Below, one piece after another: positions 1 through 54,174 of a DNA stretch of 54,174 bases. The DNA is from an uncultured Thioclava sp. (lineage in GTDB: Bacteria; Pseudomonadota; Alphaproteobacteria; Rhodobacterales; Rhodobacteraceae), in assembly GCF_913064665.1 (NCBI RefSeq), contig NZ_CAJYBT010000022.1, positions 1 to 54,174 on the forward strand. Reading direction: 5' to 3'. The notes beneath the pieces are model-generated. The model had not been told where the DNA came from. It saw nothing but the letters and a program-made list of their open reading frames with translations, and did no database searches. How positions within the stretch are numbered: position 1 is the first letter of the stretch; each line of letters opens with the position of its first letter. The position numbers were made by a program, and so were the translations under genes.

Positions 1-1
1 G

Positions 2-907
2 GGCTGTGGCGAGGTTGGGGGGTCGAGTCGGCTTTTGCTGATGCTGTTGTGGCTGCAAGCCGGCCGACCCACGGGCAGGAGGATGCTGGGGATGGCACCG
101 CTGTTCGGCATTAACCGGGCGACGCGCGGAGATACCCGTGTGGTCGGGCCTGTGGTGGCGATCTGGTATGCCGTCTTCATGATCCCGTTTTTCTATTGGG
201 TGCGCGAACCGCGCAAAGCCGATGCCCTGCCCGTCGCCACGGCGTTGCGCGCCGCATGGCCGGAATTGCGCGCCACCTTGCGCGCCCTGCCCAAGCGCCG
301 CTCGCTCACCTCGTTCCTCGTTTCTTCGATGTTTTACCGTGACGCGCTGAATGGCATTTACACATTCGGCGGGCTCTATGCGGCGGGCGTGCTGGGCTGG
401 TCGATCACGATGATCGGCATTTTCGGCATTCTCGCGATCATTACCGGGGCGATCTTTGCGTGGCTTGGCGGCAAGGCCGATGATCGCTTTGGTCCGAAAT
501 CGGTGATCGTGGCCAATGTGGTGATCCTGACGGCGGTGGTGATCGGCGTCGTGTTCATCTCGCGCGACCATGTCTTTGGTATCGCCGTGCCGCCTGGCAG
601 CTCGCTGCCCGATATCGCCTTTTACGTTCTGGGTGGGCTGATCGGGGCCTGCGGGGGCGCGCTGCAATCGGCGAGCCGCACAATGATGGTGCGTCAGGCT
701 GACCCCGAGAAAATCACTGAACATTTCGGCCTCTACGCCTTGTCGGGCAAGGCCACCGCCTTTATCGCACCGCTCGCGATTGGGATCACCACGCAGATCA
801 GTGACAATCAGTCCACCGGCATCACCCCGATTATCGTGCTTTTGATTTTGGGCCTTATCCTGCTAGGTTTCGTCAAGACCAACGGAGATCCGCAGCCCGA
901 AGGGTAA
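2..907 (+). CDS. UMF1-type MFS transporter, C-terminal part (5' end outside window)
   Basis: This is the C-terminal two thirds of a major facilitator protein of the UMF1/Atg22-like group, an inner-membrane permease of unknown substrate. Open reading continues to the left edge with no convincing start; the first ATG in frame (35) is internal, since a complete family member would be about 430-450 residues. Visible marks are the segment VVGPVVAIWYAVFMIPFF, a cytoplasmic loop rich in Arg/Ala, and five to six further hydrophobic spans ending in a Leu-rich helix. The first ten codons read GEVGGSSR where the family usually has an aromatic residue and a hydrophobic stretch, so the first 30 nt may be poor sequence. 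mepA starts 3 nt downstream, so the two are probably cotranscribed. Family call is good; substrate unknown. Confidence 0.75.
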   Translation, partial: GCGEVGGSSRLLLMLLWLQAGRPTGRRMLGMAPLFGINRATRGDTRVVGPVVAIWYAVFMIPFFYWVREPRKADALPVATALRAAWPELRATLRALPKRRSLTSFLVSSMFYRDALNGIYTFGGLYAAGVLGWSITMIGIFGILAIITGAIFAWLGGKADDRFGPKSVIVANVVILTAVVIGVVFISRDHVFGIAVPPGSSLPDIAFYVLGGLIGACGGALQSASRTMMVRQADPEKITEHFGLYALSGKATAFIAPLAIGITTQISDNQSTGITPIIVLLILGLILLGFVKTNGDPQPEG

Positions 908-910
908 CCC

Positions 911-1807
911 ATGTTTCGTTTTTTGATTATCGCCAGTGTTTCCTTAGTCACCTCGCTCTCTCCGGCCCTGTCCGAGCCCTTGGCCCGCCAACTCTTCGGC
1001 GCGAAATCGGCGCCCTCGCAACAAGCGCCGCAAGCGATCGGGTTCTACTCACGCGGCTGTGCGGCGGGATTGCAGGCGATGCCGCAGACCGGGCCGACAT
1101 GGCAGGCGATGCGGCTGTCGCGCAATCGCAACTGGGGCCAGCCCGAGATGATCGCCTATTTGCAGGATCTATCGCGCTACGCGGCCAGCCTGCCGGGCTG
1201 GAAAGGTCTCTATATCGGCGATATTTCGCAGCCGCGCGGCGGGCCGATGACGGGGGGGCATGCCAGCCACCAGATCGGGCTGGATGCCGATGTCTGGATG
1301 CTGCCGCCGCAACGTCTTGATCTGAGCCGGGCGCAGCGCGAGAAAATCTCGTCGATCTCGGTGCGCTCCGCCGATCAGCGCCGTACCAATGGCAACTGGA
1401 CGCCGCAACATATGGCACTGCTGCGCCATGCTGCTTCTGATCCGCGTGTAGAACGCGTCTTCGTCACGGCCGCCGCCAAGATCGCGATGTGCAACGCGGC
1501 GCCGCGCAATGATCGCGCCTGGTTGCAAAAAATCCGCCCGATTTACGGCCATAACACGCATTTTCATGTGCGCCTCAAATGCCCGCCCGGTGCGCGCTAT
1601 TGTCAGGCGCAAAAGCCCACGGTGGCGACGCTCTCCAAAGGGGGAGATGGCTGTGATGAGACGCTGAACTGGTGGGTGACCGATTATCTCAACCCGCCGA
1701 AAACCACTGCGCCGCCCAAGAAGAAAGGCCCGCGCAAGAAAAACGCCAAGACCTATGTCATGGCGGATCTGCCCAGCCAATGCCGCGCCGTTTTGTCCGC
1801 ACGCTGA
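911..1807 (+). CDS. mepA: Penicillin-insensitive murein endopeptidase MepA
   Basis: A periplasmic metallopeptidase of family M74 (LAS fold) that cuts D-Ala-mDAP cross-links in peptidoglycan. A signal peptide covers about residues 1-21 (hydrophobic core FLIIASVSLV, cleavage near ALS-EP). The metal-binding signature GGHASHQIGLDADVWM lies at residues 115-130 with H117, H120 and D127, and the second zinc element HFH is at 217-219. At 298 residues it is slightly longer than the E. coli enzyme because of a basic Pro/Lys-rich stretch near the C-terminus (PKKKGPRKKN). It follows the transporter by 3 nt and its last 28 nt overlap the next gene. Family identity is firm. Confidence 0.95.
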   Translation: MFRFLIIASVSLVTSLSPALSEPLARQLFGAKSAPSQQAPQAIGFYSRGCAAGLQAMPQTGPTWQAMRLSRNRNWGQPEMIAYLQDLSRYAASLPGWKGLYIGDISQPRGGPMTGGHASHQIGLDADVWMLPPQRLDLSRAQREKISSISVRSADQRRTNGNWTPQHMALLRHAASDPRVERVFVTAAAKIAMCNAAPRNDRAWLQKIRPIYGHNTHFHVRLKCPPGARYCQAQKPTVATLSKGGDGCDETLNWWVTDYLNPPKTTAPPKKKGPRKKNAKTYVMADLPSQCRAVLSAR

Positions 1808-2700
1808 TTGCAGGGGTGCTGGCGCTGGGGTTTGCGGGGCTGTCAGCCGCCGCCGACCCTGTGCGTGCGCAATTCCTGCAATCCTATCGCTGGCAGATCC
1901 CGGATCAGCCCCTTTTCGGTGGCTTCTCGGGGTTTGAGATCGGCCCGCAGGGGCGCGATTTCGTCACCCAATCAGATCGCGCGACGCTGTGGCGCGGTCA
2001 AATTCAGCGCGATGCGCAGGGCGAGATCATCGGGATTGCCCTGACGTCGGGGCCAACCAAGCTGCATGACGCCAAGGGCGCGCTGATGACGCGTCGCTTT
2101 GCCGATTCCGAAGGCTTGGCGCTTGCGCCTGACGGATCGGTCTATCTGTCGTTCGAAGGCGTCGCCCGCGTGGCCCATTTCGCAACCGATGGCGGCCCGG
2201 CACGCGATCTACCGCGTCCCGAGGCGTTCAAAAATATGCAGCGCAACTCCTCGTTTGAATCGCTGGCAATTGCACCCGATGGCACGCTTTACACGATGCC
2301 CGAACGCTCTGGCTCGCTGGATGCCCCTTTCCCGATCTGGCGCTATCGCAACGGCGAATGGAGCCAACCTTTCGACATCCCGCGCGCGGGCGATTGGCTG
2401 CCAGTGGGCGCAGATTTCGGCCCCGACGGGCGGCTTTACGTGCTGGAGCGCGACTTTTGGGGGTTGTTGGGCTTTCTCACCCGCGTGCAGGTGTTTGACA
2501 TCACCGGTGACACGCTAAGTGGCGGCGACGTGCTGATCCAGACCGGACCGGGCAAGCATGACAACCTCGAAGGCATTTCCGCTTGGCGCGATAGCACCGG
2601 AGCGATCCGTCTGACGATGATCTCGGATGACAATTTCCGCATCTTCCAGCGCACCGAAATTGTCGAATACCGCCTGCCGCCGAACCCCGAAGGGGATTGA
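1780..2700 (+). CDS. Secreted esterase-like/phytase-like beta-propeller protein
   Basis: A protein of about 306 residues with a signal peptide (MPRRFVRTLIAGVLALGFAG, cleavage near ADPVRA), matching the phytase-like group (esterase-like activity of phytase family). Motifs typical of such propellers are visible: DSEGLALAPDGSVYLSFE, SLAIAPDGTLYTMPER and GPDGRLYVLERDF, three blade-like repeats of the form APDGxxY. The reading frame is open upstream of 1780, but that extension has no signal sequence, so ATG 1780 is chosen. It overlaps the end of mepA by 28 nt, implying translational coupling. The real substrate of this family is uncertain; phosphatase or esterase activity is inferred only from the family name. 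Confidence 0.8.
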   Translation: MPRRFVRTLIAGVLALGFAGLSAAADPVRAQFLQSYRWQIPDQPLFGGFSGFEIGPQGRDFVTQSDRATLWRGQIQRDAQGEIIGIALTSGPTKLHDAKGALMTRRFADSEGLALAPDGSVYLSFEGVARVAHFATDGGPARDLPRPEAFKNMQRNSSFESLAIAPDGTLYTMPERSGSLDAPFPIWRYRNGEWSQPFDIPRAGDWLPVGADFGPDGRLYVLERDFWGLLGFLTRVQVFDITGDTLSGGDVLIQTGPGKHDNLEGISAWRDSTGAIRLTMISDDNFRIFQRTEIVEYRLPPNPEGD

Positions 2701-2733
2701 CGCACGCGCATCATCGGCGTATCGCGCGCCCTT

Positions 2734-2750
2734 GCTTGGATCGACCAAGC
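2734..2750 (+). other. Small hairpin between phytase-like gene and yhhQ
   Basis: GCTTGG, loop ATCGA, CCAAGC: a perfect 6-bp stem in the 82-nt gap before the queuosine-precursor transporter. There is no T-run after it, so it is a weak terminator at best. I looked for a preQ1-I or preQ1-II riboswitch here and could not fit one. Confidence 0.4.
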
Positions 2751-2782
2751 CATGTCCCCGCTACCATGTAAAAACGGATGAA

Positions 2783-3418
2783 ATGATGACCCGCTTCCTA
2801 CCTGGCATTCTTGCCATGGCCATTATCGTTGTGGCCTCCAATATTCTCGTGCAATTCCTCGTCGGCGATTGGCTGACCTGGGGCGCGTTCACTTATCCCT
2901 TCGCCTTTCTCGTCAATGACGTGATGAACCGCGTCTACGGGCCCGCCGCCGCGCGCCGTGTGGTGTTTGCCGGTTTCGTCGCCGGCGTGGCCTGCTCGCT
3001 CATCGGCTCTCAGATCATGCTGCAAGGCGATGGCTACACCTACCCCGCAGTGACCTTGCGCATCGCGCTGGGCTCGGGCGCGGCCTTCCTTGTGGCGCAA
3101 CTGACCGACGTGTTCATCTTTGACAAACTGCGCAACGGGGTGTGGTGGCGCGCGCCTGCGGTGTCCACGCTAATCGGGGCCTCGCTCGATACGATGATCT
3201 TCTTCTCGATCGCGTTTTCGGCCACGCTGACCTTCATCGAGCCGTCCAATGACGTGTCTTGGGCGGGGGCGCATCTGCCGCTTCTGGGGCTTGGCCCGGA
3301 AGTGCCGCTTTGGGTGTCGCTCGCTTGCGCCGATTGGCTTGTAAAACTTGCCCTGACTTTAATCGCACTGCTGCCTTTCAAGGCACTTGTCACAAAACTT
3401 TCTCCACGGATTGCGTAA
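2783..3418 (+). CDS. yhhQ: Queuosine precursor transporter (YhhQ/VUT family)
   Basis: An integral membrane protein of 211 residues that imports queuosine precursors (preQ0/preQ1) for tRNA modification. The call rests on the family pattern: SNILVQFLVGDWLTWGAFTY, then FLVNDVMNRVYGPAAARRVV after the first membrane spans, AQLTDVFIFDKLR in the middle and six hydrophobic segments in all. Two consecutive ATGs (2783 and 2786) are possible starts; the longer upstream frame begins inside the previous gene and lacks family features. The Shine-Dalgarno is weak. The gene ends 50 nt before the structured small transcript at 3470. Confident on family. Confidence 0.9.
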   Translation: MMTRFLPGILAMAIIVVASNILVQFLVGDWLTWGAFTYPFAFLVNDVMNRVYGPAAARRVVFAGFVAGVACSLIGSQIMLQGDGYTYPAVTLRIALGSGAAFLVAQLTDVFIFDKLRNGVWWRAPAVSTLIGASLDTMIFFSIAFSATLTFIEPSNDVSWAGAHLPLLGLGPEVPLWVSLACADWLVKLALTLIALLPFKALVTKLSPRIA

Positions 3419-3425
3419 AAAAACT

Positions 3426-3448
3426 TGTCACACACAAAATATGTGGCA
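3426..3448 (+). promoter_or_regulatory. Near-palindrome TGTCACA-N9-TGTGGCA upstream of the small transcript
   Basis: Two 7-nt arms (3426-3432 and 3442-3448) form an inverted repeat with one mismatch, inside an AT-rich stretch just after yhhQ. It lies about 20-40 nt upstream of the small reading frame at 3470/3488, where an operator or promoter element would be expected. A clear -35/-10 pair could not be fixed. Low confidence. Confidence 0.3.
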
Positions 3449-3487
3449 GGCTGTGGATAACGGCAACGCATGAAAGGAGGTGGTCCA

Positions 3488-3544
3488 GTGTCTAGAGTGA
3501 TAGTGGAGAGAGGTGTCGGGACAGTGAGGGGGGCCGTGGCCTGA
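3488..3544 (+). CDS. 18-residue reading frame after a perfect extended Shine-Dalgarno
   Basis: GTG start at 3488, stop TGA at 3542-3544, product MSRVIVERGVGTVRGAVA. GGAGG (3476-3480) sits 7 nt before the GTG, ideal spacing; an in-frame ATG at 3470 would give 24 residues (MKGGGPV...) but would place the Shine-Dalgarno inside the coding sequence. The peptide is rich in Val, Arg and Gly, with no signal or membrane segment. The unusually long complementarity to 16S rRNA and the downstream sequence that can mask it suggest a regulated leader peptide or small protein. I do not recognise a family; comparison with related genomes would show whether the codons are conserved at synonymous sites. Confidence 0.5.
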   Translation: MSRVIVERGVGTVRGAVA

Positions 3545-3627
3545 GGGCAAACCCTGGGGCAAAAGAACCCTGACTGGGACGGCTGGATCCTTCGGACCCT
3601 AACCGGACCATCTCCGTAGATCTCGGA

Positions 3628-3655
3628 GGGCCGTCTCACATCGAGACGGCCCTTT
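3628..3655 (+). terminator. Rho-independent terminator of the small transcript
   Basis: A perfect 10-bp stem GGGCCGTCTC (3628-3637) and GAGACGGCCC (3643-3652) with loop ACATC, followed by TTT. A second hairpin CTCCG-N7-CGGAG abuts it on the 5' side. It lies 113 nt before xseB and separates the small transcript from the isoprenoid operon. Confidence 0.75.
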
Positions 3656-3767
3656 CCGTATTGTGATCGCGTCCAGATATCAGGCGACAGACCGCGCGTC
3701 CTGCCTTGCAGGGCTGGACGTTGAGGCCATTTGGTGGCATCCCGAAGACCAAGCAAGGAGCGAGCGA

Positions 3768-4016
3768 ATGAGCGATGAACAGCCCGACGTAAAAACCCTC
3801 AGCTTCGAGCAGGCGATGAAGGCCCTCGAAGACGTTGTCAGCCAGTTGGAACATGGCGATGTGGCGCTGGATCGCTCGATTGCGCTGTATGAACGCGGTG
3901 CCGAGCTGAAAGCGCGCTGTGCCAAGCTGCTCAAAGAGGCTGAGGAACGGGTCGAAAAAATCACCCTTGGCGCCGATGGCGCGCCGCAGGGCACGACCCC
4001 GGTCGACGGGCTGTAA
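3768..4016 (+). CDS. xseB: Exodeoxyribonuclease VII small subunit
   Basis: An 82-residue acidic helical protein that binds the large subunit XseA to form exonuclease VII, a single-strand-specific nuclease. The pattern SFEQAMKALEDVVSQLEHGDVALDRSIALYERG is typical of the family (residues about 12-44), followed by CAKLLKEAEERVEKI. ATG 3768 is preceded by AAGGAG at 3755-3760, so the longer upstream frame is rejected. The stop codon is directly followed by the ispA start codon at 4017. Clustering of xseB with ispA and dxs is common in proteobacteria. xseA is not in the window. Confidence 0.95.
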   Translation: MSDEQPDVKTLSFEQAMKALEDVVSQLEHGDVALDRSIALYERGAELKARCAKLLKEAEERVEKITLGADGAPQGTTPVDGL

Positions 4017-4883
4017 ATGTTCAACGCGCGTCTGTCAGAGGTCCAAGCTGCGGTGCAAACGGCGCTTGATGAGGCCGTGGCGCGCCAGCCCGAAGGCCCT
4101 CTGCGCGCGCCGATGCATTACGCGCTGCAAGGCGGCAAACGCTTGCGGGCGTTTCTCGTGCTCGAAAGTGCGGCCTTATTCGATCTCCCGCAAGCCCAAG
4201 CCATGCCCGCCGCCGCTGCCGTCGAGGCGCTGCATGCTTTCAGTCTCGTGCATGATGATATGCCCTGCATGGATGACGATGATCTGCGCCGCGGCCAGCC
4301 CACTGTTCACGTCAAATGGGATGAGGCCACCGCCGTTCTGACGGGCGATGCGCTGCAAACGCTGGCGTTTGAGCTGTGTTGTGATCCGATTTTGGGCGCG
4401 CCTGAACGCCGGATCGCGCTGGTCGAGGCTTTGGCCAAATCGACTGGGGCGGCTGGGATGTGTCATGGCCAAGCGCTGGATATTGCCGCTGAAACCGCAA
4501 GCACACCGCTGACCCTTGAGCAGATTATCGCCTTGCAAGCGGGCAAGACTGGCGCGCTGATTTCCTTTTCGGCGCGCGCTGGGGCAATTTTGGCTGGGGC
4601 CGATCAAACCGCGCTGCGGATCTATTCTGATGCGGTGGGTCTCGCCTTTCAGATCGCGGATGACATTCTCGATGTGACCGGCGATGAGGCCGCAACCGGC
4701 AAGCGTGTTGGCAAGGATGCGCTGGCGGGCAAGGCGACCTTTGTGTCTTTGCTGGGCCTGAGCGGCGCGCAGACCCGTGCCGCTGAGTTGATCGAAACCG
4801 CGACAGATGTGCTCTCTGCCTATGGCGACAAGGCGGAAAACTTGCGAGAGGCCGCGCGTTTCGTTATCTCCCGTAGAACTTGA
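4017..4883 (+). CDS. ispA: Farnesyl/geranyl diphosphate synthase
   Basis: A trans-prenyltransferase (288 residues) that condenses isopentenyl diphosphate with allylic diphosphates in the cytoplasm. The first Asp-rich motif [10 protein letters not shown] is at residues 80-89 and the second, DDILD, at 215-219. [13 protein letters not shown] (38-50) carries the Lys/Arg that bind diphosphate. The four residues between the Asp pairs of the first motif and the overall length fit short-chain (C15) bacterial FPP synthases. The gene abuts xseB with no gap and precedes dxs by 19 nt, so enzyme and precursor supply are likely made from one mRNA. Confidence 0.93.
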
Positions 4884-4902
4884 GCCATCCGAAAGCACCC
4901 AA

Positions 4903-6828
4903 ATGAGCGATAGCGCCTCCCCCCTGACTGCAACCCCGATCCTTGATCGGGTGCGTTTGCCTGCGGACATGAAAGGGCTGTCGGATCTTGAGCTGAAAAA
5001 GCTGGCCGAAGAATTGCGCAGCGAAACCATTTCCGCAGTGTCACAAACCGGCGGGCATCTTGGGGCAGGGCTGGGCGTGGTCGAGTTGACTGTGGCGCTG
5101 CATGCCGTGTTTGACGCGCCGCGCGACAAGATCATCTGGGATGTCGGCCATCAATGCTACCCGCATAAAATCCTGACCGGGCGGCGCGACCGCATCCGGA
5201 CCCTGCGCATGAAAGACGGGCTGTCGGGTTTCACGAAACGCTCGGAAAGCCCCTATGACGCGTTCGGCGCGGGGCATAGCTCGACCTCGATCTCGGCGGC
5301 TGTCGGATTCACGATGGGGCGCGAGTTGGGCGCGGAGACCGGCGACGCGATTGCGGTGATCGGTGATGGCGCGATGTCGGGCGGCATGGCGTTTGAGGCG
5401 ATGAACCACGCAGGCCACTTGGGCAAGCGGATGTTTGTCGTGCTCAACGATAATGAAATGTCGATTGCCCCGCCGGTTGGCGCCCTGTCGTCTTATCTGA
5501 CCCGGCTTTACGCTGAGGGACCGGTGCAAGACCTCAAGGAAGTCGCCAAGGGCGCTGCGCGGGCTTTCCTCCCCGAGGCGTTCCACGAAGGCGCGCGCCG
5601 TGCCAAGGAAATGCTCAAGGGCATGGCGATGGGCGGCACCCTGTTCGAAGAGCTTGGTTTTACCTATGTCGGGCCGGTCGATGGTCATGATCTTGATCAG
5701 CTTTTGCCGGTGCTGCGCATGCTCAAGACCCGCGCCAAGGGGCCTGTGCTAATCCATGCGCTGACGAAAAAGGGCAAAGGCTATACCCATGCCGAAAGCC
5801 GCCCCGATGGCGGCCATGCGACCGCCAAATTCGACGTCGCGACCGGCACGCAGGTCAAGGCGATCTCGAATGCGCCCAGCTATACCAAGGTCTTCGCCGA
5901 AAGCCTGATCAAGGAAGCCGCGAAGGACGAAAAAATCGTGGCGATCACGGCGGCGATGCCTGATGGCACCGGGCTGAATATGTTTGCCCAACTCTATCCG
6001 CGCCGCTGCTTTGATGTGGGTATTGCCGAACAGCACGCGGTGACCTTCTCGGCCGGGCTTGCGGCCTCGGGGATGAAACCGTTCTGCGCGATCTACTCGA
6101 CCTTCCTGCAACGCGGCTACGATCAGATCGTGCATGACGTGGCGATTCAACGCCTTCCCGTGCGCTTTGCCATCGACCGCGCCGGGCTTGTGGGCGCCGA
6201 TGGCGCGACCCATGCGGGCAGCTTCGATGTGGGCTTCATGGCCAGCCTGCCGGGCATGGTGGTGATGGCCGCCGCCGATGAGGCCGATCTGGTGCATATG
6301 GTCGCCACCGCCGCCGCCTATGACGCGGGCCCCATCGCGTTCCGCTATCCGCGCGGCGAGGGGATGGGCGTGGAGATGCCCGAAACTGGCGTGCCGCTGG
6401 AAATCGGCAAAGGCCGGATGATCGCCGAAGGGGGCCGCGTCGCGATTCTCAGCTACGGCACCCGTCTGGCCGAAGTCCTCAAGGCGCGCGAAGCGTTGCA
6501 GGCGCGCGGTCTTGCGCCGACTGTTGCGGATGCGCGTTTCGCCAAGCCGCTCGACACCGATCTGATCGACCAGCTCGTCGCCAATCACGAGGCGCTGATC
6601 TGCATCGAAGAGGGCGCGATTGGCGGCTTTGGCAGCCATGTCGCGCAGTACCTAGCCGATCAGGGCGTGTTTGATCGTGGCTTCAAGTTCCGCTCGATGG
6701 TGTTGCCCGACACGTTCATCGACCATGCCTCGCCCGAGGATATGTATCGCTCGGCGGGGATGGAGGCGTCTCAGATCGAGGCCAAGGTGCTGGAGGTGCT
6801 CGGGGTGGCCGTGGCCAAGCGCGCCTGA
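4903..6828 (+). CDS. dxs: 1-deoxy-D-xylulose-5-phosphate synthase
   Basis: A thiamine-diphosphate enzyme of 641 residues that joins pyruvate and glyceraldehyde 3-phosphate, the entry step of the MEP isoprenoid pathway and a source of thiamine and pyridoxal precursors. Visible marks are [18 protein letters not shown] (residues 50-67), [16 protein letters not shown] (81-96), the ThDP motif [15 protein letters not shown] (154-168) with NDN at 182-184, and [17 protein letters not shown] in the second half, which holds the activating Glu. ATG 4903 gives the usual N-terminus ([17 protein letters not shown]); an open extension to 4807 lies inside ispA and is discarded. Confidence 0.96.
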
Positions 6829-6830
6829 GA

Positions 6831-6873
6831 TAAGCGGCGCTTAATTCCGGCAGGCACAAATAAGCGTGGCTTA
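6831..6873. terminator. Twin palindromes between convergent dxs and HAD genes
   Basis: TAAGC-GGC-GCTTA at 6831-6843 and TAAGC-GTG-GCTTA at 6861-6873 start exactly 30 nt apart. The second contains the HAD gene's stop codon. They may serve as weak bidirectional terminators of the two convergent genes; stems are only 5 bp and there is no T-run. Confidence 0.35.
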
Positions 6874-7488
6874 TGCGGCCTCGGTCGCACTTAGCAATCC
6901 CTCATCAACCAACCGTTGCGCCCAGCCTTCGGGCCCCTCAAACAGATGCGTTTTCCAGCCAAACGTGTGCGCCGTCGCGATATTGTCGTTGCGATCATCG
7001 GTGAACAAAAACTGATGCCCGCTCAACCCGCTCGCTGCCTCGACCATCTCATAGATTTTCGGATCGGGCTTGGTCACGCCCATATGCCCTGAGATAAAAT
7101 CGCGATCGAACGCGCGCAGGAATGGGTAATGGGTCGCGGCGAAATCATAGCTGCCAATGCCAAAATTCGTCAGCGAAAATACCGGCATCCCCTTGGCCTG
7201 AAGCGCCTTCATCAAGCGCAGCGAATGCGGAATCTCGGGCGTCGCCATCTTGATCCAGTCATCGTGCCACAGCAGGATCTTGTCACGCCATTTCGGGTGT
7301 TGATCGGCCATCGCATAGATTGTCTCGCGAAATGGCGCGCCGCGGTCGATATCGTCATTCATCGCGTGCAGATCGACCTGTGCAAACATTTCCTCGCGCT
7401 CGGAGACGGGCATGATCGCGTCGTAATAGCGCTCGGGTTGCCATTCGATCAGCACATTGCCGATGTCGAAAATCACGGCTTCAACCAT
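6871..7488 (-). CDS. HAD-superfamily hydrolase (IA, YihX-like)
   Basis: A 205-residue haloacid-dehalogenase-fold phosphatase. Motif I is [10 protein letters not shown] with the nucleophile Asp at residue 8; the usual second Asp is replaced as in the YihX/DxGN subgroup. Motif II is FSLTNFG, and motif III/IV is around KPDPKIY and FTDDRNDNI, with Asp pairs that bind Mg2+. The cap region (residues about 15-80) is helical, as in subclass I. Substrate is unknown; YihX-type members act on sugar phosphates. It is the last of a minus-strand series and its start overlaps the UPF0178 gene by 8 nt, so the two are coupled. Confidence 0.85.
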
Positions 7489-7945
7489 TGTTTGCCTCTC
7501 TCATCGCGGCCCGCGTGATGCGATCAAGCGCATCCGCAAAGCGAGATCTGTCTGCCTTGGAAAACGGCTTGCCCCCGCCTTGGCGAAACGGGTCGGCGCT
7601 GCGCAAATCTGTCATCAAATCGCGTGTCGCCAGCACATTGCCGATATTGGCCGGTGTCAGCGCCTCGCCATCGGGGCGCAAAACGCGCGCGCCCGCGTCA
7701 ACGCATTTCGCCGCCAGCGGAATGTCATTGGTCACCACGACATCGCCGACCGTCGCGCGTTCGGCGATATACATGTCAGCAATATCAGGGCCTTGGTCGA
7801 CATAGACCATCTCAACCAACGGGTTGGGCGAGGGCCGCAACCCGCCATTGCTGACCAAGATCAGCTTCACCTTCAGTCGGGTCGCGACGGTCTCAGCCTC
7901 GGCTTTGACCGGGCAGGCATCGGCATCAATCCAGATCACTGCCAA
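7481..7945 (-). CDS. UPF0178 (YaiI/YqxD) family protein
   Basis: A 154-residue cytoplasmic protein of the DUF188 family, which has a PIN-like fold and unknown role. Typical segments are [10 protein letters not shown] at the N-terminus (acidic pair near residues 7-9), a central [20 protein letters not shown] and the C-terminal [15 protein letters not shown]. Both ends overlap neighbours (8 nt with the HAD gene, 10 nt with fghA), so the three genes are probably one transcript. Family assignment is safe, function is not known. Confidence 0.9.
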
Positions 7946-8766
7946 AGCGCCTCGGCATGGAAATCGATGTGATCGGGCATGAAGCTTTGCACAAAGAAAT
8001 AGCTGTGATCATAGCCCTGTTGCATGCGGAATGTGCCGGGTTGACGGCGTGTTGCCATCGCGCCCGCCAAAGCCTCGGGACGCAACAATTCGAGGAACTG
8101 ATCCGACGTGCCCTGATCAATCAACACTTCACCATCAAATCCGATATCGCGCATCAGATGCGAGGCATCATGCTGCGCCCAAGCCGTTTCATCGCTGCCC
8201 AGATAGGCGCCCAACTGCTTGCGCCCCCAATCTGACATCAGCGGATTGGCAATCGGCGCAAAGGCCGAGACCGAGCGGAACCGCCCCGGCAAACCCATCG
8301 CCAGCGTCAGCGCGCCATGCCCGCCCATCGAATGGCCAGTGATTGATTGACGCTCGCCATCAATGGCGAAAGCCGCGGTCACGACACGGGGCAATTCTTC
8401 GGCGATGTAATCCCACATCTGGAAATGCGCCGCCCAAGGGTCTTGCGTGGCGTTGACGTAAAACCCCGCGCCTTGACCCAGATCGTAATCCTCGTGATCG
8501 GCCACGCCTTCACCACGCGGGCTTGTGTCGGGGAACACCAGCGCAATACCGTGCTCGGCGGCAAAGGCCTGCGCGCCGGCTTTGGTCATCGCGTTGTCAT
8601 GGGTGCAGGTCAGCCCGGAGAGATACCACAGCACCGGAACGGGGCCGAATTCGGCCTCGGCGGGCAGGAACAGGCCAAAGGTCATTTCGCAATTCGTGAC
8701 CTTTGAATCATGCGAATAGACGCCTTGAACGCCCCCAAAACAGCGATTTTCCGAGATCGTACGCAT
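7936..8766 (-). CDS. fghA: S-formylglutathione hydrolase
   Basis: A cytoplasmic serine esterase of 276 residues that hydrolyses S-formylglutathione to formate and glutathione in formaldehyde detoxification. The alpha/beta-hydrolase nucleophile is in [10 protein letters not shown] (Ser146); the other triad members are visible as the Asp in DQGTSDQFL and the His in YDHSYFF near the C-terminus. The substrate-loop signature [10 protein letters not shown] is at residues 49-58. GGAGAG lies a few bases before ATG 8766. No S-(hydroxymethyl)glutathione dehydrogenase lies next to it, so that partner must be elsewhere. It overlaps the downstream UPF0178 gene by 10 nt. Confidence 0.94.
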
Positions 8767-8775
8767 TGCGCTCTC

Positions 8776-9699
8776 CTACATTTGTACCCAGTGAATGACC
8801 GCCGGAACCGTCAGAATCGAAACGGCGGTGGAAACGAGGATCGCCGCAGACACGCGCTGCGGCGCGACCCCGTAATGCTGCGCCAGAATATAGACATTGC
8901 CCGCCACGGGAAGGGCCGCCGCTGCAATCATCACCGCCGCCGCGTAGGGATCAACATCAAAGATCATCAGCGAGGTGATGGCAATCGCAACGGGATGCAG
9001 GAAAAGCTTGCCAAAGGACAGCCAGATCGCGGGCGCGGGTTTCTCGGCGGATTTGAACGCAAGCGAAGCCCCGATGGCGAAAAGCGCGCCCGGTGTCGCG
9101 GCGGCGCCAAGAAGCGTCATGAACTCCTCAATCGGCGCCGGAATCGGCCATTTCAGCCCCGCCCAGATCAGCCCGGCCCCCATCGACACAATCATCGGGT
9201 TTTTCAGCAGGCCCAGTGCGATGGGCGCAACCGAAACCTTCCCGTGGCGCGCGGCCGTGATGATGATCGTGATGATTGAGGAAAACACAATCAAATCACA
9301 GGACAAGACCATCAGTACCGGGCCAACCGCTTGCGGGCCAAGCAACACCACCAGCATCGGCACGCCGAGAAAGCCGGTATTGCCGGTCATCGCGGTGTGG
9401 CTTTCCATTGCGGCCAAGGTCGTGGGCAGCTTGCGCGCCTTGGCCACAAGGAATGTGAGAATCCAGACCGCACCCGAGCCGCTGAGATAGGCCAGCACGA
9501 ATTGCGGATCAAACAGCTCGGCCAGTTTCAGATTGGCCGAAAATTTGAACAGCATCGCAGAAAGCGCGAAATAAAAGACGAATTTCGTCAGCCACGCGGT
9601 CGCTTCGGCGGTGAAAAACCGGATTCTACCGGCAAACCAGCCCAGCCCGACCAGGGCGAAAAACGGCAGTGTCTTGAGGAAAATCTCCAGCATGAACAA
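8776..9699 (-). CDS. AEC-family permease (auxin-efflux-carrier-like)
   Basis: An inner-membrane carrier of 307 residues with about ten hydrophobic spans in two halves, the AEC family pattern. Segments such as FFALVGLGWFAGRI near the N-terminus, the middle GNTGFLGVPMLVVLLGPQA and PVAGNVYILAQHYGV in the second half are characteristic. Bacterial members move malonate, malate or other small organic anions; the substrate here cannot be told. It ends 9 nt upstream of fghA on the same strand and is probably the first gene of that operon. Confidence 0.85.
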   Translation of the reverse strand: MFMLEIFLKTLPFFALVGLGWFAGRIRFFTAEATAWLTKFVFYFALSAMLFKFSANLKLAELFDPQFVLAYLSGSGAVWILTFLVAKARKLPTTLAAMESHTAMTGNTGFLGVPMLVVLLGPQAVGPVLMVLSCDLIVFSSIITIIITAARHGKVSVAPIALGLLKNPMIVSMGAGLIWAGLKWPIPAPIEEFMTLLGAAATPGALFAIGASLAFKSAEKPAPAIWLSFGKLFLHPVAIAITSLMIFDVDPYAAAVMIAAAALPVAGNVYILAQHYGVAPQRVSAAILVSTAVSILTVPAVIHWVQM

Positions 9700-9826
9700 G
9701 CGCTAGCATGCGTTTGCGCCGAGTGCCAGAGACCGAATGCGCGCTGTAGGTGCTGTCGCGCGCGCCACCTGCATTGCAACACGGTTTTCGGGTTGAATGC
9801 AGGCGCGCCGTCTTTCATCTAGCCCG

Positions 9827-9846
9827 AAATACTCCCGCCGGAGGCT
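9827..9846. repeat. Dispersed short palindromic repeat, copy 1
   Basis: AAATACTCCCGCCGGAGGCT, with the small stem CTCC-CGCC-GGAG, sits in the 177-nt gap between the AEC gene and mbfA. A relative occurs at 18793-18811 (AAATATCCCGAGGGAGGCT). The shared frame AAATA-YCCC-N2-4-GGRGGCT suggests a small REP-like or terminator-like repeat family. Confidence 0.4.
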
Positions 9847-9876
9847 CCTGTGGGTCGGACCCGCGCTGGCGCCAAT

Positions 9877-10854
9877 TCAGCCCGCGCCGATCAACACACC
9901 GGCTGCAAAGACCAGCGCGCCGCCCAGCACAACCTGAAAGGCTGCGCGCAGAAACGGGGTTTCCATAAAGCGGTTCTGAATCCAGGTGATCGCCCAAAGC
10001 TCGAGGAACACGACGATCATGGCGATCGTGGTTGCGGTCCAGAAATCGGGGATCAGATAGGGCAGCGCGTGCCCCAAGCCGCCAAGCGTTGTCATCACGC
10101 CCGAGGCGACACCACGCTTCATGGGCGAGCCGCGCCCCGAGATTACGCCGTCATCATGGGCGGCCTCGGTGAAGCCCATTGAGATCCCCGCACCAACCGA
10201 TGCGGCCAGACCCACGAGCAACGTGGTGTGCGGGTCATGCGTGGCGAAAGCGGTGGCGAAAATCGGGGCCAGTGTGGACACCGAGCCGTCCATCAGCCCG
10301 GCCAAACCCGGCTGCACCCATGTCAGAATGAACTGGCGATGAGCCTTGCGGTCTTCCTCGTCCTTGGCGTCTTCGGTGAGATGGGTCGCGCTGAGTTCGA
10401 CGGCCGTTTTCTCATGGCCCAATTCTGCAGCGGCCAGATCGCCCAGCAGCTTGCGGGTATCAGCGTCTGAACTGCGCTGGGCGGCGAGGGTGTAGAACTT
10501 CCCGGCATCGCGCTCCATCGCCTCGGCCTCGCCGCGGATCGTTTCGAGCGACAGGTTCTTGGCCAGCCAGATCGGTTTGCGGGCATAGAATCCTGCCACA
10601 TGTTCGCGCCGAATAAGCGGGATGACATCGCCAAAGCGCGCCTTATGAGCCTCGATCAGGCGGCGACGATGTTCATCCTCTTCCAGCGCCATCCCGTCAA
10701 AGATTTGTGCCGAAGCGGGATATTCCTTGCGCAGTTTTTCGCCATATTGGCGGTAAATCTGCGCATCATCCTCTTCAGAAGAGATCGCAAGCGCGAGCAC
10801 TTCTTGTTCAGACAAATCGGCGAAACGGCGACGAGAGGTAAACCCAGCGAACAT
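9877..10854 (-). CDS. mbfA: MbfA-type iron exporter: ferritin-like domain fused to a VIT1/CCC1 membrane domain
   Basis: A membrane-bound ferritin of 325 residues that exports iron and protects against iron and peroxide stress. The N-terminal half is a rubrerythrin/ferritin-like four-helix domain with metal-binding residues in ISSEEDDAQIYRQYGE (Glu near 27) and LEEDEHRRRLIEAH, then AAAELGHEKTA. The C-terminal half (from about residue 180) has five hydrophobic spans with GLMDGSVSTLAPIFATAFAT and GISMGFTEA, the VIT1/CCC1 pattern. A perfect Irr-type palindrome stands 13 nt upstream of the start, so Irr repression under low iron is very likely. This architecture is known from Rhizobiales and Rhodobacterales. 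Confidence 0.93.
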   Translation of the reverse strand: MFAGFTSRRRFADLSEQEVLALAISSEEDDAQIYRQYGEKLRKEYPASAQIFDGMALEEDEHRRRLIEAHKARFGDVIPLIRREHVAGFYARKPIWLAKNLSLETIRGEAEAMERDAGKFYTLAAQRSSDADTRKLLGDLAAAELGHEKTAVELSATHLTEDAKDEEDRKAHRQFILTWVQPGLAGLMDGSVSTLAPIFATAFATHDPHTTLLVGLAASVGAGISMGFTEAAHDDGVISGRGSPMKRGVASGVMTTLGGLGHALPYLIPDFWTATTIAMIVVFLELWAITWIQNRFMETPFLRAAFQVVLGGALVFAAGVLIGAG

Positions 10855-10866
10855 GTGGAATCCTTT

Positions 10867-10883
10867 TTTAGAACGCTTCTAAA
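10867..10883. promoter_or_regulatory. Iron control element (Irr box) of mbfA
   Basis: TTTAGAA-CGC-TTCTAAA, a perfect 7-3-7 palindrome identical in form to the alphaproteobacterial iron control element bound by Irr. It ends 13 nt from the mbfA start codon (minus strand), so bound Irr would block transcription start or early elongation. Established for mbfA in other alphaproteobacteria; the link here is inferred from sequence and position. Confidence 0.88.
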
Positions 10884-10919
10884 CTAGCAAGGGTTGCGGC
10901 GATTGCAATGCAGTATTTT

Positions 10920-10990
10920 GAACCAATTAGTTCAGAACATCTTGAAAAGCGAACGACTCGGTTCATATTGGAATCTGAACGAAGCAGTTC
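10920..10990 (+). promoter_or_regulatory. Three GAAC-N6-GTTC inverted repeats upstream of a small secreted protein
   Basis: The same interrupted palindrome occurs three times: 10920-10933 (spacer CAATTA), 10951-10964 (spacer GACTCG) and 10977-10990 (spacer GAAGCA). The third is extended to AATCTGAAC/GTTCAGATT (10972-10995). Centres are 31 and 26 bp apart. They occupy the whole stretch between the Irr box and the ribosome-binding site GGAG (10997-11000) of the gene at 11008, which suggests cooperative binding of one dimeric regulator. It is not the LexA pattern of alphaproteobacteria, which is a GTTC-N7-GTTC direct repeat. Confidence 0.6.
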
Positions 10991-11007
10991 AGATTTGGAG
11001 AGATGAA

Positions 11008-11169
11008 ATGAAACGTATGATAATCGCTTTGGCTTTGACGATGATGACGACAGGCACCGCCTCGGCGGGGGTCGGAGATTTCTCGTTGCCACGACTCGAA
11101 TTCCCGACAACGGGCGGCGATGTGACGCAGGCGTGCAACCCCCTGACGCAGGCATGTGCGCAGGATTAA
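11008..11169 (+). CDS. Small secreted protein of unknown function (53 aa)
   Basis: A 53-residue product with a clear signal peptide (basic MKR, hydrophobic IIALALTMM, cleavage after TASA). The mature part is only about 33 residues, acidic, with two Cys in a duplicated TQAC motif (TQACNPLTQAC) that could form a disulfide in the periplasm. GGAG at 10997-11000 lies 7 nt before ATG 11008; a longer upstream frame to 10894 would run through the operator array and is rejected. It is divergent from mbfA, and its stop codon overlaps the trhO stop. I know no family for it. Its elaborate promoter suggests a strongly regulated product. Confidence 0.6.
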   Translation: MKRMIIALALTMMTTGTASAGVGDFSLPRLEFPTTGGDVTQACNPLTQACAQD

Positions 11170-12071
11170 TCGCGCCCCAGATGCGCCTCTCCGCGCTTGG
11201 CTGCGAGGCGCATCTGGTGCTCACGTTCCCGAAAGCGCGCGCGATCGGCGTCAGAAAATTCGCCAATACAGCGGGGACATGACACGCCTTGTTCAAAATC
11301 GGGATGCTGCTTGTCTTGGGCGGAAACGGGGCGGCGACAGGCGTGGCAGCTTTCGTAATCGCCAACCTCCAACCCGTGGCGCAGGCTCACCCGATTGTCG
11401 AAAACAAAGCAATCGCCGTTCCAGAGGGACCCCTCTGCGGGCATTTCCTCAAGGTATTTTAGGATGCCGCCTTTGAGATGGTAAACATCTGTAACACCCT
11501 CGGAAATCAAGAAATTCGTCGCCTTTTCGCAGCGAATACCCCCGGTGCAGAACATCGCGACACGCTTGTTGTGAAAGCGCGGTGCGTTTTCACGCCACCA
11601 GTCGGGAAATTCGCGGAATGACTTGGTTTGAGGGTCAATCGCGCCCTCAAACGTGCCGATCTCGACCTCGTAATCGTTGCGCGTGTCGATCACCACCGTG
11701 TCGGGCGAAGCGATCAGATCGTTCCAGGCGGCGGGCTCGACATAGTGGCCAACGCGGGCGCGCGGATCGACATCGGCAATCCCCATCGTGACAATTTCGC
11801 GCTTGAGCCGCACCTTCATTTTGCCAAAGGGCATCTTCGGCGCGCCGCTTTCTTTCCACTCAAGATCAGCGCAACCGGGCAGGGCGCGGATATGGGACAG
11901 CATCGCGTCAATGCCCGCACGCGAGCCCGCAATGGTGCCGTTGATCCCCTCGCGTGCCAGCAAAAGCGAGCCTTTGACGCCCTGCGCGCGTGCCAGATCG
12001 GCCAGCGGCGCCTGAAGCGCGGCAGGATCGGGGAACTTGGTGAAATGGTAAAGCGCTGCAACAGTAATCAT
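11166..12071 (-). CDS. trhO: tRNA uridine(34) 5-hydroxylase TrhO (rhodanese family, YceA)
   Basis: A cytoplasmic rhodanese-like enzyme of 301 residues that hydroxylates U34 in the tRNA wobble position, using O2. The N-terminal acylphosphatase-like domain carries LLLAREGINGTIAGS (37-51); the rhodanese domain has VIDTRNDYE (127-135) and the active-site loop FCTGGIRCEKA with Cys175. The C-terminal part has CHACRRP and CPRC pairs that may bind zinc. An in-frame extension upstream to 12368 is antisense to pncA and is discarded; ATG 12071 gives the normal family start MITVAALYHF. It converges on the small secreted gene with a 4-nt stop overlap. Confidence 0.93.
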   Translation of the reverse strand: MITVAALYHFTKFPDPAALQAPLADLARAQGVKGSLLLAREGINGTIAGSRAGIDAMLSHIRALPGCADLEWKESGAPKMPFGKMKVRLKREIVTMGIADVDPRARVGHYVEPAAWNDLIASPDTVVIDTRNDYEVEIGTFEGAIDPQTKSFREFPDWWRENAPRFHNKRVAMFCTGGIRCEKATNFLISEGVTDVYHLKGGILKYLEEMPAEGSLWNGDCFVFDNRVSLRHGLEVGDYESCHACRRPVSAQDKQHPDFEQGVSCPRCIGEFSDADRARFREREHQMRLAAKRGEAHLGRD

Positions 12072-12168
12072 GAGAGGGGGCTTAGCGCCGCAGGGGGTAT
12101 TCTGGCAAGGGCCGGATTGACCGCGCAGGCCCGCCGCCCTACCCATTGTGAAAGCCATGAGGAAAACC

Positions 12169-12768
12169 ATGACCAAAGCCTTGATCGTGATCGATGTGCA
12201 AAATGACTTTTGCCCCGGCGGCAAACTGGCGGTTGAAGGCGGTGATGAGATTATCGCGCGGATCAACGCGCTGATGTCGGAGTTCGAGGTGGTCGTGCTG
12301 ACGCAGGACTGGCACCCGGCGGGGCATTCGTCTTTTGCCTCAAGCCATGAGGGGGCAGCGGCGTTCACCCAGATCCATATGGAGTATGGGGTGCAGACGC
12401 TCTGGCCCGATCATTGCGTGCAAGGCAGCAAGGGCGCAGAGTTTCACGCGGATCTGGCCGTTGATCGCGCGCAGATGGTGATCCGCAAAGGGTTCCGCGC
12501 GGCGGTCGACAGTTATTCGGCGTTCTTTGAAAACGACCACAAAACCACCACGGGGCTGGCCGGGTATCTGCGCGACCGGGGCGTGGAGGAGCTAACCTTC
12601 GTCGGGCTCGCGACCGATTTCTGCGTCGCGTGGTCGGCGCTGGACGCGGCAAACCTGGGGTTCAAGGTAACGGTGCTGGAAGGCGCATGTCGCGCGATTG
12701 ATTTAGACGGATCGCTGGCTGCGGCGCGCGATGCAATGCGCGCGGCTGGCGTGACACTGGAGCACTGA
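12169..12768 (+). CDS. pncA: Nicotinamidase
   Basis: Cytoplasmic amidase (199 residues) that converts nicotinamide to nicotinate for NAD salvage. The catalytic triad is visible as D9 (VIDVQNDF), K107 (IRKGF) and C152 ([15 protein letters not shown]); the metal site is D47, H49 and H53 in [11 protein letters not shown] 12169 is preceded by GAGG at the right distance; starts at 12148 or 12157 would add a few residues that the family lacks. pncB begins 2 nt after the stop, so the two salvage steps are cotranscribed. Confidence 0.93.
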
Positions 12769-12770
12769 AC

Positions 12771-14078
12771 ATGGCCGATATCGCCACCCGCGTTTACAAT
12801 CACAAATGGAAAATCGACCCGATCGTGCGCTCGCTGATCGATACGGATTTCTACAAGCTATTGATGTGCCAGTCTATTTTTCGCAACCATCCGGATACAC
12901 AGGTCACCTTTTCGCTGATCAATCGCAGCAAATCGGTGCGTCTGGCCGATCTGGTCGATGAGGGCGAGTTGCGCGAGCAGTTGGATTATGCGCGCTCGTT
13001 GACACTGGCGCGGGGCGAAAGCACATGGCTGCGCGGCAACACGTTTTACGGCAAGCGGCAGATGTTCCGCCCCGATTTCATGGAGTGGTTCGAGGGGTTC
13101 CAACTGCCGCCCTATCATCTGGAAAAGCGTGACGGCCAGTATGAGCTGACCTTTGAAGGCAAATGGCATGAGGTCATGCTGTGGGAAATTCCGGCGCTGG
13201 CGATCTTGATGGAGCTGCGCGGGCGTGCGGTGCTGAACCGGATGGGTCGGTTTGAGTTGCAGGTGCTCTATGCGCGCGCGATGACGAAGGTTTGGGAGAA
13301 GATCGAGGCGTTGCGCGATTTGCCGGGCCTCAAGATCGCGGATTTCGGCACGCGACGGCGGCACTCGTTCCTGTGGCAGGATTGGTGCGTGCGCGCGATG
13401 CTTGAGGGGCTGGGCGATAGCGGCAAAGGAGGCGCGTTTACCGGCACCTCGAATTGCCTGATTGCGATGCGGCGCGACATCGAGGCGGTGGGCACCAACG
13501 CGCATGAACTGCCGATGGTCTATGCCGCGCTCGCCGATACCGATGCGGCCTTGGCGCAGGCTCCGTACCGGGTGCTGGCGGATTGGCACGAAGAGCATGA
13601 CGGTAATCTGCGCATCATCCTGCCCGATACCTATGGCACCAAGGGCTTCCTTGATCGCGCGCCCGACTGGTTGGCGGGCTGGACGGGGATTCGCATCGAT
13701 TCAGGCGATCCGGCAGCGGGTGCAGAGGTTGCGATCGAGTGGTGGAAATCGCGTGGCGAAGATCCGCGCGACAAGCTGGTGATTTTTTCGGATGGTCTGA
13801 ACGTGAACAAGATCCGCGAATTGCACGCGCAGTTCTTGGGCCGCGTAAAGGTCAGCTTTGGCTGGGGCACGCTGCTGACCAATGATTTTCGCGGCCTTGT
13901 GCCCGATGATGGGCTCGCGCCGTTCAGCCTTGTGTGCAAGGCAGTGTCGGCCAATGGGCGCCCGACGGTCAAACTGTCGGACAATCCCGAAAAGGCCATG
14001 GGGCCCGCCGATGAGATCGCGCGGTACAAACGGGTGTTCGGAGTTGGTGCGCAGCAGGCGATGGATGTGATCGTTTAG
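12771..14078 (+). CDS. pncB: Nicotinate phosphoribosyltransferase
   Basis: A cytoplasmic enzyme of 435 residues that joins nicotinate to PRPP with ATP hydrolysis, the step after PncA. Family marks are [25 protein letters not shown] at the N-terminus, FGTRRRHSF (the phosphorylated His) near residues 200-208, and [19 protein letters not shown] and FSDGLN line the phosphate site in the second half. It follows pncA by 2 nt. Its stop codon overlaps that of the convergent pitA-type gene (shared TTAG, 14075-14078), which leaves no room for a terminator between them. Confidence 0.94.
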
Positions 14079-15559
14079 GCGATCAGCCAGTTCAGCAAGA
14101 TATAGATCAGGGCCGATAGGCCTGCGCTGACCGGCACTGTGATGATCCAGGCTGCCGCCACCGTCAGCATATGCGAGCGGCGCACCAAAAGGCGGCGTTT
14201 GCGCTCTTCGATAGGGACGGGTTTGCCTTTGTTGATGCCAAGATCGCGGGCGCGTTTCTCGGAATGCCATTCGCGATAAAAGCCGACGCCAAAGATGCCA
14301 CCGACTGCGATATGGGTCGAGCTGACCGGCAAGCCCAGCCACGAGGCCACGATGACCGTGATCGCGGCGGACAGGGCGACGCAATAGGCGCGCATCGGGT
14401 TGAGTTTGGTGATTTCATTGCCCACCAGACGGATCAGTTTCGGCCCGAAAAGCAACAGACCGACCGAAATTCCCAGTGCCCCCACGGCCATCACCCAGAA
14501 CGGGATGCCGACTTGCGACGCGATATCGCCTTGCTCGACCGTGTGCACGATGGCCGCCAGCGGCCCCACCGCATTGGCGACGTCATTGGCGCCATGGGCA
14601 AAGCTGAGCAAGGCCGCCGACACGATCAGGGGCAGTGAGAACAGCGATTTAAGCGATTTCTTGCGATTCTCCATGCCTTCAGACTGGCGGCGGATCATCG
14701 GGATCGTGAGCAGCCAGCACGCGATGCCCGTTGCGAGGCCAATCAGGACGGCCTCCAGCAGGGAGATCTTGAACAGGTGCTTCAGCCCTTTGAGCGCCAG
14801 ATAGGCGGCAAAGGCCCCGGCCATGATGCCGATCAGGATGGGCACCCATTTGCGCGCGGCGGCGATCTTGTCATCGACGTAGACGACCTTGGATTTGATA
14901 ATCGCAAGGAACAGGGCCGCAATCACCCCGCCCATCACCGGCGAAATCACCCAGCTTGCCGCGATCATGCCCATCGTGCCCCAGTCGACCGCGCCAAAGC
15001 CTGCCGCCACGATGCCCGCGCCGACAACGCCGCCGACGATGGAATGGGTGGTCGAGACCGGCGCGCCAAACCATGTCGCAAGGTTGAGCCAAAGGGCCGC
15101 TGCCAGAAGTGCCGCCATCATCGCCCAGACGAAATGCGTGGAATCGGGCAGGGCGCTGGGCTCGATGATGCCTTTGGCCACGGTATTCACGACATCGCCG
15201 CCCGCAACCAGCGCACCCAGCGATTCAAACACCGCCGCCAAAATCAGGGCCATGCCCAGCGTCATCGCCTTGGAGCCAACGGCCGGCCCCATATTGTTGG
15301 CCACGTCATTGGCCCCGATATTGAGCGCCATATAGGCCCCGATCGCCGCCGCTGCGACGACCAGAATCTGGCCGGATTGGCCGCCCATCAGCAGCGCCGC
15401 TGCAAGCCCGGCCAGCACGATGAAGGCCAGCGCCACGCCCGGCGCGACCAAGCCGCGAGAAACGGTCTGCGCGCCTACCTCGATCCGACTGATCCGTTTG
15501 AGATCTTTGTCGAGCGTTTTCCACTGATTGACGGGGGGCGTTCTGTCTTCGTCGCTCAC
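14075..15559 (-). CDS. pit: Low-affinity inorganic phosphate transporter (PiT family)
   Basis: Inner-membrane phosphate permease of 494 residues with two copies of the PiT signature: [19 protein letters not shown] in the first half and [19 protein letters not shown] in the second. The cytosolic N-terminus ([14 protein letters not shown]) and C-terminus are typical of roseobacter Pit proteins. The start is a GTG at 15559 without a good Shine-Dalgarno. A Pho-box-like array of three CTGTCAT-type repeats begins at this very codon and runs upstream, suggesting that PhoB represses this low-affinity system in low phosphate, as known for pit in Sinorhizobium. No PhoU-like pit accessory gene (DUF47) is beside it. 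Confidence 0.92.
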
Positions 15560-15587
15560 TGTCGCAAACCTGTCATGCTGGTGTCAT
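15559..15587. promoter_or_regulatory. Pho-box-like triple repeat over the pit start
   Basis: Three 7-nt units, CTGTCGC (15559-15565), CTGTCAT (15570-15576) and GTGTCAT (15581-15587), are spaced exactly 11 bp apart, the geometry of PhoB boxes (CTGTCAT-N4-CTGTCAT). They read on the plus strand, opposite to pit transcription, and abut its start codon, so bound PhoB would repress rather than activate. Inferred from motif and position. Confidence 0.6.
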
Positions 15588-15641
15588 ATCCAGCGCAGGC
15601 CCTATCGGTTTAGACCCATCCAAACAAGAGAAAGCCCGCCT

Positions 15642-16073
15642 TTAGCGGATCAGAGCGCGCAAAATATCCTGCAAGCCGTCCTCATCGACACGTTTGGCAG
15701 CCTGATTGAGCGAAAACCATTGCCGCTTGCGCTGATGTTGTTCGGGAAAGGTCTTGGAGGTGTTGTCGACCCGGAGGTGATAGACCAGAACATCGGTCGG
15801 CACGCTCAGCCCGCCATCAAGGCGTTTGTCATAGCGAAAACTGCCGATCGGGTCAGACGAGATGTGCCCTTTTACGCCCGCTTCCTCCCAGGCCTCTTGA
15901 CGCGCCGCCCCTGAAAGCGAGCGACCCCGCATCGGCCAGCCCTTGGGCATGACCCAGCGCCCGGTATCGCGCGAGGTGATCAGCATCACCTGCACTTTGC
16001 CATCGCGCAGCCGCGTACACAGCGCGCCCACCTGCAAGGAGGCGGGGCGGTGGCCCAAGATCTCTTTGGCCAT
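15642..16073 (-). CDS. Nudix hydrolase (diphosphoinositol-polyphosphate/ApnA-like)
   Basis: A protein of 143 residues with the Nudix fold, hydrolysing a nucleoside diphosphate linked to another moiety. The Nudix box is degenerate: PKGWPMRGRSLSGAARQEAW followed by EEAGV, with Arg in place of the first conserved Glu and Gln in place of the box Arg; the metal-binding EE pair is kept. The context PKGWP before the box is typical of the alphaproteobacterial subgroup related to DIPP and Ap6A hydrolases. The frame is open to 16145, but ATG 16073 fits family length and leaves 14 nt after the kinase gene; the start is uncertain. Substrate unknown. Confidence 0.8.
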   Translation of the reverse strand: MAKEILGHRPASLQVGALCTRLRDGKVQVMLITSRDTGRWVMPKGWPMRGRSLSGAARQEAWEEAGVKGHISSDPIGSFRYDKRLDGGLSVPTDVLVYHLRVDNTSKTFPEQHQRKRQWFSLNQAAKRVDEDGLQDILRALIR

Positions 16074-16087
16074 TTGTTTGGCCCATT

Positions 16088-17065
16088 TTATACTTTGTAT
16101 TGCCAAGGTGGTGTTCCATCGAGCATATGTTGTGCGAGAACGCATGCACGCTCTATATAGGCGATTTGTCGCGGGTCGTCACCTGCTGCGCGGCTCACGA
16201 TCCAGCCAGCTGATGCGAACGCCCGCAATGCCACAAAAAGCGGCAGTAAACCTGCTTGATCATCGGCCAATGCGCGCTGACTGCGATATCCGGCCACCAA
16301 CCCCTCGGCTTGTGCGGCCCAAAGCGGGTCGCCCCACCCCTGAACCAAGGCAGTTGCCAAGTCGTAAAGGCGATATCCCGGCCCGCAATCGTCAAAGTCT
16401 ATCAGCGCAAGTCCGTGATGTGTGGCCAGCACGTTCTCTCGTAGGATATCGGCATGGATCGGGCCAAAATCAAGCGCCGTAGCTAGTTGGTCGCGGGCCT
16501 GCGCGCGCGCCTTTTGCAGCAGTGTCGCTTGTGTGGGGCTCAGGGCGGGATGCTCCCAAAAGCGGCCCCATTGCGGATGATCGCCCAGCAAACCCTCGCC
16601 ATCCCAAGCGTGGCGCGCAAAGTCTTTCGGCGGCGCGGCGTCGCTGGCATTGTGGAGCTGTGCGATCAGTGCGCCCAGCGCCTCGGCCTGCATGTGGACC
16701 TGCGCCGCGGCAGGCCCAAGCGGTTGATCCCCCGAACCAATCGGCCCCCCGTCAAGCCACTGCACGCAAGAGGCCACGCGATTGCCCGCGCCGCCCGTCA
16801 GCCGGCCGTTGATACCACGTATTGGGCGCGGCACGGCCAGCCCCTGCGCGCTGAGCGCTTCGCACCAGCGCAGCTCGGCCTCGATGCCCGCGCGGCCTTG
16901 ATACCCGGGGCGGTGCAGGCGCAACGCGACGTGTCGGCCATCCTTCAAATGCGCCTCAAAGACGATGTTTTCGCGGATATTCACAAGGCGGGGTGGGGTC
17001 GCCGTTTGGCCCCAAGTGAACAGCGCGGTTTGCGCCATCGCCATCGCTTTGCGTTCGGACATCAT
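16088..17065 (-). CDS. APH-type phosphotransferase (hydroxylysine/ethanolamine kinase-like)
   Basis: A kinase of the aminoglycoside phosphotransferase/choline kinase fold, 325 residues. The catalytic loop is HADILRENVL (HxDxxxxN) and the metal-binding loop is IDFDDCGPGYRLYDLA. The N-terminal lobe has LRLHRPGYQGRAGIEAELRW with the ATP-binding Lys/Arg region. It overlaps the aminotransferase-fold gene by 4 nt. The same kinase-plus-class-III pair is known from vertebrates (hydroxylysine kinase with 5-phosphohydroxylysine phospho-lyase) and as bacterial fusions, so a small amino alcohol or hydroxy amino acid is the likely substrate. Drug resistance is not indicated. Fold is certain, substrate inferred. 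Confidence 0.8.
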   Translation of the reverse strand: MMSERKAMAMAQTALFTWGQTATPPRLVNIRENIVFEAHLKDGRHVALRLHRPGYQGRAGIEAELRWCEALSAQGLAVPRPIRGINGRLTGGAGNRVASCVQWLDGGPIGSGDQPLGPAAAQVHMQAEALGALIAQLHNASDAAPPKDFARHAWDGEGLLGDHPQWGRFWEHPALSPTQATLLQKARAQARDQLATALDFGPIHADILRENVLATHHGLALIDFDDCGPGYRLYDLATALVQGWGDPLWAAQAEGLVAGYRSQRALADDQAGLLPLFVALRAFASAGWIVSRAAGDDPRQIAYIERACVLAQHMLDGTPPWQYKV

Positions 17066-18330
17066 GCGGGGATCACGGCGAAACTGGCGTTCAGTTGGTC
17101 GATCAGAAAATCGACATCTTGGCGCGAAAAAACCAAGGGTGGGCGGATTTTCAGGATGTGCTGGGCGCGCCCGACACGGCCCATCAGGACATGGCGGTTG
17201 CGCATTGCCTCGACGATCTGCCCGGCCTCATGGCTGGCGGGTTGCCCCTCGCGCGCCAGTTCAATCGCGGCGAACAGACCAAGACCGCGCGTGTCCGCAA
17301 TCAGCGGGTGATCAAGGCTTTGCAGTCCCTGCAGCAGATAGCCCCCGATTTCGGCGGCGTTTTGTTGTAGCCCTTCATCGTCGATCACCTGCAGCACCGC
17401 CATTGCCGCAGCACAGGACACCGGATTGCCGCCAAAGGTGTTGAAATAGCCAAAGGCCTCGCGGAAGGCGGCCATCACTTCGGGTCGCGCGACCACGCCA
17501 GCCACCGGGTGACCATTGCCCATCGGCTTGCCCAAGGTGGCCACATCGGGCGCAAACCCCAGCCAGTCATGGCCCCAGAAATGGCTGCCGATGCGTCCGA
17601 AACCGGGCTGGACCTCATCGGAGATGATCAAGCCACCCGCCGCGCGGATCACCGCGACGGTTGGATCGAGGAAACCGGGGGCGACGCCGGGCATCCCCTC
17701 ATTGGCGAAAATCGGACAGAGCATGAATCCGGCGAAGCCATGCCCTGAGGCTTCTAGCTCGGCGATGGCTTGCGCGACATTGGCGGCGAAGGCTTGCGGC
17801 TGCGCGTCCGGACTGCCCCCGAGCGGCGCAAGGCTGTCGGGTGCAGGCACCCGGCGGATGTGATCGGGCCAGCCCCCGATTGGCGGACGCCGGGTGGAGA
17901 GATGCGCGACCGCCGTGGTGTTGCCGTGATAGGTGTTGTCGGTGGCGATAAAGCCGCGCTTGCCGGTCGCCGCTTGGGCCATGCGCAGCGCCACGTCATT
18001 GGCCTCCGATCCGGTGCAGGTCATCAACAGCTGATCCAACCCGTGATCCAGCCGCGCCACCAAGGCTTCGCCGTAATCGAGAATTCCCTCGTGGAGATAG
18101 CGCGTGTGGGTGTTGAGCGTCGCGGCCTGATCGGCAATTGCGCGCACCACGCGCGGGTGGCAATGCCCGACATGGGCGACGTTGTTATAGGCGTCGAGAT
18201 AGCGCTGCCCGTTTGCGTCCCACAGATAGGCGCCCGCGCCGCGCGTGATATGCACGGGCTGCTCATAGAAGGTCGGCACATTGGGGCCTAGCAAGCGCGC
18301 GCGCCGGGCGATCAGGTCATTCTCCATCAT
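17062..18330 (-). CDS. Class III aminotransferase-fold PLP enzyme (phospho-lyase-like, AGXT2L group)
   Basis: A PLP-dependent enzyme of about 422 residues. Visible motifs are the substrate region AYNNVAHVGHCHPRVV, the PLP phosphate loop TGSEANDVALRMA, IISDEVQPGFGRIGSHFWGH with the Asp that binds the pyridine N, and the lysine motif TLGKPMGNGHPVAGV. The sequence resembles the AGXT2L1/AGXT2L2 subgroup, whose members are not aminotransferases but lyases that eliminate phosphate from O-phosphoethanolamine or 5-phosphohydroxylysine. The upstream neighbour arfB overlaps by 14 nt, and the downstream kinase gene overlaps by 4 nt and could supply the phosphorylated substrate. An ordinary omega-transaminase remains possible. 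Confidence 0.82.
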   Translation of the reverse strand: MMENDLIARRARLLGPNVPTFYEQPVHITRGAGAYLWDANGQRYLDAYNNVAHVGHCHPRVVRAIADQAATLNTHTRYLHEGILDYGEALVARLDHGLDQLLMTCTGSEANDVALRMAQAATGKRGFIATDNTYHGNTTAVAHLSTRRPPIGGWPDHIRRVPAPDSLAPLGGSPDAQPQAFAANVAQAIAELEASGHGFAGFMLCPIFANEGMPGVAPGFLDPTVAVIRAAGGLIISDEVQPGFGRIGSHFWGHDWLGFAPDVATLGKPMGNGHPVAGVVARPEVMAAFREAFGYFNTFGGNPVSCAAAMAVLQVIDDEGLQQNAAEIGGYLLQGLQSLDHPLIADTRGLGLFAAIELAREGQPASHEAGQIVEAMRNRHVLMGRVGRAQHILKIRPPLVFSRQDVDFLIDQLNASFAVIPA

Positions 18331-18739
18331 CTACCTTCCCGCGCATCGCCTTGACCTCACCGCGGATGGTTTTCGCCTTGAGACGGCGGCGTTGACTGCC
18401 TTTGGTGGGCTTGGTGGCGATCCGGCGCTTGGGCCGCTCGCAAGCTTTGCGGATCAACTCGGCCAGCCGCTCACGCGCGATCTCGCGGTTGCGGGCCTGA
18501 GATCGCGTGTCTTGAACCTGCAACAGCAGCGCGCCCTCCAGCGTCCATTTGCGCCCCGCAAGACGTTTGAGGCGCGATTTGACGGCGGGGGGAAGATTGG
18601 GCGACCGCTCGGCCTCAAAGCGCAATTCGACGGCGGTTGAGACCTTGTTCACATTCTGCCCACCCGGCCCTTGGGCGCGGGTAAAGCTCTCGACAAGCTC
18701 CCAATCCTCGATGGTGATTTGATCGTTTATTCGCAACAT
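18317..18739 (-). CDS. arfB: Alternative ribosome-rescue peptidyl-tRNA hydrolase ArfB
   Basis: A 140-residue release-factor-like protein (YaeJ) that frees ribosomes stalled on mRNAs without a stop codon. The GGQ motif is in GPGGQNVNKVSTAVELRF, with GGQ at residues 26-28. The C-terminus is a basic tail (RLKAKTIRGEVKAMRGK) that would enter the empty mRNA channel, and no codon-recognition domain is present. It is the first gene of a minus-strand run into the PLP enzyme and kinase, with 14 nt overlap. Confidence 0.93.
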   Translation of the reverse strand: MLRINDQITIEDWELVESFTRAQGPGGQNVNKVSTAVELRFEAERSPNLPPAVKSRLKRLAGRKWTLEGALLLQVQDTRSQARNREIARERLAELIRKACERPKRRIATKPTKGSQRRRLKAKTIRGEVKAMRGKVDDGE

Positions 18740-18792
18740 GCCGCCAAGCTAGCGCGTGCAGAGGAAAACGAAAGCCCCCTTTGCATTTGCAT

Positions 18793-18811
18793 AAATATCC
18801 CGAGGGAGGCT
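18793..18811. repeat. Dispersed short palindromic repeat, copy 2
   Basis: AAATATCCCGAGGGAGGCT with core TCCC-GA-GGGA, upstream of arfB and downstream of the RTX gene. It is related to the element at 9827-9846. The rest of the 174-nt gap (18740-18913) shows no gene. Confidence 0.4.
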
Positions 18812-18913
18812 GTGCAGGAGACGGGGCAGCGCCGCCTGTCAGCGGGCGGTCATTGTCGAGACACAGGTAAGGTCTGATATCCAAGTCACTTTGGCGGCCC
18901 CGCAGATCAATTT

Positions 18914-21673
18914 CTAGCTGAAGTAGACATCACTTGCGTTGATGCCATTGGCCCAGACGCCCTGCAGAAGGACTTCGCCTCCGTCCCATTCCAGCCAAAC
19001 ACCCCGAGGTGCATTGGTGACCGAGAGTGCGGCGAAATTCTTTTCGATGGTATCGAACAGAAGATGATCTACGCCCGGCTCAAAATCGGTGATCTCATTG
19101 CGCCCGGACAGGGAGTCAAATGCAAAAATGTCGGCATCAGCGCCCCCGGTCAAAAGGTCAAATCCCCGCCCTCCCTCAAGCCAATCTGCGCCGGTGCCGC
19201 CGAAAAGGACGTCATTGTTGAACCCGCCAAACAGCGTGTCATTCCCCGCGTCGCCGTACAGAAAATCTCCGCCAAAACCGCCCGAAATCAGATCATCGCC
19301 GCCCTCGCCATGGGCTAAATCGCTGCCCGAGTTCGCCCAGATCGTATCTTGTCCCTCGCCGCCCCAAATCGTGTCGCGGCCTAGCCAGCCGCCTTGAGAA
19401 AAGCCGCGAAACAGGTCGTCACCGTCTTCCAGCCATACAAGATCAGGCCCAGAACCGCCATTGACGGTATCATTGCCAGCGCCGCCGAATATCGTATCGC
19501 CCATAGCGCCACCGTGGATCCAATCATCGCCCAGGCCGCCGTCGATATAGTCGCTGCCGTATTGACCTTCGAGCGAGTCGTTTCCGAGCCCCCCGAACAG
19601 CGTGTCGCGCATATTCCCGCCCAGCAGCCAATCATCATCTGCGCCGCCATCGAGCCAATCGTTGTTCTGGCCGCCCTCCAGAACATCTCGCCCGTCCTCA
19701 CCTTCAAGGCGATCATTGCCATACGCGCCATAGAGAGAGTCATTGCCGTCGCCGCCCATCAAAAGGTCGTTTTGCGATCCGCCATGCATCCAATCATTGC
19801 CGAGACCTCCATAGAGCAGGTCAACACCATCTTGGCCTTCAAGGCGATCATCGCCATCCGACCCGTAAAGAGTATCCGCGCCGTGCCCACCGAGCAGCGT
19901 GTCGTTGTGCATCCCGCCATCAAGCCAGTCATTGTCATCGCTGCCATCGATAAAATCGGCCCCGGCGTTGCCTTCGATCAGGTCCGCGCCGGCATTGCCA
20001 TGCAGGATATCATTGCCGTCATTCCCCCGAAGCGTATCGTTGCTTTCTGTGCCAAACAGGCTGTCGCCGCCCGGGCCGCCAATGAACGTGTGGCTGTTGT
20101 CTTGCGCGGGTTCGTCGGGGGCAGGGTCGTCAGGGCTCACACTCGCCGCGACCATCGGGGGGCGGTTGGCATTCCAGCTGATGGCGCCAAAAATCTGATC
20201 GGCGGTCAAGGTCTTGCCGTTGGCGCTGTGCAATTCGGTCTCTTCTCCGCCGCGGAAGGACAAGACCGCGCCCCAGGATTTCTCTGTAACGCTCAGGCGG
20301 CTTGCCTCATAAAGCATTGGAATTGCGGTAAGGTCTAGGCGATCGACCGCCGCATCGAAATCGGTGATGACATCGCGTTTTTCGTCAGCGCGCAGCACGA
20401 ACAGATCGGCTCCACTGCCCCCGCTAAGCGTATCTTGCCCTTCGCCGTCGAGCAGAATGTCGGCGCCAGCCCCTCCACGAAGGTCGCTATTGCCAGCGCC
20501 AGCGATCAGCATGTCATCCTTGGTGGTCCCGTTCAGTAGCCCGCTTTCGGTGCTAAGCACTGCGCCTTGATCGGCGAGCGAGACGGCAAGGCGGCTGAGC
20601 CCTGCCGACTTGTCCGAACTGACAAGGATATCCAGTTCGTCGTCGCGAACGAGCGTTGTGAGCGCCGTAATATTTTCGAGCCCGGATTGCAGGCTGTCGG
20701 CCAAGCTGTCGAGATGGATCAGTTGGCCTTGCGGGGTAAGCGTGAACAGGCTGAGACCAGCATCGCCGCCGCCAGCCAGCACATAGGTCCAATCCCCGAC
20801 CTGTGTGCTGGTCAGGCTATGCGTGCGGCCAAATCGGGTGTCCAGCGTGTCGATCAGGTGATCCGTCACACTCAGCGACCCGTCCTCATGCAACTCAAGC
20901 GCGCTCAAGGCGCCGCCCGCGCCATTATCGGCAGAGCTTGCGACAAGGATGTAGCAATGCCCGCCGACCTCGACCGTGGTCATGCCTGTCGGATTTGCAA
21001 GCAAGCCCAGACCTGAAGCCGTGCCGAGAGAGCCGCCAGCGCTTAGCGCGCCGGTATCATTTTCGATGCAGAATGCGCTGACTCCCTGTTCGGTGCCCGA
21101 AAGGGTCAGCAGATATTCCTGCCCTGAAACACGCACCGTCGTCATCGCAACCGGGCTTTGCAGATAAAGACTGTCGGTGTCGGCATACGAGGTGCCTGCG
21201 ACATACCCATTCTGCGCGGTTGGCGCGAAACATTGCAACATCGCCGACGCGTTCATCGTATAGACGAACCCATCCTGCGCGACGGCCATAACGGGGCCTG
21301 TCAGACTAGCGGAGTCGGGCAAGCCAATCGTCGTCGACGCTCCGATTTGACCATCGGAGCTGACCGAAAAGCCAAATGTGCCGTCCTGCGCGGTGCAGCC
21401 CAGAACCGCAACCATCGTGCCGCCCTCTGGTTCCAGCAGGAGCGAACCGCCCGTGACGCTATATGACATCGAGGTGTTGTAGGTGACGCTGTCGATCAGA
21501 TCCGCTTCCGCAAGCCCCTCGTTCAAGCGAAAGCTTAGCACCCCGCCAGCCGGACCGTTCACCGCCAGAACTACCGGCCCAAGCGTCGTGTCGAGAACTA
21601 GCATGGACCGGATATCAACTGCCAAATCGCCCCAAGACGCGCCGATTTGTGATCGGAATTCGAGACTCAACAT
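18914..21673 (-). CDS. Large RTX (hemolysin-type calcium-binding repeat) protein
   Basis: A 919-residue protein expected to be secreted by a type I system. Residues about 1-380 form repeated propeller-like blades (for example VMAVAQDGFVYTMNASAMLQ and GMTTVEVGGHCYILVASSAD). A first short RTX patch follows at about 390-425 (GGAGADILLDGEGQDTLSGG). The main RTX block, with some 30 GGxGxDxLx nonapeptides, covers about 535-850. The C-terminus (DVYFS, acidic and hydrophobic residues) fits an uncleaved type I signal; there is no N-terminal signal peptide. No HlyB/HlyD/TolC genes are in the window. It sits beside capsule-export genes, so a surface or matrix role is possible. Catalytic residues were not recognised. 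Confidence 0.88.
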   Translation of the reverse strand: MLSLEFRSQIGASWGDLAVDIRSMLVLDTTLGPVVLAVNGPAGGVLSFRLNEGLAEADLIDSVTYNTSMSYSVTGGSLLLEPEGGTMVAVLGCTAQDGTFGFSVSSDGQIGASTTIGLPDSASLTGPVMAVAQDGFVYTMNASAMLQCFAPTAQNGYVAGTSYADTDSLYLQSPVAMTTVRVSGQEYLLTLSGTEQGVSAFCIENDTGALSAGGSLGTASGLGLLANPTGMTTVEVGGHCYILVASSADNGAGGALSALELHEDGSLSVTDHLIDTLDTRFGRTHSLTSTQVGDWTYVLAGGGDAGLSLFTLTPQGQLIHLDSLADSLQSGLENITALTTLVRDDELDILVSSDKSAGLSRLAVSLADQGAVLSTESGLLNGTTKDDMLIAGAGNSDLRGGAGADILLDGEGQDTLSGGSGADLFVLRADEKRDVITDFDAAVDRLDLTAIPMLYEASRLSVTEKSWGAVLSFRGGEETELHSANGKTLTADQIFGAISWNANRPPMVAASVSPDDPAPDEPAQDNSHTFIGGPGGDSLFGTESNDTLRGNDGNDILHGNAGADLIEGNAGADFIDGSDDNDWLDGGMHNDTLLGGHGADTLYGSDGDDRLEGQDGVDLLYGGLGNDWMHGGSQNDLLMGGDGNDSLYGAYGNDRLEGEDGRDVLEGGQNNDWLDGGADDDWLLGGNMRDTLFGGLGNDSLEGQYGSDYIDGGLGDDWIHGGAMGDTIFGGAGNDTVNGGSGPDLVWLEDGDDLFRGFSQGGWLGRDTIWGGEGQDTIWANSGSDLAHGEGGDDLISGGFGGDFLYGDAGNDTLFGGFNNDVLFGGTGADWLEGGRGFDLLTGGADADIFAFDSLSGRNEITDFEPGVDHLLFDTIEKNFAALSVTNAPRGVWLEWDGGEVLLQGVWANGINASDVYFS
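19120..20080. repeat. RTX nonapeptide-coding repeat block
   Basis: DNA of the main calcium-binding block of the RTX gene. Roughly 27-nt units recur, each coding a GGxGxDxLx-type nonapeptide, for example GGLGNDWMHGG and GGAGNDTVNGG. The antisense of the block is open in another frame for over 300 codons, a by-product of the repeats and not a gene. Confidence 0.8.
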
Positions 21674-21717
21674 CCCCGTTCACCCCAGTTTCTTACCCCG
21701 AGACAGGTTTAGGCTTC

Positions 21718-21739
21718 GTTTGGGGAGGTTTTGGGGAGG
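21718..21739. promoter_or_regulatory. Perfect 11-bp tandem repeat in the RTX promoter region
   Basis: TTTTGGGGAGG occurs twice back to back (21718-21728 and 21729-21739), 45 nt upstream of the RTX start. On the transcribed strand it reads CCTCCCCAAAA twice. A period of one helical turn suggests side-by-side binding of a direct-repeat-reading regulator (response regulators often bind so). A perfect DnaA-box sequence (TGTGGATAA, 21755-21763) lies next to it. Confidence 0.45.
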
Positions 21740-21813
21740 GCAATCAGGCGAAACTGTGGATAACGCTCCAAATTTGAGCGGAAATTGCGATAAAGATGCT
21801 AAGTTTCACGGTG

Positions 21814-22473
21814 TTACCTCTCGCGCATGAGGGCTTCGTGCTGTTCGATGGCTTCGTCGAGATCGTCGAAATAGAGAAGTTTGCCGCGATCAAGCAGGAT
21901 TCCCGCATCGCAGAAATCCCGCAATTCACGCATGTTATGTGTCACCATGATGGCGCTGCTTTCTTGCATCCGATCACGGAAAACGAGGCGGCTTTTATTG
22001 CGAAAGCGCGAATCCCCGACGGCGGTCACTTCATCGACCAGATAGGTGTCAAACCGGATGCCCATCGAAGTGCCAAAGGTCAAACGCGACTTCATCCCCG
22101 AGGAATAGGTGCGCACCGGCATGTAGAAATGTTTGCCCAGTTCGGCAAAATCTTCGACGAACGCGATCAGGCTATCGGTATCCACACCGTAAATCCGCGC
22201 CACAAAGCGCACATTCTGCGCGCCTGTCAGGGCTGGATGAAAGGAGCCACCAAAGGCCACCGGCCAGGAAATCGATCCGTCCGAGACGACGCGCCCGGAA
22301 TCAGGGGGCAAAATACCCGCGATGATCTGGATCAGCGTCGATTTTCCCGCACCATTGCGCCCCAGCAGCCCAAGTGATTTTCCGGTGGGCAAGGTCAGGT
22401 CGAGTTTGTCGATCACTGTCTTGTATTCACCAGCAACCCAGAAGCCCTTTGAGAGGTTCTCAAACCGGATCAT
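21814..22473 (-). CDS. kpsT: Capsular polysaccharide export ATPase KpsT-like
   Basis: A 219-residue ABC-2-type ATPase that energises export of surface polysaccharide with KpsM. Walker A is GRNGAGKST (residues about 38-46), the signature is YSSGMKSRL (weak LSGGQ, typical of KpsT), and Walker B is YLVDEVTAVGD, followed by the switch His in VTHNMREL. It ends 140 nt before the RTX gene start and begins 6 nt after kpsE, so kpsE-kpsT form one transcript. The permease partner kpsM is divergent. Cargo is probably made by the glycosyltransferases and dTDP-rhamnose genes that follow. Confidence 0.9.
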   Translation of the reverse strand: MIRFENLSKGFWVAGEYKTVIDKLDLTLPTGKSLGLLGRNGAGKSTLIQIIAGILPPDSGRVVSDGSISWPVAFGGSFHPALTGAQNVRFVARIYGVDTDSLIAFVEDFAELGKHFYMPVRTYSSGMKSRLTFGTSMGIRFDTYLVDEVTAVGDSRFRNKSRLVFRDRMQESSAIMVTHNMRELRDFCDAGILLDRGKLLYFDDLDEAIEQHEALMRER

Positions 22474-22479
22474 GCCAAC

Positions 22480-23793
22480 TCAACCTCGGTCGCGGATCGA
22501 ATAATAGATCAAGACGACGATCCCCCAGCTGAGCAGCAAAAACAGCGCAGCCAGGCCAAAAATCATGCTGCGTTGTGGGTATTCGGGAGAATCCGCAAGG
22601 GTTGGTGTGATGAAGGTTGCCAGATATCGAGTCTGTCGTTGGGCGCTGTCATAGGCGGAATCGCGCGCGGTCAAGGCCGCACGGTAAACTTGCTCTGCGA
22701 ATTCCCGATCAACCGTCAGCCCTTCGAATTCGGACATGAGTGCTGGATAGTCTTTGCCTGTGCCCGGGACGACCGTGGTGGCGAGGTTCTTGCGTTCCGT
22801 TGCGATGCGCTCGCGGATGGCTTGGATGCGGCGCTTGGCTTGGGTGACGCGCGGGTCGTCCTCGCTTGTCGATGCGGCCAGTTGATCGAGGGCGACGAGC
22901 TCTTGGGCGAGCTGTTGCTGAAGGTTGTTGGTCACGCCCATCCGGCCCTGAATGTCGGCCTGCAGGTCGACAATCTGGGTGCGCGTGCGGAATTCCGTCA
23001 ATTTTTCGCGGGCTTCGCGTAGCTGTTTTTGCGCTTTCACGAGGTCGTTGTCAGCATAGCGAATGGCGTCATCACGGGCGACATCGTTCAGCCCGTTCAC
23101 CATTTTCGTGCTTTCAGCGACAATTTGCTGTGCGATTTTCTGCGCCATGTCGGGGGTAAACGTGTGCACATCAACTTGCAGCAAGCCGCTGCCTTGACTG
23201 TAGGTCACGCGCACGACCCGCCCCCAATACCAATGCAGATCTTCGGCGGTAGCGTTGGGCCACAGCGCATAGACCGGGTCGCTTTTCCAATGGGCCGAAA
23301 AATACTGCCGAAGATGGAGCTTTTTGTCGACCTCAAGGGCGAGGTTCTGGCTACGGATGAACTGATACAGCACATCGGAATCGGGCGAGGACGAGACACC
23401 GGTAAATTTCGCCAATCCACCCAGAATATCCGAAGAGCTTTGTTCGGAGGCTTGGCGCACCGAAAACCCCGTCGTTGAGCCGTAGCGATCATCCGCCACG
23501 ATCCACAGATAGAATCCCACGAGGAAAAGCGGCATGACAACAATGGCGACAAAGCTGGCCAGCACGCCCCAGTGGCGTTTGCGCATCCGCGCCGCCTTTG
23601 CCAGAGGGCGAGTCTTAACGACCTTTTCCGCGGGTTTTCCGCCGGGCTTTCCTTGTGGTCCGCGGGCTGCCTGCTTCTGACCTTGAGGACCGGGCGCTGG
23701 CGCTTCGTGCTCGGGCGTTGCGCCGATATTGTTGTCGCCTGTCAAATTTTTTACCCCAAGAACGTAGTTTGCAATTGTTACCAAGACTAACAT
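22480..23793 (-). CDS. kpsE: Capsule export inner-membrane protein (KpsE/BexC, Wzz-like)
   Basis: A polysaccharide co-polymerase/adaptor protein of 437 residues. It has a Pro/Gly/Lys-rich cytoplasmic N-terminus, a first membrane span (VLASFVAIVVMPLFLVGFYL), a long periplasmic part with heptad-rich coiled coils (KAQKQLREAREKLTEFRTRT and on), and a second span near the C-terminus (FGLAALFLLLSWGIVVLIYY). This is the KpsE topology. It would connect the KpsMT pump to an outer-membrane polysaccharide pore (KpsD/Wza), which is not in the window. The start is uncertain: ATG 23793 is chosen, but a TTG at 23814 or a downstream TTG at Leu-25 of that longer reading is possible. kpsT follows after 6 nt. 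Confidence 0.82.
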   Translation of the reverse strand: MLVLVTIANYVLGVKNLTGDNNIGATPEHEAPAPGPQGQKQAARGPQGKPGGKPAEKVVKTRPLAKAARMRKRHWGVLASFVAIVVMPLFLVGFYLWIVADDRYGSTTGFSVRQASEQSSSDILGGLAKFTGVSSSPDSDVLYQFIRSQNLALEVDKKLHLRQYFSAHWKSDPVYALWPNATAEDLHWYWGRVVRVTYSQGSGLLQVDVHTFTPDMAQKIAQQIVAESTKMVNGLNDVARDDAIRYADNDLVKAQKQLREAREKLTEFRTRTQIVDLQADIQGRMGVTNNLQQQLAQELVALDQLAASTSEDDPRVTQAKRRIQAIRERIATERKNLATTVVPGTGKDYPALMSEFEGLTVDREFAEQVYRAALTARDSAYDSAQRQTRYLATFITPTLADSPEYPQRSMIFGLAALFLLLSWGIVVLIYYSIRDRG

Positions 23794-23813
23794 AATACGT
23801 TTCGAGACCACCA

Positions 23814-24647
23814 ATGCAAAGGCGACTCTCTTTGTCCTCTTCCCCTATCCGACCGCCCGCTTTGCCCGGACGTGGATTGTCGCAACGGTTTCGCATGTCG
23901 CGCACCGTTGCAGCCCTAATTCTGCGGGAAATGTCAACGCGCTACGGGCGTTCGCCCGGTGGCTACGTCTGGGCAGTTATTGAGCCTTTGGGGTCTATTT
24001 TCTTGATGAGCCTCGGCTTTTCTTTGCTGGTGCGCTCGCCACCGATTGGCAATAGCTTCATCTTGTTCTTTGCCACGGGCTTTGTCCCATTTGTCTTTTA
24101 TCAGACGATCTCGAACGCGATCGCGCGCGCATTTCGGTTCTCAGGGGCGCTTTTGTCTTACCCCGTCGTCACTTGGGTTGATGCGATTGTGGCGCGCTTG
24201 TTGCTCAACAGTTTGACGCAGATTCTCGTGTCCTATCTGATCATGGGCGTCATCCTGTTCATGCAATCTGACCCAATCACGCTCGACTTTAGACCGATCG
24301 TGGAAGCTATGGCGTTGTCGCTGTTTTTCGGTTTGGCGATCGGCACTTTGAATTGTGCGCTGATGGGGTTGATACAGGTGTGGGATCAGGTCTGGTCGAT
24401 CATATCCCGGCCACTTTTCCTCGCCTCTGGTGTGATATTTCTCTATGAATCGCTGCCGGCAATTGCACAAAATATCTTGTGGTATAATCCGCTGATGCAC
24501 ATCCTGGGGATCATGCGTATGGGGTTTTATCCCGGCTATGACGCCGACTATGTGTCGGTTCCCTATGTGATTGGCGTTAGCTTGGTGTTGCTGTTTTTGG
24601 GCGTCATGCTGCTTGGCCGCTATCATCGTCAAATCTTGGCATCGTGA
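23814..24647 (+). CDS. kpsM: Capsular polysaccharide ABC-2 permease KpsM-like
   Basis: A 277-residue inner-membrane permease with six hydrophobic spans. The cytoplasmic N-terminus SRTVAALILREMSTRYGRSPGGYVWAVIEPLG is characteristic of KpsM/Wzm proteins, and the C-terminal half has WYNPLMHILGIMRMGFYPGYDADYVS, also typical. It is transcribed away from kpsE with only 20 nt between the proposed start codons, so each promoter must lie in the other gene's coding region or the starts are further downstream. An internal ATG at 23895 (MSRTVAAL) is the likelier family start. It converges on a glycosyltransferase gene (24-nt gap). Confidence 0.88.
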   Translation: MQRRLSLSSSPIRPPALPGRGLSQRFRMSRTVAALILREMSTRYGRSPGGYVWAVIEPLGSIFLMSLGFSLLVRSPPIGNSFILFFATGFVPFVFYQTISNAIARAFRFSGALLSYPVVTWVDAIVARLLLNSLTQILVSYLIMGVILFMQSDPITLDFRPIVEAMALSLFFGLAIGTLNCALMGLIQVWDQVWSIISRPLFLASGVIFLYESLPAIAQNILWYNPLMHILGIMRMGFYPGYDADYVSVPYVIGVSLVLLFLGVMLLGRYHRQILAS

Positions 24648-24671
24648 CGGATCGCACCAGACGATTTGGCG

Positions 24672-25724
24672 TCAGGTGAGAAGCTCGTAGTCCTTGATCA
24701 GATTCCCATAGCGGACACGCAAAGTTGCGTCGAAATCAGCGACGCTGAGCGTCAGCGCAGACCCAAAGAGCGCGCGCGCTTCTGTGGCGGGATCACAGTC
24801 CAAGTCGAGTAGCCCATCTGCCGCAGCCAATTTTGCAAGAACGGCCGGCTCAAGTTTGATGAGCCCAATCAGCCGATTCAGCGCCGCCTTGTCGCCGCGA
24901 CTTTCATACAGCGCGTTGAGTTGGCGCGACCGTGCCGCTGTGCGTTTGGTGAATACGCCTTTCTTGTCCGCCTCAAGAAGCGGGGCATAATCGAGATAAA
25001 AGCGCAGCAGTTTGAGCTGCCAGTGTAGCGACGTCATGCCGTCGAAATGGACCAACCAGCTTTCAGGCAGAAACGGCCCCGGCTTTAGCGAGCCCTCGCG
25101 TCTCATCGCCTCTTCTTGTGCACCATCGCGCGGCACGGGAAAGTGGATACGGATGCGCAGATCAGCCTGCCCAGTGCGAACGAAGGACTTGCCGATGACA
25201 TGGCCGGTCAAGCCGCGCGTGGTCATCTCAGCAAGGTCCCCATAGATTTCGCGGATCAAAGCTGGATGGGGCGGCAACATTTTGCGGATCCGCCCATCAA
25301 ACAAACCGACCTGCGGCTGATCGGCCTCAAAGATCCGCTCGGCCATTTGTGGTCGGCAAAACGCGATCTCTGCGGGCACCTCGGACAGCGCGTGCGCGAC
25401 CTCCGTTTTTGAGACAAGAAATTCATCGGCATCGCAGAAAAAGAACCAATCGGTGGTGCATTGCGCATAGCCGCGATTGGCATTTTTGATTTGGCGCATG
25501 AGATGTCCTGGCGGGCGCTTGCCGTTTGTCTCAAGCCAATATTTTTCGGTGCAAAGAGTCAGCCGCACACCATCAATCTTTGACAGCATCTCGACGGTCG
25601 TGTCATCAGGGGCATCGAGAAACAGATGCACCTCCTGAGCGCCCAAAGCGAGGTAGTGCGCGGCAAAGGCACATAGCAGTTCAGGCGGTTCTGCGACGGT
25701 GGAACAGACTGACCAGCTGGCCAT
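24672..25724 (-). CDS. Glycosyltransferase family 2-type protein
   Basis: A protein of 350 residues of the Glyco_tranf_2_4 group. Near the N-terminus VCSTVAEPPELLCAFAAHYL is followed by GAQEVHLFLDAPDD, and the nucleotide-sugar/metal motif is in DWFFFCDADEFL. No membrane span is seen, so it acts at the cytoplasmic face. AAAGGAG stands just before the ATG; a few extra codons from a TTG at 25760 are rejected. It is the last gene of the minus-strand polysaccharide series that starts with rfbC, 58 nt after the other glycosyltransferase. Donor and acceptor are not known. Confidence 0.82.
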   Translation of the reverse strand: MASWSVCSTVAEPPELLCAFAAHYLALGAQEVHLFLDAPDDTTVEMLSKIDGVRLTLCTEKYWLETNGKRPPGHLMRQIKNANRGYAQCTTDWFFFCDADEFLVSKTEVAHALSEVPAEIAFCRPQMAERIFEADQPQVGLFDGRIRKMLPPHPALIREIYGDLAEMTTRGLTGHVIGKSFVRTGQADLRIRIHFPVPRDGAQEEAMRREGSLKPGPFLPESWLVHFDGMTSLHWQLKLLRFYLDYAPLLEADKKGVFTKRTAARSRQLNALYESRGDKAALNRLIGLIKLEPAVLAKLAAADGLLDLDCDPATEARALFGSALTLSVADFDATLRVRYGNLIKDYELLT

Positions 25725-25782
25725 GGCGTAACTCCTTTGGTGCCCGTAGATAAGGCGCAACCTGACGGATTTGCGAGCCTGT

Positions 25783-26820
25783 TTATCGCTTCTCAGCCCA
25801 AGCTAAAATCGTTTTATGTGCAACATTGGTGCGTCGCAAAAGACCGTCGCGCAGTGCGCGCCCAATCAAAGCCAGAAACAGCAATCGCTCGCCTTGGTGG
25901 TGGCGTGCCTTGGTCAGCCATTTCGGCACAATGACCAAAAGCACTGGCCAAAATAGCCAACCCGCCGCCATCCGATACAGCAGCAACAGGTTGCGATGGT
26001 AATAATAGGCCTTCCAGAGCGGGTGAAAACGGCCGCGTTGGGAGCTCGCAAATGTTGAACAATCATGCTCAAAACGCAGGTCAGGCGCAAAGGCGATCCG
26101 GCCGCCCTTCATCGACAACCCAAGCGTATACAGCCCGTCATCGCCATATAGAAACAGCCCGGGATCGGGCAGCCCGGCCAGGGCAAGACCCTTGCGCGAG
26201 ATAAAGAAGCCCACAAAAGACGTGACGTCGATGTTAAGGGAATCCGTGCCTTCGTAAGCCTCGGGCGTTACATGAAACCCGTCGCGCCCCTGCAGCAGCG
26301 TGCGCCAGAATGCGCGCCCGTTTGAGAACGGATTGCGCGAGGGGCGGTTCATTTCACAAATCCGGCCATCGGGAAAATAGACCGCTGCGGCGAGCGCATC
26401 CCATTGCGACAAATCGCGGGTGTGAAACGCACTCAACGCGCCCGGCTCCGGGCGGGCATCATCGTCCATCACGACCATCCAATCGGGATCAAAACGATCC
26501 CGCGCCAAGGCCATGCCGCCCGCAAATCCTCCGGCACCGCCAAGATTGGTTTCGCTGCGCGACACCACAAGTCGCGGGTCGTGTTGCGATGCCAGCCAAG
26601 CCGCGCTGCCATCATTTGAGGCGTTGTCAAAGACGATGACGGCCTGCAAATCCTCGGCCGCGCTGTGCAGCAGGCGCGACAGGGTCACCTTGAGCTGAGG
26701 CAGCCGATTGTAGGTCACGACCACGGCCACCAAACGGCTCGCCGGGCGACCTTGGCTGTCGCTTGCGTTGCCGCTTGTGTCCAAATAGCCATTCCTTCGC
26801 TTGGCCGTCCCAAAAGGCAT
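25783..26820 (-). CDS. GT2 glycosyltransferase (rhamnosyl/galactofuranosyl-type)
   Basis: A 345-residue GT-A fold transferase. N-terminal VAVVVTYNRLPQLKVTLSRL and FDNASNDGSAAWL give the nucleotide-binding half; NLGGAGGFAGGM and the metal motif VVMDDDARPEPG are like those of rhamnosyl- and galactofuranosyltransferases (GlfT group). A hydrophobic stretch near the C-terminus (AGWLFWPVLLVIVP) may attach it to the membrane. It follows rfbA by 8 nt, so it is the first user of dTDP-rhamnose encoded in the operon. Donor specificity is inferred from context. Confidence 0.84.
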   Translation of the reverse strand: MPFGTAKRRNGYLDTSGNASDSQGRPASRLVAVVVTYNRLPQLKVTLSRLLHSAAEDLQAVIVFDNASNDGSAAWLASQHDPRLVVSRSETNLGGAGGFAGGMALARDRFDPDWMVVMDDDARPEPGALSAFHTRDLSQWDALAAAVYFPDGRICEMNRPSRNPFSNGRAFWRTLLQGRDGFHVTPEAYEGTDSLNIDVTSFVGFFISRKGLALAGLPDPGLFLYGDDGLYTLGLSMKGGRIAFAPDLRFEHDCSTFASSQRGRFHPLWKAYYYHRNLLLLYRMAAGWLFWPVLLVIVPKWLTKARHHQGERLLFLALIGRALRDGLLRRTNVAHKTILAWAEKR

Positions 26821-26828
26821 TTCTGCCC

Positions 26829-27707
26829 CTAAGTCTCAGAGATCAGGCGTTTCAGATAGGTACCATAGCTGTTTTTGCCAAATTGATTGGCACGTTTTAT
26901 GAGGTCGTCAGCGCTGATCCAGCCATTCGAAAAGGCAATCTCATCGGGGCTGCCGCTTTGCAAACCCTGGCGCTGCTCAAGCGTGCGCACGAAATTCCCT
27001 GCATCCAGCAGGCTGGCATGGGTGCCGGTATCGAGCCAAGCATAGCCGCGCCCCATTTGTTTGACGGACAAAGCGCCGTCGGCAAGATACATCTCAAGAA
27101 GCGAGGCGATTTCGAGTTCACCGCGCGCCGATGGGGTCACGTCTCGGGCGCGCCGTGATGCGGTTTCATCTAAGAAATAAAGCCCCGTGACCGCGTAGTT
27201 TGATGGCGGCATAGCGGGTTTCTCGACAATCGCGCGCACTTGACCGCTCGCGTCGAAATCCACCACGCCGTAGCGCTCTGGGTCGGAGACGTGATAGCCA
27301 AAAACGGTGCCGCCAACCGCCGCGCGATCGGCCTCTTGTAGCAAGATCGGCAGACCATGGCCGAAAAAGATATTGTCGCCCAGCACCATTGCCGAAGGCG
27401 CGCCACCCAGAAAATCCTCGGCGAGAATATAGGCCTGCGCAAGGCCATCCGGGGTGGGTTGCGTGATGTAGTCCAGCGAGATGCCCCACTGGCTGCCATC
27501 TCCCAGCGTGCGGCGAAATTGGTCTTGATCGACGGGGGTTGTGATGATCGCGATCTCACGGATGCCCGACAGCATCAACGTGGTCAGCGGGTAATAAATC
27601 ATCGGTTTGTCATAGATCGGGAGCAGTTGTTTGGATACGCCGATGGTGATCGGATATAGCCGCGTGCCCGTGCCACCCGCCAGAATTATGCCTTTGCGTT
27701 GGGTCAT
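26829..27707 (-). CDS. rfbA: Glucose-1-phosphate thymidylyltransferase
   Basis: Makes dTDP-glucose from dTTP and glucose 1-phosphate, step 1 of dTDP-L-rhamnose synthesis. Of 292 residues, normal for the family. KGIILAGGTGTRLYPIT is the nucleotide-binding motif at residues 4-20; LLPIYDKPMIYYPL and LGDNIFFGHGL are further landmarks. ATG 27707 is chosen; the open extension upstream lies inside rfbD. The start overlaps the rfbD stop by 4 nt. Confidence 0.95.
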   Translation of the reverse strand: MTQRKGIILAGGTGTRLYPITIGVSKQLLPIYDKPMIYYPLTTLMLSGIREIAIITTPVDQDQFRRTLGDGSQWGISLDYITQPTPDGLAQAYILAEDFLGGAPSAMVLGDNIFFGHGLPILLQEADRAAVGGTVFGYHVSDPERYGVVDFDASGQVRAIVEKPAMPPSNYAVTGLYFLDETASRRARDVTPSARGELEIASLLEMYLADGALSVKQMGRGYAWLDTGTHASLLDAGNFVRTLEQRQGLQSGSPDEIAFSNGWISADDLIKRANQFGKNSYGTYLKRLISET

Positions 27708-28549
27708 CGCGCCGCCTCCAGATCGCTGAGAATACGTGCCAACCCGGCGCGCCAATCGGGGGCTTCGATCCCGAAATCCTGCCGTAGCCGCGTGCAATCG
27801 AGCCGCGAATTGCGTGGGCGTGCGGCGGGGGTCGGGTAGTCTTGGCTGGCAATGCCGGTGACGGTCACGTCGCGATGGGCCTGCGCGAAAATCTCACACG
27901 CAAAGTCTTTCCAACTGACCCAAGGCGCGCCGCCGTAATGATACAGCCCGCCCCCTTGACCCGCGCCAATCGGCGCCGCGATGCGCAGCAATGTTGCGGC
28001 GATATCGGCTGCCGGGGTTGGCCCGCCAATTTGGTCATCCACAATGGTAAGCGCGTCGCGGGTCTGCGACAGGCGCAGCATCGTCTTGACGAAGTTATTG
28101 CCATGAGACGACACAACCCAGCTGGTGCGCAAAATTGCGTAGCGTCCGCCCGCTTGGGCAATGCCCTGCTCGCCTGCCAACTTCGAGCGGCCATAGGCGT
28201 TCAGCGGGGCCACGCGATCATCGACCTGCCAGGGCGCATCGCCCGAGCCATCAAAAACGTAATCGGTTGAGATATGCAGAAACGGGATGCCTTTGGCGGC
28301 GCAGGCCTGCGCCATCGCGCTGGGGGAAGCAGCGTTGATCACGGTGGCCAAGGCCTCTTCGTCTTCGGCGCGATCAACAGCGGTGTAGGCGGCGGCATTG
28401 ATCACGCAAGTGGCGTCGCTGTCGCGGATCGCTTGGGCGCAGGCTGCCGGATCGCTGAGATCAGCGGCGTCGCGGCCCAATGCGACAACCTCGGCTTGGC
28501 GCTGCAATTCGCATGCGACCTGACCGGTTTTGCCAAACACAAGGATCAT
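27704..28549 (-). CDS. rfbD: dTDP-4-dehydrorhamnose reductase
   Basis: Final step of dTDP-L-rhamnose synthesis; NADPH-dependent SDR-type reductase of 281 residues. [15 protein letters not shown] is the Rossmann glycine motif, [14 protein letters not shown] is characteristic of RmlD, and YGRSKLAGE gives the catalytic Tyr and Lys. ATG 28549 overlaps the rfbB stop by 4 nt; the longer open frame has no family features. One of four consecutive coupled genes rfbC-rfbB-rfbD-rfbA. Confidence 0.95.
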
Positions 28550-29595
28550 GCCTTGACCCCAAGCCGCTGGCCCACGCCCGTGCGGGTTTGCAGTGCGCGC
28601 CACCAATCTTCGTGATCGAGATACCACTGCACGGTCTTCTCAAGCCCCTGTTGAACGCTCACACTGGGCCGCCAACCCAGTTCCGTGCGAATACGCGTGG
28701 GATCAATCGCATAGCGCGCATCATGCCCGGGGCGGTCGGTGACAAAGGTGATCTGATCTGCATAGGAACCGCTGGGCTTTGGTTTTTTCTGATCGAGAAT
28801 GGCGCACAGCGTTTTGACCAAGTCGAGGTTTGAACACTCGTTTTCGCCGCCGATATTGTAGCTGCGCCCCGAAACGCCCTTTTCGAGCACCAGCAACAAA
28901 GCATCGGCGTGATCCTCGACATAAAGCCAGTCGCGGATATTAGAGCCATCGCCATAGATCGGCAGTTTGGCCCCCGCCAAGGCGTTGAGGATGATCACCG
29001 GGATCAGCTTTTCGGGGAAATGGAACGGGCCATAATTGTTTGAGCAATTGCTGAGCACGACGGGCAGGCCATAGGTTTCGTGCCAGGCGCGCACCAGATG
29101 ATCCGAGCTTGCCTTTGAGGCCGAATAGGGCGAGCGCGGATCATAGGGGGTTGTCTCGGTGAATTTGACACTCGGATCATTGGGCAAAGAGCCAAACACC
29201 TCATCCGTCGAGATGTGATGAAAGCGGAAAGTGGCGGGCTTGCCTTGATCGGACCAGTAGCGGCGCGCGGCCTCGAGCATGTTGAACGTGCCGGTGATAT
29301 TGGTCTCGATGAAATCGCCCGGCCCGTCGATGGAACGATCAACATGGCTCTCGGCGGCCAAATGCATCACCGCATCGGGGCGGTGCTGGGAAAACACCCG
29401 ATCCAGGGACGCGCGGTCGCGGATATCGACGTGCTCAAAGGCGTAGCGGTCGCTGCCCGAAACGTTGGCGACGTTCTCAAGGCAGGCCGCATAGGTCAGC
29501 GCGTCAAGATTGATGACATGATGACCGCGCGCCACTGCAAGCCGCACAACCGCGGATCCGATAAATCCTGCCCCGCCGGTGACCAAAAGCTTCAT
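28546..29595 (-). CDS. rfbB: dTDP-glucose 4,6-dehydratase
   Basis: Extended SDR enzyme (349 residues) that converts dTDP-glucose to dTDP-4-keto-6-deoxyglucose with bound [21 protein letters not shown] is the NAD motif, [15 protein letters not shown] and [11 protein letters not shown] are typical, and the catalytic YSASK sits in [17 protein letters not shown] 29595 is chosen over 29610 since the first residues then match the family. It overlaps the rfbC stop and the rfbD start by 4 nt each. Confidence 0.96.
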
Positions 29596-30164
29596 GATCC
29601 ACCATCCCAAATGAACGGGCTGTCGAGATCAGCGAACCGGCCTGCCTCGGCATCTTTTTGCGACAATACGGGTTCCACGCCCTCAGCGAGCGCCCAGTCA
29701 ATGGCGACGTCAGGATCGTTCCAGCGGATCGTCCCTTCGCTTTGGGGCGCGTAATAGTCGGTGCATTTATAAATGATCTCGGTGCTTGGTTCGCGGGTGA
29801 TGAACCCATGCGCAAATCCGGCGGGGATCAGCAATTGCCGCCCATTCTCAAAGCTGAGTTCAGTCCCAAACCACTGACCGTAAGTCGGGCTGCCCTTGCG
29901 GATATCAACCGCCACATCCCACAACCGCCCGCGCCCACATCGCACCAGTTTATCCTGCGCGTGAGGCGGCGCTTGAAAATGCAGACCGCGGATTGTGCCC
30001 ACGGCTTGCGATAGCGAATGATTGTCTTGCACGAAATCGAAATTGAGCTGGTTTTGCGCAAAAGACCTTGCACTAAAGGTTTCGCAGAAAAACCCGCGAG
30101 CGTCGCCAAAACGCTTGGGGGTTAAGACAAGGACGCCCGCGAGGGGAGTTTGTTCTATAAGCAC
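29592..30164 (-). CDS. rfbC: dTDP-4-dehydrorhamnose 3,5-epimerase
   Basis: A cupin-fold epimerase of 190 residues, step 3 of dTDP-L-rhamnose synthesis and first gene of the operon. [19 protein letters not shown] holds the substrate-binding Arg; [18 protein letters not shown] contains the catalytic His; [22 protein letters not shown] is a further landmark. The start is taken as GTG 30164 because GAGAGG stands 5 nt upstream and the protein then begins like its relatives ([11 protein letters not shown]); a TTG at 30200 would add 12 residues. The 189-nt gap to flgI on the far side shows no gene. Confidence 0.92.
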
Positions 30165-30353
30165 GCGGGCCTCTCGTTGCGCCAGATCGGATGGGGGCAA
30201 AATGGTCTAGAATGAACAAGATTGCCAGTAGCGAAACGCGTATCAGCGGTCGGTATGGGGCCTGCGGGTGCCTTGCCCCGCCAAGACGAGGCCGCACTTG
30301 CTGCGAAAGAGGTTGCTAGCGCGCTTTGCCAATGTTGATTTCACTTGGCCTGC

Positions 30354-31454
30354 TCAATTCACCACGAATTCGGCGTGCAAGGCACCTGCAGCGTTGATGC
30401 TTTTGAGAATGTCGATCATATCGCGCGGACTGACCCCAAGCGCATTCAGTCCGGCTACCACTTGCGACAATGTGCTACCTTCGGTCACTTCAGCCATGCG
30501 GATGCCGGGTTCTTCGGTGATCGTAGCTTTTGAGCGCGGCACAACCACGGTTTCCCCTTCTGAAAAGGGGTTTGGTTGAACGACGATCGGGCTTTCTTCG
30601 ACCTTAAGTGTCAGGTTTCCTTGGCTGACCGCGACGCGCGAAATACGTACATCTTGGCCCATAACAATGGTGCCAGAGCGTTGATCAACGACCACGCGGG
30701 CGCGTTGTTCTGGCTCGACTCCAAGATTCTCGATTTGGCCAATAGCGTGCGCAACCGAGCGCGCGCGGGTGGATTTGATATCAAGTGCGACTGTCCCACC
30801 ATCAAGCATCTCGGCCACGCGCCGCCCGAATTCAAGATTGATGACGGCTTCAATCCGGCTCGCCGTGGTGAAGTCAGGGGCGCGCAGAGCCAAACGTACG
30901 ACGCTCAAATCATTGATCGCAAAATCGATTTCACGCTCTACGCGGCCGCCGGCTGGGATGTTTCCAGAGGTCGGAACACCTTGGGTCACCTTTGCGCCAG
31001 CACCTTCAGCCACCGTACCGCCCGCAATAATCGTCCCTTGCGAGACAACGTAGATTTCGCCATCGGCTGCCTTGAGGGGAGTCATCACTAAGGTCCCGCC
31101 CAACAGACTTTTAGCGTCACCGATGGCTGAGACTGTGACATCGATTTGGCTGCCTGCGCGCGAAAAGGGGGGCATTGTCGCGGTGACCAAGACGGCGGCG
31201 ACGTTTTTCGGCCGAAACTGTTCGCCGGTAACGTTAACGCCCAGCCGTTCAAGCATGTTTGACATGATCTCTTCGGTGAAAGGCGCGTTACGCAACCCAT
31301 CGCCCGTGCCATTGAGGCCTACAACTAGGCCATAGCCGACCAGATCGTTGCCGCGCACTCCGTCAAATTCGACAAGATCCTTGATCCGGATCGGTGTGGC
31401 TGCGGACAGCGTTGGCAAGAGGGCTAGGCACAGCGCGAAGAGGAGCTTCAGCAT
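30354..31454 (-). CDS. flgI: Flagellar P-ring protein FlgI
   Basis: Builds the periplasmic P-ring around the flagellar rod. Of 366 residues with a signal peptide (MLKLLFALCLALLPTLSAAT). Family landmarks are RIKDLVEFDGVRGNDLVGYG and LVVGLNGTGDGLRN near the N-terminus, LGVNVTGEQFRPKNVAAVLV, and the C-terminal TLSQVVAGLNALGVSPRDMI. It is the last gene of the flagellar unit, and its start overlaps the flgL stop by one base. Confidence 0.96.
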   Translation of the reverse strand: MLKLLFALCLALLPTLSAATPIRIKDLVEFDGVRGNDLVGYGLVVGLNGTGDGLRNAPFTEEIMSNMLERLGVNVTGEQFRPKNVAAVLVTATMPPFSRAGSQIDVTVSAIGDAKSLLGGTLVMTPLKAADGEIYVVSQGTIIAGGTVAEGAGAKVTQGVPTSGNIPAGGRVEREIDFAINDLSVVRLALRAPDFTTASRIEAVINLEFGRRVAEMLDGGTVALDIKSTRARSVAHAIGQIENLGVEPEQRARVVVDQRSGTIVMGQDVRISRVAVSQGNLTLKVEESPIVVQPNPFSEGETVVVPRSKATITEEPGIRMAEVTEGSTLSQVVAGLNALGVSPRDMIDILKSINAAGALHAEFVVN

Positions 31455-32467
31455 TACAGGTAATCCGCCAGAGACAGCCGCGACAGTCGCGACGTCAACG
31501 TATAAAGAGTTTCAAGCTGAGTGTTGACGGCCTCAAGGGCGGTCGCGCTTTCGTAGGGATCCGCTGAAATCAAATCGTTTCGCGCTAGCTTTAGGGCCGT
31601 GCTTTCGGCTTGGTTGCGGGTCTGGGTATCGGCGATTTTGCCTTGTTTTGCGCCGATGTCAGCCGCCAGCGCTGTCAGGCGGGAATTGCCCGAAAGAATT
31701 CGTTCGCCCGACGCAGTCGCCAAGGTTGAGCGGGCCTGTTGATCCCCAGCGAACAACCCATCTGCCATCAGCGAAGCGATCGCAAATCCCTTGAGCGCGT
31801 CGCGAATGCGCGGATCAGAGGCAGAGCTATCGATCGACGTTGTTTCACCATCCGCAATGCGAAAGGTCAGGCCAAGGCTATCGTCGCCGCGATAGGCCGT
31901 GTCGACAAAACCGCCCCCGCCCGCAGGGGCAGCGAACCAATCGTCAATTATGGTGAGCGCATCATCGGCTGATATCGCCCCTGCAATCTCGGTTTTCAAA
32001 GCTGCCAGGATATCTGCGGGGTCGGCCAAAGGCGCGGTATCTGTCGCCGCGCCCGAAAATACATAGCGGCCTGCCACGTTGGTATTGAGCGCAGAAATGA
32101 TGGTGCTAAATTTCTGCGCAGCGTCGGTAACGGAAACATCAAGCAACGTCGGGCTGAAATTTGTTGCGGCAGACATCAATGTGGTGCCGACATCATCTGA
32201 CAGGGATTGGATCACACCCAGCGTCTGTTGCATCGTATCCGTCGTAAGGGCCGCTTCGGTCGAGACAACCTTGTAGCTGTCCATCATCGACAAGCTGCGG
32301 TTGAGGCCGGACAGCGACGTGAAATCACCGGCGACAGCGGCACCGATATCTTGTTTGACGCCGCTGACGACCTCATGCGTGAGCTGTGACAGAGTGGTCT
32401 TGAGTTGCGTGTTGTGTTGGCGCAGTTGAAAGCTTTGGGCCATGTCGCCGATGGAAACGTAGTTCAT
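31454..32467 (-). CDS. flgL: Flagellar hook-associated protein FlgL
   Basis: Junction protein (HAP3) between hook and filament, 337 residues, exported by the flagellar type III route without a signal peptide. The flagellin-like N-terminal helix (SIGDMAQSFQLRQHNTQLKT) and the C-terminal helix (ALEAVNTQLETLYTLTSRLS) can pair in a coiled coil; the divergent middle (residues about 100-270) is the exposed domain. It lies 1 nt after flgK and shares one base with flgI. Confidence 0.9.
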   Translation of the reverse strand: MNYVSIGDMAQSFQLRQHNTQLKTTLSQLTHEVVSGVKQDIGAAVAGDFTSLSGLNRSLSMMDSYKVVSTEAALTTDTMQQTLGVIQSLSDDVGTTLMSAATNFSPTLLDVSVTDAAQKFSTIISALNTNVAGRYVFSGAATDTAPLADPADILAALKTEIAGAISADDALTIIDDWFAAPAGGGGFVDTAYRGDDSLGLTFRIADGETTSIDSSASDPRIRDALKGFAIASLMADGLFAGDQQARSTLATASGERILSGNSRLTALAADIGAKQGKIADTQTRNQAESTALKLARNDLISADPYESATALEAVNTQLETLYTLTSRLSRLSLADYL

Positions 32468-32468
32468 G

Positions 32469-33923
32469 TTACATCTCCAGAAGGGTTTGAATGAGGGTGT
32501 CGACAGTCTGCATCACTTTCGCATTGGCCGCATAACTGCGTTCCACTTGCAAAAGGGTCTGCAGTTCTTGATCGGTATCCACTCCATCGGCGAGCACCAG
32601 GTCATTGAGCGTTTGATGACGCGCTGACGCGAAGCTTTCCGTTGTTTCTGCATTTTGCCGCTTGGTTGAAAACTCTGATATCAGATTGGCCGCAAGGCTG
32701 GACGCGCTGTGTTTTGAGGCACCGAAGTCACCAGAGGCGGGTGTCGTTTGCGCTGTCAGCGCATCGGTAAGTGCCGACAGAGTCTGCGAATTTCCGACCG
32801 AGCCCGCGCTGGTCGCGCCAAGACCGTCACGCAAATGCCAAAGCGCTCCGCCTTGATCGGGGTCGGCGATCGCGTTGATGGAAATGCGGCCTGACAGCCC
32901 AAGTTCATCGGTGATATCAAGCGCCCCACCAGCATCGGTGAACAGCCCCGGATCTCCAGCGTTCAATGTTGGGTCGATCGCGGGGTCGGAAAACCGTTCG
33001 ATCAAGTTGCGAGCATAGGCGTCAAGTTGGATTTGCGCCTGTGGGGCCAGCTCATCTCGGATCACGAACAACGCGCCAAGTGAGCCGCCACCCATCAGCC
33101 GATCCTCACCCGTAGCGATCTGCGTGCCGTTGATCGTCAGGCCAGAAAGGGCTCCGGAGCCCTGCGTCATGTCCGGGGTAATCACGCCCACGGGCTCAAA
33201 CCCGATTTTGGCCGGATTGCCTTCAAGTAAAACCGCGCCACCCGTCGTGACGAGGCTGATCTGTTGATTGTCGCGCGCCACTTGGCGCACGGGCACGATC
33301 GTGGAGACTTGATCTACCAAGACCTGACGCTGATCCAGCAAGGCGCTGATATCGTGACCCGAAGTGCGATCGGAGAGGATAGAGGCGTTGAGCGTGTCAA
33401 TCTGCCCCAGCGTTTCATTCAGACGGTCAACTTGAGAGGCGATCGACTGATCGGCCGTCATGCGCGCGCGCTGGATGTTGTCGCTGGTCTCGTTGAGATG
33501 GGTTGTTATCGCTTTTGCGGCATCCAGGACGGCTGTCAAACGCGGTTCGCTGTCAGGACGGCTCGCGGCCGCGACCAGAGTTGCCTCAAGGTTAGACATC
33601 TGCGTGGAGAGCGAGCCTGCCTCTTCGGGGTTCCCCAGCCAACCTTCCATCTGCGAGAAGAAATCTGTTCGCATACTGGCATTCTGGGCGCTGGCATCGG
33701 CCAATCGACGGTCTTGCAGCACCGTTTCATTGACCGCGCGATTGATGCCGGTCACCGCGACGCCCGCACCGCGGGTGCCGAGAATTTGCGAGGTTAATTG
33801 CACCTCGCGCCGGGCATAGCCTTCGGTCATTGCATTGGCGGTATTGGAGGCCACGACCTCTGCCATCCGCGATGCTGCAGTGAGCCCGGACAAAGCGTTG
33901 GATAGAGCGAGCGTAATACTCAT
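32469..33923 (-). CDS. flgK: Flagellar hook-associated protein FlgK
   Basis: First hook-filament junction protein (HAP1), 484 residues, short for the family. The N-terminal flagellar rod-type segment is SNALSGLTAASRMAEVVASN followed by TANAMTEGYARR; the C-terminal motif LLQVERSYAANAKVMQTVDT is the conserved end shared by hook and rod proteins. AGGAGG is two bases before ATG 33926 and five before ATG 33923; the second is better spaced. It follows flgE by 30 nt. Confidence 0.92.
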   Translation of the reverse strand: MSITLALSNALSGLTAASRMAEVVASNTANAMTEGYARREVQLTSQILGTRGAGVAVTGINRAVNETVLQDRRLADASAQNASMRTDFFSQMEGWLGNPEEAGSLSTQMSNLEATLVAAASRPDSEPRLTAVLDAAKAITTHLNETSDNIQRARMTADQSIASQVDRLNETLGQIDTLNASILSDRTSGHDISALLDQRQVLVDQVSTIVPVRQVARDNQQISLVTTGGAVLLEGNPAKIGFEPVGVITPDMTQGSGALSGLTINGTQIATGEDRLMGGGSLGALFVIRDELAPQAQIQLDAYARNLIERFSDPAIDPTLNAGDPGLFTDAGGALDITDELGLSGRISINAIADPDQGGALWHLRDGLGATSAGSVGNSQTLSALTDALTAQTTPASGDFGASKHSASSLAANLISEFSTKRQNAETTESFASARHQTLNDLVLADGVDTDQELQTLLQVERSYAANAKVMQTVDTLIQTLLEM

Positions 33924-33953
33924 CATGGCCTCCTATTTGTAATCCGATCCGGA

Positions 33954-35285
33954 TCAGCGTTTGATGTTCGTCGTCTCTTGCAGCATTTCATCCACGGTCT
34001 GGATGACCTTTGCGTTCGAAGAATAGGCGCGCTGCGTCTGAATGAGGTTGGTAAGCTCTTGCGCGACATCGACTGCCGAGCCCTCGCGTGCGTAACCCTC
34101 GATCGAGCCGGTCGGGCCATCACCTGCGTCCCATAGGAAAAACGAGCCAGAGGTGGGGGAGACTTTGAACGTCTGATTGTCGAGCGAGGTCAAACCATTC
34201 TGATTGGGAACATCGACCAGCGGAATTTGATAGACGGTGCGAATGAAGCCTGTGTCATAGGTCGCCTTGAGATAGCCATTCTCGTCGATCTCAACGGCGG
34301 TCAGATTGCCCACGGGTGAGCCGTCTTTGTTGATCGCGGTCGGTGCGAAGCTGTCGGAGAGTTGGGTCAGCCCGTTGGTGTCCCCGATCTTGCCAATGGT
34401 CATTTCCATCGGGCCGCCCGCGACTGTAAGGGCAAGTTTACCCGTTGCGGCGTCATACGCCCCCCCGGACACGGGTGTGACCGTGGCCAGCGTGCCGCCC
34501 GACCCGCGGCTGTCATCGAAGGTCAGGGTATATTCGCCGATAATGCTTTCATCGATGGCAGTCGCGATATCATCGACCGTTGCCGAATCTCGGATCACCA
34601 TCGTCCATTCATTTGAAACGCCGGTTGCGGGGATGCTTGGTGTGAAGCTGATATCAAGCGTCTCTGATGTGCCGAGGTTGCCGAAATACTCAACCGAGAG
34701 GGGCAAGGTTTCGCCCGCAGCGCCAGCCTCGGTATCGACGGCTGGCAGGTTCACACCCAGATTCATCTTGGTGGTCGGGTCGCCTGCGGTCTGGTTGGCA
34801 TTGACGACGACAGGTTCCAGACCTGAGGTGGTATCGCGTGGCAGGACTGGAATGGTGCCATCCGCATTGGCGGGCCAGCCCAGGAGAACAAGGCCAGATT
34901 CCGTCTTGAGCGTGCCTTCGGCATCGGTGCGAAACGCCCCGGTTGTCGTCAAAAGCAGTGGCGGCTCACCAGAGAAGGCTTCGATCGCGACCGAGGTTGC
35001 AACCGGCAACATGCCGCGCCCCGAAACCGCGATATCTAGCGCGTTCGAAGTGCCCACGAGGGCGCCATGCTCTTCGATCAGGCGATTGGTGGACGCGCGA
35101 ACGCCGCCCGCAGAATAGGATCCTGCGCCACGCGATTCGTTTATCACCATGCTTTCAAACTCTGCGACGGCCCGCTTGTATCCGTACGTGCCAGAGTTCG
35201 CGATGTTGTCTGAGATGGTAGCAAGCCGGGTGGCATTGGCTGCCAGCCCGGCTACGCCAGCGTTCAACGAAGAGGAAATGGACAT
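33954..35285 (-). CDS. flgE: Flagellar hook protein FlgE
   Basis: Main hook subunit, 443 residues, exported by the flagellar apparatus. N-terminus SISSSLNAGVAGLAANATRL with DNIANSGTYGYKRA is the rod/hook signature, and the C-terminus LTNLIQTQRAYSSNAKVIQT closes the D0 domain. The variable middle is rich in Thr, Gly and Val (beta-rich D1/D2 domains). A CtrA-like TTAA-N7-CTAA site stands 57 nt upstream of the start in the 96-nt gap to motB, so the gene may have its own promoter. Confidence 0.93.
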   Translation of the reverse strand: MSISSSLNAGVAGLAANATRLATISDNIANSGTYGYKRAVAEFESMVINESRGAGSYSAGGVRASTNRLIEEHGALVGTSNALDIAVSGRGMLPVATSVAIEAFSGEPPLLLTTTGAFRTDAEGTLKTESGLVLLGWPANADGTIPVLPRDTTSGLEPVVVNANQTAGDPTTKMNLGVNLPAVDTEAGAAGETLPLSVEYFGNLGTSETLDISFTPSIPATGVSNEWTMVIRDSATVDDIATAIDESIIGEYTLTFDDSRGSGGTLATVTPVSGGAYDAATGKLALTVAGGPMEMTIGKIGDTNGLTQLSDSFAPTAINKDGSPVGNLTAVEIDENGYLKATYDTGFIRTVYQIPLVDVPNQNGLTSLDNQTFKVSPTSGSFFLWDAGDGPTGSIEGYAREGSAVDVAQELTNLIQTQRAYSSNAKVIQTVDEMLQETTNIKR

Positions 35286-35341
35286 TTAGGGCGCCTTTCT
35301 GCTGCGGTGTCCGAATTGCAGCTAGATTGGCGCGCTTTGGT

Positions 35342-35356
35342 TTAAGATCGTCCTAA
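35342..35356. promoter_or_regulatory. CtrA-like site upstream of flgE
   Basis: TTAA-GATCGTC-CTAA differs by one base from the alphaproteobacterial CtrA consensus TTAA-N7-TTAA. It lies between motB and flgE, 57 nt upstream of the flgE start. CtrA control of flagellar genes is established in Rhodobacterales; direct binding here is inferred. Confidence 0.45.
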
Positions 35357-35381
35357 CATCTCAAATTTTTCTCTTTTCTCC

Positions 35382-36230
35382 TCAGAGTCGGTTGCGGAGC
35401 AAGATGATCTCAAGCCGGTTATTGCGTAGATCCATCGGTTTTTTGACGCTTGGCTTGCGATCAGCATATCCGGTGACGCGTTGAATACGTGTTTTGTCGA
35501 AATCCGCCGCTTCCAGCAGTTCGCGCATCGATTGAGCGCGCGCAGATGACAGCTCCCAGACGGGGTCAAGCTTGAGCATTTGCGGATAGGACCGCGTATA
35601 CCCGTTTATCGCAATGTGGTTTTTCACCAGCCCAAAGACACGCGTTATCATCTTGGCGAGGTCACGTGTCAGTGGTTCGGGCGTGGCGCTATCGCCGATA
35701 AAGAGCGGCTCACCGGGCAGGTCGAAGAATTCTACAATCAGGCCCTCATCGGTCACCTTGGTGACGATATGGCGCGCGAGTTGTTCAGAAACCATCGATT
35801 CACCGCCAACGCCCATTAGGGCCTTTTCGATGTTTTTAGCAGCCTGATCGAACTTTGCCTTATCGGCGTCAGCTTTGTCTTCGGCAGAGTTCTGACCTTT
35901 GGCCTGATGCTCCGCCGTTGGTTTTTGTTGCATCGCTCCACTGCCGGTTTGCGCGATCTGATCCTCGGAAAAGACCGACTCGCCGCCAAAGGCACCGTCG
36001 CCACCACCGGAAATCCGGTTGATTGGAATCGTTGGATTAAAGTAATCCGCAATCCCTTTGCGTTGTTTTTCAGTCGTTGCGTTCAAAAGCCACATCAACA
36101 GAAAGAAGGCCATCATGGCGGTCACGAAATCAGCATAGGCCACTTTCCACGCCCCACCGTGGTGCCCACCGCCGCTAACGACCTTCTTGCGTTTGATGAT
36201 GACTGGAGCCGCTGTATCGCGCGCGCCCAT
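35382..36230 (-). CDS. motB: Flagellar motor stator protein MotB
   Basis: Peptidoglycan-anchored half of the proton-driven stator, 282 residues. The single membrane span follows AWKVAYADFVTAMMAFFLLM, whose Asp34 is the proton-binding residue. The plug/linker (residues about 60-130) is Gln/Ala/Lys-rich, and the C-terminal OmpA-like domain has INGYTRSYPQMLKLDPVWEL with SSARAQSMRELL and the closing NNRLEIILL. ATG 36230 is preferred to GTG 36233 for its spacing from AGGTGG. motA is not beside it. A CtrA-like site lies about 46 nt upstream. Confidence 0.93.
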   Translation of the reverse strand: MGARDTAAPVIIKRKKVVSGGGHHGGAWKVAYADFVTAMMAFFLLMWLLNATTEKQRKGIADYFNPTIPINRISGGGDGAFGGESVFSEDQIAQTGSGAMQQKPTAEHQAKGQNSAEDKADADKAKFDQAAKNIEKALMGVGGESMVSEQLARHIVTKVTDEGLIVEFFDLPGEPLFIGDSATPEPLTRDLAKMITRVFGLVKNHIAINGYTRSYPQMLKLDPVWELSSARAQSMRELLEAADFDKTRIQRVTGYADRKPSVKKPMDLRNNRLEIILLRNRL

Positions 36231-36275
36231 CACACCACCTCATATTCACCCGAGGGAAGATTTAGCAGAGCGGGT

Positions 36276-36290
36276 TTAACGCTCGGTTTA
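36276..36290. promoter_or_regulatory. CtrA-like site upstream of motB
   Basis: TTAA-CGCTCGG-TTTA, one mismatch from TTAA-N7-TTAA, in the 125-nt divergent gap between motB and pqiA. Together with the site before flgE it places a CtrA-type signal in front of both flagellar units. Confidence 0.45.
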
Positions 36291-36355
36291 CAGATAAAAT
36301 GCGCGCTATCTTGGCGAGCCCTTGTCGTGGCGTGGGCAATCGTTAGATTTAGCAC

Positions 36356-36991
36356 ATGACGGCACCCTTTTATCCACATGACCATGACCTGAGCGGGCTG
36401 ATTGCCTGTCCGCGCTGTGATGTCTTGCATCGCAGTGAGGAACTGGCCGATGGCCAAAGGGCGAAATGCACGCGCTGTGGCACCGTGCTGATGTGGCCGC
36501 GTAAAAACGCATTCCTCCACGTCGTTTCGCTGTCGTTCACCGGGATGATCCTGATGATTGGGGCGATCTTTTTCCCGTTTCTGGAAATATCGACGCGCGG
36601 CTTGTCGCATGAAAGTTCGATTTTCGGAGTGGCGATGGCGTTTTCGGATGGGTTTCTTGCGCCGCTGGCCTTTGCCGTTCTGACGATGATCGTGGCCTTG
36701 CCGATCTTTCGTTTTGTCGCCTTGATCTATACCTTGTGGCCACTGGCCAACGGTCGCCCTGCTTATCGCCATGCCGCGACGACTTTCAGGTTGGTCCAGG
36801 AGCTCCAGCCCTGGGCGATGGCCGAGATCTTTATTATTGGAACGGCGGTGGCTCTGGTAAAGATCGGCGGGCTTGCAACCGTGTCTTTGGGTCCGGCTTT
36901 TTGGGCGTTTTGCGTTTTGATCATCGTGATCGCGCTGAAGAACAGTTTTGTCAGCGATTGGACGATATGGAACGCGATAGGACGCAAATGA
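36356..36991 (+). CDS. pqiA: PqiA-like membrane protein, first copy
   Basis: A 211-residue inner-membrane protein of the paraquat-inducible A family, a partner of MCE proteins in lipid traffic across the envelope. The N-terminal zinc-ribbon-like part has C18, C21, C38 and C41 (CPRC and CTRC), followed by about four membrane spans. E. coli PqiA carries two such halves in one chain; here the two halves are two genes, and this is the first. The stop overlaps the next start as ATGA. Confidence 0.9.
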   Translation: MTAPFYPHDHDLSGLIACPRCDVLHRSEELADGQRAKCTRCGTVLMWPRKNAFLHVVSLSFTGMILMIGAIFFPFLEISTRGLSHESSIFGVAMAFSDGFLAPLAFAVLTMIVALPIFRFVALIYTLWPLANGRPAYRHAATTFRLVQELQPWAMAEIFIIGTAVALVKIGGLATVSLGPAFWAFCVLIIVIALKNSFVSDWTIWNAIGRK

Positions 36992-37602
36992 ACGCATTGA
37001 CGGCAACCGATGCCGGGTTGGTGGGCTGCACCCGTTGCGGTCGTGTCTGGCCCAAGGACGAGGGGCATTGCGCGCGCTGCGGGGCGCATTTGCAGGCAGT
37101 GGACCGACACAGGCTGCAGGCCGTGTGGGCGTGGTGGATCGCGGGAATGATTTTCTACATCCCGGCCAATCTTTTGCCGATGCTGGTCACGACGACGCTG
37201 GGAAATGCGCAGAAGAATACGATTGTGGGGGGCGCGATCGAGCTATGGAAACACCATAATTACGGCGTTGCGATGATCATCTTTGGCGCGTCGATCATGA
37301 TCCCGGTTGGTAAGTTCATTGCGGTGGCCTATCTCGCGGTTTCGGTTGGCAATGAAAGCCGGCAGGGCGGGAAACCCCATTTGCATATGCTTGAAGTGGT
37401 GGAATTCATCGGGCGCTGGTCGATGATCGACGTGTTCGTCGTGGCGATCCTCTCGGCACTGGTGCAGCTTGGCTTTGTCGCCTCAATTCATCCCGGCCCG
37501 GCGGCCGCGTCTTTTGCGCTGTCTGTTGCATTCACAATGCTTTCCGCCCAAAGCTTCGACCCGCGTCTGATTTGGCGCGGCCCTGACAGAGAGAGAAAAT
37601 GA
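36988..37602 (+). CDS. pqiA: PqiA-like membrane protein, second copy
   Basis: A 204-residue paralogue of the preceding protein: zinc-ribbon-like C14, C17, C28 and C31 (CTRC, CARC), then WAWWIAGMIFYIPANLLPML and three more spans, with PVGKFIAVAYLAVSV and RWSMIDVFVVAILSALVQLG typical of the C-terminal half of full-length PqiA. ATG 36988 overlaps the previous stop by 4 nt; a long open frame from 36736 is inside the first pqiA and is rejected. Overlaps pqiB by 4 nt. Confidence 0.9.
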   Translation: MNALTATDAGLVGCTRCGRVWPKDEGHCARCGAHLQAVDRHRLQAVWAWWIAGMIFYIPANLLPMLVTTTLGNAQKNTIVGGAIELWKHHNYGVAMIIFGASIMIPVGKFIAVAYLAVSVGNESRQGGKPHLHMLEVVEFIGRWSMIDVFVVAILSALVQLGFVASIHPGPAAASFALSVAFTMLSAQSFDPRLIWRGPDRERK

Positions 37603-39623
37603 CCGACACGCCCGAACCCGGCCCGGCCAAGCTTGATATCTCCAAAGCCCCGCGTCCGATCTGGACCCGGCTTTCGGTGGTTTGGATCGTGCCCCTGCTG
37701 GCGCTGGCCATTACACTTGGGGTCGCGTGGAAAAGCTATTCCGATCGTGGCGCGCTGATACATATCGACTTCAAGGATGCCACCGGGGTCGAGATCGGCA
37801 CACCCTTGAAGTTCCGCGAAGTCGAGGTGGGCAAGGTAGAATCCGTTGGGTTTACCTCTGATTTGACGCAGGTGCGTCTTGGGGTGCGCGTCGATAAGGA
37901 TGTTTCGCCCTTCATCGACAATCAGACAAAGTTCTGGCTGGTGCGCCCCGAAGTGTCGGCTCGCGGGATCTCGAATCTCGGGACCGTGCTGTCAGGCACC
38001 TATATCGAGGGGTTCTGGAATAACACGCCGAACGGCTATCAAGATCAGTTCAAGGGGCTGGAGGCACCGCCGATTTCCCCCGATCCAAGCAAGGGCATCA
38101 GCATTGAGCTTAGCTCAAAGGATGCGGGTGGGATCGTTGATGGAGCGCCGATCTTGTATCGTGGGATCACGGTGGGGCATTTGCAAAACCTGCGCCTTGA
38201 TAAAGATGGCTCGGGCGTGATCGTCGATGCTTTTATCGAAAAGCCCTATAGCGATCTGCTATCAACGCAGACGCGGTTTTGGAACACGTCAGGGTTTTCG
38301 GTGAAATTTGACACGTCAGGGCTGAGCCTTGATGTGCGCTCGCTTGCGACCTTGGTGCAGGGCGGGGTTGAATTTGATACCTTTACCAGCGGCGGGGGCA
38401 TTGTCGATAACGGGCAATCTTTCCGTCTGTTTGATAGTAAAGGCTCGGCTGAGAACTCGATCTTCCAATCCGATCAGATTGATCCGCCGCGCTATTCCTT
38501 GTTGTTTGACGACCCGGTGCAGGGGCTTTCGGTTGGCTCCAAGGTGCAATTCCGCGGTGTTGAGGCGGGCGAAGTGACTGGCCTTGCCATCAAGGTGCAT
38601 GAGGACTCGGCGGGCCAGCGGTTTGCCCAGCAACAGGTGACGATTGCGCTTTCGCCTGATCGTTTGGGGCTGGCGCGTGACACTGATGCCGAACAGGTGT
38701 CGCAATTCCTCGAAGGTCAGATTGAAAATGGCCTGCGCGCGCGCATTGCCTCAACCGGATTGTTGGGCGGGACGATGGTGGTCGAGTTGACCGATGTCGC
38801 CGATCAACCCAAAGAGACGATGAATCTTGATGCGAAACCCTATCCAACCATCCCGACTGCGCCGACATCAGAGAACGATATTACGAAATCTGCCAAAGGG
38901 GTGTTCAAGCGCATTGAGGGTCTGCCGATCGAAGATTTGATGAACTCGGCCATTCGCACGATGGATTCGATCTCGGCAGTTGCCGAGAATGAGAACACGC
39001 GCAAAGTGCCCGGGGAATTGTCGGGTCTGCTGGAACAATTGCGCACCTTCACCGCCGATCTGAACAAACAGGGCGCGGCGGATAAGACGGTGGCGGCGTT
39101 GGATCGTGTGACCGAGGCGGCGTCCTCGGTGCTCGAGGAGATTTCTGGCCTCGATAAAACGCTTGCCTCTGCGGATAAGGCCGCGACGGCGATCGCGGAT
39201 ATGCCGCTGGGCGATATTGGCAATAAGCTTGATACGATCCTTGCCGATATCAACGGCCTGTTGAACAAGCCGGGCACGCAGGATCTGCCGCAATCGCTCA
39301 ACAACACGCTCGAACAGACGGCGGCGATTCTGGAACAGCTGCGCAAGGCTGGCGCGGCGGAGAAGTTGAACGAGACGTTGGATGCGACGCAACAGGCGGC
39401 GGGGTCCATCTCGAAGGCGGCAGATCGCTTGCCCGAGTTGACGCAACAGTTGCAGGATCTTGTCGGCCAAGCGCGCGCATTGGTGGCGACGTATGGACAG
39501 GGTTCGAACTTCTCGAACGAGACGAGTAATATGCTGCGCGAACTGCGCCGCTCGATTGCCAATATTGGCGCGGTGGCGCGGATGATCGAACGCAACCCGC
39601 GCGCCTTTATTCTTGGCCGCTGA
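37599..39623 (+). CDS. pqiB: MCE-domain intermembrane lipid transport protein PqiB
   Basis: A periplasm-spanning MCE protein of 674 residues anchored in the inner membrane. The cytoplasmic start is followed by one span (SVVWIVPLLALAITLGVAWK, about residues 27-46). Three MCE/MlaD domains follow, marked by repeats of the form DFKDATGVEIGTPLKFREVE, GGIVDGAPILYRGITVG and GLSVGSKVQFRGVEAGEV. The rest (about 420-670) is helical and coiled-coil, as needed to form the central channel. Coupled to pqiA and pqiC. Confidence 0.92.
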   Translation: MTDTPEPGPAKLDISKAPRPIWTRLSVVWIVPLLALAITLGVAWKSYSDRGALIHIDFKDATGVEIGTPLKFREVEVGKVESVGFTSDLTQVRLGVRVDKDVSPFIDNQTKFWLVRPEVSARGISNLGTVLSGTYIEGFWNNTPNGYQDQFKGLEAPPISPDPSKGISIELSSKDAGGIVDGAPILYRGITVGHLQNLRLDKDGSGVIVDAFIEKPYSDLLSTQTRFWNTSGFSVKFDTSGLSLDVRSLATLVQGGVEFDTFTSGGGIVDNGQSFRLFDSKGSAENSIFQSDQIDPPRYSLLFDDPVQGLSVGSKVQFRGVEAGEVTGLAIKVHEDSAGQRFAQQQVTIALSPDRLGLARDTDAEQVSQFLEGQIENGLRARIASTGLLGGTMVVELTDVADQPKETMNLDAKPYPTIPTAPTSENDITKSAKGVFKRIEGLPIEDLMNSAIRTMDSISAVAENENTRKVPGELSGLLEQLRTFTADLNKQGAADKTVAALDRVTEAASSVLEEISGLDKTLASADKAATAIADMPLGDIGNKLDTILADINGLLNKPGTQDLPQSLNNTLEQTAAILEQLRKAGAAEKLNETLDATQQAAGSISKAADRLPELTQQLQDLVGQARALVATYGQGSNFSNETSNMLRELRRSIANIGAVARMIERNPRAFILGR

Positions 39624-39635
39624 TTGGAGATGCCG

Positions 39636-40199
39636 ATGACGATGCTGCGCCTCATTCCGCTATGCTTGCTGGCCCTCGCCGCGTGTTCCAACCCTGAAAA
39701 GGTCGCACGCTATCCCATCGAACCGCCTGCGGTAAAAAAGAGCCTGCCAAACCGGATTGGCACCGCTGAACTGCGCGAGGTGTCCTTGCCGCAATATGCC
39801 ACCGCGCAAGAGATCGCCTATCAGACGCCCGATGGGGCGCTGCGCTCGAACCCCGACAATCTGTGGGCAGATGACCCGGCGCGCTCCATTACGTTGGCCC
39901 TAGCGCGCCAAATCTCGGCGATCTCGGGGGCGACCGTGTTGTCTGATCCCTGGCCGCTCTCAGACCCGCCGCGCCGCCGCATAGAGGTGCGCATCGAACA
40001 AATCCTGCCGGGCGCCGATGGGGCCTTGCATGTTTCGGGTGTGTATTTCGTCTCGCCTGCCGGGTTGAATGGCGGGGGAGATGTGGTGCGCCGCTTTGAC
40101 TTTAGCGTGCCCATCGCAACGGGCGAACCCAGCGCCATCGTGGCAGCACAAGGGGCCGCGGTGTCAGAGCTAGCGAAACGGATCGCAGCGCTGAATTAA
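39636..40199 (+). CDS. pqiC: PqiC-like outer-membrane lipoprotein (ABC-type transport auxiliary component)
   Basis: A lipoprotein of 187 residues of the PqiC/DUF330 family that docks the PqiB tube at the outer membrane. The signal ends in the lipobox LAAC (LIPLCLLALAACSNPEK). The YPIEPPAV start of the mature part and RIEVRIEQILPGADGALHVS later are typical. GGAG at 39626-39629 supports ATG 39636 rather than the TTG at 39624. Its stop overlaps the convergent flavin reductase stop by 4 nt (TTAA). Confidence 0.87.
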   Translation: MTMLRLIPLCLLALAACSNPEKVARYPIEPPAVKKSLPNRIGTAELREVSLPQYATAQEIAYQTPDGALRSNPDNLWADDPARSITLALARQISAISGATVLSDPWPLSDPPRRRIEVRIEQILPGADGALHVSGVYFVSPAGLNGGGDVVRRFDFSVPIATGEPSAIVAAQGAAVSELAKRIAALN

Positions 40200-40753
40200 G
40201 ACGTGCTGACGAAGCGGCCGAATTCGCCCTTGGCGAAAACGAGGGGTGCGCCAACGTCTGACTGGGTGAAGCGCGTGACGCGGCCAATGATGATGGTGTG
40301 ATCGCCACCGTCATGGCGCGCCTCTGTGACGCATTCGAACCGCGCCAGCGCGCCCGCCAGTAACGGCACGCCATCGGCATTGGGCGCATAGCTCAGCCCG
40401 TCAAACCCATCGCCACGCTGGGTGAAACGGCGCGCGATTGCCTCTTGATCGTCGCGCAGCACATGCACGGCAAAGGCGGGGGCTTGCGTGAAATGGGCAT
40501 GGCGCATCGAACTGCGCGCGGCTGACCACAAGATCAACGCAGGCGAAAGCGAGACCGAGGCAAAGCTGTTCACCGTCATGCCCACCGGGGTGGCTGCATC
40601 GGTGCATTCACAGGCGGTGACGACCGTCACGCCAGTCGCAAATTGCCCCAGCGCATCGCGCAGCCGCCGCATATCCCTTGGGTCGGGCGCATGTCCCAAC
40701 CCAGAAATCTCGGCTCGCGTCATGGCCGCCTCGATATCGTCGCTTTCACTCAT
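40196..40753 (-). CDS. Flavin reductase-like domain protein
   Basis: A 185-residue FMN-binding split-barrel protein that would supply reduced flavin to a monooxygenase. LRDALGQFATGVTVVTACE, then GMTVNSFASVSLSPALILWS give the family pattern, and GGDHTIIIGRV is near the C-terminus. AGGAG lies directly before ATG 40753; an open extension to 40816 is not needed. No monooxygenase gene is adjacent. Cytoplasmic. Confidence 0.88.
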   Translation of the reverse strand: MSESDDIEAAMTRAEISGLGHAPDPRDMRRLRDALGQFATGVTVVTACECTDAATPVGMTVNSFASVSLSPALILWSAARSSMRHAHFTQAPAFAVHVLRDDQEAIARRFTQRGDGFDGLSYAPNADGVPLLAGALARFECVTEARHDGGDHTIIIGRVTRFTQSDVGAPLVFAKGEFGRFVSTS

Positions 40754-41016
40754 ACTCACTCCTTGCCTCATTCCTGAGATAAGGGACAGGCTGGCAAGAG
40801 CAAGCCTTAGCTGCATATTCCGGGAATATCCGCGCCGAGATCGCGCAAAATGTTGTATACGGCTTCGCCACTCGTTTCATGTGCTGGCGCTCGGGAACAC
40901 GGTTTGGGGCCGTTGCCGCGACAAGCTCACGCTAAGGTCTGCAAAAAGTGATGTTGGACGAGCGTGTGTGCCAGCCTAATTCTCAGGAAACAGGCACGTC
41001 GGAAATGGAGACAGGC

Positions 41017-41760
41017 ATGACAAAACGCGCAATCAAGATCGAGACGCTGGATGGGACGGCGCCCGCGGCAATCTTTACGGCTGAGGGGCACGCAGGCGCT
41101 CAGTCGCGCCCCGGCGTCATTCTTTACATGGATGCGTTTGGCCCGCGCCCTGCATTGGATGGGATGGCCGAGCGGTTGGCCGCGGCTGGCTACACCGTGC
41201 TTTTGCCGGATCTGTTTTATCGCTACGGCGCCTATGGGCCCTTTGACACGGCCACTGCCTTTTCAAACGCGGAGTCCCGCGACGTGCTTATGGAAATGTT
41301 GGGCAATACCACGCAAGACATGACGATCCGCGACAGTGCGGGATTTCTCGATGCGCTGGCAGCCGAAGGGGTGACGGGCCCGGTGGGCACGGTCGGCTAT
41401 TGCATGGGCGGCGCGCGCGCGTTGAACGCTGCGGCCGCCTATCCCGAGCGGGTGGGAGCCGCCGCGAGCTTTCATGGCGGCGGGCTGGCCAGCGACGCCC
41501 CCGACAGCCCGCATCGCCGCGCCGCCGATATCCGGGCGCGGGTCTATGTGGGGTCTGCCGGGGTCGATAAAAGTTTCCCGCCCGAGCAATCCGCCCGGCT
41601 GGCACAAGCCCTGCGCGAAGCCGAAGTGGACCATATTATCGAGAATTACATCGGTATGGCGCATGGCTGGGCAGTGTCGGATCATGGCGTTTACGACCCC
41701 GAGGGATCTGAGCGACACTGGAAACGTCTGCTGAGCTTTTTCGAAGAGTCGCTTGGCTGA
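41017..41760 (+). CDS. Dienelactone hydrolase family protein
   Basis: An alpha/beta hydrolase of 247 residues related to carboxymethylenebutenolidase. The nucleophile Cys is in GTVGYCMGGARAL; the acidic residue lies near VGSAGVDKSF, and the His is in YIGMAHGWAVSDHGVYD. ATG 41017 has GGAG about 7 nt upstream and is preferred to the ATG at 40948. The gene stands alone with no aromatic degradation genes nearby, so the natural substrate may differ from dienelactone. Divergent from the flavin reductase. Confidence 0.88.
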   Translation: MTKRAIKIETLDGTAPAAIFTAEGHAGAQSRPGVILYMDAFGPRPALDGMAERLAAAGYTVLLPDLFYRYGAYGPFDTATAFSNAESRDVLMEMLGNTTQDMTIRDSAGFLDALAAEGVTGPVGTVGYCMGGARALNAAAAYPERVGAAASFHGGGLASDAPDSPHRRAADIRARVYVGSAGVDKSFPPEQSARLAQALREAEVDHIIENYIGMAHGWAVSDHGVYDPEGSERHWKRLLSFFEESLG

Positions 41761-42411
41761 AACGAGCTATGCTCTCGTATTCTTGCTCTGTCTGGCGCCT
41801 TGTCAGCAGCTGGGTTTTGGCATCGTTCCAAGGCGTTCTAACGCCAATTCAGCCATTCTCGGTTTACTGCGCGTGCGCTTTCAAAATCACGATCTTCGTA
41901 GTGTAGGGCGGCGCATAATGTTGCAGACTGGGCTTTGAAAACGTTGAAAAAATCTGCCTGATTTGACTCAGAGAGTTGCGGAGCATTTGCGCATAACTTT
42001 GCGAAGTTTTCCTGAATCTTTGCGTGTCTTATCAGTGTTATATTGGATAATGACTTTCTGGGTTGAGCTTAGCTTTTTTCCGTTTTGAGGGAAAGAAAAA
42101 CGAACGCATATCCTAAGTATTTCTCAACTCGGATCGCGTGGAGCGGGCAGAGGCTGAGATGTTGGTGACCAAGTCAAGAAAGCGACGGATGATTGTTGCG
42201 GGCGGAGGGGAAACCGTGTGACCGTAGACTGCTGCGCCGCAAAGTAATTGTTCGCGACGCCACGCGATGACCGGCCTGAACTGAGCTCAAATTATCTACA
42301 GGATCTGAATGTCTATTGCCTGAGGTTCTGCGTAACGGCAGCCCGATCTCTGTCGGGCTGCCGAAATCTGCTACGAGATTTCATCGGTCGAAGCGGTTAT
42401 TTGGGCTGCCT
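41761..42411. other. Gene-free, AT-richer stretch at the left edge of the sugar cassette
   Basis: 651 nt without a convincing gene; short frames inside show no known domain. It is visibly AT-richer than its surroundings, especially 41940-42125. It contains three TTTGCG units (41986, 41998, 42019), a TATATT/GATAAT-rich piece near 42039-42051 that could be a promoter, and two adjacent hairpins at 42336-42382. It may be an integration border or decayed gene. Confidence 0.5.
42336..42382 (-). terminator. Two adjacent hairpins after the dehydratase gene
   Basis: A perfect 11-bp inverted repeat CGGCAGCCCGA (42336-42346) and TCGGGCTGCCG (42353-42363), loop TCTCTG, is joined to a 6-bp stem GAAATC (42363-42368)/GATTTC (42377-42382). 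Both lie 30-75 nt past the stop of the minus-strand operon and are its likely terminator, though a T-run is missing. Confidence 0.55.
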
Positions 42412-44118
42412 TTATCCCTGCTTGCGGAGGAAATCAAAGTCACACCCTTCGGTGGCTGGCAGGACATGATCACGATAGAGCATGCGATAGCCTCTATCCC
42501 ATTCACCCTTGGGTTCAACAAGTTCCGCTCGGCGGCGCTCAAGCTCTTCTTCGGAAACAAGCAGATCGATTGATTTGTGCGTTGCCGAAAGCCGGATACG
42601 GTCTCCATCGCGGACCAACGCAAGCGGCCCGCCAAGGTCTGCCTCTGGCGTCACATGCAGCACAATCGTGCCAAATGCCGTTCCCGACATGCGTGCATCT
42701 GAGATCCGCACCATATCTTTAACGCCCGCGCGCCCAAGTTTCTTCGGGATCGGTAGATACCCTGCCTCCGGCATACCTGAAGGGCTTCGAGGGCCAGCGT
42801 TCTGAAGCACGAGAACATCGTCAGCTGTGACATCCAGATCCGGGTCGTCAATACGTGCCGACAGATCATCAAGCGAGGTGAACACGACCGCGCGCCCTTC
42901 ATGTTCAAGTAACTCGGGAGTGGCCGCGGCCCGCTTCAAGATCGCGCCGCCAGGGGCGAGCGAACCCTTCAGTGCAATGAGGCCACCTTGTGCATCGATC
43001 GGATCCGACGCCGGACGGATGAAGGTCGGATCTATTGGATCAATCAGCTCGCGATCCAATCGCTCGCCCATCGTCAGCCCGGTCAAATCCTGACAGTCAC
43101 GAACAAGTCGGTCTTTGATGCCCTGCAAGACTCCATCCAGTCCGCCCGCATGATGGAAATCTTCCATATATCCATTCCCGACCGGTTTCAGATCCACGAG
43201 AACAGGCGTTTCGTCAGAAATCTCGTTCAATCGATCTAGTTCAATGTCGATCCCGAGGCGTCCGGCAACAGCCGCCAGATGGATCACCGCATTTGTAGAG
43301 CCAGATACCGCCATCAGAACGCGCAGCGCATTTTCGACGGACTCGCGTGTGACCAATTTGTCTGGGGTTGGGCCCCCGGTGACGGCCATTTTTGCGGCCA
43401 GTGCGCCCGTTTCCTCAGCCGCGCGAAGCCGGTCGGCATGGACGGCAGGAATGGCAGAGGTCCCGGGCAACATCATGCCCAAAGTTTCGGCGACCAGCGC
43501 CATGGTAGAGGCGGTGCCCATAACGGCACAGGTGCCCGCGGTCGTCGCAAGACGCCCTTCAATTCGATCAATTTCTTCTTGATCGACGCTACCTGCTCGG
43601 AATTGCCCCCAGAAGCGACGGCAATCGGTACACGCACCGAGACGTTCTCCCTTGTGGCGTCCGGTCATCATCGGGCCGGCAGCAACCAGTGAAGCGGGCT
43701 TGCCAGCCGACAGAGCACCCATCAAAAGGCCCGGCACTGTCTTGTCGCAACCGCCGAGAAGGACGACAGAATCCATCGGCTGAGCTCTAATCATCTCTTC
43801 GACCGCCATGGCCATCAGATTGCGATAGACCAGCGAAGTTGGACTTAGGAAAACTTCACCCAGCGAGATGACCGGGAAGGTGACGGGCAGTGCTCCTGCC
43901 GCGAGAACGCCACGCTTGACCGCCTCGATAAGCTCCGGGAAGTGACGGTGGCAATTGTTGAACCCGCTTTCTGTTGTGCAGATGCCGACGATTGGCTTGT
44001 CCAGTGACTCACCCGTGTAACCCATCGATTTTGCGAAGGAACGACGCAGGTAGCGCGCGAATTCAGGGTCGCCGTAATTGGTGAGGCCACCCATGAGGCC
44101 CTTGGCGTGTTCAGACAT
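42412..44118 (-). CDS. IlvD/Edd-family sugar-acid dehydratase
   Basis: An iron-sulfur dehydratase of 568 residues that converts an aldonic acid to a 2-keto-3-deoxy acid. Cys56, Cys124 and Cys197 (in NNCHRH, GGCDKTVPG and AGTCAVMGTAS) have the same spacing (68 and 73) as the [2Fe-2S] ligands reported for L-arabinonate and D-xylonate dehydratases, which argues against dihydroxy-acid dehydratase of isoleucine synthesis. ACTDCRRFW at 162-170 is also seen in that subgroup. AAGGAG precedes ATG 44118. The start overlaps the aldehyde dehydrogenase stop by 8 nt; it is the last gene of the catabolic operon. Confidence 0.9.
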   Translation of the reverse strand: MSEHAKGLMGGLTNYGDPEFARYLRRSFAKSMGYTGESLDKPIVGICTTESGFNNCHRHFPELIEAVKRGVLAAGALPVTFPVISLGEVFLSPTSLVYRNLMAMAVEEMIRAQPMDSVVLLGGCDKTVPGLLMGALSAGKPASLVAAGPMMTGRHKGERLGACTDCRRFWGQFRAGSVDQEEIDRIEGRLATTAGTCAVMGTASTMALVAETLGMMLPGTSAIPAVHADRLRAAEETGALAAKMAVTGGPTPDKLVTRESVENALRVLMAVSGSTNAVIHLAAVAGRLGIDIELDRLNEISDETPVLVDLKPVGNGYMEDFHHAGGLDGVLQGIKDRLVRDCQDLTGLTMGERLDRELIDPIDPTFIRPASDPIDAQGGLIALKGSLAPGGAILKRAAATPELLEHEGRAVVFTSLDDLSARIDDPDLDVTADDVLVLQNAGPRSPSGMPEAGYLPIPKKLGRAGVKDMVRISDARMSGTAFGTIVLHVTPEADLGGPLALVRDGDRIRLSATHKSIDLLVSEEELERRRAELVEPKGEWDRGYRMLYRDHVLPATEGCDFDFLRKQG

Positions 44119-45568
44119 TGAGCGCTCCTTTCACGAGGCGATGGCGAACATATTTCGGTACGAGGTAGTCCATGATTCCGAGGCTCCCCCCTTCTCGCCC
44201 GAAGCCGCTCTCCTTGATGCCGCCAAACGGCGCTTCGGCTGTTGCCAAGAGGGTTTCGTTAATCCCGACCATGCCAGCTTCGAGGGCGTCGGACGTGCGC
44301 GCCGCGAGATCGCTGTCATTGGTGAAGACATAAGCGGCAAGGCCAAACTGGGTCGAGTTCGCGAGTGCGATGACCTCGTCGAAGGTCTTGAATGACGCAA
44401 TCGGCGCCACTGGGGCGAAGGGTTCTTCGCTCATGATCCGCGCCGTTGCGGGAACATTCCCCAGAACGGTTGGTTCTAGGAAGTGTCCGTTCTCATGCTC
44501 GGCGGAGCGTTTGCCACCCGTGAGAATATCGGCTCCTCTTTCCTTCGCGTCTTCGATCAGGTCGATCGCTCCTTCCATCGCGCGCCCACGGATCATCGGT
44601 CCCGTGGTCACCGTCTCGTCGAGACCGTCCCCGACCTTCAGCCCAGCCGCATATTCGGCAAACGCCTTGCTGAACGGCTCCAGGATCTCTTCGTGGACAT
44701 AAAAGCGCGAGGGCGAAATGCAGACCTGGCCGCAGTTGCGGAATTTGGTCGCGGCGAGCTTTTGCGCCGTGGCGACCGGATCGGCATCGGGATAGACGAT
44801 GACCGGTGCGTGACCGCCAAGCTCCATCGTCACCTTCTTCACAGAACCTGCACATTGGCGCAGGATTTCCTTGCCGACGGGGACAGACCCGGTCAGCGAA
44901 ACCTTGCGGATCACGGGTGAAGCGATGAGCTGAGCGACCATCGGTGCCGGCTTTCCGGTCAGGATCGAGAGCACGCCTGCGGGAAGACCCGCATCGAGCA
45001 GTGCCTGTCCGACTGCAAATGCCGAACCGGGCGCTTCGGAGGCCGGCCGGGAGATGACCGAGCAGCCTGCTGCCAGCGCCGCGGCGATCTTCCGCGCTGG
45101 TAGAAGCATCGGAAAGTTCCATGCAGACAGCGCGAGACAGGGGCCAATAGGCTGATAGTTGACCATTAGCCGTTCATCTGGGTTCCGTCCCGGGATGGTC
45201 TGACCGTAGATGCGCTTGGCCTCTTCGCCATACCATTCGAATTGATCAGCGCTCGCATTTACCTCGGCGCGTGCTTCGGCGAGAGGTTTGCCAGTTTCGG
45301 TTGACATCAGGCGGGCATAGGCTTCGTTGCGCTCGCGCAAGAGCTCTGCGGTGCGCCGCAGGATCGTGGCACGCGACCAGGCGGGCACCTGCGACCAAGC
45401 GATGAAGCCCTCGGATGCAGCCGCGAGCGCAGCCTCGATCTCCACCTGACCGGCGGCGGGAATTGTTCCGATGACCTTTTCGGTGGCCGGGCTGCGCACC
45501 TCGATCGTCTCACCAGATGCTCCCGGGCGCCACTCGCCTTCGAGAAGAAGACCGTAATTCTCGTACAT
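44111..45568 (-). CDS. NAD(P)-dependent aldehyde dehydrogenase (succinate-semialdehyde type)
   Basis: An ALDH-superfamily enzyme of 485 residues that oxidises an aldehyde to an acid. Catalytic residues are Asn151 (WNFPM), Glu249 (MELGGHAP) and Cys283 (GQVCISPSR). The cofactor segment reads SRPASEAPGS at 173-182, with Arg at the site of the usual Lys and Ser at the site of the ribose-binding Glu, which would tolerate NADP. It is closest in pattern to succinate- and alpha-ketoglutarate-semialdehyde dehydrogenases. GGAGG is well placed before ATG 45568. In this operon it probably oxidises the aldehyde released by the ThDP enzyme or after dehydration. Confidence 0.9.
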   Translation of the reverse strand: MYENYGLLLEGEWRPGASGETIEVRSPATEKVIGTIPAAGQVEIEAALAAASEGFIAWSQVPAWSRATILRRTAELLRERNEAYARLMSTETGKPLAEARAEVNASADQFEWYGEEAKRIYGQTIPGRNPDERLMVNYQPIGPCLALSAWNFPMLLPARKIAAALAAGCSVISRPASEAPGSAFAVGQALLDAGLPAGVLSILTGKPAPMVAQLIASPVIRKVSLTGSVPVGKEILRQCAGSVKKVTMELGGHAPVIVYPDADPVATAQKLAATKFRNCGQVCISPSRFYVHEEILEPFSKAFAEYAAGLKVGDGLDETVTTGPMIRGRAMEGAIDLIEDAKERGADILTGGKRSAEHENGHFLEPTVLGNVPATARIMSEEPFAPVAPIASFKTFDEVIALANSTQFGLAAYVFTNDSDLAARTSDALEAGMVGINETLLATAEAPFGGIKESGFGREGGSLGIMDYLVPKYVRHRLVKGALNV

Positions 45569-45586
45569 TTCTGTTCCTCCTGTCGC

Positions 45587-47467
45587 TCAGATTTCGGACT
45601 GGGCGTATTTTTCCTGAACTTCCGCGCACCAATTGCCGACATTCCAGCTTCCGTAGGTACCCATGCCTCCAAGCGGATCGTGACCGTAGTAGACGGGCAC
45701 GTAGACCAGACTGAGACCGGGATAGGCATGGGCCTTGGTGAGAGCGTCGTTAAGGCTTTCGGCTGTGTCGCCACCCGACAGGGCCAGAACGCCGGATACC
45801 GACGCGGCCATCGAGAGGTAATCGACTGCGACGCCGTCATTGGTGCGGTAGTCGATCTGATATTGCGCGTTTTGAAGCTGGCTGATCGCGGCCATGCGAC
45901 GGTTGTCGAGCAGCAGGATCGTTCCGTGAACGCCATGCTCGACCCCGTCGATCAGAACCTGCGGGTTCATCATGAAAGAGCCGTCGCCAGTGAAGGCGAT
46001 CCCGTAGCGGCCCTCGTCGGCAAGCCCGCCCGCGATCAGGCCTGACGCAGCAAAGCCCATATACGACGCCCCGGTCTCGGTGAAGGTTTCGCCGGGCGCG
46101 TTGTCTTCGACGATCTGGAAGCCGTTCGCCTGAACATCGCCCGCGTCGAACAGCTTCACCGCGCCGACTTTCCGCGCGAACTGATCTGCCGCATGCAGAA
46201 CGAAAGGCTGCGTCAGCGCCGGGCGCCGCCACATTGGATCGTCGATCACCGGCGTCGCGAAACGTTCTGCCTTGAACCGCACCCAGTCTGCCTTCTGCGC
46301 GGCGCACTGGGCCAGCCAGTCGGACTTGTCGACGCTCTCGGTGTCCTTGAGGAGGCCGGTCAGTCGTTCGAGGATCACTGTCGCATCACCGCACAAGGCA
46401 ATCGTGTTGTTGTAGTGCTGAACGTCACGCGGATCGGGATTGATGTTGATCACCTTGCGCGCGTTCGGCCAGCCAATGCCCGAGCAATCGCTCTGACAGA
46501 CCGCGCGGCTACCGATAAAGATCGCGAGCTCTGCGTTTTCCATCGCGAAATTTCCGGAGATCGACCCCTTGGAGCCGCCAACATGCATGTTCTGCAGATG
46601 GGCATCAGGCAAGACGCCGGTCGAGCCGGGGCTAAGCACAACGGCGGCACCTGCTGTTTCGGCAAAGCGGGTCAGCGCGGCCGAAGCCGAACGCGAGCCT
46701 CCTCCTGCCTTGATCGCAATCTTGGCGTTAGAGCGGATCTCGTCAGCAGCTGCCTGCAGCGTTGCGTCGTCTGTGGTGTTCACCGCGGGCCAATTCGGGC
46801 GCGTCGGCAGCGCGTCGATCCTGATCCGGCAGGATTCCGGCTGAGTGTTCAGCGGCAGGTTCAAGAAGAACGGGCCCGACTTCCAAGGATGGAAGACCGT
46901 CGCTGCCCCTCGACGGAGAGCGTCGCGCAGCGCCTGGGGCGTGTGCAGCGTATAGCTCTCGCCTATCGTCGATGTCATCTGAGCGAACAGGCCCTGCTGC
47001 GGCTTGGGGACCTGCTGCATGTTGTAGCCTTCGCCGTAGGTCGTCTCGTCACCGTAGATATGGTAAAGACCCACACCGTTGGAGGCCGCGGCCAAAGATC
47101 CAGCCAGGGCCTGCAACGCACCGGGGCCGATCGAGGTCACGACAGCGCAGGGCTCATCATAGATCCAGCGCAGCGCGGTCCCGGCATGGGCCATCTCGAC
47201 CTCATTTCGGAACTGGTAGCCGCGGATCAGGCCCGCTTCCTCATAGATGCGCAGCGTCTCGCCCAGCTCGGTCGAGCCATGGCCGAGGATCATCAGGTAT
47301 TTGCGGACGCCTTGGCGCATTAGCCCGAGAACAAGTGCCTCGGTCAGCGGCAGGTCAACTGGCTTGGAGAAGGCCCCGGCGGCGATTGCCGCCTTGAGCC
47401 CGCCCGCCGCAGCGATCCATGCGGCGCGGTCTTCGCGCGTGGTCGCTTGAGCAATCGTGCTGGGCAT
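45587..47467 (-). CDS. ThDP-dependent enzyme, IolD/acetolactate-synthase-like
   Basis: A thiamine-diphosphate enzyme of 626 residues with the three-domain decarboxylase/hydrolase build. The activating Glu is Glu89 in RNEVEMAHAG, and the Mg/ThDP motif is GDGSFMMNPQVLIDGVEHGV followed by LLLDNRRMAAISQLQ, much as in IolD, the C-C hydrolase of inositol breakdown. SIGPGALQALAGSLAAASN and the GDETTYG region also resemble IolD. No other iol genes are present. It may cleave a cyclic diketone or decarboxylate a 2-keto-3-deoxy acid. ATG 47467 shares its A with the TGA of the upstream gene (TGATG), so translation is coupled. Confidence 0.85.
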   Translation of the reverse strand: MPSTIAQATTREDRAAWIAAAGGLKAAIAAGAFSKPVDLPLTEALVLGLMRQGVRKYLMILGHGSTELGETLRIYEEAGLIRGYQFRNEVEMAHAGTALRWIYDEPCAVVTSIGPGALQALAGSLAAASNGVGLYHIYGDETTYGEGYNMQQVPKPQQGLFAQMTSTIGESYTLHTPQALRDALRRGAATVFHPWKSGPFFLNLPLNTQPESCRIRIDALPTRPNWPAVNTTDDATLQAAADEIRSNAKIAIKAGGGSRSASAALTRFAETAGAAVVLSPGSTGVLPDAHLQNMHVGGSKGSISGNFAMENAELAIFIGSRAVCQSDCSGIGWPNARKVININPDPRDVQHYNNTIALCGDATVILERLTGLLKDTESVDKSDWLAQCAAQKADWVRFKAERFATPVIDDPMWRRPALTQPFVLHAADQFARKVGAVKLFDAGDVQANGFQIVEDNAPGETFTETGASYMGFAASGLIAGGLADEGRYGIAFTGDGSFMMNPQVLIDGVEHGVHGTILLLDNRRMAAISQLQNAQYQIDYRTNDGVAVDYLSMAASVSGVLALSGGDTAESLNDALTKAHAYPGLSLVYVPVYYGHDPLGGMGTYGSWNVGNWCAEVQEKYAQSEI

Positions 47468-48546
47468 CACTTGGCCTCCACGATTTCGATGGCGCGCCCT
47501 TCGCGCGCCGATTGCTCCGCAGCCAGTGCAAAGCGCAGCACATCACGCCCTTCGCGTGCGGTCAGTTTGGGGTCGCCGCCATGCCGCAGAACGGCGAGGA
47601 AATGCCGGGTCGATTGAACAAAGCTTTGTTCCCAACCCTTGGCAATGTCGCGATATTCGGTGACGTCACCGTCGCGATACAGGACCAGCGGGGCCGGGTC
47701 ACCGATCTGGCCGTGGCCGCAGTTGATCCACAAGATGCCCGACGTGCCGGTGATCTCGACCCGGTCGTCTTGCGCGTAATACTGCGAAGCGATTTCCAGA
47801 TCGGGGGAGTAGACGACCTCGAGATTGCCGATCCGCTGGCCGGGGAAGCGGAAAGACACGATCGAAGGCGCGTCGAAGAAACCGCCGGTGGGGCGTTCGG
47901 TCTGGTGAATGAAGGAATGGACCTCTTCGGGGTTGCCCATGAAGTGCCATGCGAGCGCGAATTTGTGGTGCCCGTCGTCAAAGACAAGCGGCCCGCCGCC
48001 GGCGGCTTCAATCGACTGGCGCCAGGCATCGGCGGCGCCGGGGACTTCCCAGGCTGTCTTGCTGGTGCCGGGGTTCGACTTGAGGCGGATCGAAAGCGGT
48101 GTGCCGATCGCGCCGTCTTCAATCAGCGCCTTCGCTTTCATGACGGGGGGGTGAAAGATGAAGTTCTCGAAGATCTTGAACGGGCGAGAATAGGCCTCTG
48201 AGGCCTCGACCAGCTGATTTGCCTCATCCATGTTCATGCACATCGGCTTTTGCAGGGACACGATCTTGCCCGCGTCCATCGCCTTCAAAGCGGCTTCGAG
48301 GTGCAGGTGGTGCGGTAGCAGAAGTTCCACCAGATCCACGTCGTCGCGGGCAAGAAGCGCGTCGAGATCTGTCTCGATTGCGGCATCGGTGCAGCCCCAT
48401 GCCTGCGCGCGGCCTTGAGCAATGCTTGCATCCCGGTCGCACAGTGCCGTGATTTGTGCGGCAGGATTGTTCAGGTATTCGATGGCGTGAAGATCGGAGA
48501 TGCGTCCCGTCCCGACGATGCCAACTCGGATGGGCTTGGATGTCAT
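47467..48546 (-). CDS. Gfo/Idh/MocA-family oxidoreductase
   Basis: An NAD(P)-dependent sugar or cyclitol dehydrogenase of 359 residues. The Rossmann motif is VGIVGTGRISDLHAIEYL. The usual EKP motif is QKP here (SLQKPMCMNMDEANQLVEA), keeping the Lys that binds cofactor and substrate. FDDGHHKFALAWHF carries the likely catalytic His. It is the first enzyme gene after iclR (4-nt overlap) and precedes the ThDP enzyme by a TGATG junction, so it probably oxidises the imported substrate first. Confidence 0.9.
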   Translation of the reverse strand: MTSKPIRVGIVGTGRISDLHAIEYLNNPAAQITALCDRDASIAQGRAQAWGCTDAAIETDLDALLARDDVDLVELLLPHHLHLEAALKAMDAGKIVSLQKPMCMNMDEANQLVEASEAYSRPFKIFENFIFHPPVMKAKALIEDGAIGTPLSIRLKSNPGTSKTAWEVPGAADAWRQSIEAAGGGPLVFDDGHHKFALAWHFMGNPEEVHSFIHQTERPTGGFFDAPSIVSFRFPGQRIGNLEVVYSPDLEIASQYYAQDDRVEITGTSGILWINCGHGQIGDPAPLVLYRDGDVTEYRDIAKGWEQSFVQSTRHFLAVLRHGGDPKLTAREGRDVLRFALAAEQSAREGRAIEIVEAK

Positions 48547-49283
48547 ATTTCAGTCCTGTCCTTGATTGGTGGGGAGACGGTCGCAAGGACCTGATCCCCG
48601 ATTTCTTTGAGGCGTGCCTCGTCGACGCGAACAGAGGGGCCGGACACGCCGAGCGCCGCGATCATTCGTCCGTTCTGATCGAAGACCGGACACGCGGCGC
48701 AACGGATCCCCTGTGAGAATTCCTCATCGTCGATTGCGTAGCCGCGCTCGCGGGTTGCCGAGATCTCGGCGTCCAGTTGCGCGCGGTCGGTAATCGTTTT
48801 GCTGGTATATGGCGGCATCTCATTCGGCACCACGGCATCGCCGAAGGCGAGAAACGCCTTCCCGAGTGCCGTGCAGTGCAGTGGGGAGAGTGAGCCGACG
48901 GGATGGTCGACTTTGAGCGGAAGTTCCGAATTGACCTTATCAATATACCAGACGCGGTCTTCCACCAGAACGGCCAGATGGGCGCATTCTCCGGTGGTCC
49001 TTACAAGCGCTTCAAGGGCAGGGCGCACCTTTTCCTTGCAACTGATGATTTCCGAAAGGCTATGCCCTGAAGGGGCGGGATTCTCTCTGGGTGTCAGTAG
49101 ATATCGGCGGGACTCGTCTTGGCTCGCGTAGCCGGCCGCCACGAGTGTCTTCATTATGTGCGAGGCATTGGGTTTTTCCACGCCAAGCTGCGCCGCGATT
49201 TCGGTCAAGCGCATCGGTCCTTGCGCGTCTCGAAGGATGTCCAGAGCGATCAGGCCGCGGCTGAGAGATTGAAGAAGGCGCAT
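48543..49283 (-). CDS. IclR-family transcriptional regulator of the sugar cassette
   Basis: A 246-residue regulator: N-terminal winged helix (MRLTEIAAQLGVEKPNASHI followed by MKTLVAAGYASQ, about residues 22-53) and C-terminal effector-binding IclR domain (CAHLAVLVEDRVWYIDKV, SPLHCTALGKAFLAF, IRCAACPVFDQNGRMIAALG). First gene of the minus-strand operon with GGAG 8 nt before ATG 49283. The divergent transporter promoter region between it and 49511 carries a 17-bp palindrome that could be its operator. The effector is likely the transported sugar or an early intermediate. Confidence 0.92.
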   Translation of the reverse strand: MRLLQSLSRGLIALDILRDAQGPMRLTEIAAQLGVEKPNASHIMKTLVAAGYASQDESRRYLLTPRENPAPSGHSLSEIISCKEKVRPALEALVRTTGECAHLAVLVEDRVWYIDKVNSELPLKVDHPVGSLSPLHCTALGKAFLAFGDAVVPNEMPPYTSKTITDRAQLDAEISATRERGYAIDDEEFSQGIRCAACPVFDQNGRMIAALGVSGPSVRVDEARLKEIGDQVLATVSPPIKDRTEI

Positions 49284-49477
49284 ACATTATTCTCCACGGA
49301 TGCATCAGTTTGACTTCGAATGTTTGCATATATTAAACAATCAGTACAGCATAAGAAAACATTTGCACCCGTTTTTAGGTTCATTTCCGGGAATAGGGGG
49401 GTGACTGACAAAATGCAATGAGTTTTGTTGACCTATGAATAATATTATGATGGAAGGGATCAGTAGGAATTAAATAA

Positions 49478-49494
49478 GTTTAACAATGTTAAAC
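49478..49494. promoter_or_regulatory. 17-bp palindrome in the iclR / ABC transporter intergenic region
   Basis: GTTTAAC-AAT-GTTAAAC, a perfect 7-3-7 inverted repeat, immediately before the ribosome-binding site (GGAGGAG, 49498-49504) of the binding-protein gene. Position suits a repressor operator for the IclR protein encoded divergently. TTGACC at 49428-49433 may be a -35 element, but no matching -10 was found. The rest of the 227-nt gap is AT-rich without a gene. Confidence 0.6.
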
Positions 49495-49510
49495 ATGGGA
49501 GGAGAAAGAA

Positions 49511-50782
49511 ATGGCAAACCTTACTCGGCGCGGACTTTTGGCGTCAGCTGTCTGTGTCCCGGCGGCTAGCGTCTTTTCATCAGCGTTCGCTGCTGGTGGG
49601 GAGGTGACGATCAGTCACTATTTCACCGGCGAGCTCGGGCTCAAGGCGTTCGATGCGCAGATCGCGCGCTTCGAGGCAGCTACCGGCTATTCTATGAAGG
49701 ACAGTCCTGTCGGCCATGAGGACTACAAGACAGACATTCTGGTGCGTGCCGCCGGCAACAGTCTGCCGGATGTATTCAGCTACTGGGCTGGCGCAAGGGT
49801 CCAGTTCATCGTCGACTCGAACAGTCTTCGCCCGATCGACGACGTCTGGAAGGCTGCTGGTCTCGACAAGACCATTGCGCGCTCAATTGCCGAGAGCGCA
49901 ACGATCTACAATGATAAACGCTACCTTGTTCCGCTGAACTATCACTATGCGGGGGTGTTCTATAACACGAGCGTATTGGCGGATGCTGGCGTGACAGAAA
50001 TGCCTACCGATTGGGATGGCTTCTTGGCGCTATGCAAGACCCTTAAGGACAAGGGAGTGACGCCGATCGCGCTGGGGTCCAAGAACCGCTGGCCGGCGCA
50101 GTTCTGGTTCGACTATCTGCTTCTTCGGACGGCGGGCCCGGATTATCGCGCACGTCTCATGGCCGGGGACGCCTCCTATGACGACCCAGAGGTCCGCAAG
50201 GCCATCGAGATGTGGAAGAGCCTGATCGATGCCGGCTATTTCGTTGAAAACGCGAATGCCGATACTTGGACTGATGCGGCTGATAAGGTCGCACGTGGCG
50301 ATGCTGCGATGACCCTTATGGGGACTTGGATCACCGGCTACTGGGATGGACTCGGCCTCGAGCCGGGCGGGGACTACGACTTCTTCGCTTTCCCGACCAT
50401 TGATGCCAATGTTCCGAACACGTCGGTCGGTCCAGTCGACGGGCTTGTGATCTCCGCGAACGCGAAGAATGTCCCGGGTGCGGAAGCATTCCTTGAATTC
50501 ATGGTCTCGAACGTCGAGGTGCAAGCGGACTGGAGCAAGGCTCAGGGCGCACTGTCGGCCAACGTGAATGTTGACCCCTCGAATTATAGTCCCGTGATGT
50601 ACAAAGCCTTCCAAACGGTCGCGGATTCACAGGCCTTCGCCTTCAACTACGATCTCGCAACCGCGCCGCCGGTCGCCGAAGTTGGGTTGTCGATGTTCGC
50701 CAGGTTTATGGACGACCCTTCGCAGGTCGAGACGATCCTGCCGCAGGTTGCGAGCGACGCGAAAGCTGCATTCGCTCAATAA
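49511..50782 (+). CDS. Extracellular sugar-binding protein of a CUT1 ABC importer
   Basis: A periplasmic solute-binding protein of 423 residues, family 1 (MalE/UgpB-like). The N-terminus MANLTRRGLLASAVCVPAAS has an Arg-Arg pair and may use the Tat route; cleavage is near AFA-AGG. EVTISHYFTGELGLKAFDAQ is the start of the mature fold; VPLNYHYAGVFYNTSVLADA and the aromatic residues of DGFLALCKTLKDKGVTPIAL are typical. GGAGGAG precedes the ATG. It is the first gene of the transporter operon and probably the most expressed, as a strong hairpin follows its stop. Ligand unknown. Confidence 0.92.
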   Translation: MANLTRRGLLASAVCVPAASVFSSAFAAGGEVTISHYFTGELGLKAFDAQIARFEAATGYSMKDSPVGHEDYKTDILVRAAGNSLPDVFSYWAGARVQFIVDSNSLRPIDDVWKAAGLDKTIARSIAESATIYNDKRYLVPLNYHYAGVFYNTSVLADAGVTEMPTDWDGFLALCKTLKDKGVTPIALGSKNRWPAQFWFDYLLLRTAGPDYRARLMAGDASYDDPEVRKAIEMWKSLIDAGYFVENANADTWTDAADKVARGDAAMTLMGTWITGYWDGLGLEPGGDYDFFAFPTIDANVPNTSVGPVDGLVISANAKNVPGAEAFLEFMVSNVEVQADWSKAQGALSANVNVDPSNYSPVMYKAFQTVADSQAFAFNYDLATAPPVAEVGLSMFARFMDDPSQVETILPQVASDAKAAFAQ

Positions 50783-50790
50783 CCTGAATT

Positions 50791-50823
50791 GGCGAGCCGC
50801 CTCTGCATAACGGGCAGCTCGCC
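50791..50823 (+). terminator. Intercistronic hairpin after the binding-protein gene
   Basis: GGCGAGC (50791-50797) pairs with GCTCGCC (50817-50823), extended inward by GCC/GGC after a mismatch. It lies in the 62-nt gap between binding protein and permease. Such hairpins commonly protect the binding-protein mRNA or end part of the transcripts, giving more binding protein than permease. Confidence 0.6.
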
Positions 50824-50844
50824 CTCGTTACTTAGGAGAAAGAC

Positions 50845-51726
50845 ATGGACCGCACGAACCGCTTCTGGCGCATCGTGTTATTGGCGTTACCGTTGACGGT
50901 GTTCGGCGTATTGGTGGTCTGGCCACTCTTTACATCGTTCTACTATAGTTTCACGAACTGGAACGGTTTCAACGAGAGCTACGACTATGTAGGTTTCGAT
51001 AATTTCCGAAAAATATGGACAGATCACCTCTTCTACGGCGCCATCGTGAATACGGCGATCTGGATGGTTGCGGCCATCTTCGGCCCGACGGTGCTTGGCT
51101 TGACGCTAGCGTTGCTGCTCGACACGAACATCCGTGGCGCAAAGATATTCAAGACGATCTTCTATCTACCGATATGCCTATCCTCGATCGTTGTGGGGCA
51201 GATTTGGATCTGGATCTACCAGCCCGACTGGGGATTGCTGAATACCATGATCGAGAGTGTAAGCGGCGAGAAGTTCAATTTCGCATGGCTCGCGCGGCCC
51301 AACTCCGCACTCTACTCGGTAATCATCGCATGGTCCTGGCAGCAAACAGGCCTTGCCATGGTCGTCTACCTCGCTGGGCTTACGTCCGTTCCGAGTGACT
51401 TGCTTGAGGTTTGCGCTATTGAGGGCGCCTCGACCTGGCAGCGGATCCGGCGCGTGATCTTGCCGCTTCTTACCCCGTCAACCGTGGTCGTTATCGCGCT
51501 GTCGATGATTAATTCTCTGAAAGGGTTTGATATTCTCTACATCATGACGGGTGGTGGGCCATTCAACTCATCCGATACCCTCGCGATGTTCATGTATAAT
51601 GAGAGCTTTAAGAAATACCTGATGGGATATGGCAGTGCCATTTCCGTTGTGCTGTTTCTGATCGCACTCACCATCATCGGTGTCTACTTCCGGCAACTCA
51701 AGAAGGTGGATGAGATCTATGGCTGA
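50845..51726 (+). CDS. CUT1 ABC permease subunit (MalF/UgpA-like)
   Basis: An inner-membrane permease of 293 residues with six hydrophobic spans. The EAA loop that contacts the ATPase is EVCAIEGASTWQRIRRVILP (about residues 191-210). The N-terminal LPLTVFGVLVVWPLFTSFYYSFTNW and the ending GVYFRQLKKVDEIYG are typical of the group. AGGAGA lies before ATG 50845. Its last 8 nt overlap the second permease gene. Confidence 0.92.
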   Translation: MDRTNRFWRIVLLALPLTVFGVLVVWPLFTSFYYSFTNWNGFNESYDYVGFDNFRKIWTDHLFYGAIVNTAIWMVAAIFGPTVLGLTLALLLDTNIRGAKIFKTIFYLPICLSSIVVGQIWIWIYQPDWGLLNTMIESVSGEKFNFAWLARPNSALYSVIIAWSWQQTGLAMVVYLAGLTSVPSDLLEVCAIEGASTWQRIRRVILPLLTPSTVVVIALSMINSLKGFDILYIMTGGGPFNSSDTLAMFMYNESFKKYLMGYGSAISVVLFLIALTIIGVYFRQLKKVDEIYG

Positions 51727-52573
51727 TGTCGCGACCATTCATACCAAACGGTTCAACCCCTGGCCGGTCACGATCTTCGTGGTGCTGGTCATCCTCGCCG
51801 CGCTTTTTCTGACGCCGACACTTGGCGTCCTGCTCTCTTCGATAAAGACGACGCGCTCAATCGCCTTGGGTGATCTGTGGTCGCTGCCCGATAGCCTGTA
51901 TCTGGGCAATTATATCGAGGTTCTCAGCAATCCATCGGTGCATCGTTACTTCCTCAATACGTTGATCGTGACAGTCCCCGCGACCATCGCTTCGACCGGG
52001 CTGGGCGTGCTGGCAGGCTACGTATTCGCTAAACTTCCGTTCCGGGGAAGCAACCTTCTGTTCCTTGTCGTGATTGCGGGCATGTTCTTCCCGCCGCAGG
52101 TCATCCTCGTGCCACTCTTCCGGCTGTTTAATGCGCTGGGCATGATTGATACGCTTTGGCCGATCTTCTTCGTCCATACCGCACTGGGTATTCCGATTTG
52201 CACCCTGCTAATGCGCAATTTCTTTGCGACGGTACCGAATGCTCTACGTGAAGCTGCGATCCTCGAAGGGGCGAATGAGTGGAAGGTGCTGACTCGCGTG
52301 GCTCTGCCACTCAGCCTTCCAGCGCTTGCCGTTCTGGCGACGCTACAATTCACCTGGATCTGGAATGATTTCCTCTGGCCACTGATTTTCACGCAGTCGG
52401 ACGAGATGCGCACGATCATGCTCGGCATCGTGAACTTGCGTGGGCAATACACCGTCGCATGGGGCGTTCAAGGGGCGTTGTCGCTCGTGGCCAGCCTTCC
52501 GACCATCCTCATCTTTCTGTTTTTCCAGCGCTATTTCATCAAAGGCATGACTATGGGCGCGGTAAAGGGCTAA
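51719..52573 (+). CDS. CUT1 ABC permease subunit (MalG/UgpE-like)
   Basis: Second permease, 284 residues, six spans. The EAA loop is EAAILEGANEWKVLTRVALP, and the signature QFTWIWNDFLWPLIFTQSDE precedes the last spans. The C-terminus FFFQRYFIKGMTMGAVKG is the usual end of MalG-type proteins. ATG 51719 overlaps the previous gene by 8 nt; an in-frame extension to 51680 lies in that gene. The ATPase gene follows after 3 nt. Confidence 0.92.
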   Translation: MADVATIHTKRFNPWPVTIFVVLVILAALFLTPTLGVLLSSIKTTRSIALGDLWSLPDSLYLGNYIEVLSNPSVHRYFLNTLIVTVPATIASTGLGVLAGYVFAKLPFRGSNLLFLVVIAGMFFPPQVILVPLFRLFNALGMIDTLWPIFFVHTALGIPICTLLMRNFFATVPNALREAAILEGANEWKVLTRVALPLSLPALAVLATLQFTWIWNDFLWPLIFTQSDEMRTIMLGIVNLRGQYTVAWGVQGALSLVASLPTILIFLFFQRYFIKGMTMGAVKG

Positions 52574-52576
52574 CAC

Positions 52577-53641
52577 ATGGCACAAGTACACCTAAAAGAA
52601 ATCCGCAAATCGTTTGGCGCGGTAGACGTTATCCAAGGCGTGGATCTCGAGATCGACAAGGGCGAGTTCGTTGTCTTCGTTGGTCCTTCTGGCTGCGGAA
52701 AATCGACGATGCTCCGCATGATTTCCGGGCTGGAAGACGTTACCGACGGTACGATTTCGATTGGAGGCCGCGATGTCACCCATCTTGCACCGTCGAAGCG
52801 CGACCTCGCCATGGTATTCCAATCCTATGCTCTGTTTCCGCATCTGACGGTAGCCGAGAACATCGGCTTTGGCTTGAAGCTCGCGAAAACCCCGAAAGGC
52901 GAGATTCAGCGGCGTGTCTCCGAGGTCGCAGCGACGCTTCAACTTGAGAGCTTGCTCGATCGAACGCCTCGGCAGTTGTCGGGTGGTCAACGCCAGCGTG
53001 TCGCGATCGGGCGCTCAATCATTCGAAATCCGCGGGTATTCTTGTTCGATGAACCCTTGTCGAACTTGGACGCTGCGCTGCGTGTCCAAATGCGCCTTGA
53101 AATTGCGCGCCTGCATAAAAGTTTGCAGGACGTCACAATGATTTATGTAACGCACGATCAAGTGGAGGCCATGACATTAGCAGACCGTATCGTTGTCTTT
53201 AGGGCTGGCCAGGTCGAACAGGTTGGTAGCCCGATGGAGCTCTACCGCGACCCCGACAACGTTTTCGTAGCGGGTTTCATCGGCTCGCCTGCGATGAATT
53301 TCATGAAAGGTATCACGGAGGGGGCAGAGGTTCGGATTCCTGGTCTCGGGGATGCAACGATCCCCTGCAATTTCGCACTTCCTCCTTCTGGTGCCGAGGT
53401 CATCGTTGGGTTGAGGCCTGAACACTTATCCCTGCGTAGCGCGTCTTCGCCGATTACTGTCGATATTTCCGAGCAGCTCGGTGGTGTCGCATACGACTAT
53501 CTGCACACGTCGACGGGTGAACGTATTGTTGTTGAAACGGATGGTCTGGATATCAAGCCAGCGGGCGAACAGGTGATCGTGGAGTTCAATCCTGCAGACG
53601 CTTTTGTCTTTGATGCGAGCTCAGAATTGAGGTTGCGATGA
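52577..53641 (+). CDS. CUT1 ABC transporter ATPase (MalK/UgpC-like)
   Basis: ATPase of 354 residues. Walker A is GPSGCGKST, the Q-loop is [13 protein letters not shown], the signature is [15 protein letters not shown], Walker B is [11 protein letters not shown] and the switch His is in [10 protein letters not shown]. The C-terminal regulatory OB-like domain (from about 240) has [10 protein letters not shown] and resembles MalK/UgpC. It ends the import operon; the broken serine hydrolase starts within a few bases of its stop. Confidence 0.94.
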
Positions 53642-53649
53642 ACTGCTGA

Positions 53650-54105
53650 ACACGTCGGCTACGGAGGAGCCTGCCTCGGAATGGCTCTGGCAGCTCATGG
53701 GCGCGGAACAGGACGCCTATCAGACGATTGACGCCAAGGTGTGTCCTTCGTGCAGGTTGGCATCTTGGCGAGCCTGCGCGAATTTGGCCGGCTCGGACAG
53801 ATCATGCTCGACCTGGGCGAGTTCGACGGCAAACGGTTCTATCCGCTTCGGTGGTGGAGCACATTCGCAAGGGCGGTGATCCCGCGAAATTCAGTGGCTT
53901 CCCGACGATCCCGAACGGCAGCTAAACGAGCCAATGGTGGGTCTTTCGCAATGACCACGGCGCCTTCGCCGCCAGTCTATCCATGTCCAACCGACAGCCA
54001 AGGTGGTCCTTGTGCGTTTCGCCTACTACTCGTATGGGCAGCACGGCTTCACCGCGCCCACCCCCCCCCCTTCCTCTCAAGCCCTCGCGCCGTACCTTAT
54101 GTCGC
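53650..54105 (+). pseudogene. 3' remnant of a serine hydrolase (NylB / class C beta-lactamase fold), frameshifted
   Basis: Read across frames, this stretch gives a continuous match to the C-terminal third of the beta-lactamase-related serine hydrolases (6-aminohexanoate-dimer hydrolase group): EWLWQLMGAEQDAYQTIDA, then in a second frame FGRLGQIMLDLGEFDGKRF, in a third VVEHIRKGGDPAKFSGFPTI and, after an in-frame TAA, TSQWWVFRNDHGAFAA, then in another frame PTAKVVLVRFAYYS and at the end ALAPYLM. At least four shifts and one stop are needed. The N-terminal part with the SxxK active site is absent. It begins directly after the ATPase stop. Either a decayed, truncated gene or error-rich sequence at the window edge; a 10-C run at 54061-54070 lies inside. 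Confidence 0.7.
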
Positions 54106-54174
54106 GCTCCTTCAATGTTTTGCGCTGCCTAGTGCCGTCGGGTGCCTCCCTTAGCTGTATGCACGATGGTTGGT

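What the first reader, a model, noticed from the sequence alone, without database searches (positions are those of the whole stretch)
3473..3655. Small transcript whose ribosome-binding site mimics, and is masked by, 16S rRNA tail sequences
Seen: AAAGGAGGTGGTCCAG (3473-3488) can pair with the 16S 3' end (known sequence GGCUGGAUCACCUCCUUU) at 16 successive positions with one G-U, far beyond an ordinary Shine-Dalgarno. Downstream, GGACCATCTCC (3605-3615) matches the 16S tail GGATCACCTCC at 9 of 11 positions and can pair with the same Shine-Dalgarno at all 11 (one G-U). GGCTGGATCCTT (3581-3592) also resembles the tail. An 18-codon frame begins 7 nt after GGAGG and a strong terminator closes the unit. 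Inference: a self-masked leader peptide or small mRNA that may respond to free 30S subunits or ribosome occupancy, or act as a sponge for the anti-Shine-Dalgarno.
Basis: partly seen in the sequence, partly recalled or inferred. Interest (0 to 1): 0.8.

Follow-up and report, generated by a model that had tools for sequence, protein, structure and literature searches.

The report
Self-closing small messenger RNA, alphaproteobacteria
The window holds a small free-standing gene whose RNA carries an unusually complete docking site for the ribosome, a conserved 18-codon reading frame, and a 3' stretch that can fold back over the docking site; relatives show that both the frame and the fold are kept by evolution, but what the RNA does is not known.

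Summary
AAAGGAGGTGGTCCAG (3473-3488) with its neighbours pairs with the 16S tail over 18 nt. GGACCATCTCC (3605-3615) pairs with the Shine-Dalgarno at 11 of 11 positions (8 of 20,000 shuffles). Comparison shows a conserved, free-standing unit, a diverged relative of Rfam RF01867 (CC2171, an uncharacterised Caulobacter sRNA), with a positioned promoter, extended Shine-Dalgarno, an ORF of usually 18 codons, a CARN-loop hairpin and a terminator. In 77 aligned Rhodobacteraceae-type sequences the 7-bp Shine-Dalgarno/CCUCC core pairs in 531 of 539 cells, and an adjacent long-range helix has compensatory changes. In other alphaproteobacterial families that arm is not enriched; instead the ORF start pairs with the segment before the terminator (34 of 60 with at least 8 bp; swapped partners 8.7 on average). 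Frame 0 first stops after 14-40 codons in 98% and 96% of the two groups (39-41% in shuffles), while peptides differ between families. Conclusion: a self-closing small mRNA whose translation start is gated by long-range pairing. Ribosome-occupancy sensing and anti-SD sponging are untested. The second mimic, GGCTGGATCCTT, is not conserved.

The parts
3425..3430 (+). -35-like hexamer TTGTCA of the unit's own promoter
   Evidence: In 95 de-duplicated Rhodobacteraceae-type sequences a TTGACA-like hexamer (5 or 6 of 6) occurs in 76 (18.5 expected from shuffles); 55 are exact (1.1 expected); 74 of the 76 start 47 to 52 nt before AAAGG. -10 and start point (about 3458-3464) inferred.
3472..3489 (+). 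Extended Shine-Dalgarno, 18-nt complement of the 16S 3' tail with one G-U; core GGAGGTG 3476-3482
   Evidence: GGAGGTG kept in 30 of 30 relatives found without the pattern
3488..3544 (+). 18-codon ORF (GTG start, TGA stop), peptide VSRVIVERGVGTVRGAVA
   Evidence: 18 codons in 93 of 97 de-duplicated Rhodobacteraceae-type loci; synonymous excess in codons 2-12 only
3484..3507 (+). Local hairpin TCCA (3484-3487) / TGGA (3504-3507) with the start codon in its loop
   Evidence: RNAalifold consensus; 100% of cells paired but almost invariant, so weak support; TGGAGA was part of the fetching pattern for many rows
3516..3519 (+). 5' strand TCGG of long-range helix P2 (partner 3603-3606)
   Evidence: 95.1% of cells paired, 4 of 4 pairs with changes on both sides
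3545..3554 (+). Small hairpin GGG-CAAA-CCC just after the stop codon (CARN loop)
   Evidence: 96.5% of cells paired in 77 sequences, 2 of 3 pairs with changes on both sides
3603..3606 (+). 3' strand CCGG of helix P2
3605..3615 (+). Anti-Shine-Dalgarno arm GGACCATCTCC; the conserved core CCATCTCC is 3608-3615
3625..3655 (+). Intrinsic terminator stem-loop GGAGGGCCGTCTC-acatc-GAGACGGCCCTTT
   Evidence: 98.4% of cells paired, 8 of 10 pairs with changes on both sides; the generic scan did not list it
3458..3654 (+). Whole RNA element (covariance model R1 match; the Rfam CC2171 match is 3464-3652)
   Evidence: the window is a training sequence of R1
2786..3418 (+). yhhQ, queuosine precursor transporter, upstream neighbour
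   Evidence: NCBIfam TIGR00697 over cut-off; upstream in 109 of 112 loci with room
3768..4016 (+). xseB, exodeoxyribonuclease VII small subunit, downstream neighbour

Best explanation
This is a free-standing small mRNA of about 190 nt, a diverged relative of the Rfam family CC2171. Shown by sequence comparison: its own positioned promoter, an extended Shine-Dalgarno, a short ORF whose length is kept, and a terminator. Also shown: conserved long-range pairing of the 5' start region with the segment before the terminator. Inferred: while the RNA is being made, the Shine-Dalgarno is open and 30S subunits load; once the 3' arm (CCAUCUCC) emerges, it closes over the Shine-Dalgarno, with helix P2 beside it, and initiation stops. 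A bound or translating ribosome would keep it open. The ORF therefore works through being translated, or as a poorly constrained peptide, and the open or closed state is the regulated quantity. What reads that state (peptide, exposed CCUCC arm, RNA stability, or read-through into arfB where arfB follows) is not known. My guess is that exposed or hidden RNA, not the peptide, is the output.
For: Element found by pattern in 238 of 292 genomes of the order (reversed-pattern control: 1); model R1 finds 38 more of the 54 missed at 99 bits or above, and in the 30 of these that became loci GGAGGTG and an M/V/L-S/I start are present in 30, 18 codons in 24, a CRCCTCY arm in 29. Frame 0 reaches its first stop after 14-40 codons in 98% of 97 Rhodobacteraceae-type and 96% of 71 other-family loci, versus 39-41% in shuffles; 93 of 97 have exactly 18 codons. 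SD/CCUCC core: 531 of 539 cells pair; RNAalifold chose this helix unprompted; P2 has 12 cells with changes on both sides, shuffles 1.8. Predicted SD opening: 0.002 full length, 0.458 without the 3' arm (medians, 80 sequences). Swap test: SD arm z -4.6 in Rhodobacteraceae-type loci; ORF start z -12.2 elsewhere. Promoter position.
Against: No transcript, footprint or structure probing was available. The SD arm hardly varies, so two-sided change in that helix rests on one position: 9 cells, shuffles 6.0; 42 of 77 do not pair there. In other families the SD arm is not enriched (21 of 62, 17.1 expected); there predicted SD opening is 0.387 full length and 0.278 without the 3' segment, and codons 1-6 hardly change (0.416 to 0.453). 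The start codon is predicted paired with or without the arm (0.035, 0.031). One of 30 relatives read (L307) lacks the usual arm.
Confidence: 0.7

Rival explanations
1. A trans-acting RNA that docks on 30S subunits through the whole free 16S tail and so titrates or senses free 30S (sponge or sensor); the ORF is only part of the docking.
For: The complement covers the free tail (its limits recalled); the base after ATCC is mixed (A, G, T or C) in 71 other-family loci, so conservation drops where the tail complement ends; nearly always one match per genome.
Against: ORF length is conserved, so it is probably translated, not only docked. In 29 of the 30 pattern-missed relatives read, the stretch after GGAGGTG no longer reads ATC while GGAGGTG and the ORF stay. 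One copy per genome would need very high expression. Conservation counts lean on a pattern that allowed only 2 mismatches.
Confidence: 0.2
2. A leader or attenuator for arfB (ribosome rescue), with read-through of the terminator set by ribosome occupancy of the ORF.
For: arfB lies within 400 nt downstream in 69 of 109 loci with room; the median gap from terminator stem to arfB start is 39 nt in 68 (range -93 to 203, the negative end from mis-called terminators), leaving little space for another promoter.
Against: 12 of 109 have arfB further off and 28 have none in the fetched DNA. In the window xseB follows and arfB lies 15 kb away on the other strand. In the other-family loci searched, arfB and yhhQ gave no hit (flanks of about 0.4-1.5 kb), and by a crude ORF caller the nearest downstream ORF is on the other strand in 13 of 28.
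Confidence: 0.15
3. A plain small-protein gene whose peptide is the product.
For: Codons 2-12: 60 of 136 single changes synonymous in frame 0, versus 24 of 147 and 32 of 144 in the other frames.
Against: Codons 13-18 show no such excess (43 of 174 versus 65 of 186 and 53 of 183); peptides differ between families; long-range RNA pairing covaries.
Confidence: 0.2
4. A type I toxin mRNA kept inert by 5'-3' pairing (hok or AapA kind).
For: Same masking layout as AapA3 (PMC6733600, passages read).
Against: Near-universal, nearly always single-copy gene in the order, no hydrophobic peptide by eye, peptide not conserved between families; antisense RNA not searched.
Confidence: 0.04

Closest known systems
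Rfam RF01867 CC2171 (Caulobacter sRNA, no described function found)
   Same: Same 5' block GAAAGGAGGUGRUCCAGUGUCU, similar length, same kind of terminator arm; the only CC2171 match in the own genome is this locus (E 2.4e-6, 38.1 bits).
   Different: Below the gathering score (75). 0 of 20 Rhodobacteraceae-type loci reach it, 7 of 20 other-family loci do. In the window the closing pairing uses the Shine-Dalgarno with CCUCC instead of CAUUGUC with GACAAUG. Rfam types it as an sRNA gene; no ORF is mentioned in what I saw of it.
AapA type I toxin mRNAs of Helicobacter (PMC6733600, passages read)
   Same: Full-length RNA closed by a 5'-3' long-distance pairing in which a 3' anti-SD covers the SD.
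   Different: No toxin-like peptide by eye, no known antitoxin, conservation across much of a class.
Leader-peptide attenuators such as rnTrpL of Sinorhizobium (PMC10117765, passages read)
   Same: Short RNA with a short ORF, terminator, possible dual function.
   Different: No constant downstream gene, extended Shine-Dalgarno instead of a leaderless start.

Membership tests
Rfam RF01867 CC2171 | Covariance-model score at or above the gathering score (75 bits) | tested here: not met
   38.1 bits
Rfam RF01867 CC2171 | Full-length match well above chance and best in its genome | tested here: met
   Model positions 1-159, E 1e-6 in 381 bases; E 2.4e-6 in the genome, only match
Rfam RF01867 CC2171 | Closing helix of CAUUGUC with GACAAUG before the terminator | tested here: not met
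   Absent in the window; replaced by SD/CCUCC pairing
Rfam RF01867 CC2171 | Linked to accepted members by intermediates | tested here: inconclusive
   CC2171 matches at E <= 0.001 in 26 of 142 class genomes, 5 over the cut-off; 24 of the 28 places overlap places found by the 20-base pattern; no tree was made
Transcription attenuator | Constant regulated gene downstream | tested here: not met
Type I toxin mRNA | Small hydrophobic toxic peptide with antisense RNA | not tested
   Peptide judged by eye only; antisense RNA and toxicity not examined
Anti-SD sponge | Binds 30S in excess and changes global initiation | not testable with these tools
   needs experiments

The most novel reading that the evidence does not exclude
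A class-wide RNA that reads out 30S availability: the free 16S tail and the RNA's own 3' CCUCC arm compete for the same Shine-Dalgarno, so the RNA switches between a ribosome-held open form and a self-closed form, and the freed arm or the read-through into arfB carries the signal.
Probability: 0.25. Interest if true: 0.88.

Novelty: new variant of a known kind. Interest (0 to 1): 0.62.

Why it matters
An RNA family filed as an sRNA of unknown function appears to be a translated, self-closing small mRNA kept across much of a bacterial class. If the gating works as inferred, it offers a natural competition between the 16S tail and an internal copy of its sequence, which makes it testable whether cells measure free 30S subunits with RNA. 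In many Rhodobacteraceae it sits just upstream of a ribosome-rescue gene.

Tried and rejected
GGCTGGATCCTT as a second 16S mimic: rejected, in a stretch gapped in most relatives. Local CTCCG/CGGAG hairpin beside the arm as an antiterminator: set aside by eye, because many relatives read CGAAG there. A second long-range helix of codons 1-9 with the pre-terminator segment in Rhodobacteraceae-type loci: not supported (swap test z -1.1). SD masking in other families: not enriched (21 of 62, 17.1 expected). CARN hairpin as a class-wide motif: clear in Rhodobacteraceae-type loci (87 of 97 with 3 or more pairs, 14.4 expected), weaker elsewhere (24 of 71, 10 expected). Element on plasmids or phages: no match. 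Generic promoter and terminator scan: nothing found. Matching the unit to published Paracoccus sRNAs (PMC5107571, section 15 and passages read): not possible without genome coordinates. Two Caulobacter ncRNAs are reported as translated (PMC4117421, passages read), but they are named in a dataset that I could not read. Literature: CC2171 with sRNA gave 2 papers, RF01867 gave 2, and CC2171 anywhere in a word gave 17, of which by title only those 2 concern the RNA; no functional study seen. Further searches: (listings only, apart from passages of papers named in this report).

Conservation inside those letters is therefore partly by selection; stop position, 3' arm, P2 and terminator were not selected. 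My group 'Rhodobacteraceae-type' is defined by how loci were fetched (L001-L060 and L120-L238 without L028), not by checked taxonomy; it holds some unnamed bins and L162, titled Pararhizobium. Dropped rows: 32 of 285 loci had no element start (29 are chance sites in the own genome, L061-L089; L024 has a deletion in the motif, L029 and L241 are contig-end pieces). Of 160 usable Rhodobacteraceae-type loci 80 were kept after de-duplication, and I gave 77 of these to the alignment, leaving out L027, L122 and L162 by choice, without a test. L001, L060 and L316 are the window itself. R1 was trained on A1, which includes the window. One search read the wrong strand for part of its 30 loci; one search is the corrected reading.

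Full report
Observation. The letters and coordinates of the finding are right. 3473-3488 pairs with the 16S tail at 16 of 16 positions with one G-U; with neighbours the run is 18 nt, the longest in the window on either strand. GGACCATCTCC pairs with the Shine-Dalgarno (SD) at 11 of 11 positions, is unique on the + strand of the window, and occurs in 8 of 20,000 single-base shuffles. The RNA folds better than shuffles (z -4.1). The third element, GGCTGGATCCTT, lies where most relatives have a gap.

Kinship. Rfam gives no match at the gathering score in the window, but a full-length sub-threshold match to RF01867 CC2171 (38.1 bits, gathering 75, E 1e-6). Searching the family over 142 class genomes gives matches at E <= 0.001 in 26, with 5 over the cut-off; the window's locus is the only match in its own genome; of 14 control genomes only Caulobacter vibrioides rings. 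By my comparison of coordinates, 24 of the 28 places listed overlap places found by the pattern. Among 20 chosen other-family loci 7 pass the cut-off, among 20 chosen Rhodobacteraceae-type loci none. I therefore call it a diverged relative and not a formal member. The genus is probably Thioclava: a named T. dalianensis contig has the same length (102,594) as that of a same-genus genome.

Spread. A 20-base pattern (SD, start codon, two more bases; up to 2 mismatches) matches in 238 of 292 genomes of the order (reversed-pattern control 1), 80 of 337 of the class (control 0) and 37 of 200 of a phylum draw (control 1); by my count of that table 33 of 51 lie inside the class and 4 of 149 outside, all four with 2 mismatches. 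The 238 were not each read. Of the 54 order genomes missed by the pattern, the model R1 finds a match in 48, 38 of them at 99 bits or more. Thirty of these became loci. Read on the right strand, 30 of 30 keep GGAGGTG and an ORF starting M/V/L-S/I; 24 have 18 codons, 3 have 25 and 3 have 13; 29 have a CRCCTCY arm (not L307); but the start codon lies 13-15 nt after the first A of AAAGG and only one (L297) still reads GATC after GGT. So the core SD, arm and ORF are kept more widely than the long complement of the 16S tail. R1 alone finds 19 of 115 class genomes. Plasmids and phages: no match.

Own transcription unit. A TTGACA-like hexamer (5 or 6 of 6) occurs before the SD in 76 of 95 Rhodobacteraceae-type sequences (18.5 expected), 74 of them starting 47-52 nt before AAAGG; 55 are exact against 1.1 in shuffles; in other families the signal is weak (21 of 70; 10 expected). 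A terminator was assigned in all 253 loci by a permissive script, with stems typically starting about 140 nt after the SD; some calls picked a later or a wrong hairpin. Over L120-L238, yhhQ is upstream in 109 of 112 loci with room; arfB is within 400 nt downstream in 69 of 109, further off in 12 and not found in 28. Gene names: NCBIfam for YhhQ, XseB and ArfB. In other families neighbours differ; by a crude ORF caller the nearest downstream ORF is on the other strand in 13 of 28, and no arfB or yhhQ was hit. So the unit is not the leader of one fixed gene.

The ORF. Counted over loci with duplicates, 170 of 177 have exactly 18 codons; de-duplicated, 93 of 97. In 71 other-family loci 48 have 22-26 codons and 68 fall in 14-40. 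Shuffles give 39-41% in 14-40, and in frames 1 and 2 about half of the loci meet a stop before codon 14. All three stop codons are used among 136 distinct 18-codon ORFs (57 TGA, 49 TAG, 30 TAA). Single changes between nearest neighbours are synonymous in 60 of 136 cases in codons 2-12 (frame controls 24 of 147 and 32 of 144), but in codons 13-18 in 43 of 174 (65 of 186 and 53 of 183). Peptides differ between families. So translation and ORF length appear to be under selection; the peptide is so only in part, within a family.

The fold in Rhodobacteraceae-type loci. On 77 aligned sequences RNAalifold, without guidance, chose GGAGGTG with CAYCTCC, a start-codon hairpin, TCGG with CYGR, and the terminator. 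For the structure with the small CARN hairpin and an eighth SD pair added by me, 96.2% of cells pair (slid controls at most 57.7%), and 103 cells have changes on both sides (shuffles 27.5). The SD core pairs in 531 of 539 cells; variation in the arm is mostly C/U opposite G and A/G opposite U. Because transitions keep such pairs anyway, I rate this as moderate. P2 has real compensation: 4 of 4 pairs, 12 cells against 1.8 in shuffles, for example CAA with TTG in place of CGG with CCG in L033, L049 and L190. At SD position 8, over 106 distinct sequences, the arm has G only where the SD has C (12 of 19 with C; 0 of 87 with another base); of 33 with G, 32 face C; but 45 of 51 with A do not pair there. 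The C cases probably come from few lineages (no tree made). Predicted SD opening falls from 0.458 without the arm to 0.002 with it (medians of 80); the start codon is predicted paired either way.

The fold elsewhere. In 60 de-duplicated other-family sequences codons 1-9 pair with the segment before the terminator far better than swapped partners do (-17.7 against -12.7 kcal/mol, z -12.2); a contiguous helix of 8 or more pairs occurs in 34 of 60 against 8.7 on average (maximum 17 in 1,000 permutations). Examples: CATTGTC with GACAATG, CATGGTT with GACCATG, TATATCGA with TCGATATA. Masking of the SD itself is not enriched there (21 of 62, 17.1 expected; Rhodobacteraceae-type 91 of 95, 41.9 expected); predicted SD opening is 0.387 full length and 0.278 without the 3' segment, and that of codons 1-6 hardly changes. 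So the pairing is well supported there, its effect on initiation is not.

Interpretation. Shown by comparison: a conserved free-standing unit, a short ORF with conserved length, and a long-range closing pair between start region and pre-terminator segment, with different registers in different families. Inferred: closure blocks initiation on finished RNA, and ribosomes compete with it. Unknown: the output. The closest working parallel is the AapA toxin mRNA, whose full-length form is inert through a 5'-3' pairing that covers the SD (PMC6733600, passages); nothing here speaks for a toxin. Sensing of free 30S, a sponge, and control of arfB stay possible and are given as rivals.

Print record. 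In the held library, CC2171 turned up in two relevant papers only, a Mesorhizobium prediction table and the Rfam 15 paper (passages read). A Caulobacter profiling study states that two earlier predicted ncRNAs are translated, without names in the passages seen (PMC4117421). The original Caulobacter sRNA paper (Landt et al. 2008) is recalled and was not read.

Noticed in passing
window 18326-18739 (-): The genome's arfB (ribosome rescue) lies on the same contig, 15 kb from the element and on the other strand; in many relatives it is directly downstream of the element.
   Followed up: partly
window 3425-3448: The promoter spacer holds a dyad (TGACA..TGTCA or TGCCA..TGGCA in relatives; imperfect in the window), seen by eye; perhaps an operator.
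   Followed up: no
L273, L274: One other-family genome (G048) carries two copies of the element with different ORFs (24 and 18 codons).
   Followed up: no
L117, L252, L256, L265, L277 (other families): A hairpin with a CARC loop sits near the end of the ORF in different reading frames (EQPS-like or SNLF-like codons), so it looks like an RNA motif and not a peptide motif.
   Followed up: partly
L267: In this other-family genome the bacterial small SRP RNA (RF00169) lies beside the element.
   Followed up: no
L162: A record titled Pararhizobium sp. carries a Rhodobacteraceae-like element (MSKAILEIEVRKIGGNGI); it may be a mislabelled bin or a true relative.
   Followed up: no
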